From Paramacrobiotus metropolitanus (Eukaryota > Tardigrada > Eutardigrada > Parachela > Macrobiotidae), in the NCBI RefSeq assembly GCF_019649055.1, contig NW_026570247.1:496001-560000 (forward strand): a DNA stretch of 64,000 nucleotides, given 5' to 3'. The notes below the pieces were generated by a model. That model made no database searches. It worked only from the letters and a program-made list of their open reading frames with translations, and was not told the origin of the DNA. Both the position numbers and the translations under genes were made by a program. Below are positions 1 through 64,000 of this stretch, one piece after another (within the stretch, counting starts at the first letter, position 1; each line of letters opens with the position of its first letter).

Positions 1-344
1 TTAGCGCGGGCTTGTAGTTATGTTATCTTTCGCGGGGGAGGGGGCAGATAAACCTTCGCTTAGCGCCGGTCCACCCTCTCCATTATGGCCGCTCGCAGCC
101 GTGACGCGATGATGTGATTATAATCGCAGAGCGTGTGGAATAACAATTACAATGCAGGACTGCAAAAGTGACTTTAACGTTGGCCGATATAGCCGTTTGC
201 GCTGGTTCGATCCGATGTAAGAGTCGCTTCTGCTGTCTCACAAAAATCCACCCACGTTTTGCCATGTGACGCAGAATTCCTGCGAGAATTCTTTATTAAG
301 CTAATGATTCGCAGTTTAGCTTTCACGCTGTCATCGTTGCGCAG

Positions 345-1642
345 GTTGGGAAAACGACGCAGTGCAGCCGGCCGCCCACATCGGTCAGCTGACGCCGTGG
401 CTCATCAGCAACATCCTGGCACATCTGGATCTGCAATCACAAATGAGTGCCAAACGGTAAGCGTTATTGGAGGTCTTGCTCAGATCTGCGGAACTAACAG
501 AATGGTTTATCCCGAGTTGATCTAAGTCGGTGCAATGAGGTCACCAGTAGTCAGCTCCGGGGAAGAACTCTTGTGCGCCATTTGGTCGGACGATACCACC
601 AGGCAGAGCGGAAGTTGGGAAGAAAAGCGCGGCAGTTGTTCTTATGTTGGCTAATCTGCTGCTTAATACCGTCGCTCTTCCACAGGGTGTGCGCTCTGTG
701 GCAGTTGCTGTTGAGTAGTCCGCAGATGACAGAACACATCAGCATCAGCATGGAAAGCTGCTATTGGCTGCAGACGCACAGCAACAACTGCTTCAAACTG
801 GCGGCGCTGCTCTGCCGCTCGATCCATTCCACCACCATCAGCCTCACCTTCCTCAACGTCTTCCCGCCGATGTTCTGGCTGTTTATGAGGCCGTTGCTGA
901 AAATCCTGGGAATCCGACTGCCGTTGATTGTCTTCAAAGTATGCCAGATAGTCTCCGAGCGCGGGAACCAAACGGGCCTGAACGGACAGAGGGAGCAGCG
1001 GCTGAAGCACCCGGCAATAAATATCCCAACGGCGTGTAAGGACAACTGCGAAGTCGTGGCGCTGTTCAACTGGAGAGTGTGCGAACTGTTCGGCTCGGCC
1101 ATGCACGAACTGTTTCGGTTCTTAAGAACGGAAAGTTTCGGTGTCGTTCGCTGCTTGCTAGAACACGAGTTGGCGTTTATGAAGCACCTCTCGAGGGGGT
1201 CGCACGAACTGGCCATCGACAGAATGCCGATCCGCATTCCGCGGCTCCTCCTGCGATGCAGCGACGGCCGCATGCACATGACCAGTCGCTTCATGTGCGC
1301 CGTCAACGACTGCTTCCCGCCGGTCACCGCGGAGATGCTGGCAAAGGTCACGGCGGTACATGCGCGCTGGGTGCGGACTCTGGCCTATCCGGAGGACTGG
1401 CAGACCGTTCGCAACTACCTTCTGGTGTACGTAGTTTATGGCCAGTGTAATAAAACATCAGTCTAAATTGCGCGCTGCTCAGTTTCTTCGTAAGATCAAG
1501 TTCCCCCATGCTTTGTAGGTTTAACGGCTTCCATGCCGACGGCAGCCCGCGATCATGGGAGGATGTGGATTTACGGCTCGTGGACATCTCCACACTTAGC
1601 AAACTGGCCATCTATGGTATCAATGAAGTATTCGCTGTGTGA
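345..1642 (+). CDS. FMRP-like/F-box family gene, copy A (exons 2-4; exon 1 not seen)
   Basis: Three exons are supported by homology to four other copies here and by splice sites: 345-456, 686-1426 and 1519-1642, with phases that join. Exon 2 ends in the first half of an F-box (LTPWLISNIL, then a Leu-Asp segment). Exon 3 opens with the second half (VCALWQLLL), giving the F-box pattern L-P-x-x-L/I...VCxxW. F-box proteins normally bind Skp1 in SCF ubiquitin ligases. The rest of exon 3 is a family-specific region of about 230 residues ending MLAKVTAVHARWVRTLAYPE. Exon 4 (about 41 residues) ends LSKLAIYGINEVFAV and a TGA. The FMRP-like exon 1 of the other copies should lie within about 100 bp upstream if intron 1 is short, but 1-344 shows nothing like it. 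It is either beyond the left edge or lost. No frameshift is seen in these exons. Confidence 0.72.
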
Positions 1643-2960
1643 CGTGACACAAAAGGATCATCGCGCTCTCCCTTTGGATTCTGGGTTAAATCTCTTGTTC
1701 AGAAAATGCCTCAAGCTTGTGAAAACACACTAACTTTGTATATCATATTTGTAACGACGCAGTTACGCCCATATGCGGTATTTTAAGGCTGCCCTGCTGC
1801 ATCATGTACTTTGTACCAATACTATGATCTCTGATAAGCTTCGGTTGTGTCTTCTGCTTTTTCTTCTGGTTTTCTTCTTCTTTGGCTTTTCGGCCTTATT
1901 CATGTAAATCAGCCTATTTCTTTCAATAGACATTTGCGGAAAAAAATTTTCAACGTCAAAATGATCAGAACAGAACTTTTAAAATACCGTACGACGCTTC
2001 AGAACAATTTTGCTACAGTTTAAATTTGCAGACTACGGTCACGACATTTGACGAATGTTCACAGTTTATATCGACAGTTCGAAACAATCTGCTGTATAAG
2101 CTGCTTGAACTTTTTTTAAAGTACAGTACTTAATCAAACTGACTTCGCGTTAAGCAAGGCGGCGGATAAAAAAAAACTCTGCACGCCAGCTGACAATTTT
2201 TGCGCGAAGGTGACGAACAGTTTTGCTGCAAAAGTAGCTAGAAATAAAAAAAACAGTCAAAATGATTTCGAAGTTTTTGAGGCAAAAATTAGAAGTAAAG
2301 ATACAAGGCTGCATCATGTAGAGCTAGCACAAAGGTGGAACTTCGCGCGAACCTGACGATCGTTTTCACTACCCGAACCACTAAAAATTTTATAGAAAAT
2401 AGTAAATTGCTGCAAAGTTTTCGTAAAGCAGTTTTTAAGGCATAGTTCGCTTTTTCACAATTTCCGGTCATTTTGTGTGTATGTTTTCTTGTTTCGGTCA
2501 CCGATCGACCGATCACTGGTACGACCGACATGTGTAACCGTCCAAAATGACCGGTCGCTTTAGCTTCTAAACCGTCCGAAACGACCGCCGTAAATTCTAC
2601 ATCAACAATTTCTTTGAGTTTTCGCTCATTAACAAGAGGAACGAGTGTAATTTCATCCCTGGTCGTTCCTGCCGGAGTGCATTTTTGTAATTTGTATCCG
2701 GTCGTTCTGCCGGAATGAATTTCGGCGACAAAATGACTTCAGCAATGCCGTTCTAATGCTGCGGATAAGTTTTCTTACCAGATATTACAAGACGTCAAGA
2801 GCATTCTAAACTGAAGTAGAACCAGGTGTTGATTAGTAACAGAATCGCAGCCATTCATTGCCGCTACTTTTCCCGCCATCAGTTAATTTTACTAAACACT
2901 ATTTTCAGCCTCTTCGCCAGGGTAGTCATTTCCAGCGGTTACCTTCGCGGTTCTAGCCGG
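1643..2960. other. Intergenic, AT-rich
   Basis: I see no supportable gene. A short motif resembling GGTCGTTCTGCCGGA occurs twice at about 2661-2720, and degenerate CGGTCATTTTG-like words occur at 2465-2560. The stretch ends at the left border of the foldback element. Confidence 0.5.
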
Positions 2961-3701
2961 CAGGAAGGTTGACGGGTTGATGGTTGACGCTCAATGAAGG
3001 TCATCAACCTTTCTTCAAAGGTCATCAACCTTTCCGATCAACCATTTTTAAAGGTCATCAACCTTTCTGATCAACCTTTTCTTAAGGTCATTAAACCTTT
3101 CTGCAGAAGTTTTTCAAACTTTTTTGCCGAAGTCGTCCTTCTAGCGGCCCAACATATCTATCTTTCTGCATGCTTTTCATTTGTCTAAGCTTGCTTAAAA
3201 TTCGTGACACTCTTTTTCTTAACATTTTTTTCTCGGTATCCATGGATTCAAAAACGGCGCCATGGTGTGCATTTGGAGACATTGCGGCTACTGTATGTGA
3301 AATCACTTTGCGTTATAATAATATGCGCTCTGAGTACTCGAAACCATATTGCAGAGACATTCTTTTGATAAATGCTCAGCTACACTTACTGGAAAGTTAA
3401 ACCCGAATTAGCCATTAGCACATTGAAGCGCAACACTTCAAACTGAAGGCAAAACGCGCAGATGTCTTTTTTATTTCGTTTATCGTGTGCGGGTCACTTG
3501 TGCACTTGTTTAACAATTTTCCGAGTCTTTTGTGCTTTAGGACTACAGCATTATAAACACTACCGCGTTTCGCACAGTAAGGGAAACTCGGATGTGGACG
3601 CCATTCCAGTGGAAGTTTTAGTGAGGGTTGCTATGGTAGTCCACCTTTGTGTCGAAAGCCATAAACATTTCTTTAACGATCATCATACATCAACCAATCT
3701 G

Positions 3702-3849
3702 TAAAGGTCGCCCACCTTTCTGTAAAGGTCATCAACCTTTCTGTACCGGTCATCAACCTTTCTGTAAAGGTCATCAACCTTTCTGTAAAGGTCGTCAACC
3801 TTTCTGTAAAGATCGTCAACCTTTCTGCAAAGGTAGTCAACCTTTTTTG
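3702..3849 (+). repeat. 21-bp tandem array in left foldback arm (about 7 units)
   Basis: About seven consecutive 21-bp units read GGTCATCAACCTTTCTGTAA plus A, with variants such as GGTCGTC and GGTAGTC. Because 21 is a multiple of three, the array stays open in several frames on both strands and yields repetitive translations of the K-V-D-D-L-Y-R type. I consider these non-coding by-products. The array has a mirror partner in the right arm. Confidence 0.85.
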
Positions 3850-4513
3850 TAAAGGCCGTTCCTTGATTTTGCAAGAACGCATTATATGAAGCCCCACAAA
3901 AAAGCGATTTGCTGTCAGAGGCATCAGTCAACAGCGATAAAAAGTACGGTAATTAAAAGGAAGGTAGGCTGTGATTTCTCCCTGAAAAACCAGGAAGATA
4001 TTGCTAGTATTTTATTACAGCTTATCTTGATTGCGGTACCATTTAAAAATACTTGCAAACCTGTAGCCAGAAAGGTGGACGGGCTTGATGGTGGATATTC
4101 AGTGAAATCGCATCCACCTTTCTGCCGAAGGTCGGAAGATCGATGGATGAGCCATCCACCTTTCTGCCGAACGAACCTGTCGGCGTCGATTGATCTGACA
4201 ATGTCGCCATTGAGTGCATTCAGTTCCATTGCAAGATCAATGCATGCGCTGTTCTGGCAGAAAGGTGGATGCAGTCACTCAGAAAAGGGAGAAATTTCTG
4301 TCACTCTGCCGGAATATGTTATCCTGCTTGTTTTTCATCCGGAGTAATTTGTTTTATATTTTAAAATAAAACCATAAACGTAGACGTGGAGCACGGTCAC
4401 GTCGTCAATCAGCTAGTCAGCTGGCTGTCTCCGGAGACGCAAAAGTGAGGATCAAATACTTTCCTCTCGTTCAGTTCTGGGTAATTTTACCCAGTTTACA
4501 TTCCAAAAGGGAG

Positions 4514-4568
4514 AAAAAACATTAAGCAGTTATTTTGGAACTTCCAAAATAACTGCTTAATGTTTTTT
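4514..4568. repeat. Perfect 27-bp-arm palindrome at the foldback core
   Basis: Arms 4514-4540 and 4542-4568 are perfect reverse complements around a single C at 4541. It sits at the axis between the two arms of the foldback element and would extrude as a nearly loopless hairpin. Confidence 0.95.
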
Positions 4569-5555
4569 GGCCGATAACATAAACTTGCATTGCTTCTCTG
4601 CGAGAACCCCAACTGGGCTGGCAATCCCAGGTTTATGGTAAACCTATCGTGCTTTCTAATTTACATAATTCGCAACAAACCGCAACTTAGTGCTAAATTC
4701 TTCTGAATATTTTCTTATGTTCTTACGAACCTTTGGAAAGTTGACTGGTTGGTTTTGCCCAGAACCGAACGAGAGGAAAGAATTTGATCTTCACGTTTGG
4801 GTCTCCGGAGACAGCCAGCTGACTAACTGATTGACAACGTGACTACCGTGCTCCTCGTCTACCTCTAGGTTTTATTTAAATTTTAAAAAATGAAACAAAA
4901 TCGCTCCGGATGAAAAACCATGTCACGTCTTGGCACAGATGTTTATTGTGCCACTCTGGCCAGATAGATACTGAATCATGAAATACTCGTAGTACCACAT
5001 AAAATGCGTCCTCTACAGGTCAACACAGCCATGCGGGTTGCTACGCGCTAATATGGCGCGTAGCCACTACACTACAAACCAGTAGGATAACATATTCAGG
5101 CAGAGTGATAGAATTTTCTAAGTACCGTAACTGCATCCACCTTTCTGCCGGAGCAGCGTACGCATGCATTGATCTTACAATGGGCCTGAAAGCGCTCAAT
5201 GGCGTCATTGTCAGATCAATCGATGCCGGCCGGTTGGTTCGGCGGAAAGGTGGATGATCTTTTAGAGAAAAGGTGAATGTGCTCCGGCAGAAGGGTGGAT
5301 GCGATTTCATTTCATTGAACATCCACCATCCCCCCGTCCACCTATCTGCAGGGCAAAGTTGGTGTCGATTGGTCTAACAATGACACCATCGAGTGCATTC
5401 GGGCCCATTGTGAGAATCAATGCACGCCGTCACTAATTCGGAGAATCGGTAATCGATTTTTTATCGCTATCGAGTCATCGACTGATACCTCCGACCGCAA
5501 CTCACTTTTTTGTGGCTTCGCATAATGTGTTCTTGATTACGGAACGACTTTAACA

Positions 5556-5740
5556 AAAAAGGTTGACAACCTTTGCAGAAAGTTTGACGACCTTTACGGA
5601 AAGGTTGATGACTACAAAATGGTTGATGACCTTTACAGAAAGGTTGATGACCTTTCTAGAAAGGTTGATGATGTTTACAGAAAGCTTAATGGTGTTTACA
5701 GATGGGCTGATGATCTTTAAAGAAAGGTTTATGCACAAAA
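5556..5740 (-). repeat. 21-bp-type tandem array in right foldback arm (about 8 units)
   Basis: Units of the form GGTTGATGACCTTTACAGAA recur with more drift than in the left arm, and some units are shortened or lengthened. It is the reverse-complement counterpart of the array at 3702-3849. Confidence 0.8.
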
Positions 5741-6405
5741 GTGGACTACCATAACAACCCTCACTAAACCTACTCGCACAATGACGTCCACATCTAGGTC
5801 TCCCTTACTATGCAAAACGTGGTAATGTCACGTGGTAGTGTCAATCCTAAAGCACAAAGGTTCGGAAAATTGCTACTGGTAAAGTGCACAAGTAGCCCAA
5901 ACAGGGCAACCAAAATAGACATTTGCGTGCTTCGCCTTCTGTTTAAAGTGTTGCGCTCCGATGTGCCAATGCCCAGTTCGAGGCCGCAGTGGGTAGCCGC
6001 AATGTCTCCAAATACACACCATGTCGCCATTTTTTAATCGATGTATACCGAGAAAGAAATGTTAAGAAAAAAAGTGTTACTGGTTAGAAAGCTTAGACAG
6101 ATAAACAGGCAATAGCCACCACACAAAAAAGTGCCTGCGCGCTGGACACTAAAATGATTCATATAAACTTTAAAAAAACAACCAAAATCGTCCGGTAAAC
6201 TGAAAGCAGAAAGACAATAGTGCAGCTAGGTCGACCTTCGGCAAAAAGGTGGAAAACCTCCTGCTGAAGGTTGATGACCTTTAGAGAAAGGTTGATCAGA
6301 AAGGTTGGTGACCTTTAAAAAAGGTTGATCAGAATGGTTGAAGACCTTTACGAAAAGGTTCATGACCTTCATTGAGCGTCAACCATCAACCCGTCAACCT
6401 TCCTG

Positions 6406-6735
6406 TCAGCTACACGCGGTGATGCCACTGTTCATCAACTGATTTTTCAAAACTGCAATCACACTCCCAGTTTCTCATAGCGGCGTTTCTGGGGTTCAAT
6501 TGGCACGCGCGGGCGTTTCCTGAAAAAGTTTTCTCGTGAAGCGCTTCTTACACGTTTTTATGCCGTTTAGTGTTAATTTTGTTGGAATGCGCAAACTTGC
6601 AGAAATACGGTACCGGCATACATAATAATTATGTGATACATACCGGCGACGCAAAACATAATTTGTTGCGCTAGTAAGCACCGCGATGGTGATAGTAAAA
6701 ATTAGCATTTCTGTATGATGACATACCCACTGCTG
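6406..6735. other. Spacer between foldback element and F-box relic
   Basis: No gene is supported. It runs from the right border of the foldback element to an orphan exon 4 of the F-box family. Exons 1-3 that should precede that exon are absent here. Confidence 0.5.
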
Positions 6736-6925
6736 GTTTAGTGGCTTTTGCCGCAACGTCACACCTCGATCATCTATGCGCGTCGATCTGCGACAAGTGG
6801 ATCTTGGCGAACTGAGCAAAATGGCAGTATACGCGATCAACGAGGTATCAACGAGGTATGGCAGTATACGCGATCAACGAGGTATGGCAGTATACGCGAT
6901 CAACGCGGTGTTCTTGGCGAACTGA
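6736..6925 (+). pseudogene. Orphan exon 4 of the F-box family with internal tandem expansion
   Basis: Reading from 6737 gives FSGFCRN...PRS...VDLRQVDLGELSKMAVYAINEV, which aligns to exon 4 of the other copies (FNGFHADG...VDLRLVDISTLSKLAIYGINEVF in copy A). The position equivalent to the 3' splice site reads CTG instead of CAG, so the original acceptor is lost. The segment MAVYAIN(E/A)V is duplicated within the frame, which ends AINAVFLAN and TGA at 6923-6925. A further copy of the same segment follows out of frame at about 6912-6958. No exons 1-3 lie upstream, where the foldback element now sits. Confidence 0.7.
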
Positions 6926-7395
6926 GCAAAATGGCAGTATACGCGATCAACGAGGTATTCCAAGCTGACCACTAAGCCTCACATGCAGTGCCGCATAAAA
7001 TTTTGGCATGATCGCATCCGGCTGGATGATTCGCCTGTTCGCCAGTTTACTAAAGGACGTTGTTCAGTGGGCTAGGAATTTACCGTGATATAATTAATTT
7101 GATGGCCATGAGCATCCCTATGGGTCAAGCTTTCTTTGGAAACTGTTGATCTGCTTCAGTAATGACCTCACCTTCACTAAGTAGCAATCGCTTTTGCCTC
7201 CCTTTGTTTAGCGATTAAGTTCAAGTACTTATTCAAGTTAGCCAATCAATATTCAACTTCCTGTTATTAAACGCACCCCCATCAGTTAGGAAATTAGATT
7301 TAAGGGATGATGATCATCTCCTTAGTCCTTACAGAACGATAATAGAGGCTGTATCAAGTTATCAACTCTGCGCTGACCGTAATGATTTCGTACAG

Positions 7396-8191
7396 AGTGT
7401 GTGCATTATGGCGCGAACTGGTGGACCGTCCCGGTACCAGGGAGCACATCCGCATACATTTGGACTGCATGATTCAAGAAACCACGTCGGACAACTACAA
7501 CTGCTTCCCAGTGGTCGCGCTGCTGACGCGCACCATCAGCGGCGCGACCAAAAGCCTGGACTATAATAGCGATTTCTCCCGGCGCGCGCAGAAATTCTGT
7601 TGTTTACCTGCTGCTGGCCCTGCAAACAACCCGGGAAGTGTTCGTGCCCATGATCGTATTGAAGAACTTTATTCTCGATAGCTACGACAAAAACAGGTCG
7701 GAGCATGTGTTCTGCGTGGAACATCCTTTGACGGAAGACGCAATAATGCTGCATCTCACTTGCCAGCGGATCCTACTGCACAATTGGAAGGTCAGCCGTC
7801 TTTTTGGCCGACCAACGTACGAAATTTTCATCGAGGCACGGTTAGCTTGGAGTTGGTGGACGTTGCAATCGCTGCCTTCACGGGAAAAGAATTAATGCGA
7901 CCTCTGGGTTGGGACCACGTACTGGCCGTCGATCAGCTCGAGATCAGGGTGCCGCGCGTCCTTCTCGACTGCCGCAGAGACCGGCCCGATATGGACGATG
8001 GGGAATGGCAGTGGTCCAACGAGGTGGCCAGTGGTATAGTCAGCCGCATCATGTGGGCCGTCAACGACAACTTCCCTCTGGTGACGGAGGGAATGCTGGC
8101 CAAGGTCACGGCTGTTTATGCGCGTTGGGTGCGCGACCTGGTTTATCCGTCAGAGTGGGACACCATCCGCTGCTATCCCATTTTAAAATAA
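7396..8191 (+). pseudogene. F-box family copy B, decayed exon 3
   Basis: An intact acceptor (TACAG at 7391-7395) leads into VCALWRELVDRPGTREHIRI, the second half of the F-box plus the family-specific region. The reading frame breaks twice relative to paralogues. Near 7559 an extra G shifts the frame (AAAAGCCTGgACT), after which YLLLALQTTREVFVPM continues. Near 7830-7850 it shifts again before ELVDVAIAAF and the conserved EGMLAKVTAVYARWVRDLVYP. The exon end lacks the usual GT donor and reads through to TAA. No exon 4 follows. This is likely a dead copy, more divergent than the others. Confidence 0.68.
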
Positions 8192-8722
8192 CAATTAAAT
8201 GAACAAGAGATAAAGTTGAATAAAACGCCGTGATGCTACGATTTGACAATTTAATAACCCTGTAAAGAGGTGATTCAGAAAACTCCTTCGGAACGCTTCC
8301 TACGGAAGCCTTACGCAGGCGCGTGGATTGGTTAAGAATAAATGCGAAAAAAACCAAAATACTGCAGCCGTGCAAGAGAATTTGTTATTTGCGTAATGAA
8401 CATTTGAATTTCATTGATGCTAGTCAAATCGGAACAATGCGTTATCTGCGACTCTGCGTACGAGTTGTCCAATTCTAACGGGGAATTTCTAGAATTTGGG
8501 AATGTCTGAACTATTCTGATGTACAGCAATACGTTTTCTTGACCTGCATTCCTTTTCATTTCATATTCTCCTGCTCAGCCTGGACACTGCATTCTTGTCC
8601 TGGGAAACGAGCAATTAAGTGTTCTAGTTCAATGATTTTTTTCTGAGCGCCGATACATAGAATGGAGAATGAGGGAAGTCATCCACTGATACTGCTGTTG
8701 AATACCGACAGTCATAGTTCAG

Positions 8723-8764
8723 CTTTGCGATACATGTGCACTGTACTGTACATGTATCGCAAAG
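8723..8764. repeat. Hairpin, 15-bp perfect arms
   Basis: CTTTGCGATACATGT at 8723-8737 is the perfect reverse complement of 8750-8764, with a 12-nt loop. Confidence 0.92.
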
Positions 8765-8780
8765 ATACAATGTATATGTA

Positions 8781-8844
8781 TCGGATTCCCATTCGAAGAG
8801 ATGCTGTACAGTACATTACAGCATCTCTTCGAATGGGAATCCGA
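8781..8844. repeat. Hairpin, 28-bp perfect arms
   Basis: Arms 8781-8808 and 8817-8844 are perfect reverse complements around an 8-nt loop (CAGTACAT). It lies 17 bp from another hairpin. A transcript could form a short perfect double-stranded RNA stem, but no promoter is evident. Confidence 0.93.
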
Positions 8845-10179
8845 CAGAGAATCGGCAACTGAACAGGCATGATTGAGGCTAACCTTTAGTGTCCTTTACT
8901 TTCCATCTTTTCCCCGTTAGAGGATAGACAGACGCAAAAGCTCAGAACAGAGAGAATCTTCCTGACCTTTCAGTAACCTTTCAGTTACACGTTGGATCCT
9001 ATACTAATATAATATATAGACAGACTACGTCTGCCATATGTTATATTAGGCTTGCCCGTTTCAACCGTGCAGCGCCTGCGTAAAATAAAGATAATCTGGT
9101 GAAATTTGAAATACCAAAAGGCGCCGTATGTGATAATATACCGTTCATAAACGGTACTGTTTAACAAGTGCGAGTACAACAGACAACCTAAACTCTACAG
9201 AATACAAACGTATGCCCAGTCGATCGGCAAACATATATAGAAATATAAATAAAATTAAATAATAAATAAAATATAAAAAAATTTACTGTACGTATTATTA
9301 AATGCTTCAGTATAAAAATTCATTGTATTAATAAATGCCGTCCAAAAACTTTGTGGAAGAACCTTATTATTTTTAAAATCTTTGGATCTTCATGATCTAA
9401 GGCAAATGTGGCGACATTTCCGAAGCCCTTGCGCTACAACCTTTCATATACGGCTTGGTGGTGCAACAATATATTAAGCGAGCTTTGTCGCAACAGGATC
9501 GGCAATTGTCAATGAAATTTTGTATAATTTATTTAGCTTTTTTACACAATACACAGTTTTATTGTTGATCCTAGCTGGTGTTAGACATTTGCTTAGGATT
9601 TCTTGAATGTTCATGTTCTGGATATCAATGTATCTACAAAATCAATCAGTAGTAAATTTACACGATGAAACTCTTTTTAGTCATAATTAAAATTATGCTA
9701 ACGTTAGTGTATATGCAGAGTACTGTATATTAACAAGAAGGTACGAGCACGTCACAAAGAAATGCAGTTGATCTTTTCTGTCTATCATCTTTCAATATTC
9801 CTTTCGTCATCACTTTTATACTTACGCCTCACTTATATTTTTTATTTATGGCAGATATTTACCAGTGGAGGATCAGATTATTTGACCGGCATAAAGAGTG
9901 TGACGGTCCAACAGAAATATCAAGCCTGTACTAGCTTTGGATAAGCAGCCCTTCGCTCGGCTGCAGGCTGTCATCCACGACATTTTTTTGATTCAAAAGA
10001 TTACGCTACTGTACAGAGATGCACAACCGATAAGATTAAATAAATTCACGGTGGTATTAATACAATCGCAATTTAGCAGTGCATATATAGCCGTACTACG
10101 GAATGGTTTTTAAGTATATATATTGTGCCAGCAGAATCGCACGGTGACCTTTGAAATACAAAACTTTCTGGACTAAAGA

Positions 10180-11023
10180 ATGAAACTGCCCGATCACATT
10201 CAGCACTCGCACGATTTCCGGGATGCGGCGGAATTTGCCGGCAAAAATGTGCTGGTCATCGGACGGAGTTACTCGGCGGAGGACATCGCCGTGCAGTGCC
10301 ACAAATACGGCGCCGCTTCCGTCGTCATCAGCTACCTCCGCGGTCCCTTCGGCTTCGACTGGCCGCCCGGCATCACCGAACGCCCGCTGCTACGGGAGCT
10401 CCAGGGGAAGACCGCCTACTTCCGGGACGGGTCGACCGCGGAGGTGGACGCCATCATCCTGGCCACGGGCTTCCAGCATCACTTCCCCTTCCTCCCGGAC
10501 CACCTCCGCCTGCAGACCGCCAACCTCTTCTACCCGCCCAACTTCCACAAGGGAATCTTCTGGAACAACAACCCGCGCCTGATCTATCTCGGGATGCAGG
10601 ACCAGCGCTTCACCTTCCCGCTCTTCGATGCACAGGCGTGGTACGCACGCGACGTCATCCTGGGACGGATCACGATCCCTGGGAAGGAGGAACGAGAGCG
10701 GGACGCGGTCCCGTGGCGGGAACGGGAAGCGGCGTGGACGCCGGCGGAGAAGGACGAGGGGATCATGATCCACTTCCAGGGGGAGTACATGCATGGATCT
10801 CCTGGACGCCACTGATTATCCCAAGTTCGACGTGCAGGCCATGGTGCGGACCTTCGAGGACTGGGAGCACCAGAAGGTCGGCAAGGGAGGGATCCTGACT
10901 TACCGGGATAAAGCGTACAAGTCATTGATCACCGGGTGTATGGCGCCGGAGGACCACACCAAGTGGATGGAGGAGCGCGATGATTCCTTTAATAACTTCA
11001 TCCATGGCGCCATGAAAAACTAA
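10180..11023 (+). pseudogene. Flavin monooxygenase copy, C-terminal exon only, frameshifted
   Basis: The stretch encodes the C-terminal part of an [23 protein letters not shown] with the NADPH-type motif [10 protein letters not shown], then the ILATGF motif, ending FIHGAMKN and TAA. It is highly similar to the second exon of the complete minus-strand gene at 34424-37205. The FAD-binding N-terminal exon is missing: nothing upstream to 8.2 kb resembles it. At about 10790-10797 an extra T (CATGCATGG against GTGCAGG in the other copy) shifts the frame and creates an early stop. The protein then continues as [18 protein letters not shown] in a new frame. The first ATG (10180) falls where the parent's exon 2 begins, but the parent's acceptor CAG is not conserved. 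Confidence 0.82.
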
Positions 11024-12185
11024 GCATACCGGTTTTCGCTTCCTGACACGCAGCTCATTATTAAGCTAGTTTTTTTAAGTGCAGTATATTATTTTAAGTG
11101 CGTCATGCGACATCATAAGACCGACGAGAGTCAAGCAGCTTAAATGGTCACACTTGAGAAAAAACAAACTGGAAAAATCTAGGGAAACTTCAAAAATTTC
11201 GAATGCAGGCTTATGCAGCAACACGGCGCTGCACTGCTAATACTAGGATTATGACTTGATTATTTGGTTTCAGAAATGTACAAGATAGATTAAAAATTTT
11301 TAATAGCGTTGTAACTGTTTCATATCTGTAGCGGCCTTTCAACTGCCAACATTTGTCTAACTTTAAGAAAGTCGTCACATCGTAGTACGGTGCCACAAAC
11401 GAAGATCGCAATAGCATGCAACATGCAAGGTATTATTTCCCCATAAAATCAGCACACACTTAAACTTTAAAGCACGCGCTGATATAAAATGCTTTGTTAA
11501 ACCTTTTAAATTATTTCTTCTTTTACTTGGTATTACAAAAAAAAATAACGAAGACTTGATTTAACAAAAAAATTTATTTTAAACGGATTACTGAAATACC
11601 TCATGAGGTATTCCAATATGAGAAAATGCTTGCACGGTACGCCGAAGCACCGTTCAAGCATTTTCTCATTTTTTAAAGTTTTTGTAATTCTATTTGAAAT
11701 CGGCAAAAAATTCCGTGAATCTGATATTGGTTCACTTTCGACTATATGGCCATGTGCCTTTTACAGCAAAGTCTTAAGAAGATCGGGTTATAACTAGACT
11801 TTTGGTACAATGGTGCGCAACCGGGTGTTGCGCGGGCGCAAATGGTTCTCAGAACAATGTATGCAAATAAATCAGCTTCAGAATGACATAAAATATTACG
11901 AAAAAGTGATTCGCAGGGCGCGAAAGCGCAAGTTGTAGAATATTATTCCCATTTTTGGCATCATGTACCGGGCCATTTTGCTTAACTTGTAAGTACTTAA
12001 TTGCAGCGTATGTCGCCAGTAGGTACGTACCTCGTGAATAATAAGTGAGCAATAAACTAATCATAAACATGAAAATCACCGATTGCGGACGCTTCTGTAT
12101 ACACGTTTACGGCCTCGAGCTGCCTATTTTCGGTTTGTGTTATCATGAAAACGTATTCATGATCTGTATAGATTTAAGGGAACCG
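11024..12185. other. Duplicated 3' flank of the FMO copy, then spacer
   Basis: From the stop codon to about 11.5 kb this matches, in reverse orientation, the 3' flank of the intact FMO gene (about 33.8-34.4 kb). For example the words around GTCGTCACATCGTAGTACG occur in both. At 11591-11606 there is a 16-bp palindrome (ATACCTCATGAGGTAT), and at 11619-11668 a hairpin with 20-nt arms carrying one mismatch. Near 11.9 kb GCGCGAAAGCGCAAG resembles part of the small foldback family. Confidence 0.55.
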
Positions 12186-12670
12186 ACCTGGTACATGTAT
12201 GTACCAAATTCTGCACGAAAACTTTCGGTTACGCGCGCTCATAAACATTTTTCTGTATTGTTTTATGGCATTGTGTGCATTTACGTGAGAACCGTTCTAC
12301 GCAGCGCAGCTTCGGCTTGCAGCGTTTTGCATTAAAAAAATCCAAAAATTTTAAATGCATTCAGGTGTACCGAAAGTCTCATTATGAACCGTTGTTCTTC
12401 CAGTTCTGCACGGAAATGCACGTAAGCATAAAATTCGTTCTTACACCGATCCACTGTCCTACCATAATCTCCCGTTTTGAAAAGATTTGCTAAAATTTCA
12501 TTTTAGAATTGGAAAGAGGTGGTGGTTAACCGTGGACCGGTCCGTAATGATACACTGCGTGTACCTAAGTGCGTTTAAACTTTTGGGAATTTTCTTACAG
12601 TAAAAACTCCCACTACAAAATGCCATAAAACAACGCAAAAATGCAAAAATGTTACAACGCAAAACAAAAA
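12186..12670. mobile_element. Small foldback/MITE family member 1 (approximate ends)
   Basis: An imperfect inverted repeat. The left arm contains TTGTTTTATGGCATTGTGTG and GGTGTACCGAAAGTCTCATT. The right arm holds diverged reverse complements, such as CCATAAAACAACGCAAAAAT. The same words, including GCACCGAAAGTCTCATCATG and the start TACCARATTC, occur in the element at 47789-48377, so both belong to one family. The arms are more diverged here, so this is probably the older copy. The ends are uncertain by tens of bases. Confidence 0.55.
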
Positions 12671-13920
12671 CGCAAATAATGGCCATCAAAATAACACAAG
12701 GTACAAATGTGCGCACACCACTTTTACAGTTAAAATTTAAAAATTGAGAAAACAGCCACAATCTCTATCCTCCTATTGGTTAAACGGTAACGTACTTATT
12801 ACGGCCGTAGCATGCAAAAAAAGTGTTCAAGAGTGTGCGAAATCAAAGTTTTTCTGTATGTAGACGAATTAGGTACCATCTGCCGGGTCACTTCCCTTTA
12901 ACCGGTAGAAGCGCTGCGCTGAATCGCCAAAAGACAAAGCCTGATACACGATACGCACACGGTACATTACAGTACGCCGGCACACGCTCCTACTGCCCCG
13001 TGTATTAAATAACTCCGGTCCCGTCCCCATCCGATCGCCCCGCCCCGAAAGGCGCACGATCGCAAAAAATATTCTTATGGTTATTATGTGATGCTAGACG
13101 GTTAAAATAAACCGCGCATAGCTGTGTCTGTCTGCTCTGATTCATCCGCGTCGCTTCAGCACGCTGACCAATCAGGCATACCCAAATGCCACCAGTACTC
13201 TCTGTGTGTGTATTCTGACCGAAACAGCGGCAGTGCCATAATGATGATGATTATCCGCTGGCCCGTATGCGGCATCCTCCGTCGTCGAGCTCCACACGCG
13301 CAACTAGAACGGAGAACAGCCGAGCACTAAAGCAGCGCATAATTGCCCGCGTACCGCTGTCTGCCGAGTCCGTTGCCGAGTGCAGAGTGGAGGGGAGACG
13401 GAGAAATTATGTAAAATTGTCCTCTTTACATGTGCCGAGCGATTACACCAAGGCAAAAGTAATATACACAGCGCAGCAGTCGCAGCGTTTAAATGAGCGG
13501 AGCTATTTTCCACCCGATGATTATACACAAATTATGATTATCCGCCGCAGTTAAATTGCCCCGCAAACGCCAATTGCTCAGCGCTGCAGCCGAGATCCGA
13601 TTCGACGACAGCGCGCGCGACAGAGGAAAGAAAGATCCGATAAACACACATACATGCAATAGTAGTCGTCACACACACACAGTTGCCAAATGCCGGTCGA
13701 TCAGTTCGCCAAACTATTTTTCCCCGCATCCAACATTTCGGCTTCACTCGACTGAAAAGTTCTTCCACACTTTTTTAATCGTTAATCTACTGTCGTCCTA
13801 TCAGTTTCTAGTTTGAGTACGGTTCGGCTTTTTCAGTGCCTCTGGATATACGACGTAACGGCAAAACATAAAACGGATTTTTTGTGATCCCTATACGCTT
13901 CATTTATATTACGGTTATTA
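12671..13920. other. Intergenic
   Basis: No gene supported. Base composition becomes more balanced from about 12.8 kb. The open frames here have no recognisable domain and I treat them as chance. Confidence 0.4.
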
Positions 13921-14021
13921 CGCTTTTCATTGTGGTGCATCAACGGTGACGTCAGCAGTGCAGATACGGCGGTATACGACGCCGGCAGAGTGGGTGTACC
14001 GGGGTGTGACGGTCAGCAGCC

Positions 14022-14064
14022 ATGGCCAGCGAAGACCGGCAGAGTCTGTGGAATATCTTCCAAG
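14022..14064 (+). CDS. Possible first coding exon of an unidentified transcript
   Basis: An ATG in a good context (CAGCAGCC before it) opens MASEDRQSLWNIFQ and runs into a canonical donor (CAAG then GTACGTG at 14065). A full cAMP-response-type octamer TGACGTCA lies 68 bp upstream (13947-13954). No matching downstream exon is identified. The split phase (one base) equals that at the start of Distal-less exon 2, so an alternative first exon is conceivable but speculative. It could equally be chance. Confidence 0.25.
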
Positions 14065-14289
14065 GTACGTGCTCGCACCGGTTATTCTATTACACACGTG
14101 TTGTCGCGCTGGCGACCATCAACAGGAAACACGGCCGCCCATCACCGGAAGCCTGTACTGCGCCACCGACCCCCCATTCATCGCCTGACAGACCCAGCGT
14201 GTCGTTCGCGGTTCAGTGTGTTGCGTGCGGCTCTCACAGACTATACCGCGTCAAGCTTAAAAACGTTTTAATGTTTCTTGTCTAAAAAA

Positions 14290-17200
14290 AACAGGCTGTA
14301 TGTTGTTTTTTAATCGAGGCATATTTTTCCATAGTTTGCCGGGTCAACATAGTACAGATGTTTTATCTAAGTTAACGGAAAAACCTAGAGAAGCTCTCCC
14401 TTACTATTTATTTAACTCTAGTTGCATAAAAGCGTATAAATACGTAATAAACGCTTTTTGATTGTGGTGGAGACGGTTCAGGGCGATGAAAATATTCCAG
14501 CCTAATGAGGCAGTTATAGTAAAGGTCATCGTGCTTGTTTTGCTGCCGGTTGAAAGTGGCATCTGTGTGTACATGTCGGCGCTAAGGGAGATGTCAAGCC
14601 GGCAGTGCATCCGTATGGATGCTGCTTCTAAGTAGGCATAAGGGTGGAGCGGCGTCGTCGAGAGAGAGATTCCCGCATTCCCTCGCTCTCATTCTCCGCA
14701 CAACTGCGCTCATCCTCCTAATGAATCGTCCGCGCAGGGAAAGAAAGCGAACGATCTAGCTCACCAAAGATACCAATTATCTGTCGCCATGTCCCGGGAA
14801 AGCCGGTAATTTTCTCCTTCTCTCTGAGCTGTCCATACGACTTAGAAGACAAGTCTGTGTCCACTCGGTTGACACAAGACGCCGTTACAATCAGGCGCTG
14901 ATTATATAGTAGCGCGATGTGTGCCGCTTCAATGTAATCTGTGCATGTTGTTTGTGCAGTGTGTAGGGTGTATGCGTTGTTGGGCAGAGTGGAGCAGCAG
15001 CAGTCTGAGGCGGCCAGTGAGCCAGCCTCCTGTGAGGAAAATTGCTCTCATTATCCCGCACAATGCACAGGCAGTCAAGCGCGGCAATTACGCGCTGGCT
15101 GCCAGTGCCCCGGCGCTGCTGTGGTAAGCGCCACGGGCAGGGAAGAGTGCGCGACAGCCACCGGATGTGCGGATGTACCGGTGATGCGCTTCTTCGTGTA
15201 GTTGCAGGAAAGGACATGCTCCGCACATGCCCGGCTATTGTATCCGCCGTACAATGACGATAATGCGTTACGCAGGCGGCTATTGTCGTCCACCGGCTGC
15301 TAATGCACTCTCTTGTCATGTTTTCCAATCGTGCTAATTATGGCCGAAAGAAAGGTCATCATTTCCTGTTGCACTGATTTTATTTTGAATTGTTTCCTTA
15401 TTCACATTGTTTCATCTTTGATAAGGTCATATTTAGATGTGTCTGCGGTTTTTTCTCTTTATCGTTTAATTAAATTTCATATATTAGATTATTTAACGTG
15501 TGTGCATACGCCGAGAAGCCCTGATTACATTCTCGACTAATAACTATGCTGTCTACACACACTAATAATAAAAATAAAAAGAAAATTTTGAAAATTTTAA
15601 ATATGATTTAAGGCAAGTAAAAGGTCATCTTTTTTTGCTGCAGCGTTTTTATTTTGAATTTCTTTAAATCAATAACTTTTAACATTATGCTTTATGCGGT
15701 GAAAGTATGTACGGATACGTGTGTACGTGTGAACCTTTTATAATTTCGAAATAAATAAGTGTGCGTAATATTTTGGTTTTAAGCGGGTGTATTCATCTTT
15801 AATTAATATTTTACAAGGAATTATCCACGGTAAATTTGACTTGTAGTAATACAAAACGACATTTTACCCAACGAGATTGGATAGTTTAACACGCACCTGT
15901 ACATGTACACTGTAGGTAGAGATACGTACAATTTCGCGTGTTTAAAGTAATAGCCGCTTATTAAGTGCAATTACGCAGCGAGCCTATACGCTTCGCACTA
16001 CAATTATTAATTACCGTTAACTACAAAATAACACACATTATGCCGCATCGCACTGCTGATGGTTAAGCGATCGGATGTATGGTAACCGGCATTTTGTATA
16101 TTAACGTTAAACAGTGATGACTGGCTAACCGGTATAATCTTTCATCGACGGCATTAATCTCACTCGATCAACGCATCACTCATCCGTAATACACCGCATT
16201 ATCCGAAAAACATTAATTTTTCTTTAACTATAATTATTTTAATTATTTTCAAATTAATTATTTTAATTAAAAATTATTTAAACTATCATTAATTTTATTA
16301 AAAATTAATATCATTAATATTATCATCAATATATTATCATTATTACTATCATTAATATTATGAAAAATTAATATTATTAAATATTATTAAAAATTATTTA
16401 AACTATCGTTAATATTATTAAAACTTTCTAAAATTATTTTAATTATTTTTATTATTTTCATTATTTCTCAAAATCAAATCTCAATTATTTCCACGATATG
16501 CCATTCCCGGGTTGTGTGTTGCCGACGGGATGAACACGATATCCCGGCAGGGGTGGCCGGGGCATCCGCGGCGGAAGCCGGGGCCACTCGGCGTGAGAAT
16601 GGCCCGGTAATTGCCGGCGATCCCGTTCCGTTACGGGACGTAGAGAGGGAATCCAGCGGGTCACGATGGCCGCTGGCGACCGGCCGCTGCACCGCTTCCG
16701 ATCCCGTCCACGTGCCGGCTGCAATATTCCCAATCAAATTCCCATTTGCCGGCATTATATCCTGCCCGGACCGCACACGGCGTTTCCGTTTCCGATGGAC
16801 GCGCACAAGGCACGAGAACGGCTTCCCCTTGCAATGGGCCACCCGGTGGTCTGCATTTCCCTATTGACGAGAATATTCCCCCAGTACAACGTGTATTCCC
16901 GTAAATGCCTACAACACTGAAATCAGGGCGAGGGAAAGGACAGAGCGATAGCGCTTGTACAGTTTACACTATCCAAGCAATATCTACATACTCGTATAAC
17001 AGGAAATTTGAATATACAACGTACAAATGTCCATATAAATATTTTTAAAAAAACCAACAAGCATCGGGTTGTAAGCAAGTAAATAAATTCTGCTTAAATT
17101 ATTTTCTCGGAAACCGTTCATGCAAAAATTATTTTCTTTAAACGAGACTTAATGTGAATCAGATCTTTTGCTGCAGTTTTAAAGAGAATTATTTTTTCGT

Positions 17201-19560
17201 CATTGGTTGTTGTATATTTCGATTTTTACTGTTCATTGCCCTTTTGCCATAACACCACGCAGCTCAGCCTGTAAAAACAGCGGCATGCCGGGGGCATTCT
17301 GCGTGTTCCGCTGGGACTCCCGATATCCGGCCCGGCGGAAATACAGGCCGGCCCTAATTGCCACCGGGAACAATTCCGCGGCACGCAAATGTCGGCACTT
17401 CCGGCGGCCGACACGGTGGCCGCGGTACCCGGCGCAATAACTACCCGTACGCGCTGATCTACAGCGGATGACGGGCTTAATTAGCATTGTCCCGGCGCAG
17501 TCCGCCGTGGCCCATGTTTCCACAACAGGATGCTTCCACATGACGGAACTTCTATACGCTTATGTACATATACACTTACGGCGTCTACAATCGCAGTAAT
17601 CCACCCAGCGGGTTGCATCACAAAAGCGGCCCGGTCGGGGTTATTTATACGCCAGGAGAATATCATATCTATATAACATTGTGTGTTTGACAGCGATCAT
17701 GTTAGCCCTTCATAATCAGCACTGAATTATTCCCTCCATCATCATCAATTGGGACATTAATTCCTAACAGATTGCTAAGCTCCACTGATCAGCGATCAGC
17801 GATTTAACCGCATAAATCAGCTAATCGCCGGTATTAAGCCGCGTTATCGTCAGGTAGACTAATGTTAATCATATAAAACAGCAGCAGCCTTATTATACCA
17901 AATATATGGCGCACATAATATCTTCGACATTTTTTTTTAAATTTCCACGATAATTTTCAAGTTTTAATTAGCTGCGCAATATAGCGTCGTACTCTAACGA
18001 TTTGCGACGGTAGTTGTTGCATGAAAAAATTGTAGAACAGTGGCAGATAATCTGTTGTCCAACGATAGTCTAAAGCGAAAAAGTAAATACTGCAATTAAA
18101 GAGCCCATAAACATAAACATTTTTTTCTCTACCTATAAATTAATAGATGTATGTTTTTATCACGTACAAAAACTTTTTTACTTGTCCAATAATGTTTGAA
18201 AATATTTAAACAGCTAATTAAAGGAGCACTACCTACGAAAATAAATATGTAAATCATAGAAATCTAAAAAATATAAAACATTAATTACGCTATAAACATA
18301 GTACTTAATTTGTTAAATTTCTTTCAAACTATACTTGAAATATATATATATATATATACGTACTCGTACTTTATTGGGTTATTGGAGTGAACATAGGATA
18401 GAAACAAAATTACGGGTGACATCATTTTTTTAGTATATACGTATATTTTTCTATATTTTTTATTTTTTATTTTATATTTTTTTCTATACTATACTACTAC
18501 AATAAATTTCGTTATTGTCATTGTGTCACGCAATGGGCATTCAAATCATCAGCGCAATCTTCCCGGTGTGCCGGTGCAGCGCATATAATAGCAGCTAGGT
18601 GCAGGCCGTGCAGCTAATATTAATCACTGATTAGACAGCTCGCTGATCATCTGGCGCGCACCGGCGCATTGTTCTTCCAAGGTGGGGGCGCGCGGGGCGG
18701 ATCCCCCGGCGTCCCGTCCGCGGAATCCCGTCGCCGAAATTACCCGGCTTACCGCCCTAAGACAATCACCCGGGCTCATCACTAACCAGGGCTAATTTAA
18801 AGCGCTACGTCAGCCGGCCGCAGCTGCTGTTGAAACCGGCAAAATACACACCGTTTAACGTTTAAACGCTGGCAAACATCTCCATAGCCGAATTACGGGA
18901 AATTATCTTGTTAACATTTTGTTGAGCAACACACAGTGCGATGGAAATTATATGAAATTATTCGCTCAATCAAGCGGAGGGTGACGACGAGTTAATTTAA
19001 TAATGACCCCGGCAATGGATAGTTATATATATACGCGTATATATACGCAGCACGCCGCCATTAACCGCGGCTCATTTTTCACTCGTCATCACAGTGTCGG
19101 ATTTTATCGGCGTCGGGCAAAAAATATATATTTCTCTGTGTTTTCAGCCAGCAGCGGAATTCCTATCATTAAGAACAGTGGCTTCGTCAATTGTGACAAA
19201 ATATGACAGATGCCCCTGCTGCGTGATACAGACTAGAGAGAAAATGCGACGCTGCCTCGCGGCGCTTTCATATATATACGAAATATTCTGTCGCGCCGCG
19301 ACTGCCGCGTTTGTTACAGTTTTCTCGACAAATACTTGCAGCGGAACTGCAACCGTTTTTCACCAGGGAAACCGTGAGGGAAATGGGGTCGAAACGCCAA
19401 AGACAAAACTCGCGAAGAGAGCCTGGGCCGTTTTGCTGTAGATATGAAAATGCCCGCGGGCGGCGTTTTTCGAACATTCTGACAGTTATTGATGGATGTC
19501 GTTTCCTTGTCAAGAACACCGATTTCTCAGCACATTTAACTCCGGCTGAACAATTGTTTA
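14290..19560. other. Gene-poor region upstream of Distal-less
   Basis: GC-richer islands (about 16500-16920, 17260-17540, 18540-18830) alternate with very AT-rich stretches (16200-16480, 17900-18520). No open frame has a recognisable domain or exon-like splice signals. The layout would fit cis-regulatory DNA of a developmental gene, but I see no specific element I can name. Confidence 0.4.
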
Positions 19561-19599
19561 GTAATTGATTAGGAAAATAATTTATCAAGAAACCATATC

Positions 19600-20100
19600 A
19601 ATCCGGCGATTGACTTTATTTGCAAATTCGTTTTGACACTTTCAGACATAATCTTTAGACAAAAACATATCCAACGTGGAAAAATTAACCGGCGCCCGGT
19701 GTTAATATTCTGTAAACCTAAACAATTTTTGGTAAATATTAACAGATTTATCAAAACATTATACTGATTTTTTTTGCAAATATTTTTAACACTTTTATGC
19801 AATATTCTTACTCCATAAAAATAAATCAACGTAACCGGCGCCCGTTAATTGTTATTAACAGTATTCGCTTTTTGCAAACAAGAATATTTTTTGTTGAATT
19901 TTCTAAAAACACACTGAAAAATTAGATTCAACTGGCCGCGATTATTTTTTGATTTTATAAAATGCTTTCGACAATTTCGTAAATATTTTTTTAAATTGCA
20001 AAAAAAATAAATTTAACCGGCGCCTATTTATAAATGGTTTTCGACAGTTTCTTTAAATTATAAAAATAAATAAAACTGAAAATCACCCGGCGCCCGCTGT
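19600..20100. repeat. Degenerate repeat with recurring CCGGCGCC core
   Basis: In an AT-rich background the core ACCGGCGCC or CCCGGCGCC recurs at about 19688, 19834, 20017 and 20086. Similar flanks come before the first two: TTTGCAAAT, ACACTTT and ATCCAAC/ATCAAC about 20-110 bp upstream. This looks like a diverged tandem repeat of about 145 bp, or a cluster of similar protein-binding sites. Confidence 0.5.
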
Positions 20101-20199
20101 TGGCCTTTTCGGGACGTAAAGTTATTCGTCTTCTAATTTTCCCCGTGATCTGTGCCGTACGCCCTGCGCTGGGAAAATGAACTGTGACTTTTATTGAGG

Positions 20200-23100
20200 G
20201 TATTCAGCGGAGTTGATTAGTGTCGATGACGCGGTCGGCTGGTCAGTTGCGGGAGCTGTCAAGGCGGCCCCGGCGCACAATGGCCCCGGCAGTCCATTAG
20301 CGGCCGGGCCGCGCCCGGCCGAGTGGAACGCCGCCCTATTGTGCCATTGTTCCCCTTATTGTGGCACTTCCCTTCCCGCCGTACCTGGGCGGTGACCTTG
20401 CGGCAAGACGCCGCGCCGCGCCGCAGCCGCGCTCGCCCAGCCGCGACCGTTGACAACGCAGGCAATCGGCGGCTTTTAAAATTGTGCGATTTACCAGGCT
20501 GCAGAGGTCGACGTCAAAGGGCACAGATTTTAATTATGCTCTTCCCAGTCGTAGACATTTTTATAATTTTTAAAAAATGCAAATAAAAGGTCCTTAGTAT
20601 AAACCAGCAGCCTTATTAAAAAGGTTTTTAAAAATATAAAAATACACGTATATTTTAAATAGAAAACGTTCTATACGATATTTAAAATATATTTTTAAAA
20701 TTATATTGAAATGTATTTTTAAAATTTAGTGTGATCACGGCTTGTTTAAATGCAGCGAGCTTCTGGTTTATTCATAATTTCCACCAGAAAGTAGGTCATG
20801 AAAACTGGAGCATTTTTACAAACAGCAAAACAGCAGAACGGAATAAAAATAACTAGACCAACCATTCTCCTAGCTACTGACTTTGCCGCGTCTACCGAAA
20901 AAAAGCTAAAAACGCAGGCAATTTCGGGGTGTGTTGTTTGAAGTGCGTTGCACGTTGAAGCTTACCTCTGTACAGAGAGAAAGCAAGGCCTTATGATAGC
21001 GGATCAATAGTGCGCGGTAGCATGAATGTGTCGTCCTGCGCCAAGTCAAGCGCGGAGTTTAGCCATAAAACATCTTGTCAAGCAACCTATTTTACGTGGT
21101 ACGCATGAGCGATTATTTTTGTTGTTGTCGAGCGAGAGAGAAAGAGAGAAAGAGCGACTATACGCGAGAAAGAGAGAGAGAATGAAAATGCCTCGACAGC
21201 GCGCTGATGCAGTCCGCCCCGGCCGGCACGAGTTTCCGGTCGTGCGGCTTTTTTCCGGCATCAACATGCACCGGCATTTCCACTGCTGACGCTGGAACAT
21301 TTTTCTCCACAGTGGTTAAACCGGTGCTTAGTTAATCGTACAAGCGATAAGGTCATGCAATTTGCATATATATATAATAAATACATAAGAGGCGATAAGA
21401 GCGACACGGTCATTAGTGTCACGGACACTGTGTATATAATACAAGGATTGGAGAGTTGACACTTGAAGCCTGAATATCAAATGATAATCAGACGCTAATC
21501 GGATCATCGAATGGCCACTGTATACGCTCAGCTGTGGTACGTACGGCGCGCTCTTGTCCCTCTCGGCTTTGTCTCCACTCCACACACAGCTAATCGGCAC
21601 AATCAGCGACCTCAAGTGGCCGCTTTAGGACGCTTCCCTCATTAGGCCGCACGGGCATTCATTCGCTCCATAGTCATACAATAATCAAATGAGCCTTTCA
21701 TTGATACGCTAAACATTACGTCCACAATTAGTATTCCCCGTTGCAGCATCTCCGCTCAAATGTCAAGGGCTCTTCTAAAGGGATTTTGCAACCATTTCCC
21801 TCATTGAAACTGGTTCAAAGTTGTTCAGATTTATTTTCAAAAACGATACATATTCTAATAAGACAGTAAATTATTGAAATAATACAGTAAAGCTGCAAAT
21901 GTCTAGATGATTTTATTTAATAACAACTTAATAATACAAATGCTGGATTTTTATTATTTATATTTTTTTATGTTAATTTTATAACAGATTATTTTGCGTG
22001 AATTGCGTTATGTTGTTCTCGTTACCCGTGAATAGTGGCGTGGCGTGCTGTAGTTCACATCGGTATGAATTTCTTTTCCTTAATCGATTTTTCAGACTAT
22101 TCAGTTTCGAATTTTCAGTTGAATAAAAACGATTATTTATTGCGCTGCACAAATAGTTGCTGTAATAGACTTGTATGACAATATTATTTGCTGGACAAAT
22201 TGTGTGTGCATTGTGGCGCGCGTTGCACAGGTTCATGCCAGTTAATTTTCGACTGGACCGTTAATATTGCATCGCCTGTGTTACGGGACAGATAATTATC
22301 TCTACGGTGATTGTAGCGTTGTCGGCATTGTGACCGTGTCTATTGTGGGGATTTTATGAGTGAGCGGCGCCGAGCGTCTCGGCTGGTCTTTTGTGCTGTG
22401 CTCGGCAGGCCATTAAATATCCGCCATCATCAGCAGACAGGATGGACAGGTAGCGAGAGATGGGGAGATGCGATAGCGGAGTAGTCATCAGTGCCCGTAA
22501 CACCACCGATAATCATCCGGCCGCGCCAACCGGATCCCGTATGCTTATTACGCTACACAAGCGTATAGACATGTCTGTATATAAAAGCGTCAAAACCTGA
22601 GCATGTAAATGCGCCGGACACCGGTCAGTAATGAGTGGGCTTCCCTGCCGCGATCGCTGTCGCATTCCGGCTACCGTACATTTTATTTCCCTGCTTCGAC
22701 CCATCACGCTTATAAAAAGCGTACGCAGAAATTTAAAAAAGCGTAGCAAGAATTTAAAAAAGCGTATCAAGAATTTACAAAAAGCGTCATTAAAATTATA
22801 GAGACGGTATTACGCTTTTCCTGCCTGCGAGCGGCGACCGCCCGCTTTTGTTGATCTGAACAAGAATAATGAGGACAGAACAACACACACACCGGCGACA
22901 ATAGCGTGTTGATCAACTCCTCGGCAGTTCATTGGCGTTGAAAAGAAAGCGAGGAGTCTTGATCCCTTTTGAGTGCTGTACCTTTTCTACCGCGGCTATT
23001 CGCTACTCCACTGCACACACACAATGCTTCGCTCTATTCAGCCGCATCGAACAATATCCACGCACCCGCCCTCTCTCCTACCGGGAACAAGTGAACAACA

Positions 23101-24024
23101 TCTCCACACACACCGGGACAAAACCCGGTACAAATTGATTTAATTAATCCACCCACCTAATGCGCCTAATTACCGTACAGCGGCAATTTCTCCATTAAAA
23201 AAAATCTCCCGGTAAAAACATAAATTAGACGAGATTTCGGCGGTAATCAGCGGTGACCGTGTGTAAGACGGTGTAATAATTGCACTGAGCACGGTGGATC
23301 CATAACGCTGAAGAAACGCTGCAGCCAATCCGCGCGCGGCTGATGGTACACGGGGGGCGGAGCTAACGCCCTGTGGACTGTCGTCAGCGGAGTAATCAAG
23401 GGATGCGCTGGGTGCTATCTCGCTGCTCCATCGGGCAATTACTGCCTTCTTACCGCGCATCCCTGCATCGGAATTGGTCCAATGATGCGCCGTTGACAGC
23501 GTGGAACCCTTCTCTCTGTGTTGTGTGTATTGAAGACGCGTTCGTTGGCGCGGCATTTGCGCCTGTAGCATATCTCCGTATGAGTAGTGCATAGTCAGCA
23601 GTCAGCCAATCGATAGGCAGTCAGCATGTCCTATACTTAACTGCATTTAACGTCAACTGCAATTTCTCTTCGTCTAATCAGTTATTCACCAGCCAGCGTC
23701 GTGTATTGGCAGGCGCGAGCTTCTTGACTGCGACTTGTATAGTGTGTATGCGTGTATGCCATTCTGCATGCCCATCAAACGCACGATTCACGGAATTACA
23801 CTGTTCTCCACAAGATTATTGCGCCAATTGAATTTTTCAACGACTGACGAGAAAAGTCGCTGGTGTTTTATTAATCGTCCATAATTGGTGGTGGTGTTTT
23901 AAGTGGATACGCTACACGAATCCCAGCCGCGACGCTGGCCACTTTAATTAGGATAATTGCGGCGTTGTTGAGAGAGAGTTTTAATACGGCGATTAAGCCA
24001 TTAGCCTCCCTGGGCCCCGTCGAG
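20200..24024. other. Gene-poor region, proximal upstream of Distal-less
   Basis: No gene is supported. Visible simple features are a purine-rich GA tract (21128-21180) and a short tandem repeat of the form AATTTAAAAAAGCGTA at about 22700-22790. GC-rich islands lie at 20215-20470 and 23280-23480. Confidence 0.4.
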
Positions 24025-24032
24025 TGACGTCA
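24025..24032. promoter_or_regulatory. TGACGTCA octamer 68 bp before the Distal-less start codon
   Basis: A perfect CRE/ATF-type palindrome. Others are at 13947, 28953 and 60977. About one such octamer is expected by chance in 64 kb, so function is only suggested by position. Confidence 0.3.
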
Positions 24033-24099
24033 TCGTAATTATTACTTGGCGCGGCACGCGATCTCCGCTTTTTTAAAGCAGCGCCCGCGTGGTGGTTGC

Positions 24100-27000
24100 A
24101 TGGAGATCCAACATAACTACGGGATGGCGGCGGCCTACCCCAACATCCGCAGTACAGGCTACGCCGCGATGGGCGGCGGCACCAGCATGTCTGGCCCGCA
24201 TCCCTCCGCGCATGACGCTGTGTTTTCTGCAGCGGCCCAGGCCGTCAATTCGGCACGGCCCTTCTCCGGCTACCCGTACGCCGGACACCATCTCTCCCAT
24301 CAGAACTACGGGCAGTCGGCCGCGGCCGCGCAGAACGCCTTCACCGGACTGAATCTCTACTCCTCCGCGTGTCCCAGTCCGCCGGCCGACGGTACGTCAA
24401 CGTGTATAAAAAAATAAATTTTCCTGTCACTAATCCGATTTCTTACGTCTTCGGTGCATTAATCTGCCGATTACGTTATTAATGTCTAGTTAATTATTCA
24501 TCAGAAACCGTTTAGTCAGTGTTTGTGTTTTTCACCGGGGTGCTTTATATGGGTCGCCCGATAAGTACCAAGTACCAACCGAGACAGCATCGTCGTTTAG
24601 CCATCATTAAAAACACTTAAGCACGCGGACCACCGTAATTGCACTGACTCTACACACGTAATTATTGTAATTATGTTTAATCTCGCGTCGGTGCTGGGTG
24701 ATTTGTTAGCTGACAGGATTGCCGTTTAACTACCAACCACTTTCCAACAAAACATTATCAGGGCTATCATCGCGCACGGCCGGGCTGTTATAGCATTTAA
24801 TTAGCGCTGATTACAAGGTCACCGTCGGGTGTGTGCGCGCGTACTTTAAAACTTGGATACATTTCAGTTAAATTACGCTTGATGATGTTTACATTGGGCG
24901 CCGTGATGGGTCTAATGAGCGGTTGGTTACGCGGGCGCCCTGACAAGTACAATTGCGGGGTGTTGCGCCAGTGTGTGGAGAATGTGTCAGACGGTGACCT
25001 TAATTGCCACGGTAGATATACAGTGTGCGCGCGCGCCCGTTCCGGTGTACGCGACAATTATGCGTGTGTTTTGATTAGCGATGCGGATTAATGAGGATGG
25101 GACGATGTAGTAGGATAATACCGAGTGGAAAGCGGTTAAAGCTAATTCCCCGCAGGTTGTCCTTTTATTCACAGTCAATTGCATTCGCGGCAGCGTCCAG
25201 TGCCGCTTGCCGCGGCAGTAATGTGTCAAGAATGCATCACACAGGGGCGGTTTTCAATCTGTCCGATGCGCCGATGAGATTTTGTCGAGAAGTTGATTAG
25301 TTTTAAAAGAGAAGTGCTTTGCGAAGAAAAAGGCCAAGACACCGGCGCGATTTTACTTAAAAGCTATTTATTCTGCGATTTTTCCCTAATTTTTGCAGAT
25401 TATTTTATCTATTTATTATGCTATTAATTGTGGATTATTTTAATAATTAATTATATGAGGTTTAAGAAGTGTAGGTTAATAATAAAATATGTGTGGTGGA
25501 AGAGTGATGATTGTGCTTGATATTGGCAGGCGAAAAGCCGCTGGAGGAGACGACGATAATGCGCAACGGAAAGGGCAAGAAGATGCGCAAGCCGCGCACC
25601 ATCTACAGCAGTCTGCAGCTGCAGCAGCTGAACAAACGCTTCACCCGCACCCACTACCTGGCCCTGCCGGAGCGGGCCGAACTGGCCGCCTCCCTGGGAC
25701 TGACCCAGACCCAAGTAAGTCTCGTTCCCCGAATTATTAGAGAAAATCTAGAAAATTCCCAGCCCGCCGCAGCAATTAATCACCGGGGTTGCTATCGTGT
25801 CACGCAACACACCGAACCGGCCGGTCGTCGTGTGCGCTATGTTAAGGGGCGATATGTGGAGTGGGCTCTCGTTAGTTGAGTAAGCCTTGCGTGTCCTCAA
25901 CTGCACCGCTCCCATCCGCTGGTCAGCTGCTGCGTTGAGTGTCTGTGCAGTGGCACCTTTCAGCGCCATTGTCGTGGCAGGCTATGAGTGTCAGATTGAC
26001 CCTGTTCCAATCACGCAAGCTTTCATACATGCATCCGGGTTCTGATTTACATCCACTCGTTCACTGCGGAATTATGCCGGAATTATTATTCCCGAAATTT
26101 ATGGCGTATTAACGGCAGATAACGCTCGGATTTGCGATTTAAATAAAATTTATTCCCGTACTGTATATTTTATGCATTCATTTTACCGCTGAGCAAACTA
26201 GCTTGAAAGCTTCCTTCAATAACACTTGTGCATTTACTAAAATTATTCTTAGGTAATAGCTTTATGGCGTATTAACGGCAGTTTGCGGTTCATCATCAAT
26301 CTAATCGCATATCATATTTTATTACATTATTTCGCCGTTAAGTAAAATTGTTTTAAAGCGAACTTTCTTCATTAATACTTGTGGATTTACTAAAATTATG
26401 GTTAGGTTATGGCTCGAATTTTAAGCCGATGAAAGCCGGTTTTTCTCTGGAGAAAAACATAACGCGAAATTAGAGTGACATTCGCCGTTTTTATTGATGG
26501 GCAAATTAGCCGGTAATTATCAATGATATGTAAGACAACAGTCAACGCAAATTTTTTTTCCCATAAGCACAATCCGCCGGTAAATAACGGTGTGATGTCA
26601 GACGAGTGAAGAATGCTTGCGCGTTTGAAGTTGCGGGTAAAAGTCATTAAAATCCCGGCGCGGGAATGATCCATGGCGCGCATTAGCCGGTGGTGTTAAT
26701 GCGCGTCTCGCGGGACTCATTACCACCGCCAACCACACGGCCAGTGTAATGGCTAAGCAGATTCCGAATCTCGCGGGATGCTGCGGATATTATGCGGCCG
26801 TGTGTTCAACACCGGCCCGTAATCAATTAATTGGCCTAATGCCTTACGTAATCCGTCAGCGCTGCTTATATCTGCTCGCAGTGGCTAGTGTCGTGCGTAT
26901 GCTGGCTCTGCAAACGCAGCAGTGACAGTGTCATGTCGCTGAGCGTATTTTCCAATCACGAGCGCCACTGCTGTTTCGCCAGACCTAATGGCCCAACACA

Positions 27001-28929
27001 TCAATCACTGCCAGCAACAGCACATCTGTAGAGATTGGCTCATGTTTTCTCATGCCGTGTTACCAGTGTTTTCCGCATTATCCGCACCGGCCATCTTGAC
27101 CATGTTCATCAAAAACGGCTAACCTGTATTATCCGCGATCGGCGTGCCACATACGGCGCCACATTTCACCTGTCAGCACACCGCATTATCAGCCATATAT
27201 TAATATACAAACATGAAGGATTATTCACCGTTTCTCAGAGTATTTTATTTACGTATCATCTCCTTAACATTTATAACAGATTTTAATTAGCATCGTTTTA
27301 AGTATAATTTCTTAGTAAAATTCATTGGTAATCGGCTTACTTTCCTAAATAAAAATAGGCTTACTTTGCTAAATAAAAAAAATTGCTATAAATAAGCCAG
27401 CTCTTTCGTCAGCAAATGATTATGGAAGAAGATATTAACTAAGTATTAAATACGTGTGGAGAATTAACATCGATAAAGAGCTATTAATTTTTTTATTATT
27501 ATTTGTATATCCATATGTAAATCGGCGGCTTGTATAAATGGCATGGTAGCGTGTAAAGTTGCAAAGCCGTGGCTAAAAGTGTGGAGGCATGATTGGAAAA
27601 GTCGGGTTGTTGGCACGAGCTGCGTAGGCCGGAGAGTGTGTGTGCAGTGTGGCCGGGGAGAGAACAGGTTTACAGCTGTCATAAATCCTCTTAATTCACC
27701 ATTATGAGCCGGGGTTTGGCAGGCGCGAAGGGGCTTCCCCGTGGCACAATGTCTGCCCGAGAGTGTACACTGTGTACACGACACTCGACGGAATCCCTGT
27801 CCTGGATTCCCTGCGTGCCCATATCAAATATTATCGCGCAATAATTGATGCAAAATGCACCACTCAAAGCGCCCAGCACCACCACCGGCACGCAATGGGC
27901 CCGCTGCGCCGCATTGTACAGCACAACAACGCGCTGGCTGGCCTTTTGCGCTGCACTACTGTAGAAATTTGTTACGTAAATATTTAATAAGTGGGACACG
28001 TTGGAAAGGCCAAACAAATACTACAGGCAATAAAATTTATTAATGAATCGCGCTTGTACTAAATAAGCCGAAAAAGGGGGCCATAGATGAAATAATCCAA
28101 ACTAAAATTAAATTTATTTTGAAAAGGGTTAACAAATATCAGCAGACGATATCCGGTTAACTGATTAATACAATTTAAGAAACATGCTAAGCCTACAATC
28201 ATGATTTTTGAGCAAAACAGTTATTAAAGGTCACCATGTAAATAAATTTCGGAATAAAATAATAAATACAGCGAAATACGAAGTAAAATTAAAACAGTTT
28301 AATATAGTTTTGGTATGTAATTATAAGCAGAAAATTTTCTAAAGGTCACGGTTTGATGTATGCATATCTGCAGGTGAAAATATGGTTCCAGAACCGGCGC
28401 TCAAAGGACAAGAAACAGGGCAAAGGTAAACCAGGCGGCGGAGCGGCCGGTCCAGGCGGGAAGAACTTCGTCAATGAGCGGACGCCGGAGTCGGACGACC
28501 CGGGGAGCCCGCTGGGCGGCGATCACACCGGGCGACACCCTCCCCCGGCAACTGCTCCCCGGTCAACGCCAGCGTCATCCAGACGGCGCCGCTGTCCTGC
28601 GCCGTCATGCAGCAGCAACAGCAGCAGGAGGCCCCGAGAGCACCAACGGCAGCCTGGCCTGCAGTCCCCCGGCGCACCCCTACACCCCGCCCATGCAGCC
28701 CTGGGAGGTGGGGATGGGCGGGGGTGGGGGCGACACGAAGCCCTCGCAGTTCGGCATGACCAACCAGATCAACATGCCCGCCCCCGGCTACCCGCCCTTC
28801 CTGGGCGGCGGCCCCCAACACCACCACCACCCCCACCAGCATCCGGCCCACCACCATGCGGCGGCGCACCACCAGCAGTACTGGTATCCCTCGGAGAATA
28901 TCGGCCACCAGGCCAAATGGCCCAATTAA
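24100..28929 (+). CDS. Dll: Distal-less (DLX) homeobox transcription factor
   Basis: Three exons: 24100-24391, 25530-25714 and 28374-28929. Phases join with GT..AG introns of 1138 and 2659 bp. Exon 1 gives [20 protein letters not shown] and a Tyr/Ala/Gly/Ser-rich N-terminus. Exon 2 carries most of the homeodomain ([19 protein letters not shown], then [20 protein letters not shown]). Exon 3 continues [14 protein letters not shown]. The intron between homeodomain residues 44 and 45 matches the usual DLX position. The family normally has RRSKYKK, so the Asp is unusual. The C-terminus is His/Pro-rich and ends QAKWPN with TAA. Exon 3 needs two +1 corrections, near 28529-28532 (GGG run) and 28632-28635 (CCCC run). 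With these the product is about 344 residues. Distal-less patterns limbs and distal structures. AATAAA at about 29168 is a likely polyA signal. Confidence 0.93.
24392..25529 (+). other. Distal-less intron 1
   Basis: Donor GTACGT and acceptor TTGGCAG are clear. No embedded gene or recognisable repeat was seen. Confidence 0.85.
25715..28373 (+). other. Distal-less intron 2 (within the homeobox)
   Basis: Donor GTAAGT and acceptor CTGCAG bound a 2.66-kb intron. A GTGT/ACAC-rich patch is at 27640-27780. No gene is supported inside. Confidence 0.85.
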
Positions 28930-29167
28930 TTGTTAAAGCGGCCGCTCCGCAGTGACGTCACCCGGCAGCGAATTATTGGCCAAATTGGTTCCTCGGATGC
29001 GACATTCTCAGACTCCCCGAATACCCCACCCCCGATTCTGATCTCCTCCCCCCGGCACTCGCGCTCCCCCCGCTGGCCAAGCCTCCACACCTTAGTACAC
29101 GCGTGCACCCCGGCGAAATTAAAATGCCGGGAAAAACTCTTAATCTCTCTTTTTCTTTCTGTTGTAC

Positions 29168-29173
29168 AATAAA
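29168..29173 (+). terminator. Polyadenylation signal AATAAA for Distal-less
   Basis: AATAAA about 240 bp after the stop codon, just after a TTTTTCTTTCTG tract. Confidence 0.5.
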
Positions 29174-29179
29174 CGAAAT

Positions 29180-32100
29180 TCAAATTCCCAATGCATTCAA
29201 CGATTCGGTGTGCCACGTCTCTGTCTGTTTCTCCCACTGCATGGCGCGCTGTTAACCACCAGTGACCTTTGGGCCGTGTGCTGTGCGCGGCTGTAGAGTG
29301 GCAGTATTTGTTCGGTTTTTGGCCGCATATATAAAAAATTATATGCCATACTTGTAGACGAACGGAGAATGCAATCTCACGACAACATAATACTCGAAAA
29401 ATATGGTTTGTTTGCTTTCCGTTTTTAGTCGCATATGTATTTTCATTTATACATATTTAATATACAAATTTATATATGCATTGCGTGTGTAAACGAACAG
29501 AGACAGTATAAGCTTAGAAATACGGTTTGTCCGGTTTTCGTCGACGGAATAAAAATACCCTTTTTTAAATTCCACTGAATGCCGGTGTATATATAAACAT
29601 TTGTGAAGAATACGCACATCCGTTCTGCAGCGCATACACTTCGCATGAGTAGACAAGCAGTCCGTTCTGGCTGTATAGATACGACGCCACAGCCACGCTT
29701 GACGTGAATTGTGTGTGTGCTGTGTTTTTTTGGCATGAGAACTCCAGCAGCCGGGTGAGGTCGCGCATGAGCGCTCGTTCATAGCGCCGGCTGATACAAT
29801 ACTGAATAGCAATGGCTACACTATACACACACTGCACGCTCAATGAGAAAAAGCGCATGACCTCGGCGCGCTTCCACTAATTACGCGCTGCGACGCGGCC
29901 GGGTCAGAGGCAGTTTTATACAGCGCTGTAGCGCACGGTAGTGGAGACTGGCTCAGGAAACGCCGGAATCACTCAACCGGTCGCGGTGCAGCAGCACAGA
30001 GCGCCGTTGCAGCACGCACGCATGGACGCCGGAGTGGCAATCCCGCAATTCCCCGGCTATTTCACATCCGGCTGCCGTCATCCCTCTGCACCGGCTTCCG
30101 TTTTATCCTTCGCACTGGCAACACGTTCCGGGAAAATCATGTAGCACACAACGACGTCAGCGGCGTCGATTGTGCTGTGAAAAACACATTGTGTTTTCTT
30201 TTTTTCAAGCACATATTTTGAATTTATTAATTTCTATTTTAAATAAATTTTATCAAGGTCACTTTACTATTTTATTTATATTTTGTTTGAATGTAATATG
30301 AATTACTTTCGTTGATTTTATTTGAATTTTATTCGATTTTTCTGTTTTCGTGTATTAGTGAATATTGCTACACTATTTTATATTTTTATTTTATTTGAAT
30401 CTAGTATCAATGATTTTTGTTGATTTTGTTAATATTTTATTCGAACGTTTTATTTTCGCTTTTGTAAATAATGTGGGTTATAATTATTATTATCCAGTAG
30501 CGGATTACGAATGTAATTTGGATGTTTAACGCTGCAAGCTGTGTTTAGGAGATCTCTAACAAGCAGTGCCGTTTCGATACAGTAATCGATTGGTTATTTT
30601 CCCGAATCAAACAGCCGTTTCAGCTGATCTCGATTCTCGATAGACAATAACGCGCCGGTTGGATAATAATCACCATAATCGCCATCAACAAGCCGCTTAA
30701 CGAAGCTGCCCTTTAGGCACACAACCCGGTCATCCACTCGGTGTATAACCTTCATTTGATCAGGTGCGACTGGACTGATCCCGATGCAATGCGGATGATA
30801 GTGCACATCACATCTCGAATCAGCGATCATCGGCTGATCTCCGATCGGATCAGCAATCTGCCGCGCAGATCGGCTCGTTAAGTGCCCGATTGTCGGCACC
30901 GTTCGTATCTCTCGTTAGCGCCCGTGTGCCGCTACTCTACACTTTTCCGCGCAGTAATTACAGCGCTACATCTTTGCCGGCCGTGGTAATGGAAAACGGG
31001 CTACCCGATCATTATCACATCGTACCCGCTCATTCGCCCATTTAACCGGCATCTATACTTTTCAAGAAAAACACTCTCTTCTTTAGCGGTTGATATGAGC
31101 GATCGGTGGACGAGGGAAAGCGAAAAGTCAAGTTCATTACGCCGTCGTAAAATAAATGCCGGTTGTAATGAGGAGATTATGGTGGGCGCACGATCAGCCG
31201 GAGCACTATAGGGTATAATGCGTCTGTGTCGTCGTACTTTTGTTGCGGATTATGCGCGTCTGCGCGTCGGCATTGTGTCCGCGACAATAGCGTCCCGCGG
31301 GGGGCGGCTGTATGGTGTAACGGTAGAGGGCGACAGCGCCCCGGGTGTACATGTATAAGATCGGCTGCAGCGGGCGGAGGAGGAATGCAGCGTGTAACCA
31401 AAGCCAATAGTATTAGTCTATTGGCTTTGGTGTAACCCCTTCGTGTAGGCAAAACATTTGGGGGCGTCGCGACGCACGCAACGAAGAATGCCGGCGCCCG
31501 CGCCGTCTCCGCGGGTGCAGCGGACAGCCATCTGACTGCCCGGTGCGGAGGTGTCCAGACGGGGAAAGCGGAAAGCCGGTTATTACACGCCTTAAAAACG
31601 CTGACAGCCGCTCCAGAACCGATTATTACGAAGAAACGAGCCGGCTCATCAACTGGACACTGTTATCCTTACTCAGCGTTAAAAATTAAAACGAGGCAGC
31701 TACATTTTTAGTCTTACGTTGCCGATCATGCGGCTATATTTGGCAGGCTAGATTTCTGTTCGTTATCGGAATTAACCAGACTATCTTGTCTGCATGATAC
31801 AGGATTAAAAAAGTGGTAATTGGCCTGTCGGTCCGTGGTTGAAAAAATTAAATAATAAAATGAACAAACAGTGCTCAAACAGGAGCATATTTATTACGCA
31901 TAAATCGCCAGACCTGGCTTCGAACGGAGAAGCGTTTATCTGCGCCATATGCGCCAGAATGAAGCCTCTGTATGAAAAAGCAGCTATAGTCGACGTGAAC
32001 TCAGCACATCAAATAACGTCTAAGTTTCCAGTTTCAAGCGATTTGACCGTATAGTTATCGAGATCTAAAAAACATGTCACGAAGTTGCCGGTAACCGGTA

Positions 32101-33800
32101 AGTTTTCAGGGTCAAATTTTAGTCGCTGACCGACGGTATTTAACCGTTATGCAGAATACCGACTCATCAGTGGCAGGAACAACAGATGCGTAGCGTACAC
32201 CGATAAGGATCGTGGGAGTGTACAGTCAGCGAAGATATGAAATATTGCCCAGCCGGCGCAAGGACGTTGTCCCGGCGCTGGTTATCTGTTAGCCGTATAC
32301 CAGGTATATAATTATTGGTTGGCCAGGACACGACAGGGCTGTGACGGCGGCTGCAGTTCTTGAATAGCGGCGCCGCTTGGCCAGCGGTCAGTCTGGCCGT
32401 TTTGACGTTTAGTACTGTATCTGTGCAGGTACGTTCATAAATCATAGCCGACTCTGCTCATCATCATCGCCACCACATCCGACAGGTAGATGCATAACGC
32501 CAGACTGATGGATGGATGCGGATTGATGGTTACCTGTTGTATCGGCGGCCATTGGCAATATCCGCACTACTTGACAGCTGAGCCGATTAATAACCGCTTT
32601 GCTACTCTAGACAGGCAGACAGACTGACCACTGCTCGCAACTGGACAAACAGGTTGTGCTCCAGCGGACTGCATCATCGGATCGTAAGAATTGTCGTCCA
32701 TACAATGACCAGAACAAAACGAGCCTGTTCGCCATTATTTCCCACAATACACGTACCTAATTGATTTATTTTTCACAAAGGAGACAAATTTTGCGGGAGA
32801 AGAAGCAGATCATAAACACATCCCGGCGAATGCGACAAGTACAAAACGGCCAAGAAAAAAAAAGAAGCTCTTAATAACCGGTACATTGAATATAGGGAAA
32901 AATCAGTAGCACGTGATACACTTCCCCTGTACGGCTCTACTCATCCGTATAGATTTCCACGTCATGGCAGAACACATTCATATAGGTACTTACCTTATAT
33001 ACTATGTACTAAATCACTATATTGTGCACAGTCCCTTCTCATGTTAATTGGGACAAATTTATTTGATTGTTTATTTGATTGTTTATTTATTTGATTCTTC
33101 ATTTGATTGTATATACTGAATGGCGCTCATTGATGTGCATATTACATGTACTGACCTTACACTGACTAATAGAGATAAATCATCACAGTTACCTGGCCAT
33201 CCCCTTTGTGCCGGAAGATAATAATTTATTACTCGTTCTGTTGAAACTTGTACAAGCAAAAATTTTATTTTTTATCATATCATAAGAAACATACAAGAAA
33301 ACTATACCGTAAGGTAGGCACAATGCTCGTCCCGCAATGAGACGAGGATTGACACAGATCGATCTTCTTATGACTGAAACGAACTCAACAAATACTGGGC
33401 TCGCCGTAATTGCAACGTAGTGCACGGGCTGAACATGAAACAACATCAGGCCACACATTGCGGTGTTTGTGGGCCATTCGCTGTTCTAATCTGAAAACAG
33501 TAAGTGTAATTTTTTTACGTCAGTTAGCATTTAATTAAGTACGAGTACTGCTGCTACATCGTGATAATGAAGTCCAGTTGTATGCTGTTGTTGCAGTCCA
33601 GTTGCGTTAAATAGCGGCGGTTTGTTCTGTAGGGAATTTTAGCGTGAATAAAAACTGTTTATGCTTCTTTTGAGCTAATTCAACAATCCTTTTTAAACAA
33701 ACCTTTTTTTGTTTAATTCAGTTCTTCCTTAGCTTCTTTTTGTATTACCGAGTGAAAGAAAGAATTAATTAGATTAATTTAAAAAGTTAATAAAAGGATT
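29180..33800. other. Gene-poor region downstream of Distal-less
   Basis: No convincing gene. A 14-bp-arm hairpin (ACCAAAGCCAATAG) lies at 31397-31431. TTTGATTGTTTA-type repeats occur at 33060-33110. One open frame on the - strand (30594-30899) is listed separately with low confidence. Confidence 0.4.
30594..30899 (-). CDS. Short hypothetical ORF, weak PHD-like signature
   Basis: A 101-residue frame starting MPTIGHLTSRSAR and ending LKRLFDSGK. The part SRCDVHYHPHCIGISP resembles the C-D-x-W-Y/F-H-x-x-C-I-G-I-S core of a PHD finger, but only this half is present and the other zinc ligands are not visible. It could be a relic of a retroelement or gene, or chance. No introns or regulatory signals support it. 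Confidence 0.2.
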   Translation of the reverse strand: MPTIGHLTSRSARQIADPIGDQPMIADSRCDVHYHPHCIGISPVAPDQMKVIHRVDDRVVCLKGSFVKRLVDGDYGDYYPTGALLSIENRDQLKRLFDSGK

Positions 33801-34423
33801 TTATATGAAATACGTTGAGCAGCGCGTTGCTTGTTTGAAGTGCATGCTGATTTTATAGGGAATTAATACCTTGTAATTTATCATCTGAATTTCGTTTGTG
33901 GCATCGTACTACGATGTGACGACTTCTTAGAATTCAGGCAAATGTTAGCAGTTGAAGCGCAACTACGTGGTATTTGCAACGCAATTAAAAATTTTAAATA
34001 ATCTTGTGTTGCACTTCTGAAAATATCAAATAAATTTATTTGATATTTTCAGAACTGCAACACAAGATTATTTAAAATTTAAAAATTAAATTTCTTTAAA
34101 GAAGCCATAATCCTACTATCAGGTATCAGCAGTGCAGCACCGTATTGCTGTATTCGGAATTTTTAAAGTTTCCTTAGGCCTCCTGAAGTTTCCTCAAGTT
34201 TCTTTTTTCCAGTTGTGACCTTTAAGCTGCGTGACTCAGGTCAGTCTTATGTTGTAAAATTGACGGCAACAATTCGTAAATAAACATACCATAAAAAAAC
34301 TAGCTTATTTACTGTAGCCGCGCGATAAGTTTGCACCACTTTTAGATCCGGGCGCTGCCTGCCCCCGATCGGACGCGCGGCTACAGTAATGAGCTGCATG
34401 TTAGGAAGCGGAAGCCGGCATGC
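33800..34423. other. 3' flank of the intact FMO gene, duplicated elsewhere
   Basis: Reverse complement of much of this stretch matches 11040-11510 beside the truncated FMO copy. It contains a 92-bp palindrome absent from the other copy. Confidence 0.65.
33989..34080. repeat. 92-bp near-perfect palindrome
   Basis: Position k pairs with 68069-k from 33989 to 34080. Arms are 46 bp with a single mismatch (34014/34055) and no loop. The paralogous flank at about 11260-11310 has only one arm's worth of related sequence. Confidence 0.95.
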
Positions 34424-37205
34424 CTAGTTTTTTGCTGGGCCATGGATGAAGTTATCAAAGGAATCATCGCGCTCCTCCATCCACTTGGTGTGGTGTTCCG
34501 GCGCCATACACCCGGTGATCAAAGACTTGTAGGCTTTATCCCGGTAGGTCAGGATGCCTCCCTTTCCCACCTTCTGGTGCTCCCAGTCCTCGAAGGTCCG
34601 CACCATGGCCTGCACGTCGAACTTGGGATAGTCCGTGGCGTCCAGGAGGTCCTGCACGTACTCCCCCTGGAAGTGGATCATTATCCCCTCGTCCTTCTGC
34701 GCCGGCGTCCACGCCGCTTCCCTCTCCCGCCACGGCGCCGCGTCCCGCCCGCGTTCCTCCCGCCCCGGGAGGGTGATCCGTCCCAGGATGACGTCCCGCG
34801 CGTACCACGCCTGCGCGTCAAAGAGCGGGAAGGTGAAGCACTGGTCCTGCATCCCCAGATAGATCAGGCGCGGGTTGTTGTTCCAGAATATTCCCTTGTA
34901 GAGGTTGGGCGGGTAAAAGAGGTTAGCGGTCTGCAGGCGGAGGGTGTCCGGGAGGAAGGGGAAGTGGTGTTGGAAGCCCGTGGCCAGGATGATGACGTCC
35001 ACCTCCGCGGTGCTCCCGTCCCGGAAGTGGGCGGTCTTCCCTTGGAGCTCCCGCAGGAGCGGGCGTTCGGTGATGCCGGGGGGCCAGTCGAAGCCGAAGG
35101 GGCCGCGACGGGAGCTGATGATAACGGAGGCCGCGCCGTACTTGTGGCACTGCACAGCGATGTCTTCGGCCGAGTAGCTGCGCCCAATAACCATCACGTT
35201 TTTACCAGCGAATTCCGCCGCGTCCCGGAAGTCGTGCGAATGCAGGATGCGCCCGGGAAACTTATCCATCCCTGAGTGAGTAAACAGATTTACTCCTCAA
35301 TGTAAAGGTCACTCACCGTGCTGTTCTGTTGGCATTAAAAAAGCACATATGACACAGACGCATTTTCATACGAGTATTTTTATATGTACAGTGTACACTC
35401 GTAAAACTCAGCTCTGGGCAGCAAATGATAAAGGCTGCAGGAAATGACACTTATTGGCATAAAATATATGCATACCCAAGTAAGTTCCAGAAACTTGTTT
35501 TACATAGATGCGAATGAATGAAGCACAAGGCTTCGAAAACACTGACATAACCTGAAAAATTGCTGCCATCCCATGTGTAACGTAACGGGCTGTTTAAATA
35601 CGAATACATGCGTACTTATCTGTATCCGTACGTATTACTATGTACTAATGCTCTTTGCTTCCTAATTGGTTGTTTGTACCCACGTCAACTTGCCCATGCT
35701 AAAAACGGAGTATTATCCATCCGTTTATGTTAGAAAACTTAGTTTGAAGGAAATTTTGTTGTGAATTCAAATTGCAATCACCAAATAAGAACTTACGTTA
35801 TGAGCGCTCTCGTGTTCTCCTATAGTACTCCTACGGCGAAAACATATATCTGTACGTGCGTGTACATACCGGAAGTTACACTTAATATATTTGGATACCA
35901 ACAGTGTCCAGATTATTGTATTCGTGCACGTTTAGTTCGGTTGCTAGTAAAGTGCTTTACGAGTAGTCGGTGGATTAGGCATAAAAATACTCTTATCTTC
36001 TTATGTAAACCAGGTTTACCGGTGTATGCCCACGTTATATACTCTAGATGACGAACCTATTCCTTAAATGAATTACCTACCCACTTTTGCAAAAAAACAT
36101 AATCAACAAACAATTTTCCCACTTTATCAACTGAGATTGGATGGTCATCTATTACTAGGTATCTGTAGTCTGTATTTATAGTCGAACTTCCGTAAAACAT
36201 GTCAAAGCCTTTAAAAAAATGGAAAATACTTGTACAACTAACAGCATAATCACTGATTTTAAATCAGGAAACTGAAACTGTACGCTAAAGCACACATGAA
36301 GAGCATGTACTGTACTGTGCATGTGCTGTACTTTTTCTGGCGGTGGCTACAAAATACAACGGTACAAATGCCATTCCAGCTTTTGAAAGCGCATAGAAAT
36401 CGTAGTTCTTAAACGAATAATAAAGCATCTTTACGATGAAACAAAAATTCAAGACATTATCCAAGATATTATATGAAATAATAAAAATTTAGAACAATAA
36501 AAACTGTACGAGGTATACAATAACAAGACAATTATTTAAATTAATTAATACAATTAATAAAACTAAAAAAATATTAAGATAGAAAAACATAATATGTATA
36601 ATATAAAGTAAATAATGTAAAACTATGTAAAAATTTTTATTTATGTAGCGAATGAAATTTCCATTACCTGGATAAACCGGAAAATGTGGAACGGAAAAAT
36701 GGCCCGTGGCCACCACCACCCAGTCAAACTCCTCCGTCCGCGTCACATCCCCCTTCAAATCCTTCACCGTCACCCGGAACTTCTGTCTCTCCTCATCGAA
36801 CTCCACCCACCGGACCACCGTGCAAAAACAAATATACTTCCTCACATCGCTCTTCTTTAACCTTCCGGTAATATAATCCCACAGCACCACCCGCGGCGGG
36901 AACGAGGGAAGGGCCTTCCCGAAGTGCTCGAGAAACGTGTAGTCTGCAAACTCCAGGCACTCCTTGGGCGCGTTAGACCACAGGTATCTGTACATGCTGG
37001 AGTGGACCGGTTCGCCGAATTCGTCTAATCCCGTGCGCCACGTGTAGTTCCAGATGCCGCCCCAGTCGCTCTGCTTCTCGTAGCAGACCACGTCCGGGAG
37101 GGTGTCGGCGGGGATGCCGGCGCGCCGGGCCGCTTCGAAGGCGCGCAGCTGGGCCAGACCGCTGGCGCCGGCGCCCAACACCGCCACGCGACACTTTTCC
37201 GGCAT
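34424..37205 (-). CDS. Flavin-containing monooxygenase (two exons)
   Basis: Exon 1 is 37205-36668 and exon 2 is 35271-34424 on the minus strand, joined by a 1396-bp GT..AG intron splitting a Gly codon. The product is about 461 residues, within the FMO range. Visible motifs in order: FAD-binding GAGASG (residues 11-16); [24 protein letters not shown]; an FMO signature [11 protein letters not shown] (184-194); the NADPH-site GRSYSAED (209-216, Ser replacing the central Gly); and ILATGF near residue 270. FMOs use NADPH, FAD and O2 to oxygenate N- and S-containing substrates. The substrate here cannot be inferred. It has no obvious C-terminal membrane anchor. Exon 2 and its 3' flank were copied in inverted orientation to 10.2-11.5 kb. 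Confidence 0.92.
35272..36667 (-). other. FMO intron 1
   Basis: Bounded by CAG/GTAATG at the donor and CTCACTCAG at the acceptor (minus strand). AT-rich; no embedded gene seen. Confidence 0.85.
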
Positions 37206-39272
37206 TTCAGAATAAAAAAACTAGAAAATTAATGAAATAAATGTAAAAAAAATTAAAAATGTTTTTTGGGTTAATAAATAACAAAAAAATTTTTTTTGAA
37301 TTAATAAAGTGAGGAGAATATTCAAAAAATTGTATCATGCAAAATAGCCGGCAAATTCTGTATTTAACGGCTACGGTACAACATGTACAGTGGAATAGAT
37401 GTTATAATTCAGTAAAAAGTGCATTTTGCCGGTAGCGACAAGAAGAATCTTATCTGGCTTGTACCGCTAGAGATTAATCTGGATTATTTTCGTAATCAAC
37501 TTTGTATACATGCTGTCCGACATTGTTGTACGCAGACGCGAACGTGTATCGAATTTTTATCGCTGCGTACGCGCTTTTTAATATGGATACAATGCCGGTT
37601 TTCCCGCGTGTTCGCTGTCAGAATTACGCCGACATGGAACATGTGCACCAGTGTGCAGCCGGTTTTTCTTGATAAGTTAAGCACATTTGCTTATGCCTTT
37701 GTTTGTACAAATAAAAATTTGTCCTGTATGCTTCATATATTACACCGTATCGAAATGCCGAAAACATCCTGGGGCGTTTTTAAAGCACTTTTGACAGTAT
37801 ATTCACCAAGACGGTATAATCGTTTATACCGTACCGATACTGTTAATGTTGACTTTTACTGAAGTGTGTCCCCAATTCATATTAATTGTACCTTGCAATA
37901 ATCATTACAGTAATTCGTTCATGTACTTAATTTGTTAATTTATTCCAATTAAAAACCGAAAGATATTTTTTTGTTTTTATATAGTGCGAAATAAACTGCA
38001 AGGCCGTTGCATAAAAACACGAAGTGGCGTTTTCTCGTCTGCTTCGCAGTCAGCGAAAACATTCCGTCGCGGACTCGCTGTGCAAATTACGTATTTATTC
38101 GTGTACTTTAAATTTGTAATTAACAGTATAGTTAGGGACCATGCACAAACTACGTACAGAACGAATTTTCGGGAACGTAGCTTATAGATAGTCCCTTACA
38201 GTATCTTCCTTTGTGTAACTTGATGCTTGTGCTGTGCTAAACCACCCCCCTAAAATGTGCGAATCAGAATCGTGTAACATTTTGGTTACAGACTTTCCAT
38301 AGACCTGACGAAAACAAGCCGTAAACTAAATAGTGTACAAAGACTAGTCTTTGTAATTATTCTAGTTTAACCGACTGCCAACTGGTGTCAGTCCACTCCG
38401 GAAAAGTGTTTCTTAAATCGGCGAACTTATGCAAACAATTGAAAAATTCGAAAGATCGTAATCGTAATTAAGAAATCATGCGTAAGCAACGAGTACATAG
38501 CAAAACGATAAATTACAGTAGTATTGCCGCAGCTGCATTTTCATAGCATTTGAATACTGTAAATTGTTTTTTCAAAAACAACTTTGCATTGCAAAATGTG
38601 CATGGTTAAAACGGAGATTTCGTAGTGTGTGGGCGCGCTGTGGCAAACTGACCAAAAGGCAGCTGAAGTCAAATCCTCGAAAAAAACATGTTGAAAATGT
38701 TCACACATTTTGGATTTCTTTTTTATAACCGTACCTACCTTTTCCTTATTATTTTATATTTACAATAAAGTTAAACAATTAGTTTTGTTTCGGCAAGCAC
38801 ATATGTAAGTTTTATGTGAACCAAATTAATTTTTAGACCGGTACTGGCAGCAAGTAAAGATAAGGGGGTAGCAACAGAGATCAACGTGAACGGCATTTAC
38901 CGCCCCCGGTGTGGCGACTGGAAAAGTCTTTCAATACTTCCGCTGTTTGTTTTGGATGTTTTTGCCTGTCGAAGCATGAATTTCGACGGTGAAGTCAGAA
39001 TTTCAGCGAAAACAAACATCCATAAAAATCGATAATCTCCCGCTGATTTGGTGTTCAGAAGATGAGGATTTGTTTTCCTTTCCCCACGTGATTTCTTCAT
39101 CTTGGCGTCTTTTTGCCCGTCTTACACGTACCTGACTCGTCACCCACCGCCGCCAGTGCCAGCTGACTGTGGAGTGTGTTGATGATCTGCTGGCTGCTTA
39201 TTCACCGTTTCTTTCGCAGCGCTCCTTGAATCTCGCACTTGTTCCCTTGGCCTTGTCCTATAATTATCCGTC
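37206..39272. other. Intergenic between FMO and Lifeguard genes
   Basis: Likely holds the divergent upstream regions of both genes. One open frame (37419-37862, +) has no domain, homology or splice context I recognise, and I do not call it. Two stretches near 37.6 kb and 38.06 kb share words such as TTCGCTGTCAGAATTACG / CTCGCTGTGCAAATTACG, which may be an old repeat. Confidence 0.4.
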
Positions 39273-42200
39273 ATGTATTCGCAACAACAAGGACCCCCTC
39301 CACAATATCCCTACCCCCCGCCAGGAGGCCAAGGTCAGTTGGAATCCTTCCAGAAAGAATTTAAAAATCATGCTAGTTAATTGGCAAATCTTTGCCCAGT
39401 TAGTTCCCTGTACGGCTTGCCTAATTTGTTGGGTAGCGTACAGGGAAATACAACGGCGCTTGAAATAACATTCAGGAAGTTATCAACTAGGATTTCCCGT
39501 GCTCCTGCGATTTGTTGTTGAATGTTTTTCTTGTTGTTTTATACTCTGTTTGTTGAATAAGGATGTAGAAATTAAGGAGAGATGTTGCGCTGTTGACAGG
39601 ATACATGGCCGGACCGGGGCGCGTGGAGGAAGGCTACGCATACCCCTACCCCCCGCCGCCCCCGCCCCCGGGCGTCGTCATCACGGGGGCACCGTTGGAC
39701 GGCAACGGGACGGAGTTCCCGCCGCGGCCGTCCAACTTCGGGGCGTCCTTCGATGATGCCAACATCCGGCGCTCCTTCATCCGCAAAGTATGCAGCGAAC
39801 ACGTGGTATTCCAGTTGAGAAGTGGCAATGAATTTGGTTGATATTGCAGACGTACGCCATTCTGATGGTGCAGCTGCTGGTCACGCTGGCCTTCATCTGC
39901 TTATTCGTTTTCTGGTAAGTACGTATTTCACTTTACGGTCCGCACCGTACGCCTTACCGTACAGCAGTAATATTCATACAAATATATACATAAAAAAATA
40001 ATTAGGATAAAAACATACAAATCAACTGACAACTCCGAAAAAAACTGAATAAAATATTTAAAATCGGATTGCAAGTAATCCAGATATAAACTGAAAATTG
40101 AACAAGAATCCAGAGTGAGGATGAACATAAATTAGTGCTCGTAGTAAGTATCTTAAACAGATTGAAATAAAATCACTAAAAATAAATCAAACGGAAATTA
40201 TTTTTCTCCTCACAAGTAAATATTTATTTTTAATAAAATGTCAAGAAAACAAACAAAATTAAAATTAAATGATAACTGATTAAACTTGGACTGGACGTGT
40301 GCTGACAATTTAATGCAAAAATGCAGAAAACTGGTAAAAGAAATGTAAAATATGAGTAAAAATAAACCGAGACAGTGTGGAAAGTTGTCAAAGTATTTTT
40401 CTGAGTGTGTACGGTAATGGTTTGTGTTTGACAGTGCGCCGGTGAAGTATTTCGTGCACCGTAATCCCTGGTTCTACTATTTATCCTACGGCGTCTTTCT
40501 GGCCACCTATCTGACCCTGGTCTGCTGCACCGGCCTGACGCGTCGCTACCCCGTCAATCTCGTCCTGCTCAGCATCTTCGTACGGAAAAACTTGACCACT
40601 TTATTCTCCGTGGTGCGATGATGATCGTTTTTTGCATTTTTAAGACGCTGGCCATGTCGTACATGACGGCGACCATCTCCAGCTACTACGACACCCAGAT
40701 CGTCCTCATGGCCATCGGCATCTGCGCCGTCTGCTGTCTGACCATCTCCGTGGGATCCGCCTTCTGCAAGGTATACACATCCGTAGCAAATTGGATAAAA
40801 TTAATTTCTGTGACTTATTTGGAAATACCTAATTGGGATTTAAATTTTTCACCGAAATTAAATCATACCGGAAACGCGTAAATTTTCTTGAATGAGTTAG
40901 AAAATATTTGTCTATGACAGGAGAATATTTAGTGCATATTTCAAATTGAATGGATAGTAAAAATACGTGAAAGAAAAAAACGATTCAGCATTGAAATTGA
41001 ATTATATGTTAAGTATCTCAAAATGGTGTTACTGACATTAAATAATCAGGTAATACATAAGCTAATCTTCTTGAACCAATAAGTAGAAAATTGTTTTTTT
41101 GAAGTAGAATATATACAATAAATGCTGTTAAAATATGCTGTTAAATGCTATATATAAATGCTGTTAAAAATGTACAAGGACTGAAAACGATGAAAATAAC
41201 GTAAAAATTCTATCCTGATTTATATATTTAAAATATTTTTTATTCAAGTTAAATGACCAGGTAAATCTTGCTAGTCAAATGAAGAAAAAGTTATTTACTA
41301 AAGAAGCATATTTAATGGATATTGTAGAGAATCAGTGCAAGAAACCAGGAGCTGATGTGTAATAATATCTGTTTTAGAATTGGGAATATTTTAATATTCT
41401 TGAAGTGGAATTCATAGCTGTACTTTATTAATATGTGTATGGTTAAGTGACTGTCCTGTTTGTCTGTGCAGTTCGATATGACGCGCTACGGATGGGTGCT
41501 GGGCATCGCCGCCATCATCCTCATGCTCTTCGGCCTGGTCACCCTCATGTTCGCCTTCGTTCCCTCCCTCCACACTCCGGTACAGTCACCGTTTCTACGC
41601 CGCTATGTTTTTTTTGCAATTGACTGTCGTTTTTCTTTCGCCCATTTTTCTGCTCTTTTTCGTATGTATTCTCCTAATTTTTTATCAATCTGAACTGTGT
41701 TTAACAGACAAATCATTTCAGAAATTAAATTTAATTATTTTTTTATAAAATGTTTTGTGTATATCAGTTTCGTATAATGTGTAATTAAAAAGTAATTGAA
41801 CATTGTTTAATTAAATTACATTTATTTTTTCGAGAATCCAAGCCACTTCGCCGGTTGATTGGAGTACTAACCCTGTTTTTCCTTAGTTTGTTGTTTTGGC
41901 AGAAATAAATTATTTCGATTTAGCTGCTGCGCTCGCGCCGCACTGACCGCAGTTCGATAGGAATTTAATTAAATTTCCGAGTTTTCCATGGGAAATAACA
42001 TGCTTTAGTGACTGTGCCGTAATTATTTTGGCGATTAATTATTTCGGTTGCAGTGGTACCACGGATTCTATTCCGGTCTCATCGCGCTGGTCTTCATGGG
42101 CGTAAGTCTTTCTTGTATTATTACTGTCGTTGATATTATTATTATTATAATCACTAGTCAGTAATAATAACATTATTTGTTATGATTTACTGTGTTTTTT

Positions 42201-42567
42201 TTATTATTTATTATTATTTTATTGTTATAATTTCTTATTTACCATTATTTTATTTTTATTCTTTTTTTGTAGTGTTACAAATTTTTTACGGCCGGTCGAT
42301 TTTTGAGGATTTACGTCTAATAAATTTGAAATAGTAAAAATTAGACGGGTATTAAAGGGTTTAAATTAACTTGTTTTTTGTGCGCGGTACAATTGCGTCG
42401 TGGTTGTTCTGCAGTTTCTGGCGTACGACACGCAGATGATCATCGGGGGCCGGCGGTACGCGTTGAGCCCGGAGGAGCACGTGGCCGGCGCGATGCAGCT
42501 GTACCTGGACGTGGTCTACATTTTCCTCGGGATCCTCGGCATCTCCGGCGCCGCCAGCAGCAACTAG
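39273..42567 (+). CDS. Lifeguard/TMBIM (BI-1 superfamily) membrane protein
   Basis: Eight exons: 39273-39333, 39600-39787, 39850-39914, 40435-40579, 40645-40770, 41472-41579, 42054-42101 and 42415-42567. All have GT..AG borders and matching phases, giving about 297 residues. The N-terminus is Pro/Tyr/Gln/Gly-rich (MYSQQQGPPPQYPYPPP), as in GRINA/LFG proteins. Then come NIRRSFIRK and seven hydrophobic segments, including TYAILMVQLLVTLAF and SYMTATISSYYDTQIVLMAI. The family hallmark near the end is YDTQMIIGG, followed by a SPEEHVAGAMQLYLDVVYIF segment. Lifeguard proteins sit in Golgi, ER or plasma membrane and modulate calcium release and Fas- or stress-induced apoptosis. The conserved C-terminal acidic residues are present. 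The exact paralogue (GRINA, FAIM2 or TMBIM1 type) is not resolved. Confidence 0.93.
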
Positions 42568-45099
42568 GCCCGCTTTCATGATTGCTGGTTCGTTCGTGTT
42601 TGTTTTTTTTGTGGGAAATGTACGAATTTTTCTATTGAATCTCGCGTTGATTTTGGGCAGCTGTGTACATTCTTATTTCACCCGTCTTTCGTTGGTCCTA
42701 TCATTCACCGTGCAGCTTTTATTCTTTTACAGCGATTTACGCTTTTTATCGTGCTATGTTGATGTTTCTTCACGATTAACGGATGGATTTACTGTGTATT
42801 TGTATCACAAGTTTTTTTTTTAATGGAACTTGAGCTGGTGAGCAAAATCATCACAATGCCAGTACAGTTAAGTTGCGTATTATAAAAAGACTTCGTAATT
42901 TTTTTTTGGACCGGTATCCTGCATTTTCCCAGTATCTACTATGTGCAACGATGTGAGCGGTTATGATGTATCCAGGTTTAGTTCATTACTGCTGAATTTC
43001 AATTATTTTCAAACAAACAAAAACGAAACCACTGCCAAAAATTTACAAAAAAATTTACAAAAATTGTTCCCGCTTTTCTACATTTTTTTGGACCGGTACA
43101 GAGCGTTTGCGAAACTGGTACGTTCTGAGAATACGTACGCACTCATTTGAATTATAATTGCCGGCATATAAAAGACTGAATCATAGTGCGCTATGTCCAA
43201 CAGATGTTTGCTAGTTTCACTGTTCACCGTCTGTTTTGAAAGAATTCTTAGGAGAGCGGTTATCTTACATCCCTGTTCTCCGTTTGGCTTCTGCTTGAAT
43301 TGTTTTTTAAGCTTATGCTTCGAAATTCATGAGCAAAGTTTTACTATGACAGCTGTTTATTTCTGGCATTTTCTTTGCCAGGAAATTTCCTTACGCAGGT
43401 GACCGAAAAATATGCAAACGATACGAAAAATCTGAAAACGATATACTTGAAGTGACCGAAATATGAGAGAAGCCGGCGTATCTTGTATAAGAAGCTGCAT
43501 ATGTACAGATAAATACACCGCGTGCCGACGATTTTCTGCAACAACAGGCATTGTAATGATCGAAGTCACAGCGTGACCCAATTTCGCCGCCACCACCGCT
43601 TAGTGTGTTTCACGGTTCGAGCGGGCTGTTTCGTTTTCGCTAATGAGTCCCACCTGGAGCATCTAGAGTGCTTTTATTTCACCTATGGTACAACGTAATT
43701 TTATAATAACTGAAAGCATCGACATTTCCTTATAACAACAAAATTTCATTAAACTTTTCTGCTCCTTCCATCAGTTCCCATAACCGATCCCGCGTTGCCG
43801 CGCTGTATCTCCAGTGACATTCTCCAATCTCTAGAGTGTAAGCGGAAAAACCGCTCAATATACGTACCAGTAGCAGAATGCTGATCGCAAATTATGCATC
43901 CGTTGTAGCTTTTGGCTGAATTGTATGGTGATGTGTGTCACGTGAATCACGTCCCTGCCGCTGCACAAACAGACAACCGCTTCACAAAGAAACCAGACTT
44001 AAAAATAGGCTTTCTTAAATGTGGTCAGGTTTTCCGCGGCGTGCAGGGCTGCATGCCCCTAGGACAGCGCGAGAAACGTGTCGTTGTATTTATTGCTAGC
44101 CTAATTAACCGAACATGCGTAGGCACCGAAATCCCTGTACCGGATGACGGAACAAGGTGGCAACAAACTGCGAATTTTCCTGCTCCATATTGTAGAACTG
44201 CTGTTGTTCAAACCAAATAAAGTACTTCGTTTAAAATAGGGCGTGTGGTTCACGAGAAACCAAAAAAAAGCGCAGTAGGCCATTTTGTGTGGCCACTGAA
44301 ATGTAAGCCCGCCTTATTATTTCAGAAGGGATTTCAGGGATCCCGTTCATTTACATCTAAAAAAAAACACATTAAACATTCATGGAATGGACTGCACGTG
44401 TACGGATATTATCGAATAACTGTTGTTTCCTGGTCACCAGGCGTTTTTTTTTACAAAGCACTGGTACTGTACTACAGAGTATTTCTGCGCTGGCAGCGCA
44501 TCGGTGGCTAGTTAGCCGGCCGGCTTCGCAACTTCTACATGCAACAGCGGAATCGCATTTTCTAACAGACTCATTGTCAACGGGATTTCCGTTGGCGTGT
44601 AAGCGACGGTACAGTGTCGGATTACTGTCTGACAATGCCGCTCATTACGCCGCACTTAACCAAGACAAAGTGTTGAGGAAAATCCTCATGTAAACACATT
44701 CTTCAGTCAAAACGCTAAGTGCTAAAATAATGACCAATATGAGCCCCGAGACTCTACAAGGGAAAGTTTTCCTAACACTCCGTATTTATTATTACATATG
44801 GTGTTGTACCAGTAACATGCGGATTTTATTGAGAATTTATTAAATGCGTATAGTGTAAAATTGTAGAACATATTATCCTTAACATTTGCCATCACTTATC
44901 ACTACGAATTTGAGGCACAGCATTTTTATAGGGGTCTCCAGTTGTGTAAATCATCTGTTTCCTGTATTTGTTTATGAGCAGAGCTGCATTTGACCTTTAT
45001 TCTGCCCACCGCATGCAAAATGACTAACTGAATTCTTTTTGCGATTTCTATCTGCACTACTGGAATTTTGCTGGTGTTAACAAGATTTCTGTCGAAAGA
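42568..45099. other. Intergenic between Lifeguard and sugar-porter genes
   Basis: The 3' UTR of the Lifeguard gene and the promoter of the porter should be here. Open frames at 43912-44220 and 44382-44693 have no recognisable domain. No clear repeats seen. Confidence 0.4.
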
Positions 45100-47376
45100 A
45101 TGGAATCGATACCGGTTTATGGTTGGCTAGTCGCACTGGCAGCCGCCATGGGTGGATTTCTCTTTGGATATGAAATGGGAGACATTGGGTAATTACCGGA
45201 CCGTTGCTGCGAATATTTACTGCAGCTAGCGTCTGCTTAGTGCTTATAGCAGTGTTAAGCATTTTTCCTTTCTTTATCTGTAATATATTTATATATCTGT
45301 ATGTATGTATAACAGTACTGCAACAATATTGTTACAGTACTGCTATTATGCTCTACATACATGAAAATACAGTTCACTGGGCTTCAGCAACATCACAATC
45401 GGAAAATGGTTTTACTGCACACCTTCCCATTCCCGTATGTTCAGCTGTGGGTGTATAGCTGACCTTTATGAAGTCCGTTCTACTCTTTTTCAAAATCATA
45501 ATGTTTGGAGAATGTTAATTTAATTAAATTTAATTTAATTGCAATCAGAGCAGGTAGCCCATTTCCGCAGGTAACTGTTTCTTTGGAGAATGTTAATTTA
45601 ATTAAATTTAATTTAACTGCAATTAGAGCAGGTAGCCCATTTCCGCAGGTAATTGTTTCTTTGGAGAATGTTAATTTAATTAAATTTAATTTAATTGCAA
45701 TCAGAGCAGATAGCCCATTTCCGGCTAGGCTGACAGTCTAGCATGTGATTTTAACCTAGCTAAATGTCAAGAATTAATGTCGAAAAATTAGCATCCATTA
45801 ATCGAGAATTTAGAAGAAACAGGCAGATATGAGAGCGGCTTTAAAACTCGACAGAGAATGTGCCCTGGCTGCAAATTTATTTGTGCTTATTTGTTGTCTG
45901 TGCTGATTAGTGCTGCATAATTAATTAATTAAGCAAGATGCCAGCCAGCTACTCTAGGATGTAGTAATTAAGCTTTATACTTAATTATGCGTCCGCCTTT
46001 TTGATTATCCGGACAAACCTTTAATTTTATAAAAGCCTAAATAATAATAAATGTATACTCGTACTAATTTTATAAAAGTCTACATAATGATAAATGACTA
46101 CCCTAATGTTTTCCGTAACCAACTAGCGGTGTATTTAGAACCATTAGCTCCCCGAATAAGAATCCTTGGATATTTCCCGGCTTTTTCAATCACTTCACTT
46201 ACCCCAATTAATCGAATATATAATTTGCAGGCAAGTAATGAGCATGAACAGTTTCGGTGTTGAATTCGGCATCCGCCACGAGGAAGTGCTGAACGCCACC
46301 CTGGACGACGGCACCCTCCTCAACGGCACCGACGACCGCCCCGCGGTGCAGTACGAAAACGGTACCCTGTGGGAGAACCTCAACGGCTCCTACCTAGAGA
46401 TGACCAACATCTCCCTGCCGGAGACCCCCGAAGCCCCGGACATCATGGGCTCCATCCCCTTCACCTTCCTGGTCGGGTGCATCGCGGGCGCCGCCTGCGC
46501 CTCCATCCTGGCCGACTTCCTCGGGCGACGCTACTCCATCTTCACCGGGTCGGTGTTCTACATGGTGGGCGGGGCCATGCAGACCGGCGCCAGTCACCTG
46601 GTGACGCTGTACATCGGGCGGGTGGTCTCCGGGATTGGGGTGGGGCTGATGAGCGCCGTGGTCCCGCTGTACATCGCCGAGACCTCCAAGACGTCCATCC
46701 GGGGGCGGCTGGTCACCACCTTCCAGCTGATGATGGCGTTCGGGGTGCTGGTGGCGTGCTCGGTCAACGCGGCGATCATGTCGGTCGTCCGCGGGGACGC
46801 GCAGTGGCGGCTGGCGGTGGGGATGCAGCTGATCCCGGCGGCGCTGCTCTGGCTGCTCATCATCATCCTACCCTTTTCCCCGCGCTGGTTGATTGATCAC
46901 AATCGGGATGATGAAGCGCTGAAGACGTTGTCTAAACTGCGGAACACGCGGCCGGATAGTGAGAAGCTCTTGGCCGAGTTCGCCACCATCAAGGAGAACG
47001 TCAACTACGAGAAGAAGGTCGGAAACGCCACGTGGTGGGAGCTGCTGCAGCCCGGCATCCGCAACCGGGTGGCCCTGGGGGTGACGCTGCAGTTTTTCCA
47101 ACAGTGGACCGGGTGTAACGTCATGCTGTATTACGGCGGGAAGGTGTTCAGTGCCATTGGGATGCCGGTGATCCATGCCTTTATCACCCTGATCATCCTC
47201 AATGCCGGGGTGAATTTCCTGGCAACGTTCTTCGCCATGTGGTGGGTGGAACGGATCGGGAGGAAGCGGCTGCTGGTTGTTGGCGGTTTTGCAATGTGTC
47301 TGTGTCATACCCTTATAGCGATGTGAGTCAGTCGTAAACTGAGCGCTAATGTAACGGAAATTACAAAAGATTTTCC

Positions 47377-47408
<32 letters not shown>

Positions 47409-48715
47409 GTTGATGTCTGATGTGGGGTGTTTGTGGCAGGTTCCTGGGATTGTCGGTCCACGTCCAGGAGGATCTCGTGTACGGCGCACTACTGTTCATC
47501 TACCTGTTCACCGTGAGCTATGCCGCCACCTGGGGTCCGGTGGTGTGGGTGTACCAGTCGGAGATCTTCCCCATGCGGGTGCGCGCCAAAGCCACGGCGT
47601 TGTGTACCATGTCCAACTGGACGTGGAATGCCATCATTTCCAAACTGGCGCCCATTATGCTCACCGATATAGCCTACTACACCAACGTGGTAAGCCGGTT
47701 GATACTACCCGTACTTCTAGGGCTTTTCCTTTCTAGTGTTTAATTTAACGGTTTTTAATGGAAGTATGCCGGCAGTGCCCGGCACATTGTACCAGATTCG
47801 GGTACATGTGCTAAAATTTTCGCTTTCGCGCGCTCGGAAACACTTTTTGCGTTGTTTTATTAATTCTACAGCCAAATGATTTGTCTACATTGGCGTGAAA
47901 ACCGTTTGTGCGCACAACATTTGGAGGGTGGTCGGTGAAATAAAATTCCCAATGTTTAAACGCACTGATGTGCACCGAAAGTCTCATCATGAGCTGATCT
48001 CCTTCAAATTTTGCATATAAGAAGCGCACGTTACCATGAAGATCATTTTTCCACCGAACCAGCTTTTCACCATTTTCTCACATTTTATATTAGTTTTTAA
48101 AATGTTTGAAATTCATTTAATCATTTCGAAAACAGGGTGAAAAGCTGCTTCGGTGGAAAAATGATCTTTATGGTAACGTGCGTTTTCATGCAAAATTCGA
48201 AGAGGATGGGTTTATAATGAGACACAGATAGCTGTCCAACCGGATGTTGCTCGCACAAACAGTTTTCATGCCGATTTGTACAAATCATTTGGCTATCGAA
48301 TATCATGAAAAAACGTAAAAAAGCGCTGGGGAGTGCGCGAAAGCGAAAGTTTTTGCACACGTACCCGAATCTGGTACCATGGATATACCGGCACCCTTCT
48401 TCGTACTGTATTAATTTGTATTACAATACGTAGTATAACGATGCAACGTCTTGCACTACGAACTGTATTGGATTGCAGGTATTTGCCTCATTCTGCTTAG
48501 TTATGGCCATTTTTGTTTGGATTTTTGTACCGGAAACGAAGGGACAGAATCTGGAGCGCATGGATGAAATCTTCGGATCCATCCCGGCAGTAAAAGAAAA
48601 GCCGGACACTAATCGCAACAAGAAGATTCGCAACATCATGGCGGAGGAAGCCGACAAACTGGATAGCGAGCAGCTGCATGAGCTGCAACCCGGCGCTCAA
48701 AAGGTCAAGCTGTGA
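45100..48715 (+). CDS. MFS sugar porter (SLC2/Tret1-like facilitated transporter)
   Basis: Four exons: 45100-45188, 46231-47322, 47440-47689 and 48479-48715. Phases join, giving about 555 residues. Exon 1 encodes the start of TM1 ([14 protein letters not shown]), typical of sugar porters. Exon 2 gives a TM1-TM2 loop with five N-glycosylation sequons (NAT, NGT, NGT, NGS, NIS). It then carries motif A (ADFLGRRYS), [18 protein letters not shown], an S-P-R-W-L after TM6, the TM7 QFFQQWTG motif and VERIGRKR. Exon 3 has [20 protein letters not shown]. Exon 4 has [17 protein letters not shown], the C-terminal PETKG signature, then a charged tail. It should carry hexoses or a disaccharide such as trehalose across the plasma membrane. 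PFSPRWL replaces the usual PESPRWL. AATAAA at 48842 is a likely polyA signal. Confidence 0.93.
45505..45722. repeat. 78-bp tandem repeat, 2.8 units, in porter intron 1
   Basis: Units begin GGAGAATGTTAATTTAATTA at 45507, 45585 and 45663. The third is cut short. Units 1 and 2 end with TTTCCGCAGGTAA, which looks like an acceptor and a donor back to back. As 78 is divisible by three, the array is open in one frame, but it lies inside an intron and I do not consider it coding. Confidence 0.93.
47323..47439 (+). repeat. Porter intron 2 with (AAT)n microsatellite
   Basis: A short intron with an AAT trinucleotide run at about 47379-47408. Confidence 0.85.
47789..48377. mobile_element. Small foldback/MITE family member 2, in porter intron 3
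   Basis: The terminal inverted repeat GTACCAGATTCGGGTAC is perfect at 47789-47805 and 48361-48377. Inside, the arms stay related for about 250-290 bp. Examples are TTTTCGCTTTCGCGCGCTC against its counterpart near 48325-48350, and ATCATTTTTCCACCGAACCAGCT against that near 48150. No coding capacity is seen, so it is non-autonomous. It fills most of the intron 47690-48478. It shares sequence with 12186-12670. Confidence 0.85.
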
Positions 48716-49956
48716 TGTACGATTAGTATCCGATGGTGTAAAAGCTGAATTTGTTACTGATCTCAGAAATATTTTGAAATCCAATTCCTTTTGCCTGCCT
48801 TGTTAGAATTACATAGAGATTAGAAGTATAGGACGTGACTGAATAAAAACCAAATTTCGTCGTTCCAACGTTTAGCAAGCGCTGCAATGCATGTTTACAA
48901 CACTACATAATAATCCTAATGCCACATAATTAATAAATGGGCGCAGGCGTAGTGATTTGTGTACTGGCTGATGCCGAATATTAAAAAGAAGCCTCAGGAA
49001 TTTAAATGTACAGTTCTTGAGTACTGTGTAACGCCGCGCTTCTCTGTGCACGTGTACTTGTATACATACAGTACATATGTGTCCACATAATACCCGGAAG
49101 TGGATCGATACCGATTACATATGTGCATCGCATCGATTACGTCTTCAAGGGCGCTATCCCGCATATCCGCATGCATATTCCCTTATCTAATTAGGCCTAA
49201 GTGCCGATGTGAGAACTGTGTCATTAACCGTCACTTAGCGTGCATGTTGTATATGTACTCTGTACATGAGTTACTACCGTCTTAATGGAAACTGGGTGTG
49301 TTTGTGCAAGTGTTGGCATTTTATGACTTTCCATTTTATCCTGTGTGTACTCTGTAGAATCGTGGATTTTCTCTTATAAGTCTAATGCTTTTCTCAGTTG
49401 TGAAGTCAGTAGCGTTTTTCTCAAGTTTTGCTTTGGATATGAGTTTAGCATGATTCAATCTTTCTTGTTATTTGTTGTGTGAGTAAAGCTACAAAACACC
49501 GTTGTCGCCGCGCTGTCTTAGTGTACACGGTACACTGTAGATAGGCTAGTTACACAGAGTAATTATCGATCCATCTTTATTCTCCCATTTCCCTGCGCGG
49601 ATAAACGTTATCGTGCAGTCAGCAATTACACACAGTATCCACCACGTGTTAAGACTAACAACTGTGCTACAGATACTGTACGTACACCACACAACGCACC
49701 CCTCCGCAGTTATTACCCAACTGTTTTACTTAAAGCGAGTTATTCGTGAGTTATCGAGTTTTAACGCAACTCCAAAGCGTAACGCGCTATTAAAAAAACA
49801 ACTCTTACCGTAACTCAAATAAAAATTATGTTTTGTCTTAGGTGGCGTTACTGGCGTAACACGCGATATAACTCGAAACTCGGTTTTATTTGCATGCACA
49901 GCGTAAATCGTAGCGTAATTTGCACGCTCCCTCTATTGAACTCTTAACTATCTGTA
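48716..49956. other. Porter 3' flank and intergenic DNA
   Basis: Contains the AATAAA at 48842. At 49730-49890 words such as GCGTAACGCG and CGTAACACGCG recur around GAGTTATCGAGTT / ATAACTCGAAACTCG, perhaps a small degraded inverted-repeat element. No gene is supported. Confidence 0.4.
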
Positions 49957-50461
49957 TACCGTAATTATCGGATTTGGGCCCCCCCGCAATAAGAGCCCCC
50001 CCGTAATAAGCCCCCCTCCCCGACTCTGTTTGAAAAATAAGACCACCCCCCGAAATTACGCCCCAGGGTGCCGTTAATAAATGTCGAGCGCCGCAAAATG
50101 ATAGGTATACCGCAAAATTTAGCCGCAAAAGTTGTTGTAATTTAATGAGAAACAGTTAACGGACATCAATATAATGTGGTGCTCGTTGGCAAACAGCTGT
50201 ATAAGGAGGTATACACTCCAAAATGTTGCTCCCAAGGTTGTGCAGTTGCATATACCGCCAATAATACCGGTAACTGCTGCGCTCAGTTTCGCTAGAACAC
50301 GATGCGCAGTTGTTTGAAAAATAATGCCCCTCTCCAAAATATACCGTTTGAAAAATAATGCCACCCCAGCGAAATTGCGCCCCCTCCCCGAAATAAGCCC
50401 CCCTCCGCCATGGCATTCGAACTATTTGCACCCCAGGGCCACAAATTCGATAATTACGGTA
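49957..50461. mobile_element. MITE with TA target duplication and C-rich interior
   Basis: The ends are TA-CCGTAATTATCGGATTTG and CAAATTCGATAATTACGG-TA: about 17-bp terminal inverted repeats with one mismatch, flanked by TA on both sides. Length is about 501 bp without the TAs. The interior has repeated AATAAGCCCCCC / GAAATAAGCCCCC and TTTGAAAAATAA words on the + strand. TA duplication and short inverted repeats point to a Tc1/mariner-type MITE. No transposase frame is present. Confidence 0.82.
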
Positions 50462-50984
50462 ACAGCGGGCGCATTTTCCGTAACTAGCGAGGTCTGATAC
50501 TACTACATCACTATAATCACTAACCACCGCCTATGTCAGCTAAAAACGCGGGAATGCATACTAACTTTTTCAGGGCCGCTTATTTAAAAGCTGTACTGTT
50601 TAACAATTATTCGAATCGGAAACGCGTTTGGTGTTTCATAACTGAAATTCACCACGTATAATGTATGCGACTGACGAGTGCAGGTCACTGCAGGAGCACG
50701 TGGAACTTGAAGACCTTGTGGTGTTTATCCCTTCCACATCTTGTTGCCCGAAACGGTTAACATAACTATTGGTAAGAGAGCCCGATATCGGAACAACTCT
50801 GTCCGAAGACTATGTGATACTAGTAGTTAAGCAGTACATACATGCGATTGTGAGTCCATGTATTGCTATCTTGAGCTGTGCTCACTTAGACTTATCTTTT
50901 TCACTTTTTTGACGATCTCCAGCGAAATTTCCTCCAAGTTTATGTTAATTCGGCGTAAATAAATCGAGGGTTTCTTAGGCAGTG

Positions 50985-53900
50985 ATGGATTTGCCTGAAT
51001 CGCTACCGCTGCCGCGGTATCAGCCGCTACTGGTGGAGGCTAGCCAGATGAGCTACCAGAACACGGTGGCGGTTAAGAACGCCGACGACACCTGGTGGCT
51101 GGGATACATTCAGGATATTAACGGCGACCAGGCCTTCATCCACTTTGCCTCCACAACGGTCGCGCCGCGATGGATCCACATGGAAAATATCTGGCCGCTG
51201 CCGTTCTACTTGGAACCGGGAGGACCCTACCCCGATCAGCACCAGAAACTATACGTGGCCCTGCGCGATGAAGACGACGGACCCTTTCGCTTCCGACCCG
51301 CCCGATGGTTGCGCTGCCTCCATGGGTGTGAGGGCTCCTGCGGCATGTTCTATGTTACCACGCAACGGCGAGGTTCTATCGACAACGCTCACGCACCCTC
51401 CACCTGTTTTGAAATGGTGGACCGCGGTCAGGTCGCCGGTGTGTGGCCGCCCCCGGGTCCGCCGTTGTCGGAGCGACAGAATGCTCTGTTGTACACCAAA
51501 CACTGTATTCCCTTTCCTGAGGCGGAGAAGGTTCTCCGCGACGCCGCCGACCCATCCCGCATGATCAAGCATCTCCGCGACGCTGTGGAAACGTTTCCGT
51601 TTAACCGCTGTCGTTTTCACCTGCGCGTCCAGAAGGATGGTTGTACGTTTGTTCTGGCCGGTTCCGCCAGGGACGCGGAGACGGCGCAGATGACGGAGGC
51701 CACACTGGTGACAGTACTGCAGAAACACGTAACCAGCCGAGCGAATCTTCCACCCATCAGAGACCGCAACGGTTGGTCGCAGGAAGGCGGTCAGTATAAG
51801 TACTGGCCACTCAGTGAATGTAATAAATTATGTTTCATTCAGTCTTCGTGGCCCCGGGTTTGGAAAGCGATGCACTGATGGTGCCGGCACGAATCAGGGA
51901 ACTCACGCCGTGGCTCTTGAGCGATATCCTGTCCTACCTGGATATTCACTCCCAAATGAGAGCCAAAGGGTAAGACACACTTTGACGTTTTTCACAATCT
52001 GGACATTTTTTACTACATGGAGTTGGTTACCGAACCGAAGGCCAGAGACCAGAGACACGGTATCCTCCGCGTTGTTTCAAGAGCATTCCAAAAACTTATT
52101 TTAAATTCACCAGCAAAAGCAGACACCAGCTTTTCAGAAATTGAGATAAGTTGAGCGGCTGTTAAAAGAAATGCCGCAGCTGTTTTAGGAACTCTGAACG
52201 CGTATCCACAGAGCACGAGTAACACGAGCGATTTTCGTTAATTCTTCAATGTCTAAATGAATCATCTTAATCGTAATTAGTGTTCCATAGCGTAGGCATT
52301 TTATTACGTGTGGTGTCAACTGCCACATAAAAATTCCACGTCAAAGTTGATTACATGATAATTATTGTTTTTAAACAAGCTTATATCCGAGATTAATAAA
52401 AAATGTGGAACTCCAATTAATATTAATTCCAATGTGGAACAACGAAGAGAATACCGTGTCTTTGGCGTCCGGCAAGCGATTTCATATAGTAAAAGTGTCC
52501 AGAATGCTTAAAACATCGAAGTACGTGCAATATTTGTGATCGAACGTATGCTTGTTGGCAGTTGTTGCCTGACCAAATTACTCATGCGTATTTGCGATAG
52601 GGTTTGTGCATTGTGGCAGCATTTGCTGAACAGCGCGCACATGACTGAGCATGTTAGCATCTCCTTCGAAAGCTGTTATCAGCTGAAATCCGACAGCGGT
52701 AACTGCTTGAAAGCGGCTACTCTCCTGAATCGCTACATCACTTCCCACACCAAAAGCCTGACCGTGCTGCGATACCTCCCGGTCCACAACGTCACTTTCT
52801 TGTGGTACTGGTTGGAGGGCATGCAACAAAAATACCAGATGCAGCTACCATTCCTCGTCTTCAAAGACATGGTCCGCACCGCACCGGGATACATGCAGTG
52901 GTACGTCGAGCGGCCTCTCAAACATCCGGCCGCGCTCGACGCATTAAACTACAAGGATCTCTGTCACACCTTGGTGCTGTGCAACTGGACCGTAGGCGCC
53001 CTGTTCGGCCGGACAGCGTACGATGTCTTCGAGCGGAATCCGCATTGTCCGCCGCATCAGCGTCTGCGGGTCCGCGAGCGGGAACGGATGCTGCAACTCA
53101 CGCTGGAGGCGCACACACTGGACATTGACAAACTGCAGATCAGCATTCCGCGGCTGCTGGTGCGCTGCAGCGAACGCCGGACGCACGCCACCCCGCGCGT
53201 TATGCAGGCGCTGAGTGACTACTGCCCGCCGGTCACGGAGGAGATGCTGGCCAAGGTCACGGCGGTACATGCGCGCTGGGTACGCACGCTGGCGTATCCG
53301 GAGGAGTGGCAGGCCATTCGTCAGTACCTGGTCGTGTGAGTACAAGAACCATCGGCTTCAAGAACACGTTTCTTTTCAAATATCTTATTATAGCCGGTTG
53401 GGAAATTCTTCAGTCAAATCGCCTGTAATGAGTGCTCCTGTATCCACGCTGTATGCTAAAACGATGCTATTAAAGCATCTCAACTCGAATTGCTTATACA
53501 GCGCTTTCAGAGACCAAACGACTGTTCATGATGCGTGTCACGAAGCAGGTTTGATCGGTTAGCAGAACCGCGAAACACCAGTTCACTGTGCGGCCAGATC
53601 ACAGACCTGAATTTATTAGGACGTCCCGTACGAACAAAAGAAGAACAAGAATCAATATCCCGTTTGGAATTACAGTACATAGAAGGGACAGCCTCCGTCA
53701 TAAATGTGCGACAGTCATGCTGCGCTCATAGTGGTCAGAGCGGATAGCAACAACATGGGAAATCTTTCATACAGCATTCATCCGCTTTAACATTGTTTTT
53801 AAAACTGAATGGATTCTATGTGAATACACAGAATACAAAGCGCTTTCTTTCACTGCAAGGCTGTGTGTAGTCCACACCCCTGGTTTTCGCTTTGAGTGAA

Positions 53901-54344
53901 AAGTTTCCAAACAGGCTGTACAATCAAGCCCCTATGCTACGCTAGCTAAATGTCTTTGCGGCTGGAATTGCTGGCTCGCAGTCTCCAAGTCTATACTGTG
54001 GTGAATTCAGCTACGTCACTGCTTTAACCTCTGGGATACAGTACAGAAATGAAAGGAGGTCATAGGGTTCCAGTCAGTGGCGGTAAAATCGCCCTACTGA
54101 GTTGTGCCGAGTCTGCCGACCATCTCTACCCCGTTAAAGCGAAATTGCAGTACGAAACATTGCAGTATGCGAAACTGCAGTACGAAACATTTCGCTTTGT
54201 CCAGTTTTCTGAGAAGAGAACACTGCTAACGGAGGTCAGACTTGCATTGAAGTTGTGATTGCATTCAGGTTTAGCGGTTTCCACGCGGATGGAACATTGC
54301 ACATGTGGGACACCGTGGATTTGCGGCTGATGTGTCCACACTGA
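50985..54344 (+). CDS. FMRP-N-like/KH0-like/F-box protein, copy C (most complete)
   Basis: Exons: 50985-51789, 51843-51969, 52601-53335 and 54269-54344. Exon 1 (268 residues) starts MDLPESLPLPRYQPLL. Residues 25-72 (VAV...DDTWWLGYIQDI...FIHFAS...WIHMENIWPLP) resemble the second Agenet/Tudor domain of FMRP. Residues about 175-250 (IPFPEAEKVLRDA...CTFVLAGSARDAETAQ) resemble its KH0 domain. Exon 2 ends with the F-box start (LTPWLLSDILSYLDIHSQMR) and exon 3 resumes at VCALWQHLLN. Exon 3 is open throughout. In exon 4, four bases (CTGG) are missing against the sister copies at about 54329, so the frame ends early at TGA 54342-54344. The family's GINAVFR ending survives out of frame to 54388. Intron 3 is 933 bp. 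AATAAA is at 54716. Probable SCF substrate adaptor; ligand unknown. Confidence 0.8.
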
Positions 54345-54389
54345 GCCGACTGGCCGTCTACGGCATCAACGCAGTATTCCGTATATAAT

Positions 54390-55372
54390 GCATTCTGCCG
54401 GCGTTGGTCTCCTTCATGTTAACTGTTATCCTGACGTCGTCTGTAGCGGATGAAAAAACTGAATATGATTAGGAAAGGAGAAAATGGTAATACGAAAAAA
54501 CACATGGCTATGGGCTGTAATGGGTAAATAATGGGTTAGTGATCACTGCTTTATCGGAAACTGCTTCCTTGTTCCTAAAATGGCCATTTGTAAAGCTAAC
54601 CTTTTCCAGATTTGTTGTTTCCTTGCGATTACGTTTGTTTTTTTTCCGACGTTGTACGTACGGTATTTTCTTTTGTGTATTTATGTGGATAGTCACTCTA
54701 AAACGTAATGTACATAATAAAGAGCAACTGTATTACTATTTTATATTACAAGTTTTGCTGGTTTTAAAACAGACTGTTGTAACATAAATTATGAAACAAG
54801 ATGTCCTGTTCAAACCGCTCTAGTAGAAAAAGTGGAGCTGCGTGGGACTACGTCACTACACGTCAAAACCACAAGGGTTCAGTAAAGAACCAACCGATGA
54901 AAAAACGGTAGTCGGTGCAATACAACGTTTACGGATACTTCAATCTAAAACGCGCCCGATTGGCGCGCCTTTTATCGGTTTTTTCGTGCTTTCTATCGTA
55001 TTTTTGGAAAGAATATTGAATTCTCAACCGTGAAAAGGCAGAAAAGTTTTGTGGCGTGTGAAAAGAAAATGTTCACTCCGGCGGGAGAATCCTTTACCGG
55101 GCGCTGGTGCCTGTAAGACGGCAAATCTCTCTGCCGGTTCAAGAAAACGTCCGCCGTAAATTTTGCCCATCTGATTTTCTTCGCGCAGTTCAAATCGCAA
55201 AAGTATCTGGGTAAAGATTCTCACCCAGGCTGTTGTTATACCGAACTGTATGATATGACTGCCGGGCGGTTACTTTGAGCGAGAGCATTTTAATCAGTTT
55301 TGCATCCGGACGTTCATTGATCTAGTTGGTAGGTCCGTATGAGGAAATTTTGCCTAAGGTTTCCGGATATTT
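54390..55372. other. Spacer between F-box copies C and D
   Basis: Contains the likely polyA signal of copy C and, from about 55.08 kb, sequence duplicated upstream of copy E (compare 59.35-59.57 kb). No gene seen. Confidence 0.5.
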
Positions 55373-55563
55373 TATCAAGTTGTGAGCGGAGAAGCGGCTC
55401 ACTTACAGCGACAAAATCTTTGAAAGGATTTCAACGTATTGCGCCGTGGTACAGTGGTACTGCCTACGCGGATCTAACGACGTAGCCGGGGTTCGATTCC
55501 CCCATCGGCGCCTTTTTCAGCCGTTTCTCGGTTTCCCTCGGATTGCGCCCTGCTTAGAAAGTG
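55373..55563 (+). mobile_element. tRNA-like (SINE-like) unit upstream of copy D
   Basis: A roughly 190-bp unit contains a 72-nt tRNA-like segment (55441-55512): a Pol III A box TGGTACAGTGG at 55447-55457, a perfect B box GGTTCGATTCC at 55490-55500, GCGCCG...CGGCGC end complementarity, and a TTTTT stop at 55513-55517. The would-be anticodon arm (CTACG...CGTAG) has a 12-nt loop, so a standard tRNA is not obvious. The sister sequence upstream of copy E is uninterrupted at this spot (TCCGGATATTTTGTACATG at about 59571-59589), so the unit looks inserted. A second copy is at 59164-59345. Confidence 0.65.
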
Positions 55564-55785
55564 GTACATGCAGATCCGGTCATTAAGATGCGCTTGTGCC
55601 ACCTAGGCTAAACATCCGGTAATAAGTTTATCACCTACTCGTAGGTTAAAATGTCTGTATGAAGCGCAGTTTTTCTCTTCAGTGTAGCACTAGCATCCTG
55701 GCAGTTCGCAGTGAAATTTCAGCAAAGTTGATAATAATTCTCTTGATATTTGACACAAAATACTCAGGTGGTTTCTCACGCAACA

Positions 55786-58211
55786 GTGGATTCGCCTCAA
55801 GGAGCCATGCCGCCGTATCGACCGTTTCTGGTGGATGTCAACCAATTCAGCTACCAGAACACGGTGGCCATCCGCAACGCTGACGACACGTGGTGGCTGG
55901 GATACATTCAGGATATTAACAACGACCAGGCCCTCATTCACTTTGCCTCCACAACTGCCGCGCCGCGGTGGATCCATATGGGCAATGTCTGGTCGCTGCC
56001 GTGCTTCTGGGATCCTTCTGAAAATTTTGGCCATAACGAGAAATTACACGCGGCGCTACGTGATGAAGACGGCGGACCCTTCCGCTTCCGACCAGCCGCC
56101 CTGCTGCATCCCCTCATTGGTTGTAACGACTCCTGTCGAATGCTCAGCGTCACTACGCAGCGGCGGGACGTTCCCGGCCACGACCACCCGGTCACTTGTT
56201 GTGAGACGGTGGACCGCGGCCAAACGGCTGCGCACTGGCCGCCCCCGGTCCGCCGCTGCTGGAGCGTGACAGCGGTCTACTCTACACGCGACACTATATC
56301 TCCTTTCCCGAGGCGCAGATGGTTCTCAACGACGCCTCCGATAAATTCCGCATCATCAAGCATCTACGCGACGCTTTCAAACCGCGATCCGCATGGCCTA
56401 AATCGTTTGACCGTTGTCGCTTTCACCTCCGCGTCCTACAGGATGGTTGCGTGTTTGTAGTCGCTGGTTCCGCCCGGGACGCGGAGACGCTGCAGGCGAC
56501 GGAGGGGACGTTGTTGGGCGTGCTGCGGACACATTTAGCCAGCCGGGCCACTCTACCACCCATCCGATACCGAAACCTCCGCCCACTGGAAGAAGGTCAG
56601 TAACCGGGCCGTATGGTTTTTGGATTATGTGTAATTGATTTAAGAGTGATTGATGGTTTCAGGTTCAGAGAGCTGTGCTTGGCTAACGACTGCACGAATC
56701 GGTCAACTGACGCCGTGGCTCTTCAGCGATATTTTCTCCTATCTGGATATTCACTCCCAAATAGGATGCAGGCGGTAAGAGATAAAGCTACGAGAACCGA
56801 ACGCTTCAGCAGCGATATTCGACTAACTCTGGCTTGAGCTTCCGTCGTAATTCGTACGTTATACACGGAAAACGGAGTCTATATGCTCGCTTGCAGTGCT
56901 CGCCTATCGGGCTTGTAATCAGACTTGAGATGGGCTTGTAATACGGTCCGTTTCCTAATTTTGGGTTCAGACTTTAGAAGTGAAAACAAAGAGTGTGGCT
57001 CATGTGTATGCAGTCTTATAGAGAATGAGAACGTTTCGGCTCTGTGTGTGCAAATTACATAGTACAGAGTACATCCGTTCAAATTAAAAATCCGTTCAGA
57101 TTAGCCGTTTGTTGCGACAGGGTGTGCGCGCTGTGGCAGCAGCTGCTGAGCAGTGCCATCTTCGCTGAACATATCATCATGTCCTTTGAATGCTGTTGGA
57201 AGCTGCAGTCCGACAGCGACAACTGCTTCAAAGCAATCACTCTTCTGCACCGCTGCATCAGTGCCACCACCAAAAGTCTGACACTGCTGCAGTATCTCCC
57301 GCCCAACCACATCAGGTTCCTGTTCTTATGGCTGCACGCTATCACAATGCACTTCGACATCCAGGTGCCAGTGCCACGGCTCCACTTCAAAGACATAACG
57401 AGCGACACACCGGGAGGTGTTTCGTGGCCTGAACACGAGGAAGATGTTCCGAAGCATCCGGCAGCGGGGAGGCGCTGGTGTATAAGCACTTCTGCGATAC
57501 CCTGGTGCTGCACAATTGGACCGTCAGCGACCTCTTCGGTCGGAGCATGTACAATGTTTTCGAGATCGGGGATTCGTATGGTCCACCCCACCGTCTCCTG
57601 CGCGCTAAGGAGGGGGAGATGATGGCGCACCTAACGTGGGAGTCGCACGCCCTGGACATTGACAAAGTGCAGATCACCATTCCCCGGCTGCTGCTCCGCC
57701 GCGACCGGCGCAGGCGCATGGCGGCGCGGTTCATGCACGCCCTAAACGAACACTTCCCGCCGGTCACCGCCGACATGCTGGCCAAGGTCACGGCGGTGCA
57801 CGCGCGCTGGGTGCGCACACTGGATTATCCGGAGGACTGGGTCTCCATCGCAACTACATTTTACTGTGAGTACGAAGTGTAGCGGATGACAAAACCCAAC
57901 TGAGTACTTAATCAATAATCAGTGTTAATGATTATTTAATTAAACCAGAAAAAGTGTAAAAAATTTTAAATTTTCAAAATGTACCACGCTAAAATAAGAT
58001 GACTGAAACGTCCATCAAGTTGTAACTTGACTGAATGGTAACGCGCGAGGTCAGAGCTTGCATCTAACTATGTAGCTGTGCTTTCAGGTTCAGCGGTTTC
58101 CACGCGGACGGGACAGTGCACACGTGGGGCACGGAGGATCTGCGGCTGCTGGATGTGTTCACCCTCAGCAAACTGGCCATCTACGGCATCAACGCAGTAT
58201 TCCGTGTGTAA
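55786..58211 (+). pseudogene. FMRP-N-like/KH0-like/F-box family copy D, frameshifted
   Basis: Exons align at 55786-56595, 56663-56774, 57121-57865 and 58088-58211 with all splice sites intact. The family start codon is GTG at 55786; the next in-frame ATG is 55807 (MPPYRPFLVDVNQF). Three single-base losses break the frame against sisters: near 56240 (CCCCCGG-TCC), near 57462 (GCAGCGGGG-AGG) and near 57850 (ATC-GCAAC). Two are in G runs and might be assembly errors. Otherwise the Agenet-like WWLGYIQDI, the KH0-like CVFVVAGSARDAETLQ, the F-box and an intact exon 4 (GFHADGTVHTWG...GINAVFRV, TAA 58209-58211) are all kept. AATAAA lies at 58570. Either a recent pseudogene or a live gene with sequencing errors. 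Confidence 0.75.
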
Positions 58212-59163
58212 AGCGTTCGGCCAACTTGGTCTTATGCATGATAATCGTATCGACGCTTTCTGTAGTTGATGAATGAACTGAATCTGCGTTATTGGAGACA
58301 ACTTCCTGTGTTCCTGAAATCACCTTGTTAAGTGGTTTTTTTTTCGTTTTGTTTCCTTATGTTATTTTGTGCTTTACCTCACTACCACATTAATTTTATT
58401 TTTGTAATGTCATGTGTTTATGCTGATAGTGTCCCTAATATATAATGTACTGGCATTCATAAATATTGTATAAACTGTTAAAATTAATACGCTTCTCCAT
58501 TAATACGCTAAGGCTGAAATCCTGCATCGAAGGCTAAGTCAGGCTTCTCCTCTCCAGTTTTGTGGTACAAAATAAAGAGATCAGCACAGGTGTCTGTATT
58601 TTTTGTAGAATTACAATTCATGCTTGTACTGTAGCTGTACATGCAGTACGAAGTAATAAACGATAATTACTTACGAAATAATTTTTTCTTCGCCATTAGT
58701 TTAAAAAAAATATTGGACTCCAGTACTCGTCAGTCAGCACGGTGAGCCAGGTCCCATAAACAACTGCATTAAATTCGTGAACTTTCATTATTTTCCGGAA
58801 ACCCGGATAGATCGGTCACTTTTCGTGATGCAGAAAATGTGTTTGGAGTAAGAATTCTTACCTCTTACGAAATAATTTATTAAGGGATTTGGCCCGGTAC
58901 ATAGCACCAAAGGTTTGTTATTAGGTGTCAAAACCAGAAAGCTTCTTAGCAATCCATTCGGTAAAAAGCACCAAATTTTCGAAAAAACATTTGCTGTTGT
59001 CGGCACAATATAAATTTTATGGCTATCTAAGACGCCTAGACTGGCCATAAAATGTGCGTGTGATCGAAGGGAAAGAAATCTTGCCTTCAAAAACGCGAAA
59101 AGGTTGATTAAGAGGAGTTACGTGTCTTGAGAAAGAAAAACGTTGAAGCCTGCGCCTTTAAGA
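58212..59163. other. Spacer between F-box copies D and E
   Basis: 3' flank of copy D, then AT-rich DNA with no supportable gene. Confidence 0.5.
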
Positions 59164-59345
59164 TGGTGTGAGGAGAGAAGCGGCTCACGTACAGCGACAA
59201 AATCTTTCAAATGATTTCAACGTATTGCGCCGTGGTGCAGTGGTACTGCCTACGCGGATCTAACGACGCAGCCGGGGTTCGATTCCCCCATCGGCCCGTT
59301 TTTTAGCCGTTTCTCGGTTTCCCTCGGATTGCGCCCTGCTTAGAA
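59164..59345 (+). mobile_element. tRNA-like (SINE-like) unit upstream of copy E
   Basis: Second copy of the unit at 55373-55563. It keeps TGGTGCAGTGG (A box) and GGTTCGATTCC (B box) and a TTTTTT stop at 59299-59304. The 3' end reads CGGCCCG, which weakens pairing with the 5' GCGCCG. Here it lies upstream of the duplicated block rather than inside it. Confidence 0.6.
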
Positions 59346-59780
59346 TGGGAAGCCGCCGCTAGTTCCAAAAAACGTTCAGCGTAAATTTGCCCATCCGCTT
59401 CTGGTCGCACAATTCGAATCCTTGGGTATTCTCACCCGGACGGTTCTTCCGGGCTACATACTAGGTTTGCCGGGTGGTTAGTTCGAGAGAGAGTATTTTA
59501 GTAAATTTGTACCCAGACGTTTCTTGATCCAGGTTGCAGATTTGTATCCGCAAAGTTTGCCTGGGGTGCATCCGGATATTTTGTACATGTGGGTCCGGTC
59601 GTTTCCACCAGTTAGGCTAAACATCCGCGTACGAATTTACCACCTAGGTCAAGATGTCAAGAAACAATTTTTCTTCAGTGTAACACTTGCCTCCTGGCAG
59701 TTTTCAGCAAACTTCACAAAAGTTATTAAATAATTCTACCGAAATTTGATGTAAATAATCCGAGGGTAATTTAGGCAATT

Positions 59781-62700
59781 ATGGATTCGCCTCAAGGAGC
59801 CATGCCGCGGTATAAGCCGCTATTGGCGCATGCCAACCAGATGAGCTACCAGAACACGGTCGCGGTTAAAAGCGATGACGAAACTTGGTGGCTGGGTTAC
59901 CTTCAGGATATTAACGGCGACCAGAATAACCGACCGACGGCGACCTTCAGGATATTAACGGCGAGTGGATGAAGGCCTCTTCATCCACTTTGCCTCCACA
60001 ACGGTTGAAGCGCGCTGGATCCACATGGGCAGTATCTGGCCGCTGCCGTTCTACTGGGACCGGGATGGACATCCCACCGACCTCCGCGATGAGCTGTGCG
60101 TGGCACTGCGCGATGTAGACGACGGACCTTTTCGTTTCCGACCCGTCAGAAAGCTGCGTTACCTCTATGGTTGTGAGTGCTCCTGCGGAATTTTCAACGT
60201 CACAGCGCAACGGCCCGATTCTCCCGACGACGATCTCCCACCACCCACCGCCTTTGAAATGGTGGACCGCGGTCAGGTCGCCGGTGTGTGGCCACCCACG
60301 GGTCCGCCGCTGCTGGCGCGTGATAGCGGGCTGCTGTTCACCCGACATTATATCCCCTTTCCCGGGACAGAGAATGCAATTCTCAGCGACGCATCCGATA
60401 AATTCCGCATCATCAAGCATCTGCGCGACGCTTTCAAATCGGCATCCGAAAACCTTAGATCCTTTGACCGCTGCCGTTTTCACCTGCGCGTCCAGAAGGA
60501 TGGCTGCGTGTTTGTAATCGCTGGTTCCGCTCGGGACGCGGAGACGCTGCAGGCGACCGAGGGGACGTTATTGGACGTGCTGCGGACACATTTAGCCAAC
60601 CGGGATAGTCTTCCATCCATCCGATATCGAAAGCTCCGCCCAGACGAAGACGGTCAGAAAACGGGCCGTAAAGCGAAATAAATTATATATATTCTTTAAT
60701 TAAGACCTAAACGGTGATTTATGGCTTCAGGTTCGGCGGGCGACGCATTGCTGACGACTGCACGCATCGGCCAACTGACGCCGTGGCTCCTCAGCGATAT
60801 CTTGTCCAATTTGGATCTTCACTCCCAAATGAGATCCAAGCGGTAAGAAATATAGCTACGAGAGGCGAACGCGGTAACAGTTACATTCCATAAACTTTGA
60901 CTGCAATTCTGCTCCAGTGCTTTGCTTTCATCTGCTACGGTAGTCCCTATCACGACGTCATCGCGGTCAACTAGGATGACGTCATGGCTTTGTACAGCAC
61001 TAGCACAGTGGCTTGAGCGCGTTACGTAAGCTCCACCCAAAGTGACCAGCCGGCCATTTCTTTAGTCATTAGATTTAGTGGTTTTAAACACTAACCGAAT
61101 CCAGAGTTAAGCTCCGATCGGAAGACACCGCTATGTCCGATAAAATCCCATGTTTTCATCGGAAAAAGCAGTACCGGGAAAGTTTTTATCGTATCGTAAT
61201 CGATGGGCATAGTTGTTTACCGGCATACTCTTAATCGTAGCCAGATTTTTATCCGATGGCACAAAAAGGTTTTGATTTCTGATATTTTTTACTAATTTTT
61301 AAGCAAGAAGTAAACCACAAACCACGTAGATTTTGGCGCTGCGCGCCATAACGAGACTTTGTAATTAAACACGGGCTCTTTTCGGTCGTGATTCACCTGC
61401 AGTCTCTATTCCTAACCAGCCGAGCTGGGCCTAGACTCTGACTCTGACTCTGATTCTGACCACTCAAACTCTGACTCTGACTAGTCAAAGTCTGACTCTG
61501 ACCGCTCAAAGTCTGACTCTGACTCTGAAGGTTTCTTAGGTTTCTTAGGTTTCTTAGGTTTCTTAGGTTTCTTAGGTTTCTTAGGTTTCTTAGGTTTCTT
61601 AGTTTTCTTAGGTTTCTTAGGTTTCTTAGTTTTCTTAGGTTTCTTAGGTTTCTTAGGTTTCTTAGGTTTCTTAAGTTATTCTTAGGTTATTCAGTCAGAG
61701 TCAGAGTCAGAGTTCGGACGGTCAGAGTCAGACTTTGAGTAGTCAGAGTCAGAGTTTGAGCGGTCAGAGTCTGAGTCAGAGTCAGAGCTTGAGCGCGGGC
61801 CTGCGAGCTGCGCTCTGATCTGCCAATGCCCGCTGTGGTGCATTTTTCCTAGAATTTGTTTAACCACATTATATACTTATGGGCTGCCGTTGTTGCGACA
61901 GCGTGTGCGCGCTGTGGCAGCTGCTACTGAACAGCGCCCCCATAACGGAACACATCAGGATATCCTTTGAAAGCTGTTGGCAGCTGCAGTCCGACAGCGA
62001 TAACTGCTTCAAAGCAATCATTCTCCTCAGCCGCTCCATCAGTGCCAGCACCCAGAGTCTGACGATACTGCAGTTTCTCCCGTCCAACCACATCTTTCTC
62101 CTGTTCTCATGGATGGACATTATGGCCATTCACTACGAAATGCGGGTGCCAATGCTCCTTTTCAAAGACATACCTTGCGACAACAGACTGACAGGTGTTT
62201 CGTGGTCCGCCCTACACGAGGAAGATCTGCTGAAACATCCGGCAGCCGACGAAGCGCTGGTGTATAAACACTTCTGCGACACCCTGCTGCTGCACAACTG
62301 GACCGTCAGCGGTCTCTTCGGTCGCACCATGTACGATGTTTTCGAGAGGGGGGATCCGTCTACACACGATCGTCTACTGCGTGCCAGGGAAGGGGAAATG
62401 ATGGCGCACCTAACGTGGGAGTCGCACACCCTGGATATTGACAAAGTGCAGATCACCATTCCCCGGCTGCTTCTCCACCGTGACCAGCGCACGCGCATGG
62501 CGGCGCGGTTAATGCACGCCGTGAACGAACGCTTCCCACCGGTTACCGCGGACATGCTGGCCAAGGTCACGGCGGTGCATGCGCGCTGGGTGCGCACACT
62601 GGATTATCCGGAGGATTGGGAATCCATTCACAACTACCTTTTACTGTGAGTACGACGACCGAGTGAGCGTACTCGATCGCCAATGCAGTCATTTCGCCGA

Positions 62701-63452
62701 GTAGAGCTTTGCTGAATGCCCGTAGAGACATCCATCATGGTCTATGCATAAGTAGTCCCTGAACTGCCGTAAATTCAAGCGTAACGGATTTTCTGAAAGG
62801 TGGTCGGGGAAAGGCCGGATACGTCAACATACAGTATGACACAGAGCGTATGCCAATTTTAATGCACATACAGTGATACACAGTATTACACACTGCGTAT
62901 GTTATAGCGTCTGATTCTTCCCGACCACCTATTAGGAAATCAGTTGCGCTTGCTTTACGGTAAATTCGGTCCAGATCAGGGACTGCATATGAACAGACCT
63001 TGCATCCATGGTTAGATGGTTACGTAAATATTAGAGAGCCAAATAACTATGGATTAAAGGTCATCAGCGTAGCAGTGGGCTTTTTGACGAAGTGCAGAGC
63101 GGCAAGTACATAAGGGCCAGAGTAAAGGTGTTCTACCGTTACCCTGTACTGCTGCCGTCACCCGTCTGGAGTGTGACGTTACGTCAGTACAAGCTTGTCG
63201 ACAAGTTGAGCAAGTAAAGGTACAGGTGGGCACTGTAGAGTGATATCAGCGCGAAGTTGGCGCTTGAATAATAGACAGGTTAAGTTGTCCTTTTGGCTGA
63301 TTTAACGTAAGTACCACCTGCGCTTCAGGTTCAGCAGTTTCCACGCGGACGGGACACTGCACACGTGGGACACGGAGGATCTGCGGCTGCTGGATGTGTC
63401 CACCCTCAGCAAACTGGCTATCCACGGCATCAACGCAGTATTCCGTGTTTAA
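59781..63452 (+). CDS. FMRP-N-like/KH0-like/F-box family copy E, exon 1 disrupted
   Basis: Exons 59781-60652, 60731-60842, 61902-62645 and 63329-63452 have intact splice sites and phases. Exon 1 starts MDSPQGAMPRYKPLL and has the Agenet-like WWLGYLQDI. A 52-bp insertion at about 59925-59979 then shifts the frame and brings a stop at 59968-59970. Past it the frame is open again (LFIHFASTTVEARWIHMGS...) to the end of exon 1, including KH0-like DGCVFVIAGSARDAETLQ. Exons 2-4 are intact: an F-box split across LTPWLLSDILSNLDLHS and VCALWQLLLN, then a long conserved region, then LSKLAIHGINAVFRV and TAA. Translation from a later ATG (e.g. 60024) would lose the Agenet-like part. Introns 2 and 3 hold a giant hairpin and a MITE-like element. 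Confidence 0.77.
61430..61807. repeat. Hairpin with (GGTTTCTTA)n loop in copy E intron 2
   Basis: The left arm (about 61430-61529) is rich in GACTCT with CTAGTCAAAG and CCGCTCAAAG interruptions. The right arm (about 61694-61807) is its reverse complement with the interruptions in mirror order. Between them runs a 9-bp tandem repeat, GGTTTCTTA, about 17 units with few variants. Confidence 0.93.
62742..62995. mobile_element. MITE-like inverted-repeat element in copy E intron 3
   Basis: Left arm TAGTCCCTGAACTG, TGAAAGGTGGTCGGGG; the right arm is the diverged reverse complement (CCCGACCACCTATTAGG, CAGATCAGGGACTGCATA). Arms of roughly 80-90 bp enclose an ATACAGT/ACACAGTAT-rich middle. No coding capacity. 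Ends and target duplication are not certain. Confidence 0.7.
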
Positions 63453-64000
63453 GACATTCGGCCAGCCTTGGTCTTAGGCCGGCCTTATGGGCTACGATGA
63501 AAGGTTCCGTGTATATCCACGTGTTTTGGTGCCATGTACAGTACCTGGTCGTCTCTCGAACAGGCTGTCAAGGTTACGATCGACATCTGGAATGTTATAC
63601 GTAATTCTAGCGACAAATGGCACTTTGACCACGTTGTACTGCTCATCACGCATGATAATCATGTCTGTTGATCTACCATGTTATTTTGCAAAGTAAACTA
63701 CGTAGGTGATAATAAGCCCAGGCCCCAGCGCCAGCGGTACTGAGTAAAGGGCTTCTTCGGAGATAGCGCGTGCAGTAATGCTTCCGCACTTGATACCGAT
63801 TGCCAACAGCGTGCAACAAAGCAGGAGCATTTTCTACAGCCTACCAATAATTCACTTTTTGCGTTGCAGTTCAGTACTCGTACAGATACGTACTACAGAA
63901 CGTTCCTCTATGTGGCGTAGCACTTTCATGTTCATTCGCATTAATTATAAACGCTGGTAAAACATAAACATGCAATACATCACTTAAATACATAAATGAA
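63453..64000. other. 3' flank of copy E
   Basis: No gene is supported. The right edge of the window is reached before any further family copy is seen. Confidence 0.5.

Follow-up and report, generated by a model that had tools for sequence, protein, structure and literature searches.

The genome of the tardigrade Paramacrobiotus metropolitanus carries a very large gene family in which the N-terminal part of the fragile X protein is fused to an F-box. Three copies (C, D, and E) lie in the window, i.e., the whole 64-kb stretch of DNA analyzed here. We interpret the family as a lineage-specific repertoire of SCF adaptors with an FMRP-derived substrate reader, a fused family that has since multiplied, and give this reading a probability of roughly 0.6. 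To our knowledge, the Tudor–Tudor–KH0 module was previously known in FMRP/FXR proteins only. The earlier note on this DNA had proposed that no known family has this domain order, and the literature on tardigrade F-box, FMR1, fragile X, and gene-family expansion and on F-box–Agenet proteins likewise yielded no such family among the titles and abstract openings listed.

Copies C, D, and E share a four-exon plan (Table 1): exon 1 is ~268 aa long, exons 2 and 4 are small, and the F-box is encoded jointly by exon 2 and the beginning of exon 3. Within the window, exon-1 profile matches at E ≤ 1 fell at these three positions only, which confirms the multi-copy family first noticed there. In each copy, exons 2, 3, and 4 follow exon 1 with GT-AG sites (judged by eye for D and E). 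Copy C can be read openly through exons 1–3, with agreeing splice phases and a spliced length of 580 aa. The reading frame is broken in D and E: both have exon 1 spread over two frames, and exon 3 of D is also broken. The break in exon 1 of copy E adjoins a short repeated stretch. Two further exon-3 copies, A and B, have no exon 1 inside the window. Across the genome, the copy-C subfamily alone accounts for at least 139 merged exon-1 places on at least 54 contigs, broken ones counted; the expansion suspected earlier is thus real, but it is genome-wide rather than local.

Table 1 Coordinates of family members in the 64-kb window.
Feature	Position	Strand	Remarks
Exon-3 copy A	498..1463	+	Open frame; family match ~681–1427
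Exon-3 copy B	7346..8188	+	Broken; three frames
Copy C exon 1	50985..51789	+	Profile match; donor at 51790
Copy C exon 1 domains			Tudor 1, residues ~24–76; Tudor 2, ~86–157; KH0-like, ~166–258
Copy C exon 2	51843..51969	+	F-box first half (ELTPWLLSDILSYLDIHSQMRAK)
Copy C exon 3	52601..53335	+	F-box second half (VCALWQ...) and C-terminal domain
Copy C exon 4	54269..54344	+	Shorter; stops before D and E counterparts
Copy D exon 1	55783..56600	+	Two frames; break near 56205–56244
Copy D exon 2	56663..56774	+	F-box first half; by eye from sequence
Copy D exon 3	57121..57865	+	Two frames (57029–57619, 57433–57879); ends by eye
Copy D exon 4	58088..58211	+	
Copy E exon 1	59778..60678	+	Two frames; break near 59929–59969
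Copy E exon 2	60731..60842	+	F-box first half; by eye from sequence
Copy E exon 3	61902..62645	+	Ends by eye
Copy E exon 4	63329..63452	+	

Judged by sequence profiles and predicted fold, exon 1 is akin to the FMRP/FXR N-terminus. When a profile of 47 exon-1 copies (A1) was compared to 177,635 PDB sequences, the top three were FXR1 (E 0.0091), FXR2 (E 0.019), and FMRP (E 0.62). At the structure level, Foldseek placed FMRP N-terminal structures at ranks 1–5 of 350,542 chains for a low-confidence AF2 model of exon 1 (mean pLDDT 36.8, 5 rows), with E-values of 4.2e-4 to 6.2e-3 over 230–247 alignment columns and low TM-scores (0.15–0.30). A family-only profile seeded on locus L106 (28 rows, FMR1 excluded, no copy-C locus) matched residues 5–183 of the FMR1 encoded in this genome (E 6.9e-12); neither the 200 shuffles nor the reversed frames gave a match at E ≤ 10. 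Copy C was reached by the same route at E 2.3e-13, the training leaving out loci L001–L010 and L013–L052 and including the remoter relative L059. Conversely, an FMRP-only profile of three sequences recovered at least 40 non-FMR1 matches scoring better than E 4.8, the value of the sole reversed decoy listed. Of these 40 listed matches, 22 had E < 0.01 and 39 corresponded to Tudor exons, with L015 (E 4.4) on the wrong strand. Among relatives encoding both modules in a single frame, this profile detected L070 alone at a convincing E-value (4.9e-4); L073–L075 scored 0.3–1.1, while L077 scored below the decoy and L076 was absent among the matches listed. An initial hhalign comparison of A1 to a lone FMR1 sequence reached E 0.1 only. 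With profiles on both sides, the single-exon subfamily matched FMRP at 97.1% (E 5.1e-11), a score equaled by 0 of 60 column shuffles.

Exon 1 could instead be a generic tandem Tudor/Agenet or SH3-like unit, resembling FMRP through Royal-family fold convergence and not through kinship. Pfam detected Tudor_4 in 4 and Tudor_FRX1 in 3 of the 47 copies (best E 0.0018 for each), and ribosomal uL24m (E 0.0012–0.0076) topped the PDB list of the single-exon profile (A5), above FMRP/FXR (0.013–0.17), both of which would suit a generic fold. Overall, Pfam assigned the 47 copies to 21 families of at most four members each, mostly weakly, with one LexA match in a single member (E 0.0012); it gave nothing useful on the copy C exons, including no Tudor match for copy C alone, and phmmer with exon 1 as a single sequence returned no PDB match at E ≤ 10. 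We nevertheless consider convergence improbable: FXR1, FXR2, and FMRP rank first for A1, the match runs through Tudor 1 and Tudor 2 into KH0 with the order kept, and the FMRP-only profile recovers the family.

The kinship with FMRP/FXR is strongest in Tudor 1, for which A1 matched FMRP Tudor 1 at 85.8% (E 5.4e-6; 0 of 60 shuffles as high), and the relative L053, considered for its Tudor module alone, reached 30.5 bits for Tudor_FRX1 (PF18336; cut-off 25.9). The WWLGYIQDI segment, previously taken for the second Tudor, belongs to this first domain (against FMRP Tudor 2, the profile reached E 0.003), and the second Tudor is the VALRDEDDGPFRFRP... segment. Within the copy-C subfamily taken by itself, the Tudor 2 score was equaled by 14 of 60 shuffles and the KH0 score by 9 of 60, so that these two assignments rest on relatives and fold comparison: the single-exon subfamily matched FMRP Tudor 2 at 55.6% (E 1.2e-4), the L106-seeded profile ran without interruption across FMR1 residues 5–183, the Foldseek alignments of exon 1 extend over the FMRP N-terminus as a whole, and the low-confidence exon-1 model has a strand-helix-helix-strand-strand-helix order in the KH0 region. 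With these adjustments, the FMRP-like module described earlier is supported. The earlier note had conjectured that the module reads RNA or methyl ligands; at the position equivalent to F32, one methyl-pocket residue of FMRP Tudor 1, 46 of 47 copies have Phe. The remainder of FMRP was not found, as the earlier note had stated: none of 41 KH_1 matches at E ≤ 0.001 fell on the window's contig, Pfam scans of copy C found no KH1/KH2, and spliced copy C contains no RGG by eye.

The linkage between exon 1 and the F-box exons is real. Among the matches listed, 107 of the 139 exon-1 places were followed by an exon 3 on their own strand within 8 kb. A same-strand exon 3 lay upstream in 24 cases, and opposite-strand neighbors numbered 2 and 5; narrowing the distance to 1 kb left 40 same-strand cases downstream and none in the other three classes. 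The module was found 214–1970 bp upstream on the same strand for 11 of 12 sampled F-box matches, and six relatives (L070, L073–L077) hold both modules inside one uninterrupted open frame. The exon-2 motif occurred at the equivalent place in all 24 whole-gene loci examined, with GGT after it at the same position in each, and outscored the reverse strand and 20 shuffles in all but one (L021). The two parts might be separate adjoining genes, duplicated together and never spliced into one protein, as the 32 of 139 exon-1 places without an exon 3 within 8 kb downstream among the matches listed could suggest. However, the single-frame relatives, the phase-matched GT-AG sites of copy C, and the constant place of exon-2 motif and donor make this highly improbable, and the proposed fusion stands.

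The family exons are coding and under constraint and are not chance open frames, as indicated by the GT-AG sites and phases, the fixed place of the exon-2 motif, and low dN/dS. For pairs with dS between 0.05 and 1, median dN/dS was 0.39 in exon 1 (0 of 122 pairs > 1) and 0.37 in exon 3 (0 of 46 pairs > 1), i.e., purifying selection, with no gene-wide positive selection in either set of pairs. Several further family copies contain in-frame stops.

The F-box scored above the Pfam cut-off in the six single-frame relatives. In spliced copy C, the only Pfam matches at E ≤ 1 were F-box-like (E 0.0067; 16.6 bits versus a cut-off of 24.3) and F-box (E 0.028), both below cut-off. Downstream, the best fold match of the exon-3 model (pLDDT 48) had E 0.064, short of the 0.001 threshold, and no FTH or FBA2 Pfam match at E ≤ 1 was obtained in exon 3, spliced copy C, or L073–L077.

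The F-box is known as the hook of a protein-destruction machine. Under our main reading, each intact gene would encode an F-box adaptor of an SCF (Skp1-Cul1-F-box) ubiquitin ligase, in which Tudor 1, Tudor 2, and KH0, drawn from the FMRP/FXR N-terminus, would serve as substrate reader, the central F-box would dock on Skp1, and the divergent C-terminal domain may add specificity or structure. In line with this, the genome does contain Skp1, with four matches above cut-off. An FMRP-derived reader lacking KH1/KH2 and RGG would have been joined to an F-box, presumably in a single or few fusion events, and then multiplied in this genome, its bound targets being marked by ubiquitination. By analogy, the ligands would most likely be mRNP proteins that are methylated or contain RGG, or else foreign proteins exploiting the Tudor domains of FXR, since these are the known partners of the FMRP/FXR N-terminus. 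The F-box might alternatively act outside SCF, in RNP or chromatin scaffolds evolving under relaxed selection with many pseudogenes. The broken copies D, E, and B and the in-frame stops elsewhere are compatible with such a role, as are the Skp1 genes: with just these four matches, no large Skp1 expansion is seen. Low dN/dS, alike in exons 1 and 3, and the F-box scores of the single-frame relatives argue otherwise, and we regard a non-SCF role as unlikely. More speculatively, and with considerable doubt on our part, the SCF adaptors could form a surveillance repertoire with the FMRP N-terminus as variable reader, a cell-intrinsic defence derived from a regulator of translation. Through its fragile-X-type Tudor–Tudor–KH0 surface, each member would bind a protein of its own, be it RNP-associated, viral, or encoded by a transposon, and send it for degradation. 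The family would represent a new kind of ubiquitin-adaptor expansion, beyond those of nematodes and plants, and a concrete candidate system by which tardigrades could carry out immune-like or stress-linked proteolysis. The large natural diversity of its fragile X-type N-termini would help to map which surface binds what.

Among known systems, the FMRP/FXR N-terminal module (tandem Agenet/Tudor plus KH0; PDB 4ova, 4qvz, 4qw2) has the same Tudor 1–Tudor 2–KH0 order and the same Phe in the methyl pocket of Tudor 1 (F32 in FMRP); a further likeness is the third domain, in which no GxxG is seen by eye in copy C. The tardigrade family differs in its F-box after the module, in having no detected KH1/KH2 or RGG, in its low sequence identity, and in its very large size, whereas Pfam KH_9 finds one genuine FMR1 in this genome and no family member. 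MEX-3C, whose structure (PDB 5www) is named in the Foldseek listing for the exon-1 model, similarly couples an RNA-binding KH domain to E3 ubiquitin ligase function. It does so through a RING and no F-box, and it is not known to have FMRP Tudor domains or to belong to an expanded family. Finally, the Caenorhabditis F-box families that end in FTH or FBA2 are lineage-specific, massively expanded adaptors for which foreign-protein recognition has been proposed (PMC8665587). The tardigrade family resembles these in its lineage-specific, massive F-box expansion, with the difference that there FTH or FBA2 follows the F-box, whereas here a Tudor–Tudor–KH0 module precedes it.

Copies C, D and E share a four-exon layout on the + strand, in which exon 2 is short and exon 4 small, and copy E ends at the base given as the end point in the earlier note, whose observation is real and correctly placed. 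For copy C, predicted in-frame splicing across all four exons yields 580 aa, with exon 4 stopping sooner than in D and E. The frame is broken in exon 1 of both D and E and also in exon 3 of D, and these breaks may be assembly errors. Across the whole 64 kb, the Tudor-module profile used below on 12 sampled F-box loci matched only C, D and E. The repeats near these copies are listed with them in the table; part of the 189-bp repeat appears tRNA-like by eye and is possibly a SINE, and ARAGORN called no tRNA within the window.

Coordinates of the gene copies, nearby repeats and FMR1
Feature	Position	Strand	Description
Window	C27:496001-560000		64,000 nt
Copies C, D and E	window 50985-63452	+	63452 is the final base of copy E exon 4
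189-bp repeat, upstream of D	window 55371-55559		93% identical to the next
189-bp repeat, upstream of E	window 59157-59345		
Array in intron 2 of copy E	window 61436-61787		9-bp AGGTTTCTT array between inverted 93-nt arms consisting of 21-bp repeats
FMR1 (L011)	G000:C5, ~3433000-3434000	-	single 630-aa open frame

Next, we evaluated the family across the genome (169.8 Mb, 533 contigs). The exon-1 protein matched at least 148 places (142 of 770 candidates scored), and for the exon-3 protein there were 151 or more (150 of 706 scored); merging pieces among the 148 and 150 listed matches left at least 139 and 147 places, respectively. The expansion described earlier as local is confirmed as an expansion, but one far larger than reported. 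Among the matches listed, 107 of the 139 exon-1 places had a same-strand exon 3 within 8 kb downstream, compared to 24 with one upstream on the same strand, 2 downstream on the opposite strand and 5 upstream on the opposite strand; within 1 kb, the counts were 40 versus 0, 0 and 0. The exon-2 motif was present in 24/24 whole-gene loci, with GGT at the identical position, and outscored the reverse strand and 20 shuffles in all except L021 (23/24). Median dN/dS was 0.39 for exon 1 (122 of the 123 pairs with dS < 1, omitting the single pair with dS < 0.05; none of the 122 > 1) and 0.37 for exon 3 (46 pairs, none > 1). Together, these patterns are beyond chance.

Viewed from the F-box, 997 first-look candidates were obtained with an F-box-like model, and 150 were scored; many of these 150 matches sit in clusters, in one animal genome. 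Twelve of them were drawn from rows 3 to 137 at intervals of roughly twelve rows, so that they represent well-scoring matches only. In 11 of the 12, a Tudor module lay 214-1970 bp upstream on the same strand, with E-values no higher than 7e-8 in nine and weaker ones in L102 (1.5e-4) and L103 (6.2e-4); none was found in L096. The profile matched neither three unrelated loci nor the reversed frames of the 12.

Exon 1 itself points to FMRP. Against 177,635 PDB sequences, the profile of 47 exon-1 copies ranked FXR1, FXR2 and FMRP as its top three, with modest E-values, and aligned to the first Tudor domain of FMRP. The FMRP Tudor-like segment noticed earlier is therefore upheld, while its assignment to the second Tudor was off by one. 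Based on sequence profiles, the identification of Tudor 1 in the copy-C subfamily as FMRP Tudor 1 is firm (E 5.4e-6), whereas Tudor 2 and KH0 were not firm for this subfamily alone in domain-by-domain comparison with FMRP. At the structure level, an AF2 model built from the window copies only was poor (pLDDT 36.8), with a strand and helix order fitting Tudor, Tudor, KH; FMRP N-terminal structures took Foldseek ranks 1-5 of 350,542 chains, in agreement with the proposed FMRP-like N-terminus, and single KH domains 1we8, 5www and 1zzi ranked 20, 23 and 31. Since TM-scores for ranks 1-5 were only 0.15-0.30, this is a ranking argument and not a superposition.

The link to FMR1 was also recovered from profiles free of FMR1 (search size fixed at 20,000). 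The genome's own FMR1, its identity checked against FMRP in PDB (E 1.5e-35), was found from seed L076 (E 1.5e-5, then 2.1e-9) and from seed L106 (28 rows; E 6.9e-12), the latter match spanning FMR1 residues 5-183, which take in both Tudor domains and the greater part of KH0; none of 200 shuffles or the reversed frames matched at E 10 (L106) or 0.1 (L076). Copy C was reached at E 2.3e-13 with L001-L010 and L013-L052 absent from training and L059, 34% identical to copy C, included. Conversely, a three-sequence FMRP profile reached L106 (E 6e-9), L081 (9e-7) and L070 (4.9e-4); among the matches listed, 40 besides FMR1 outranked the single reversed decoy (E 4.8); of these 40, 22 scored E < 0.01 and 1 lay on the wrong strand. 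Against this link, the single-exon subfamily profile ranks uL24m above FMRP in PDB, the copy-C subfamily profile reaches a single FMR1 sequence only at E 0.1, and most single-frame relatives except L070 are reached poorly or not at all by the FMRP-only profile. Pfam KH_9 found no further FMR1 copy in the genome.

Some relatives carry both modules in one open frame. Pfam Tudor_FRX1 matched FMR1 and 26 weaker places, 20 of which were fetched; among these, L070 has a 467-aa open frame in which an F-box over cut-off is accompanied by Tudor_FRX1 (E 0.1). Of 20 further loci chosen for their resemblance to L070, five (L073-L077) likewise have an over-cut-off F-box, preceded in the same frame by a region that aligns with the family's Tudor module and in which Pfam named no Tudor domain. 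Because these loci were picked by Tudor or L070 similarity, they establish that the architecture exists, not its frequency. The single-exon subfamily (L074-L092) also has a long region past the F-box with a recurring LPC(D) motif and, in five members scanned, no Pfam match.

The F-box is a Skp1-docking motif, and the genome has four Skp1 matches. FMRP residues 1-200 are reported to bind FXR1, FXR2, LSM14A, EWSR1, PLK1, DDX5, FUS and BAIAP2L1, and F32L and/or Y96L affected binding of LSM14A, EWSR1, DDX5 and FUS (PMC5430443). By eye, F54 of copy C corresponds to F32 (Phe in 46/47 copies), and the Y96-like place is Trp in 13/19 members of the single-exon subfamily. Two further reports describe FXR Agenet-like domains bound by some alphavirus nsP3 proteins (PMC13285845) and expanded Caenorhabditis F-box families with a proposed role in recognizing foreign proteins (PMC8665587). 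From these points, we infer that family members may act as substrate-reading adaptors with an F-box that would dock on Skp1; an immune use is speculation. No GxxG was seen by eye in copy C, and FMRP KH0 likewise lacks it (PMC9603430). Overall, the family, whose function is only predicted, is made of known parts in a new combination, on a very large scale.
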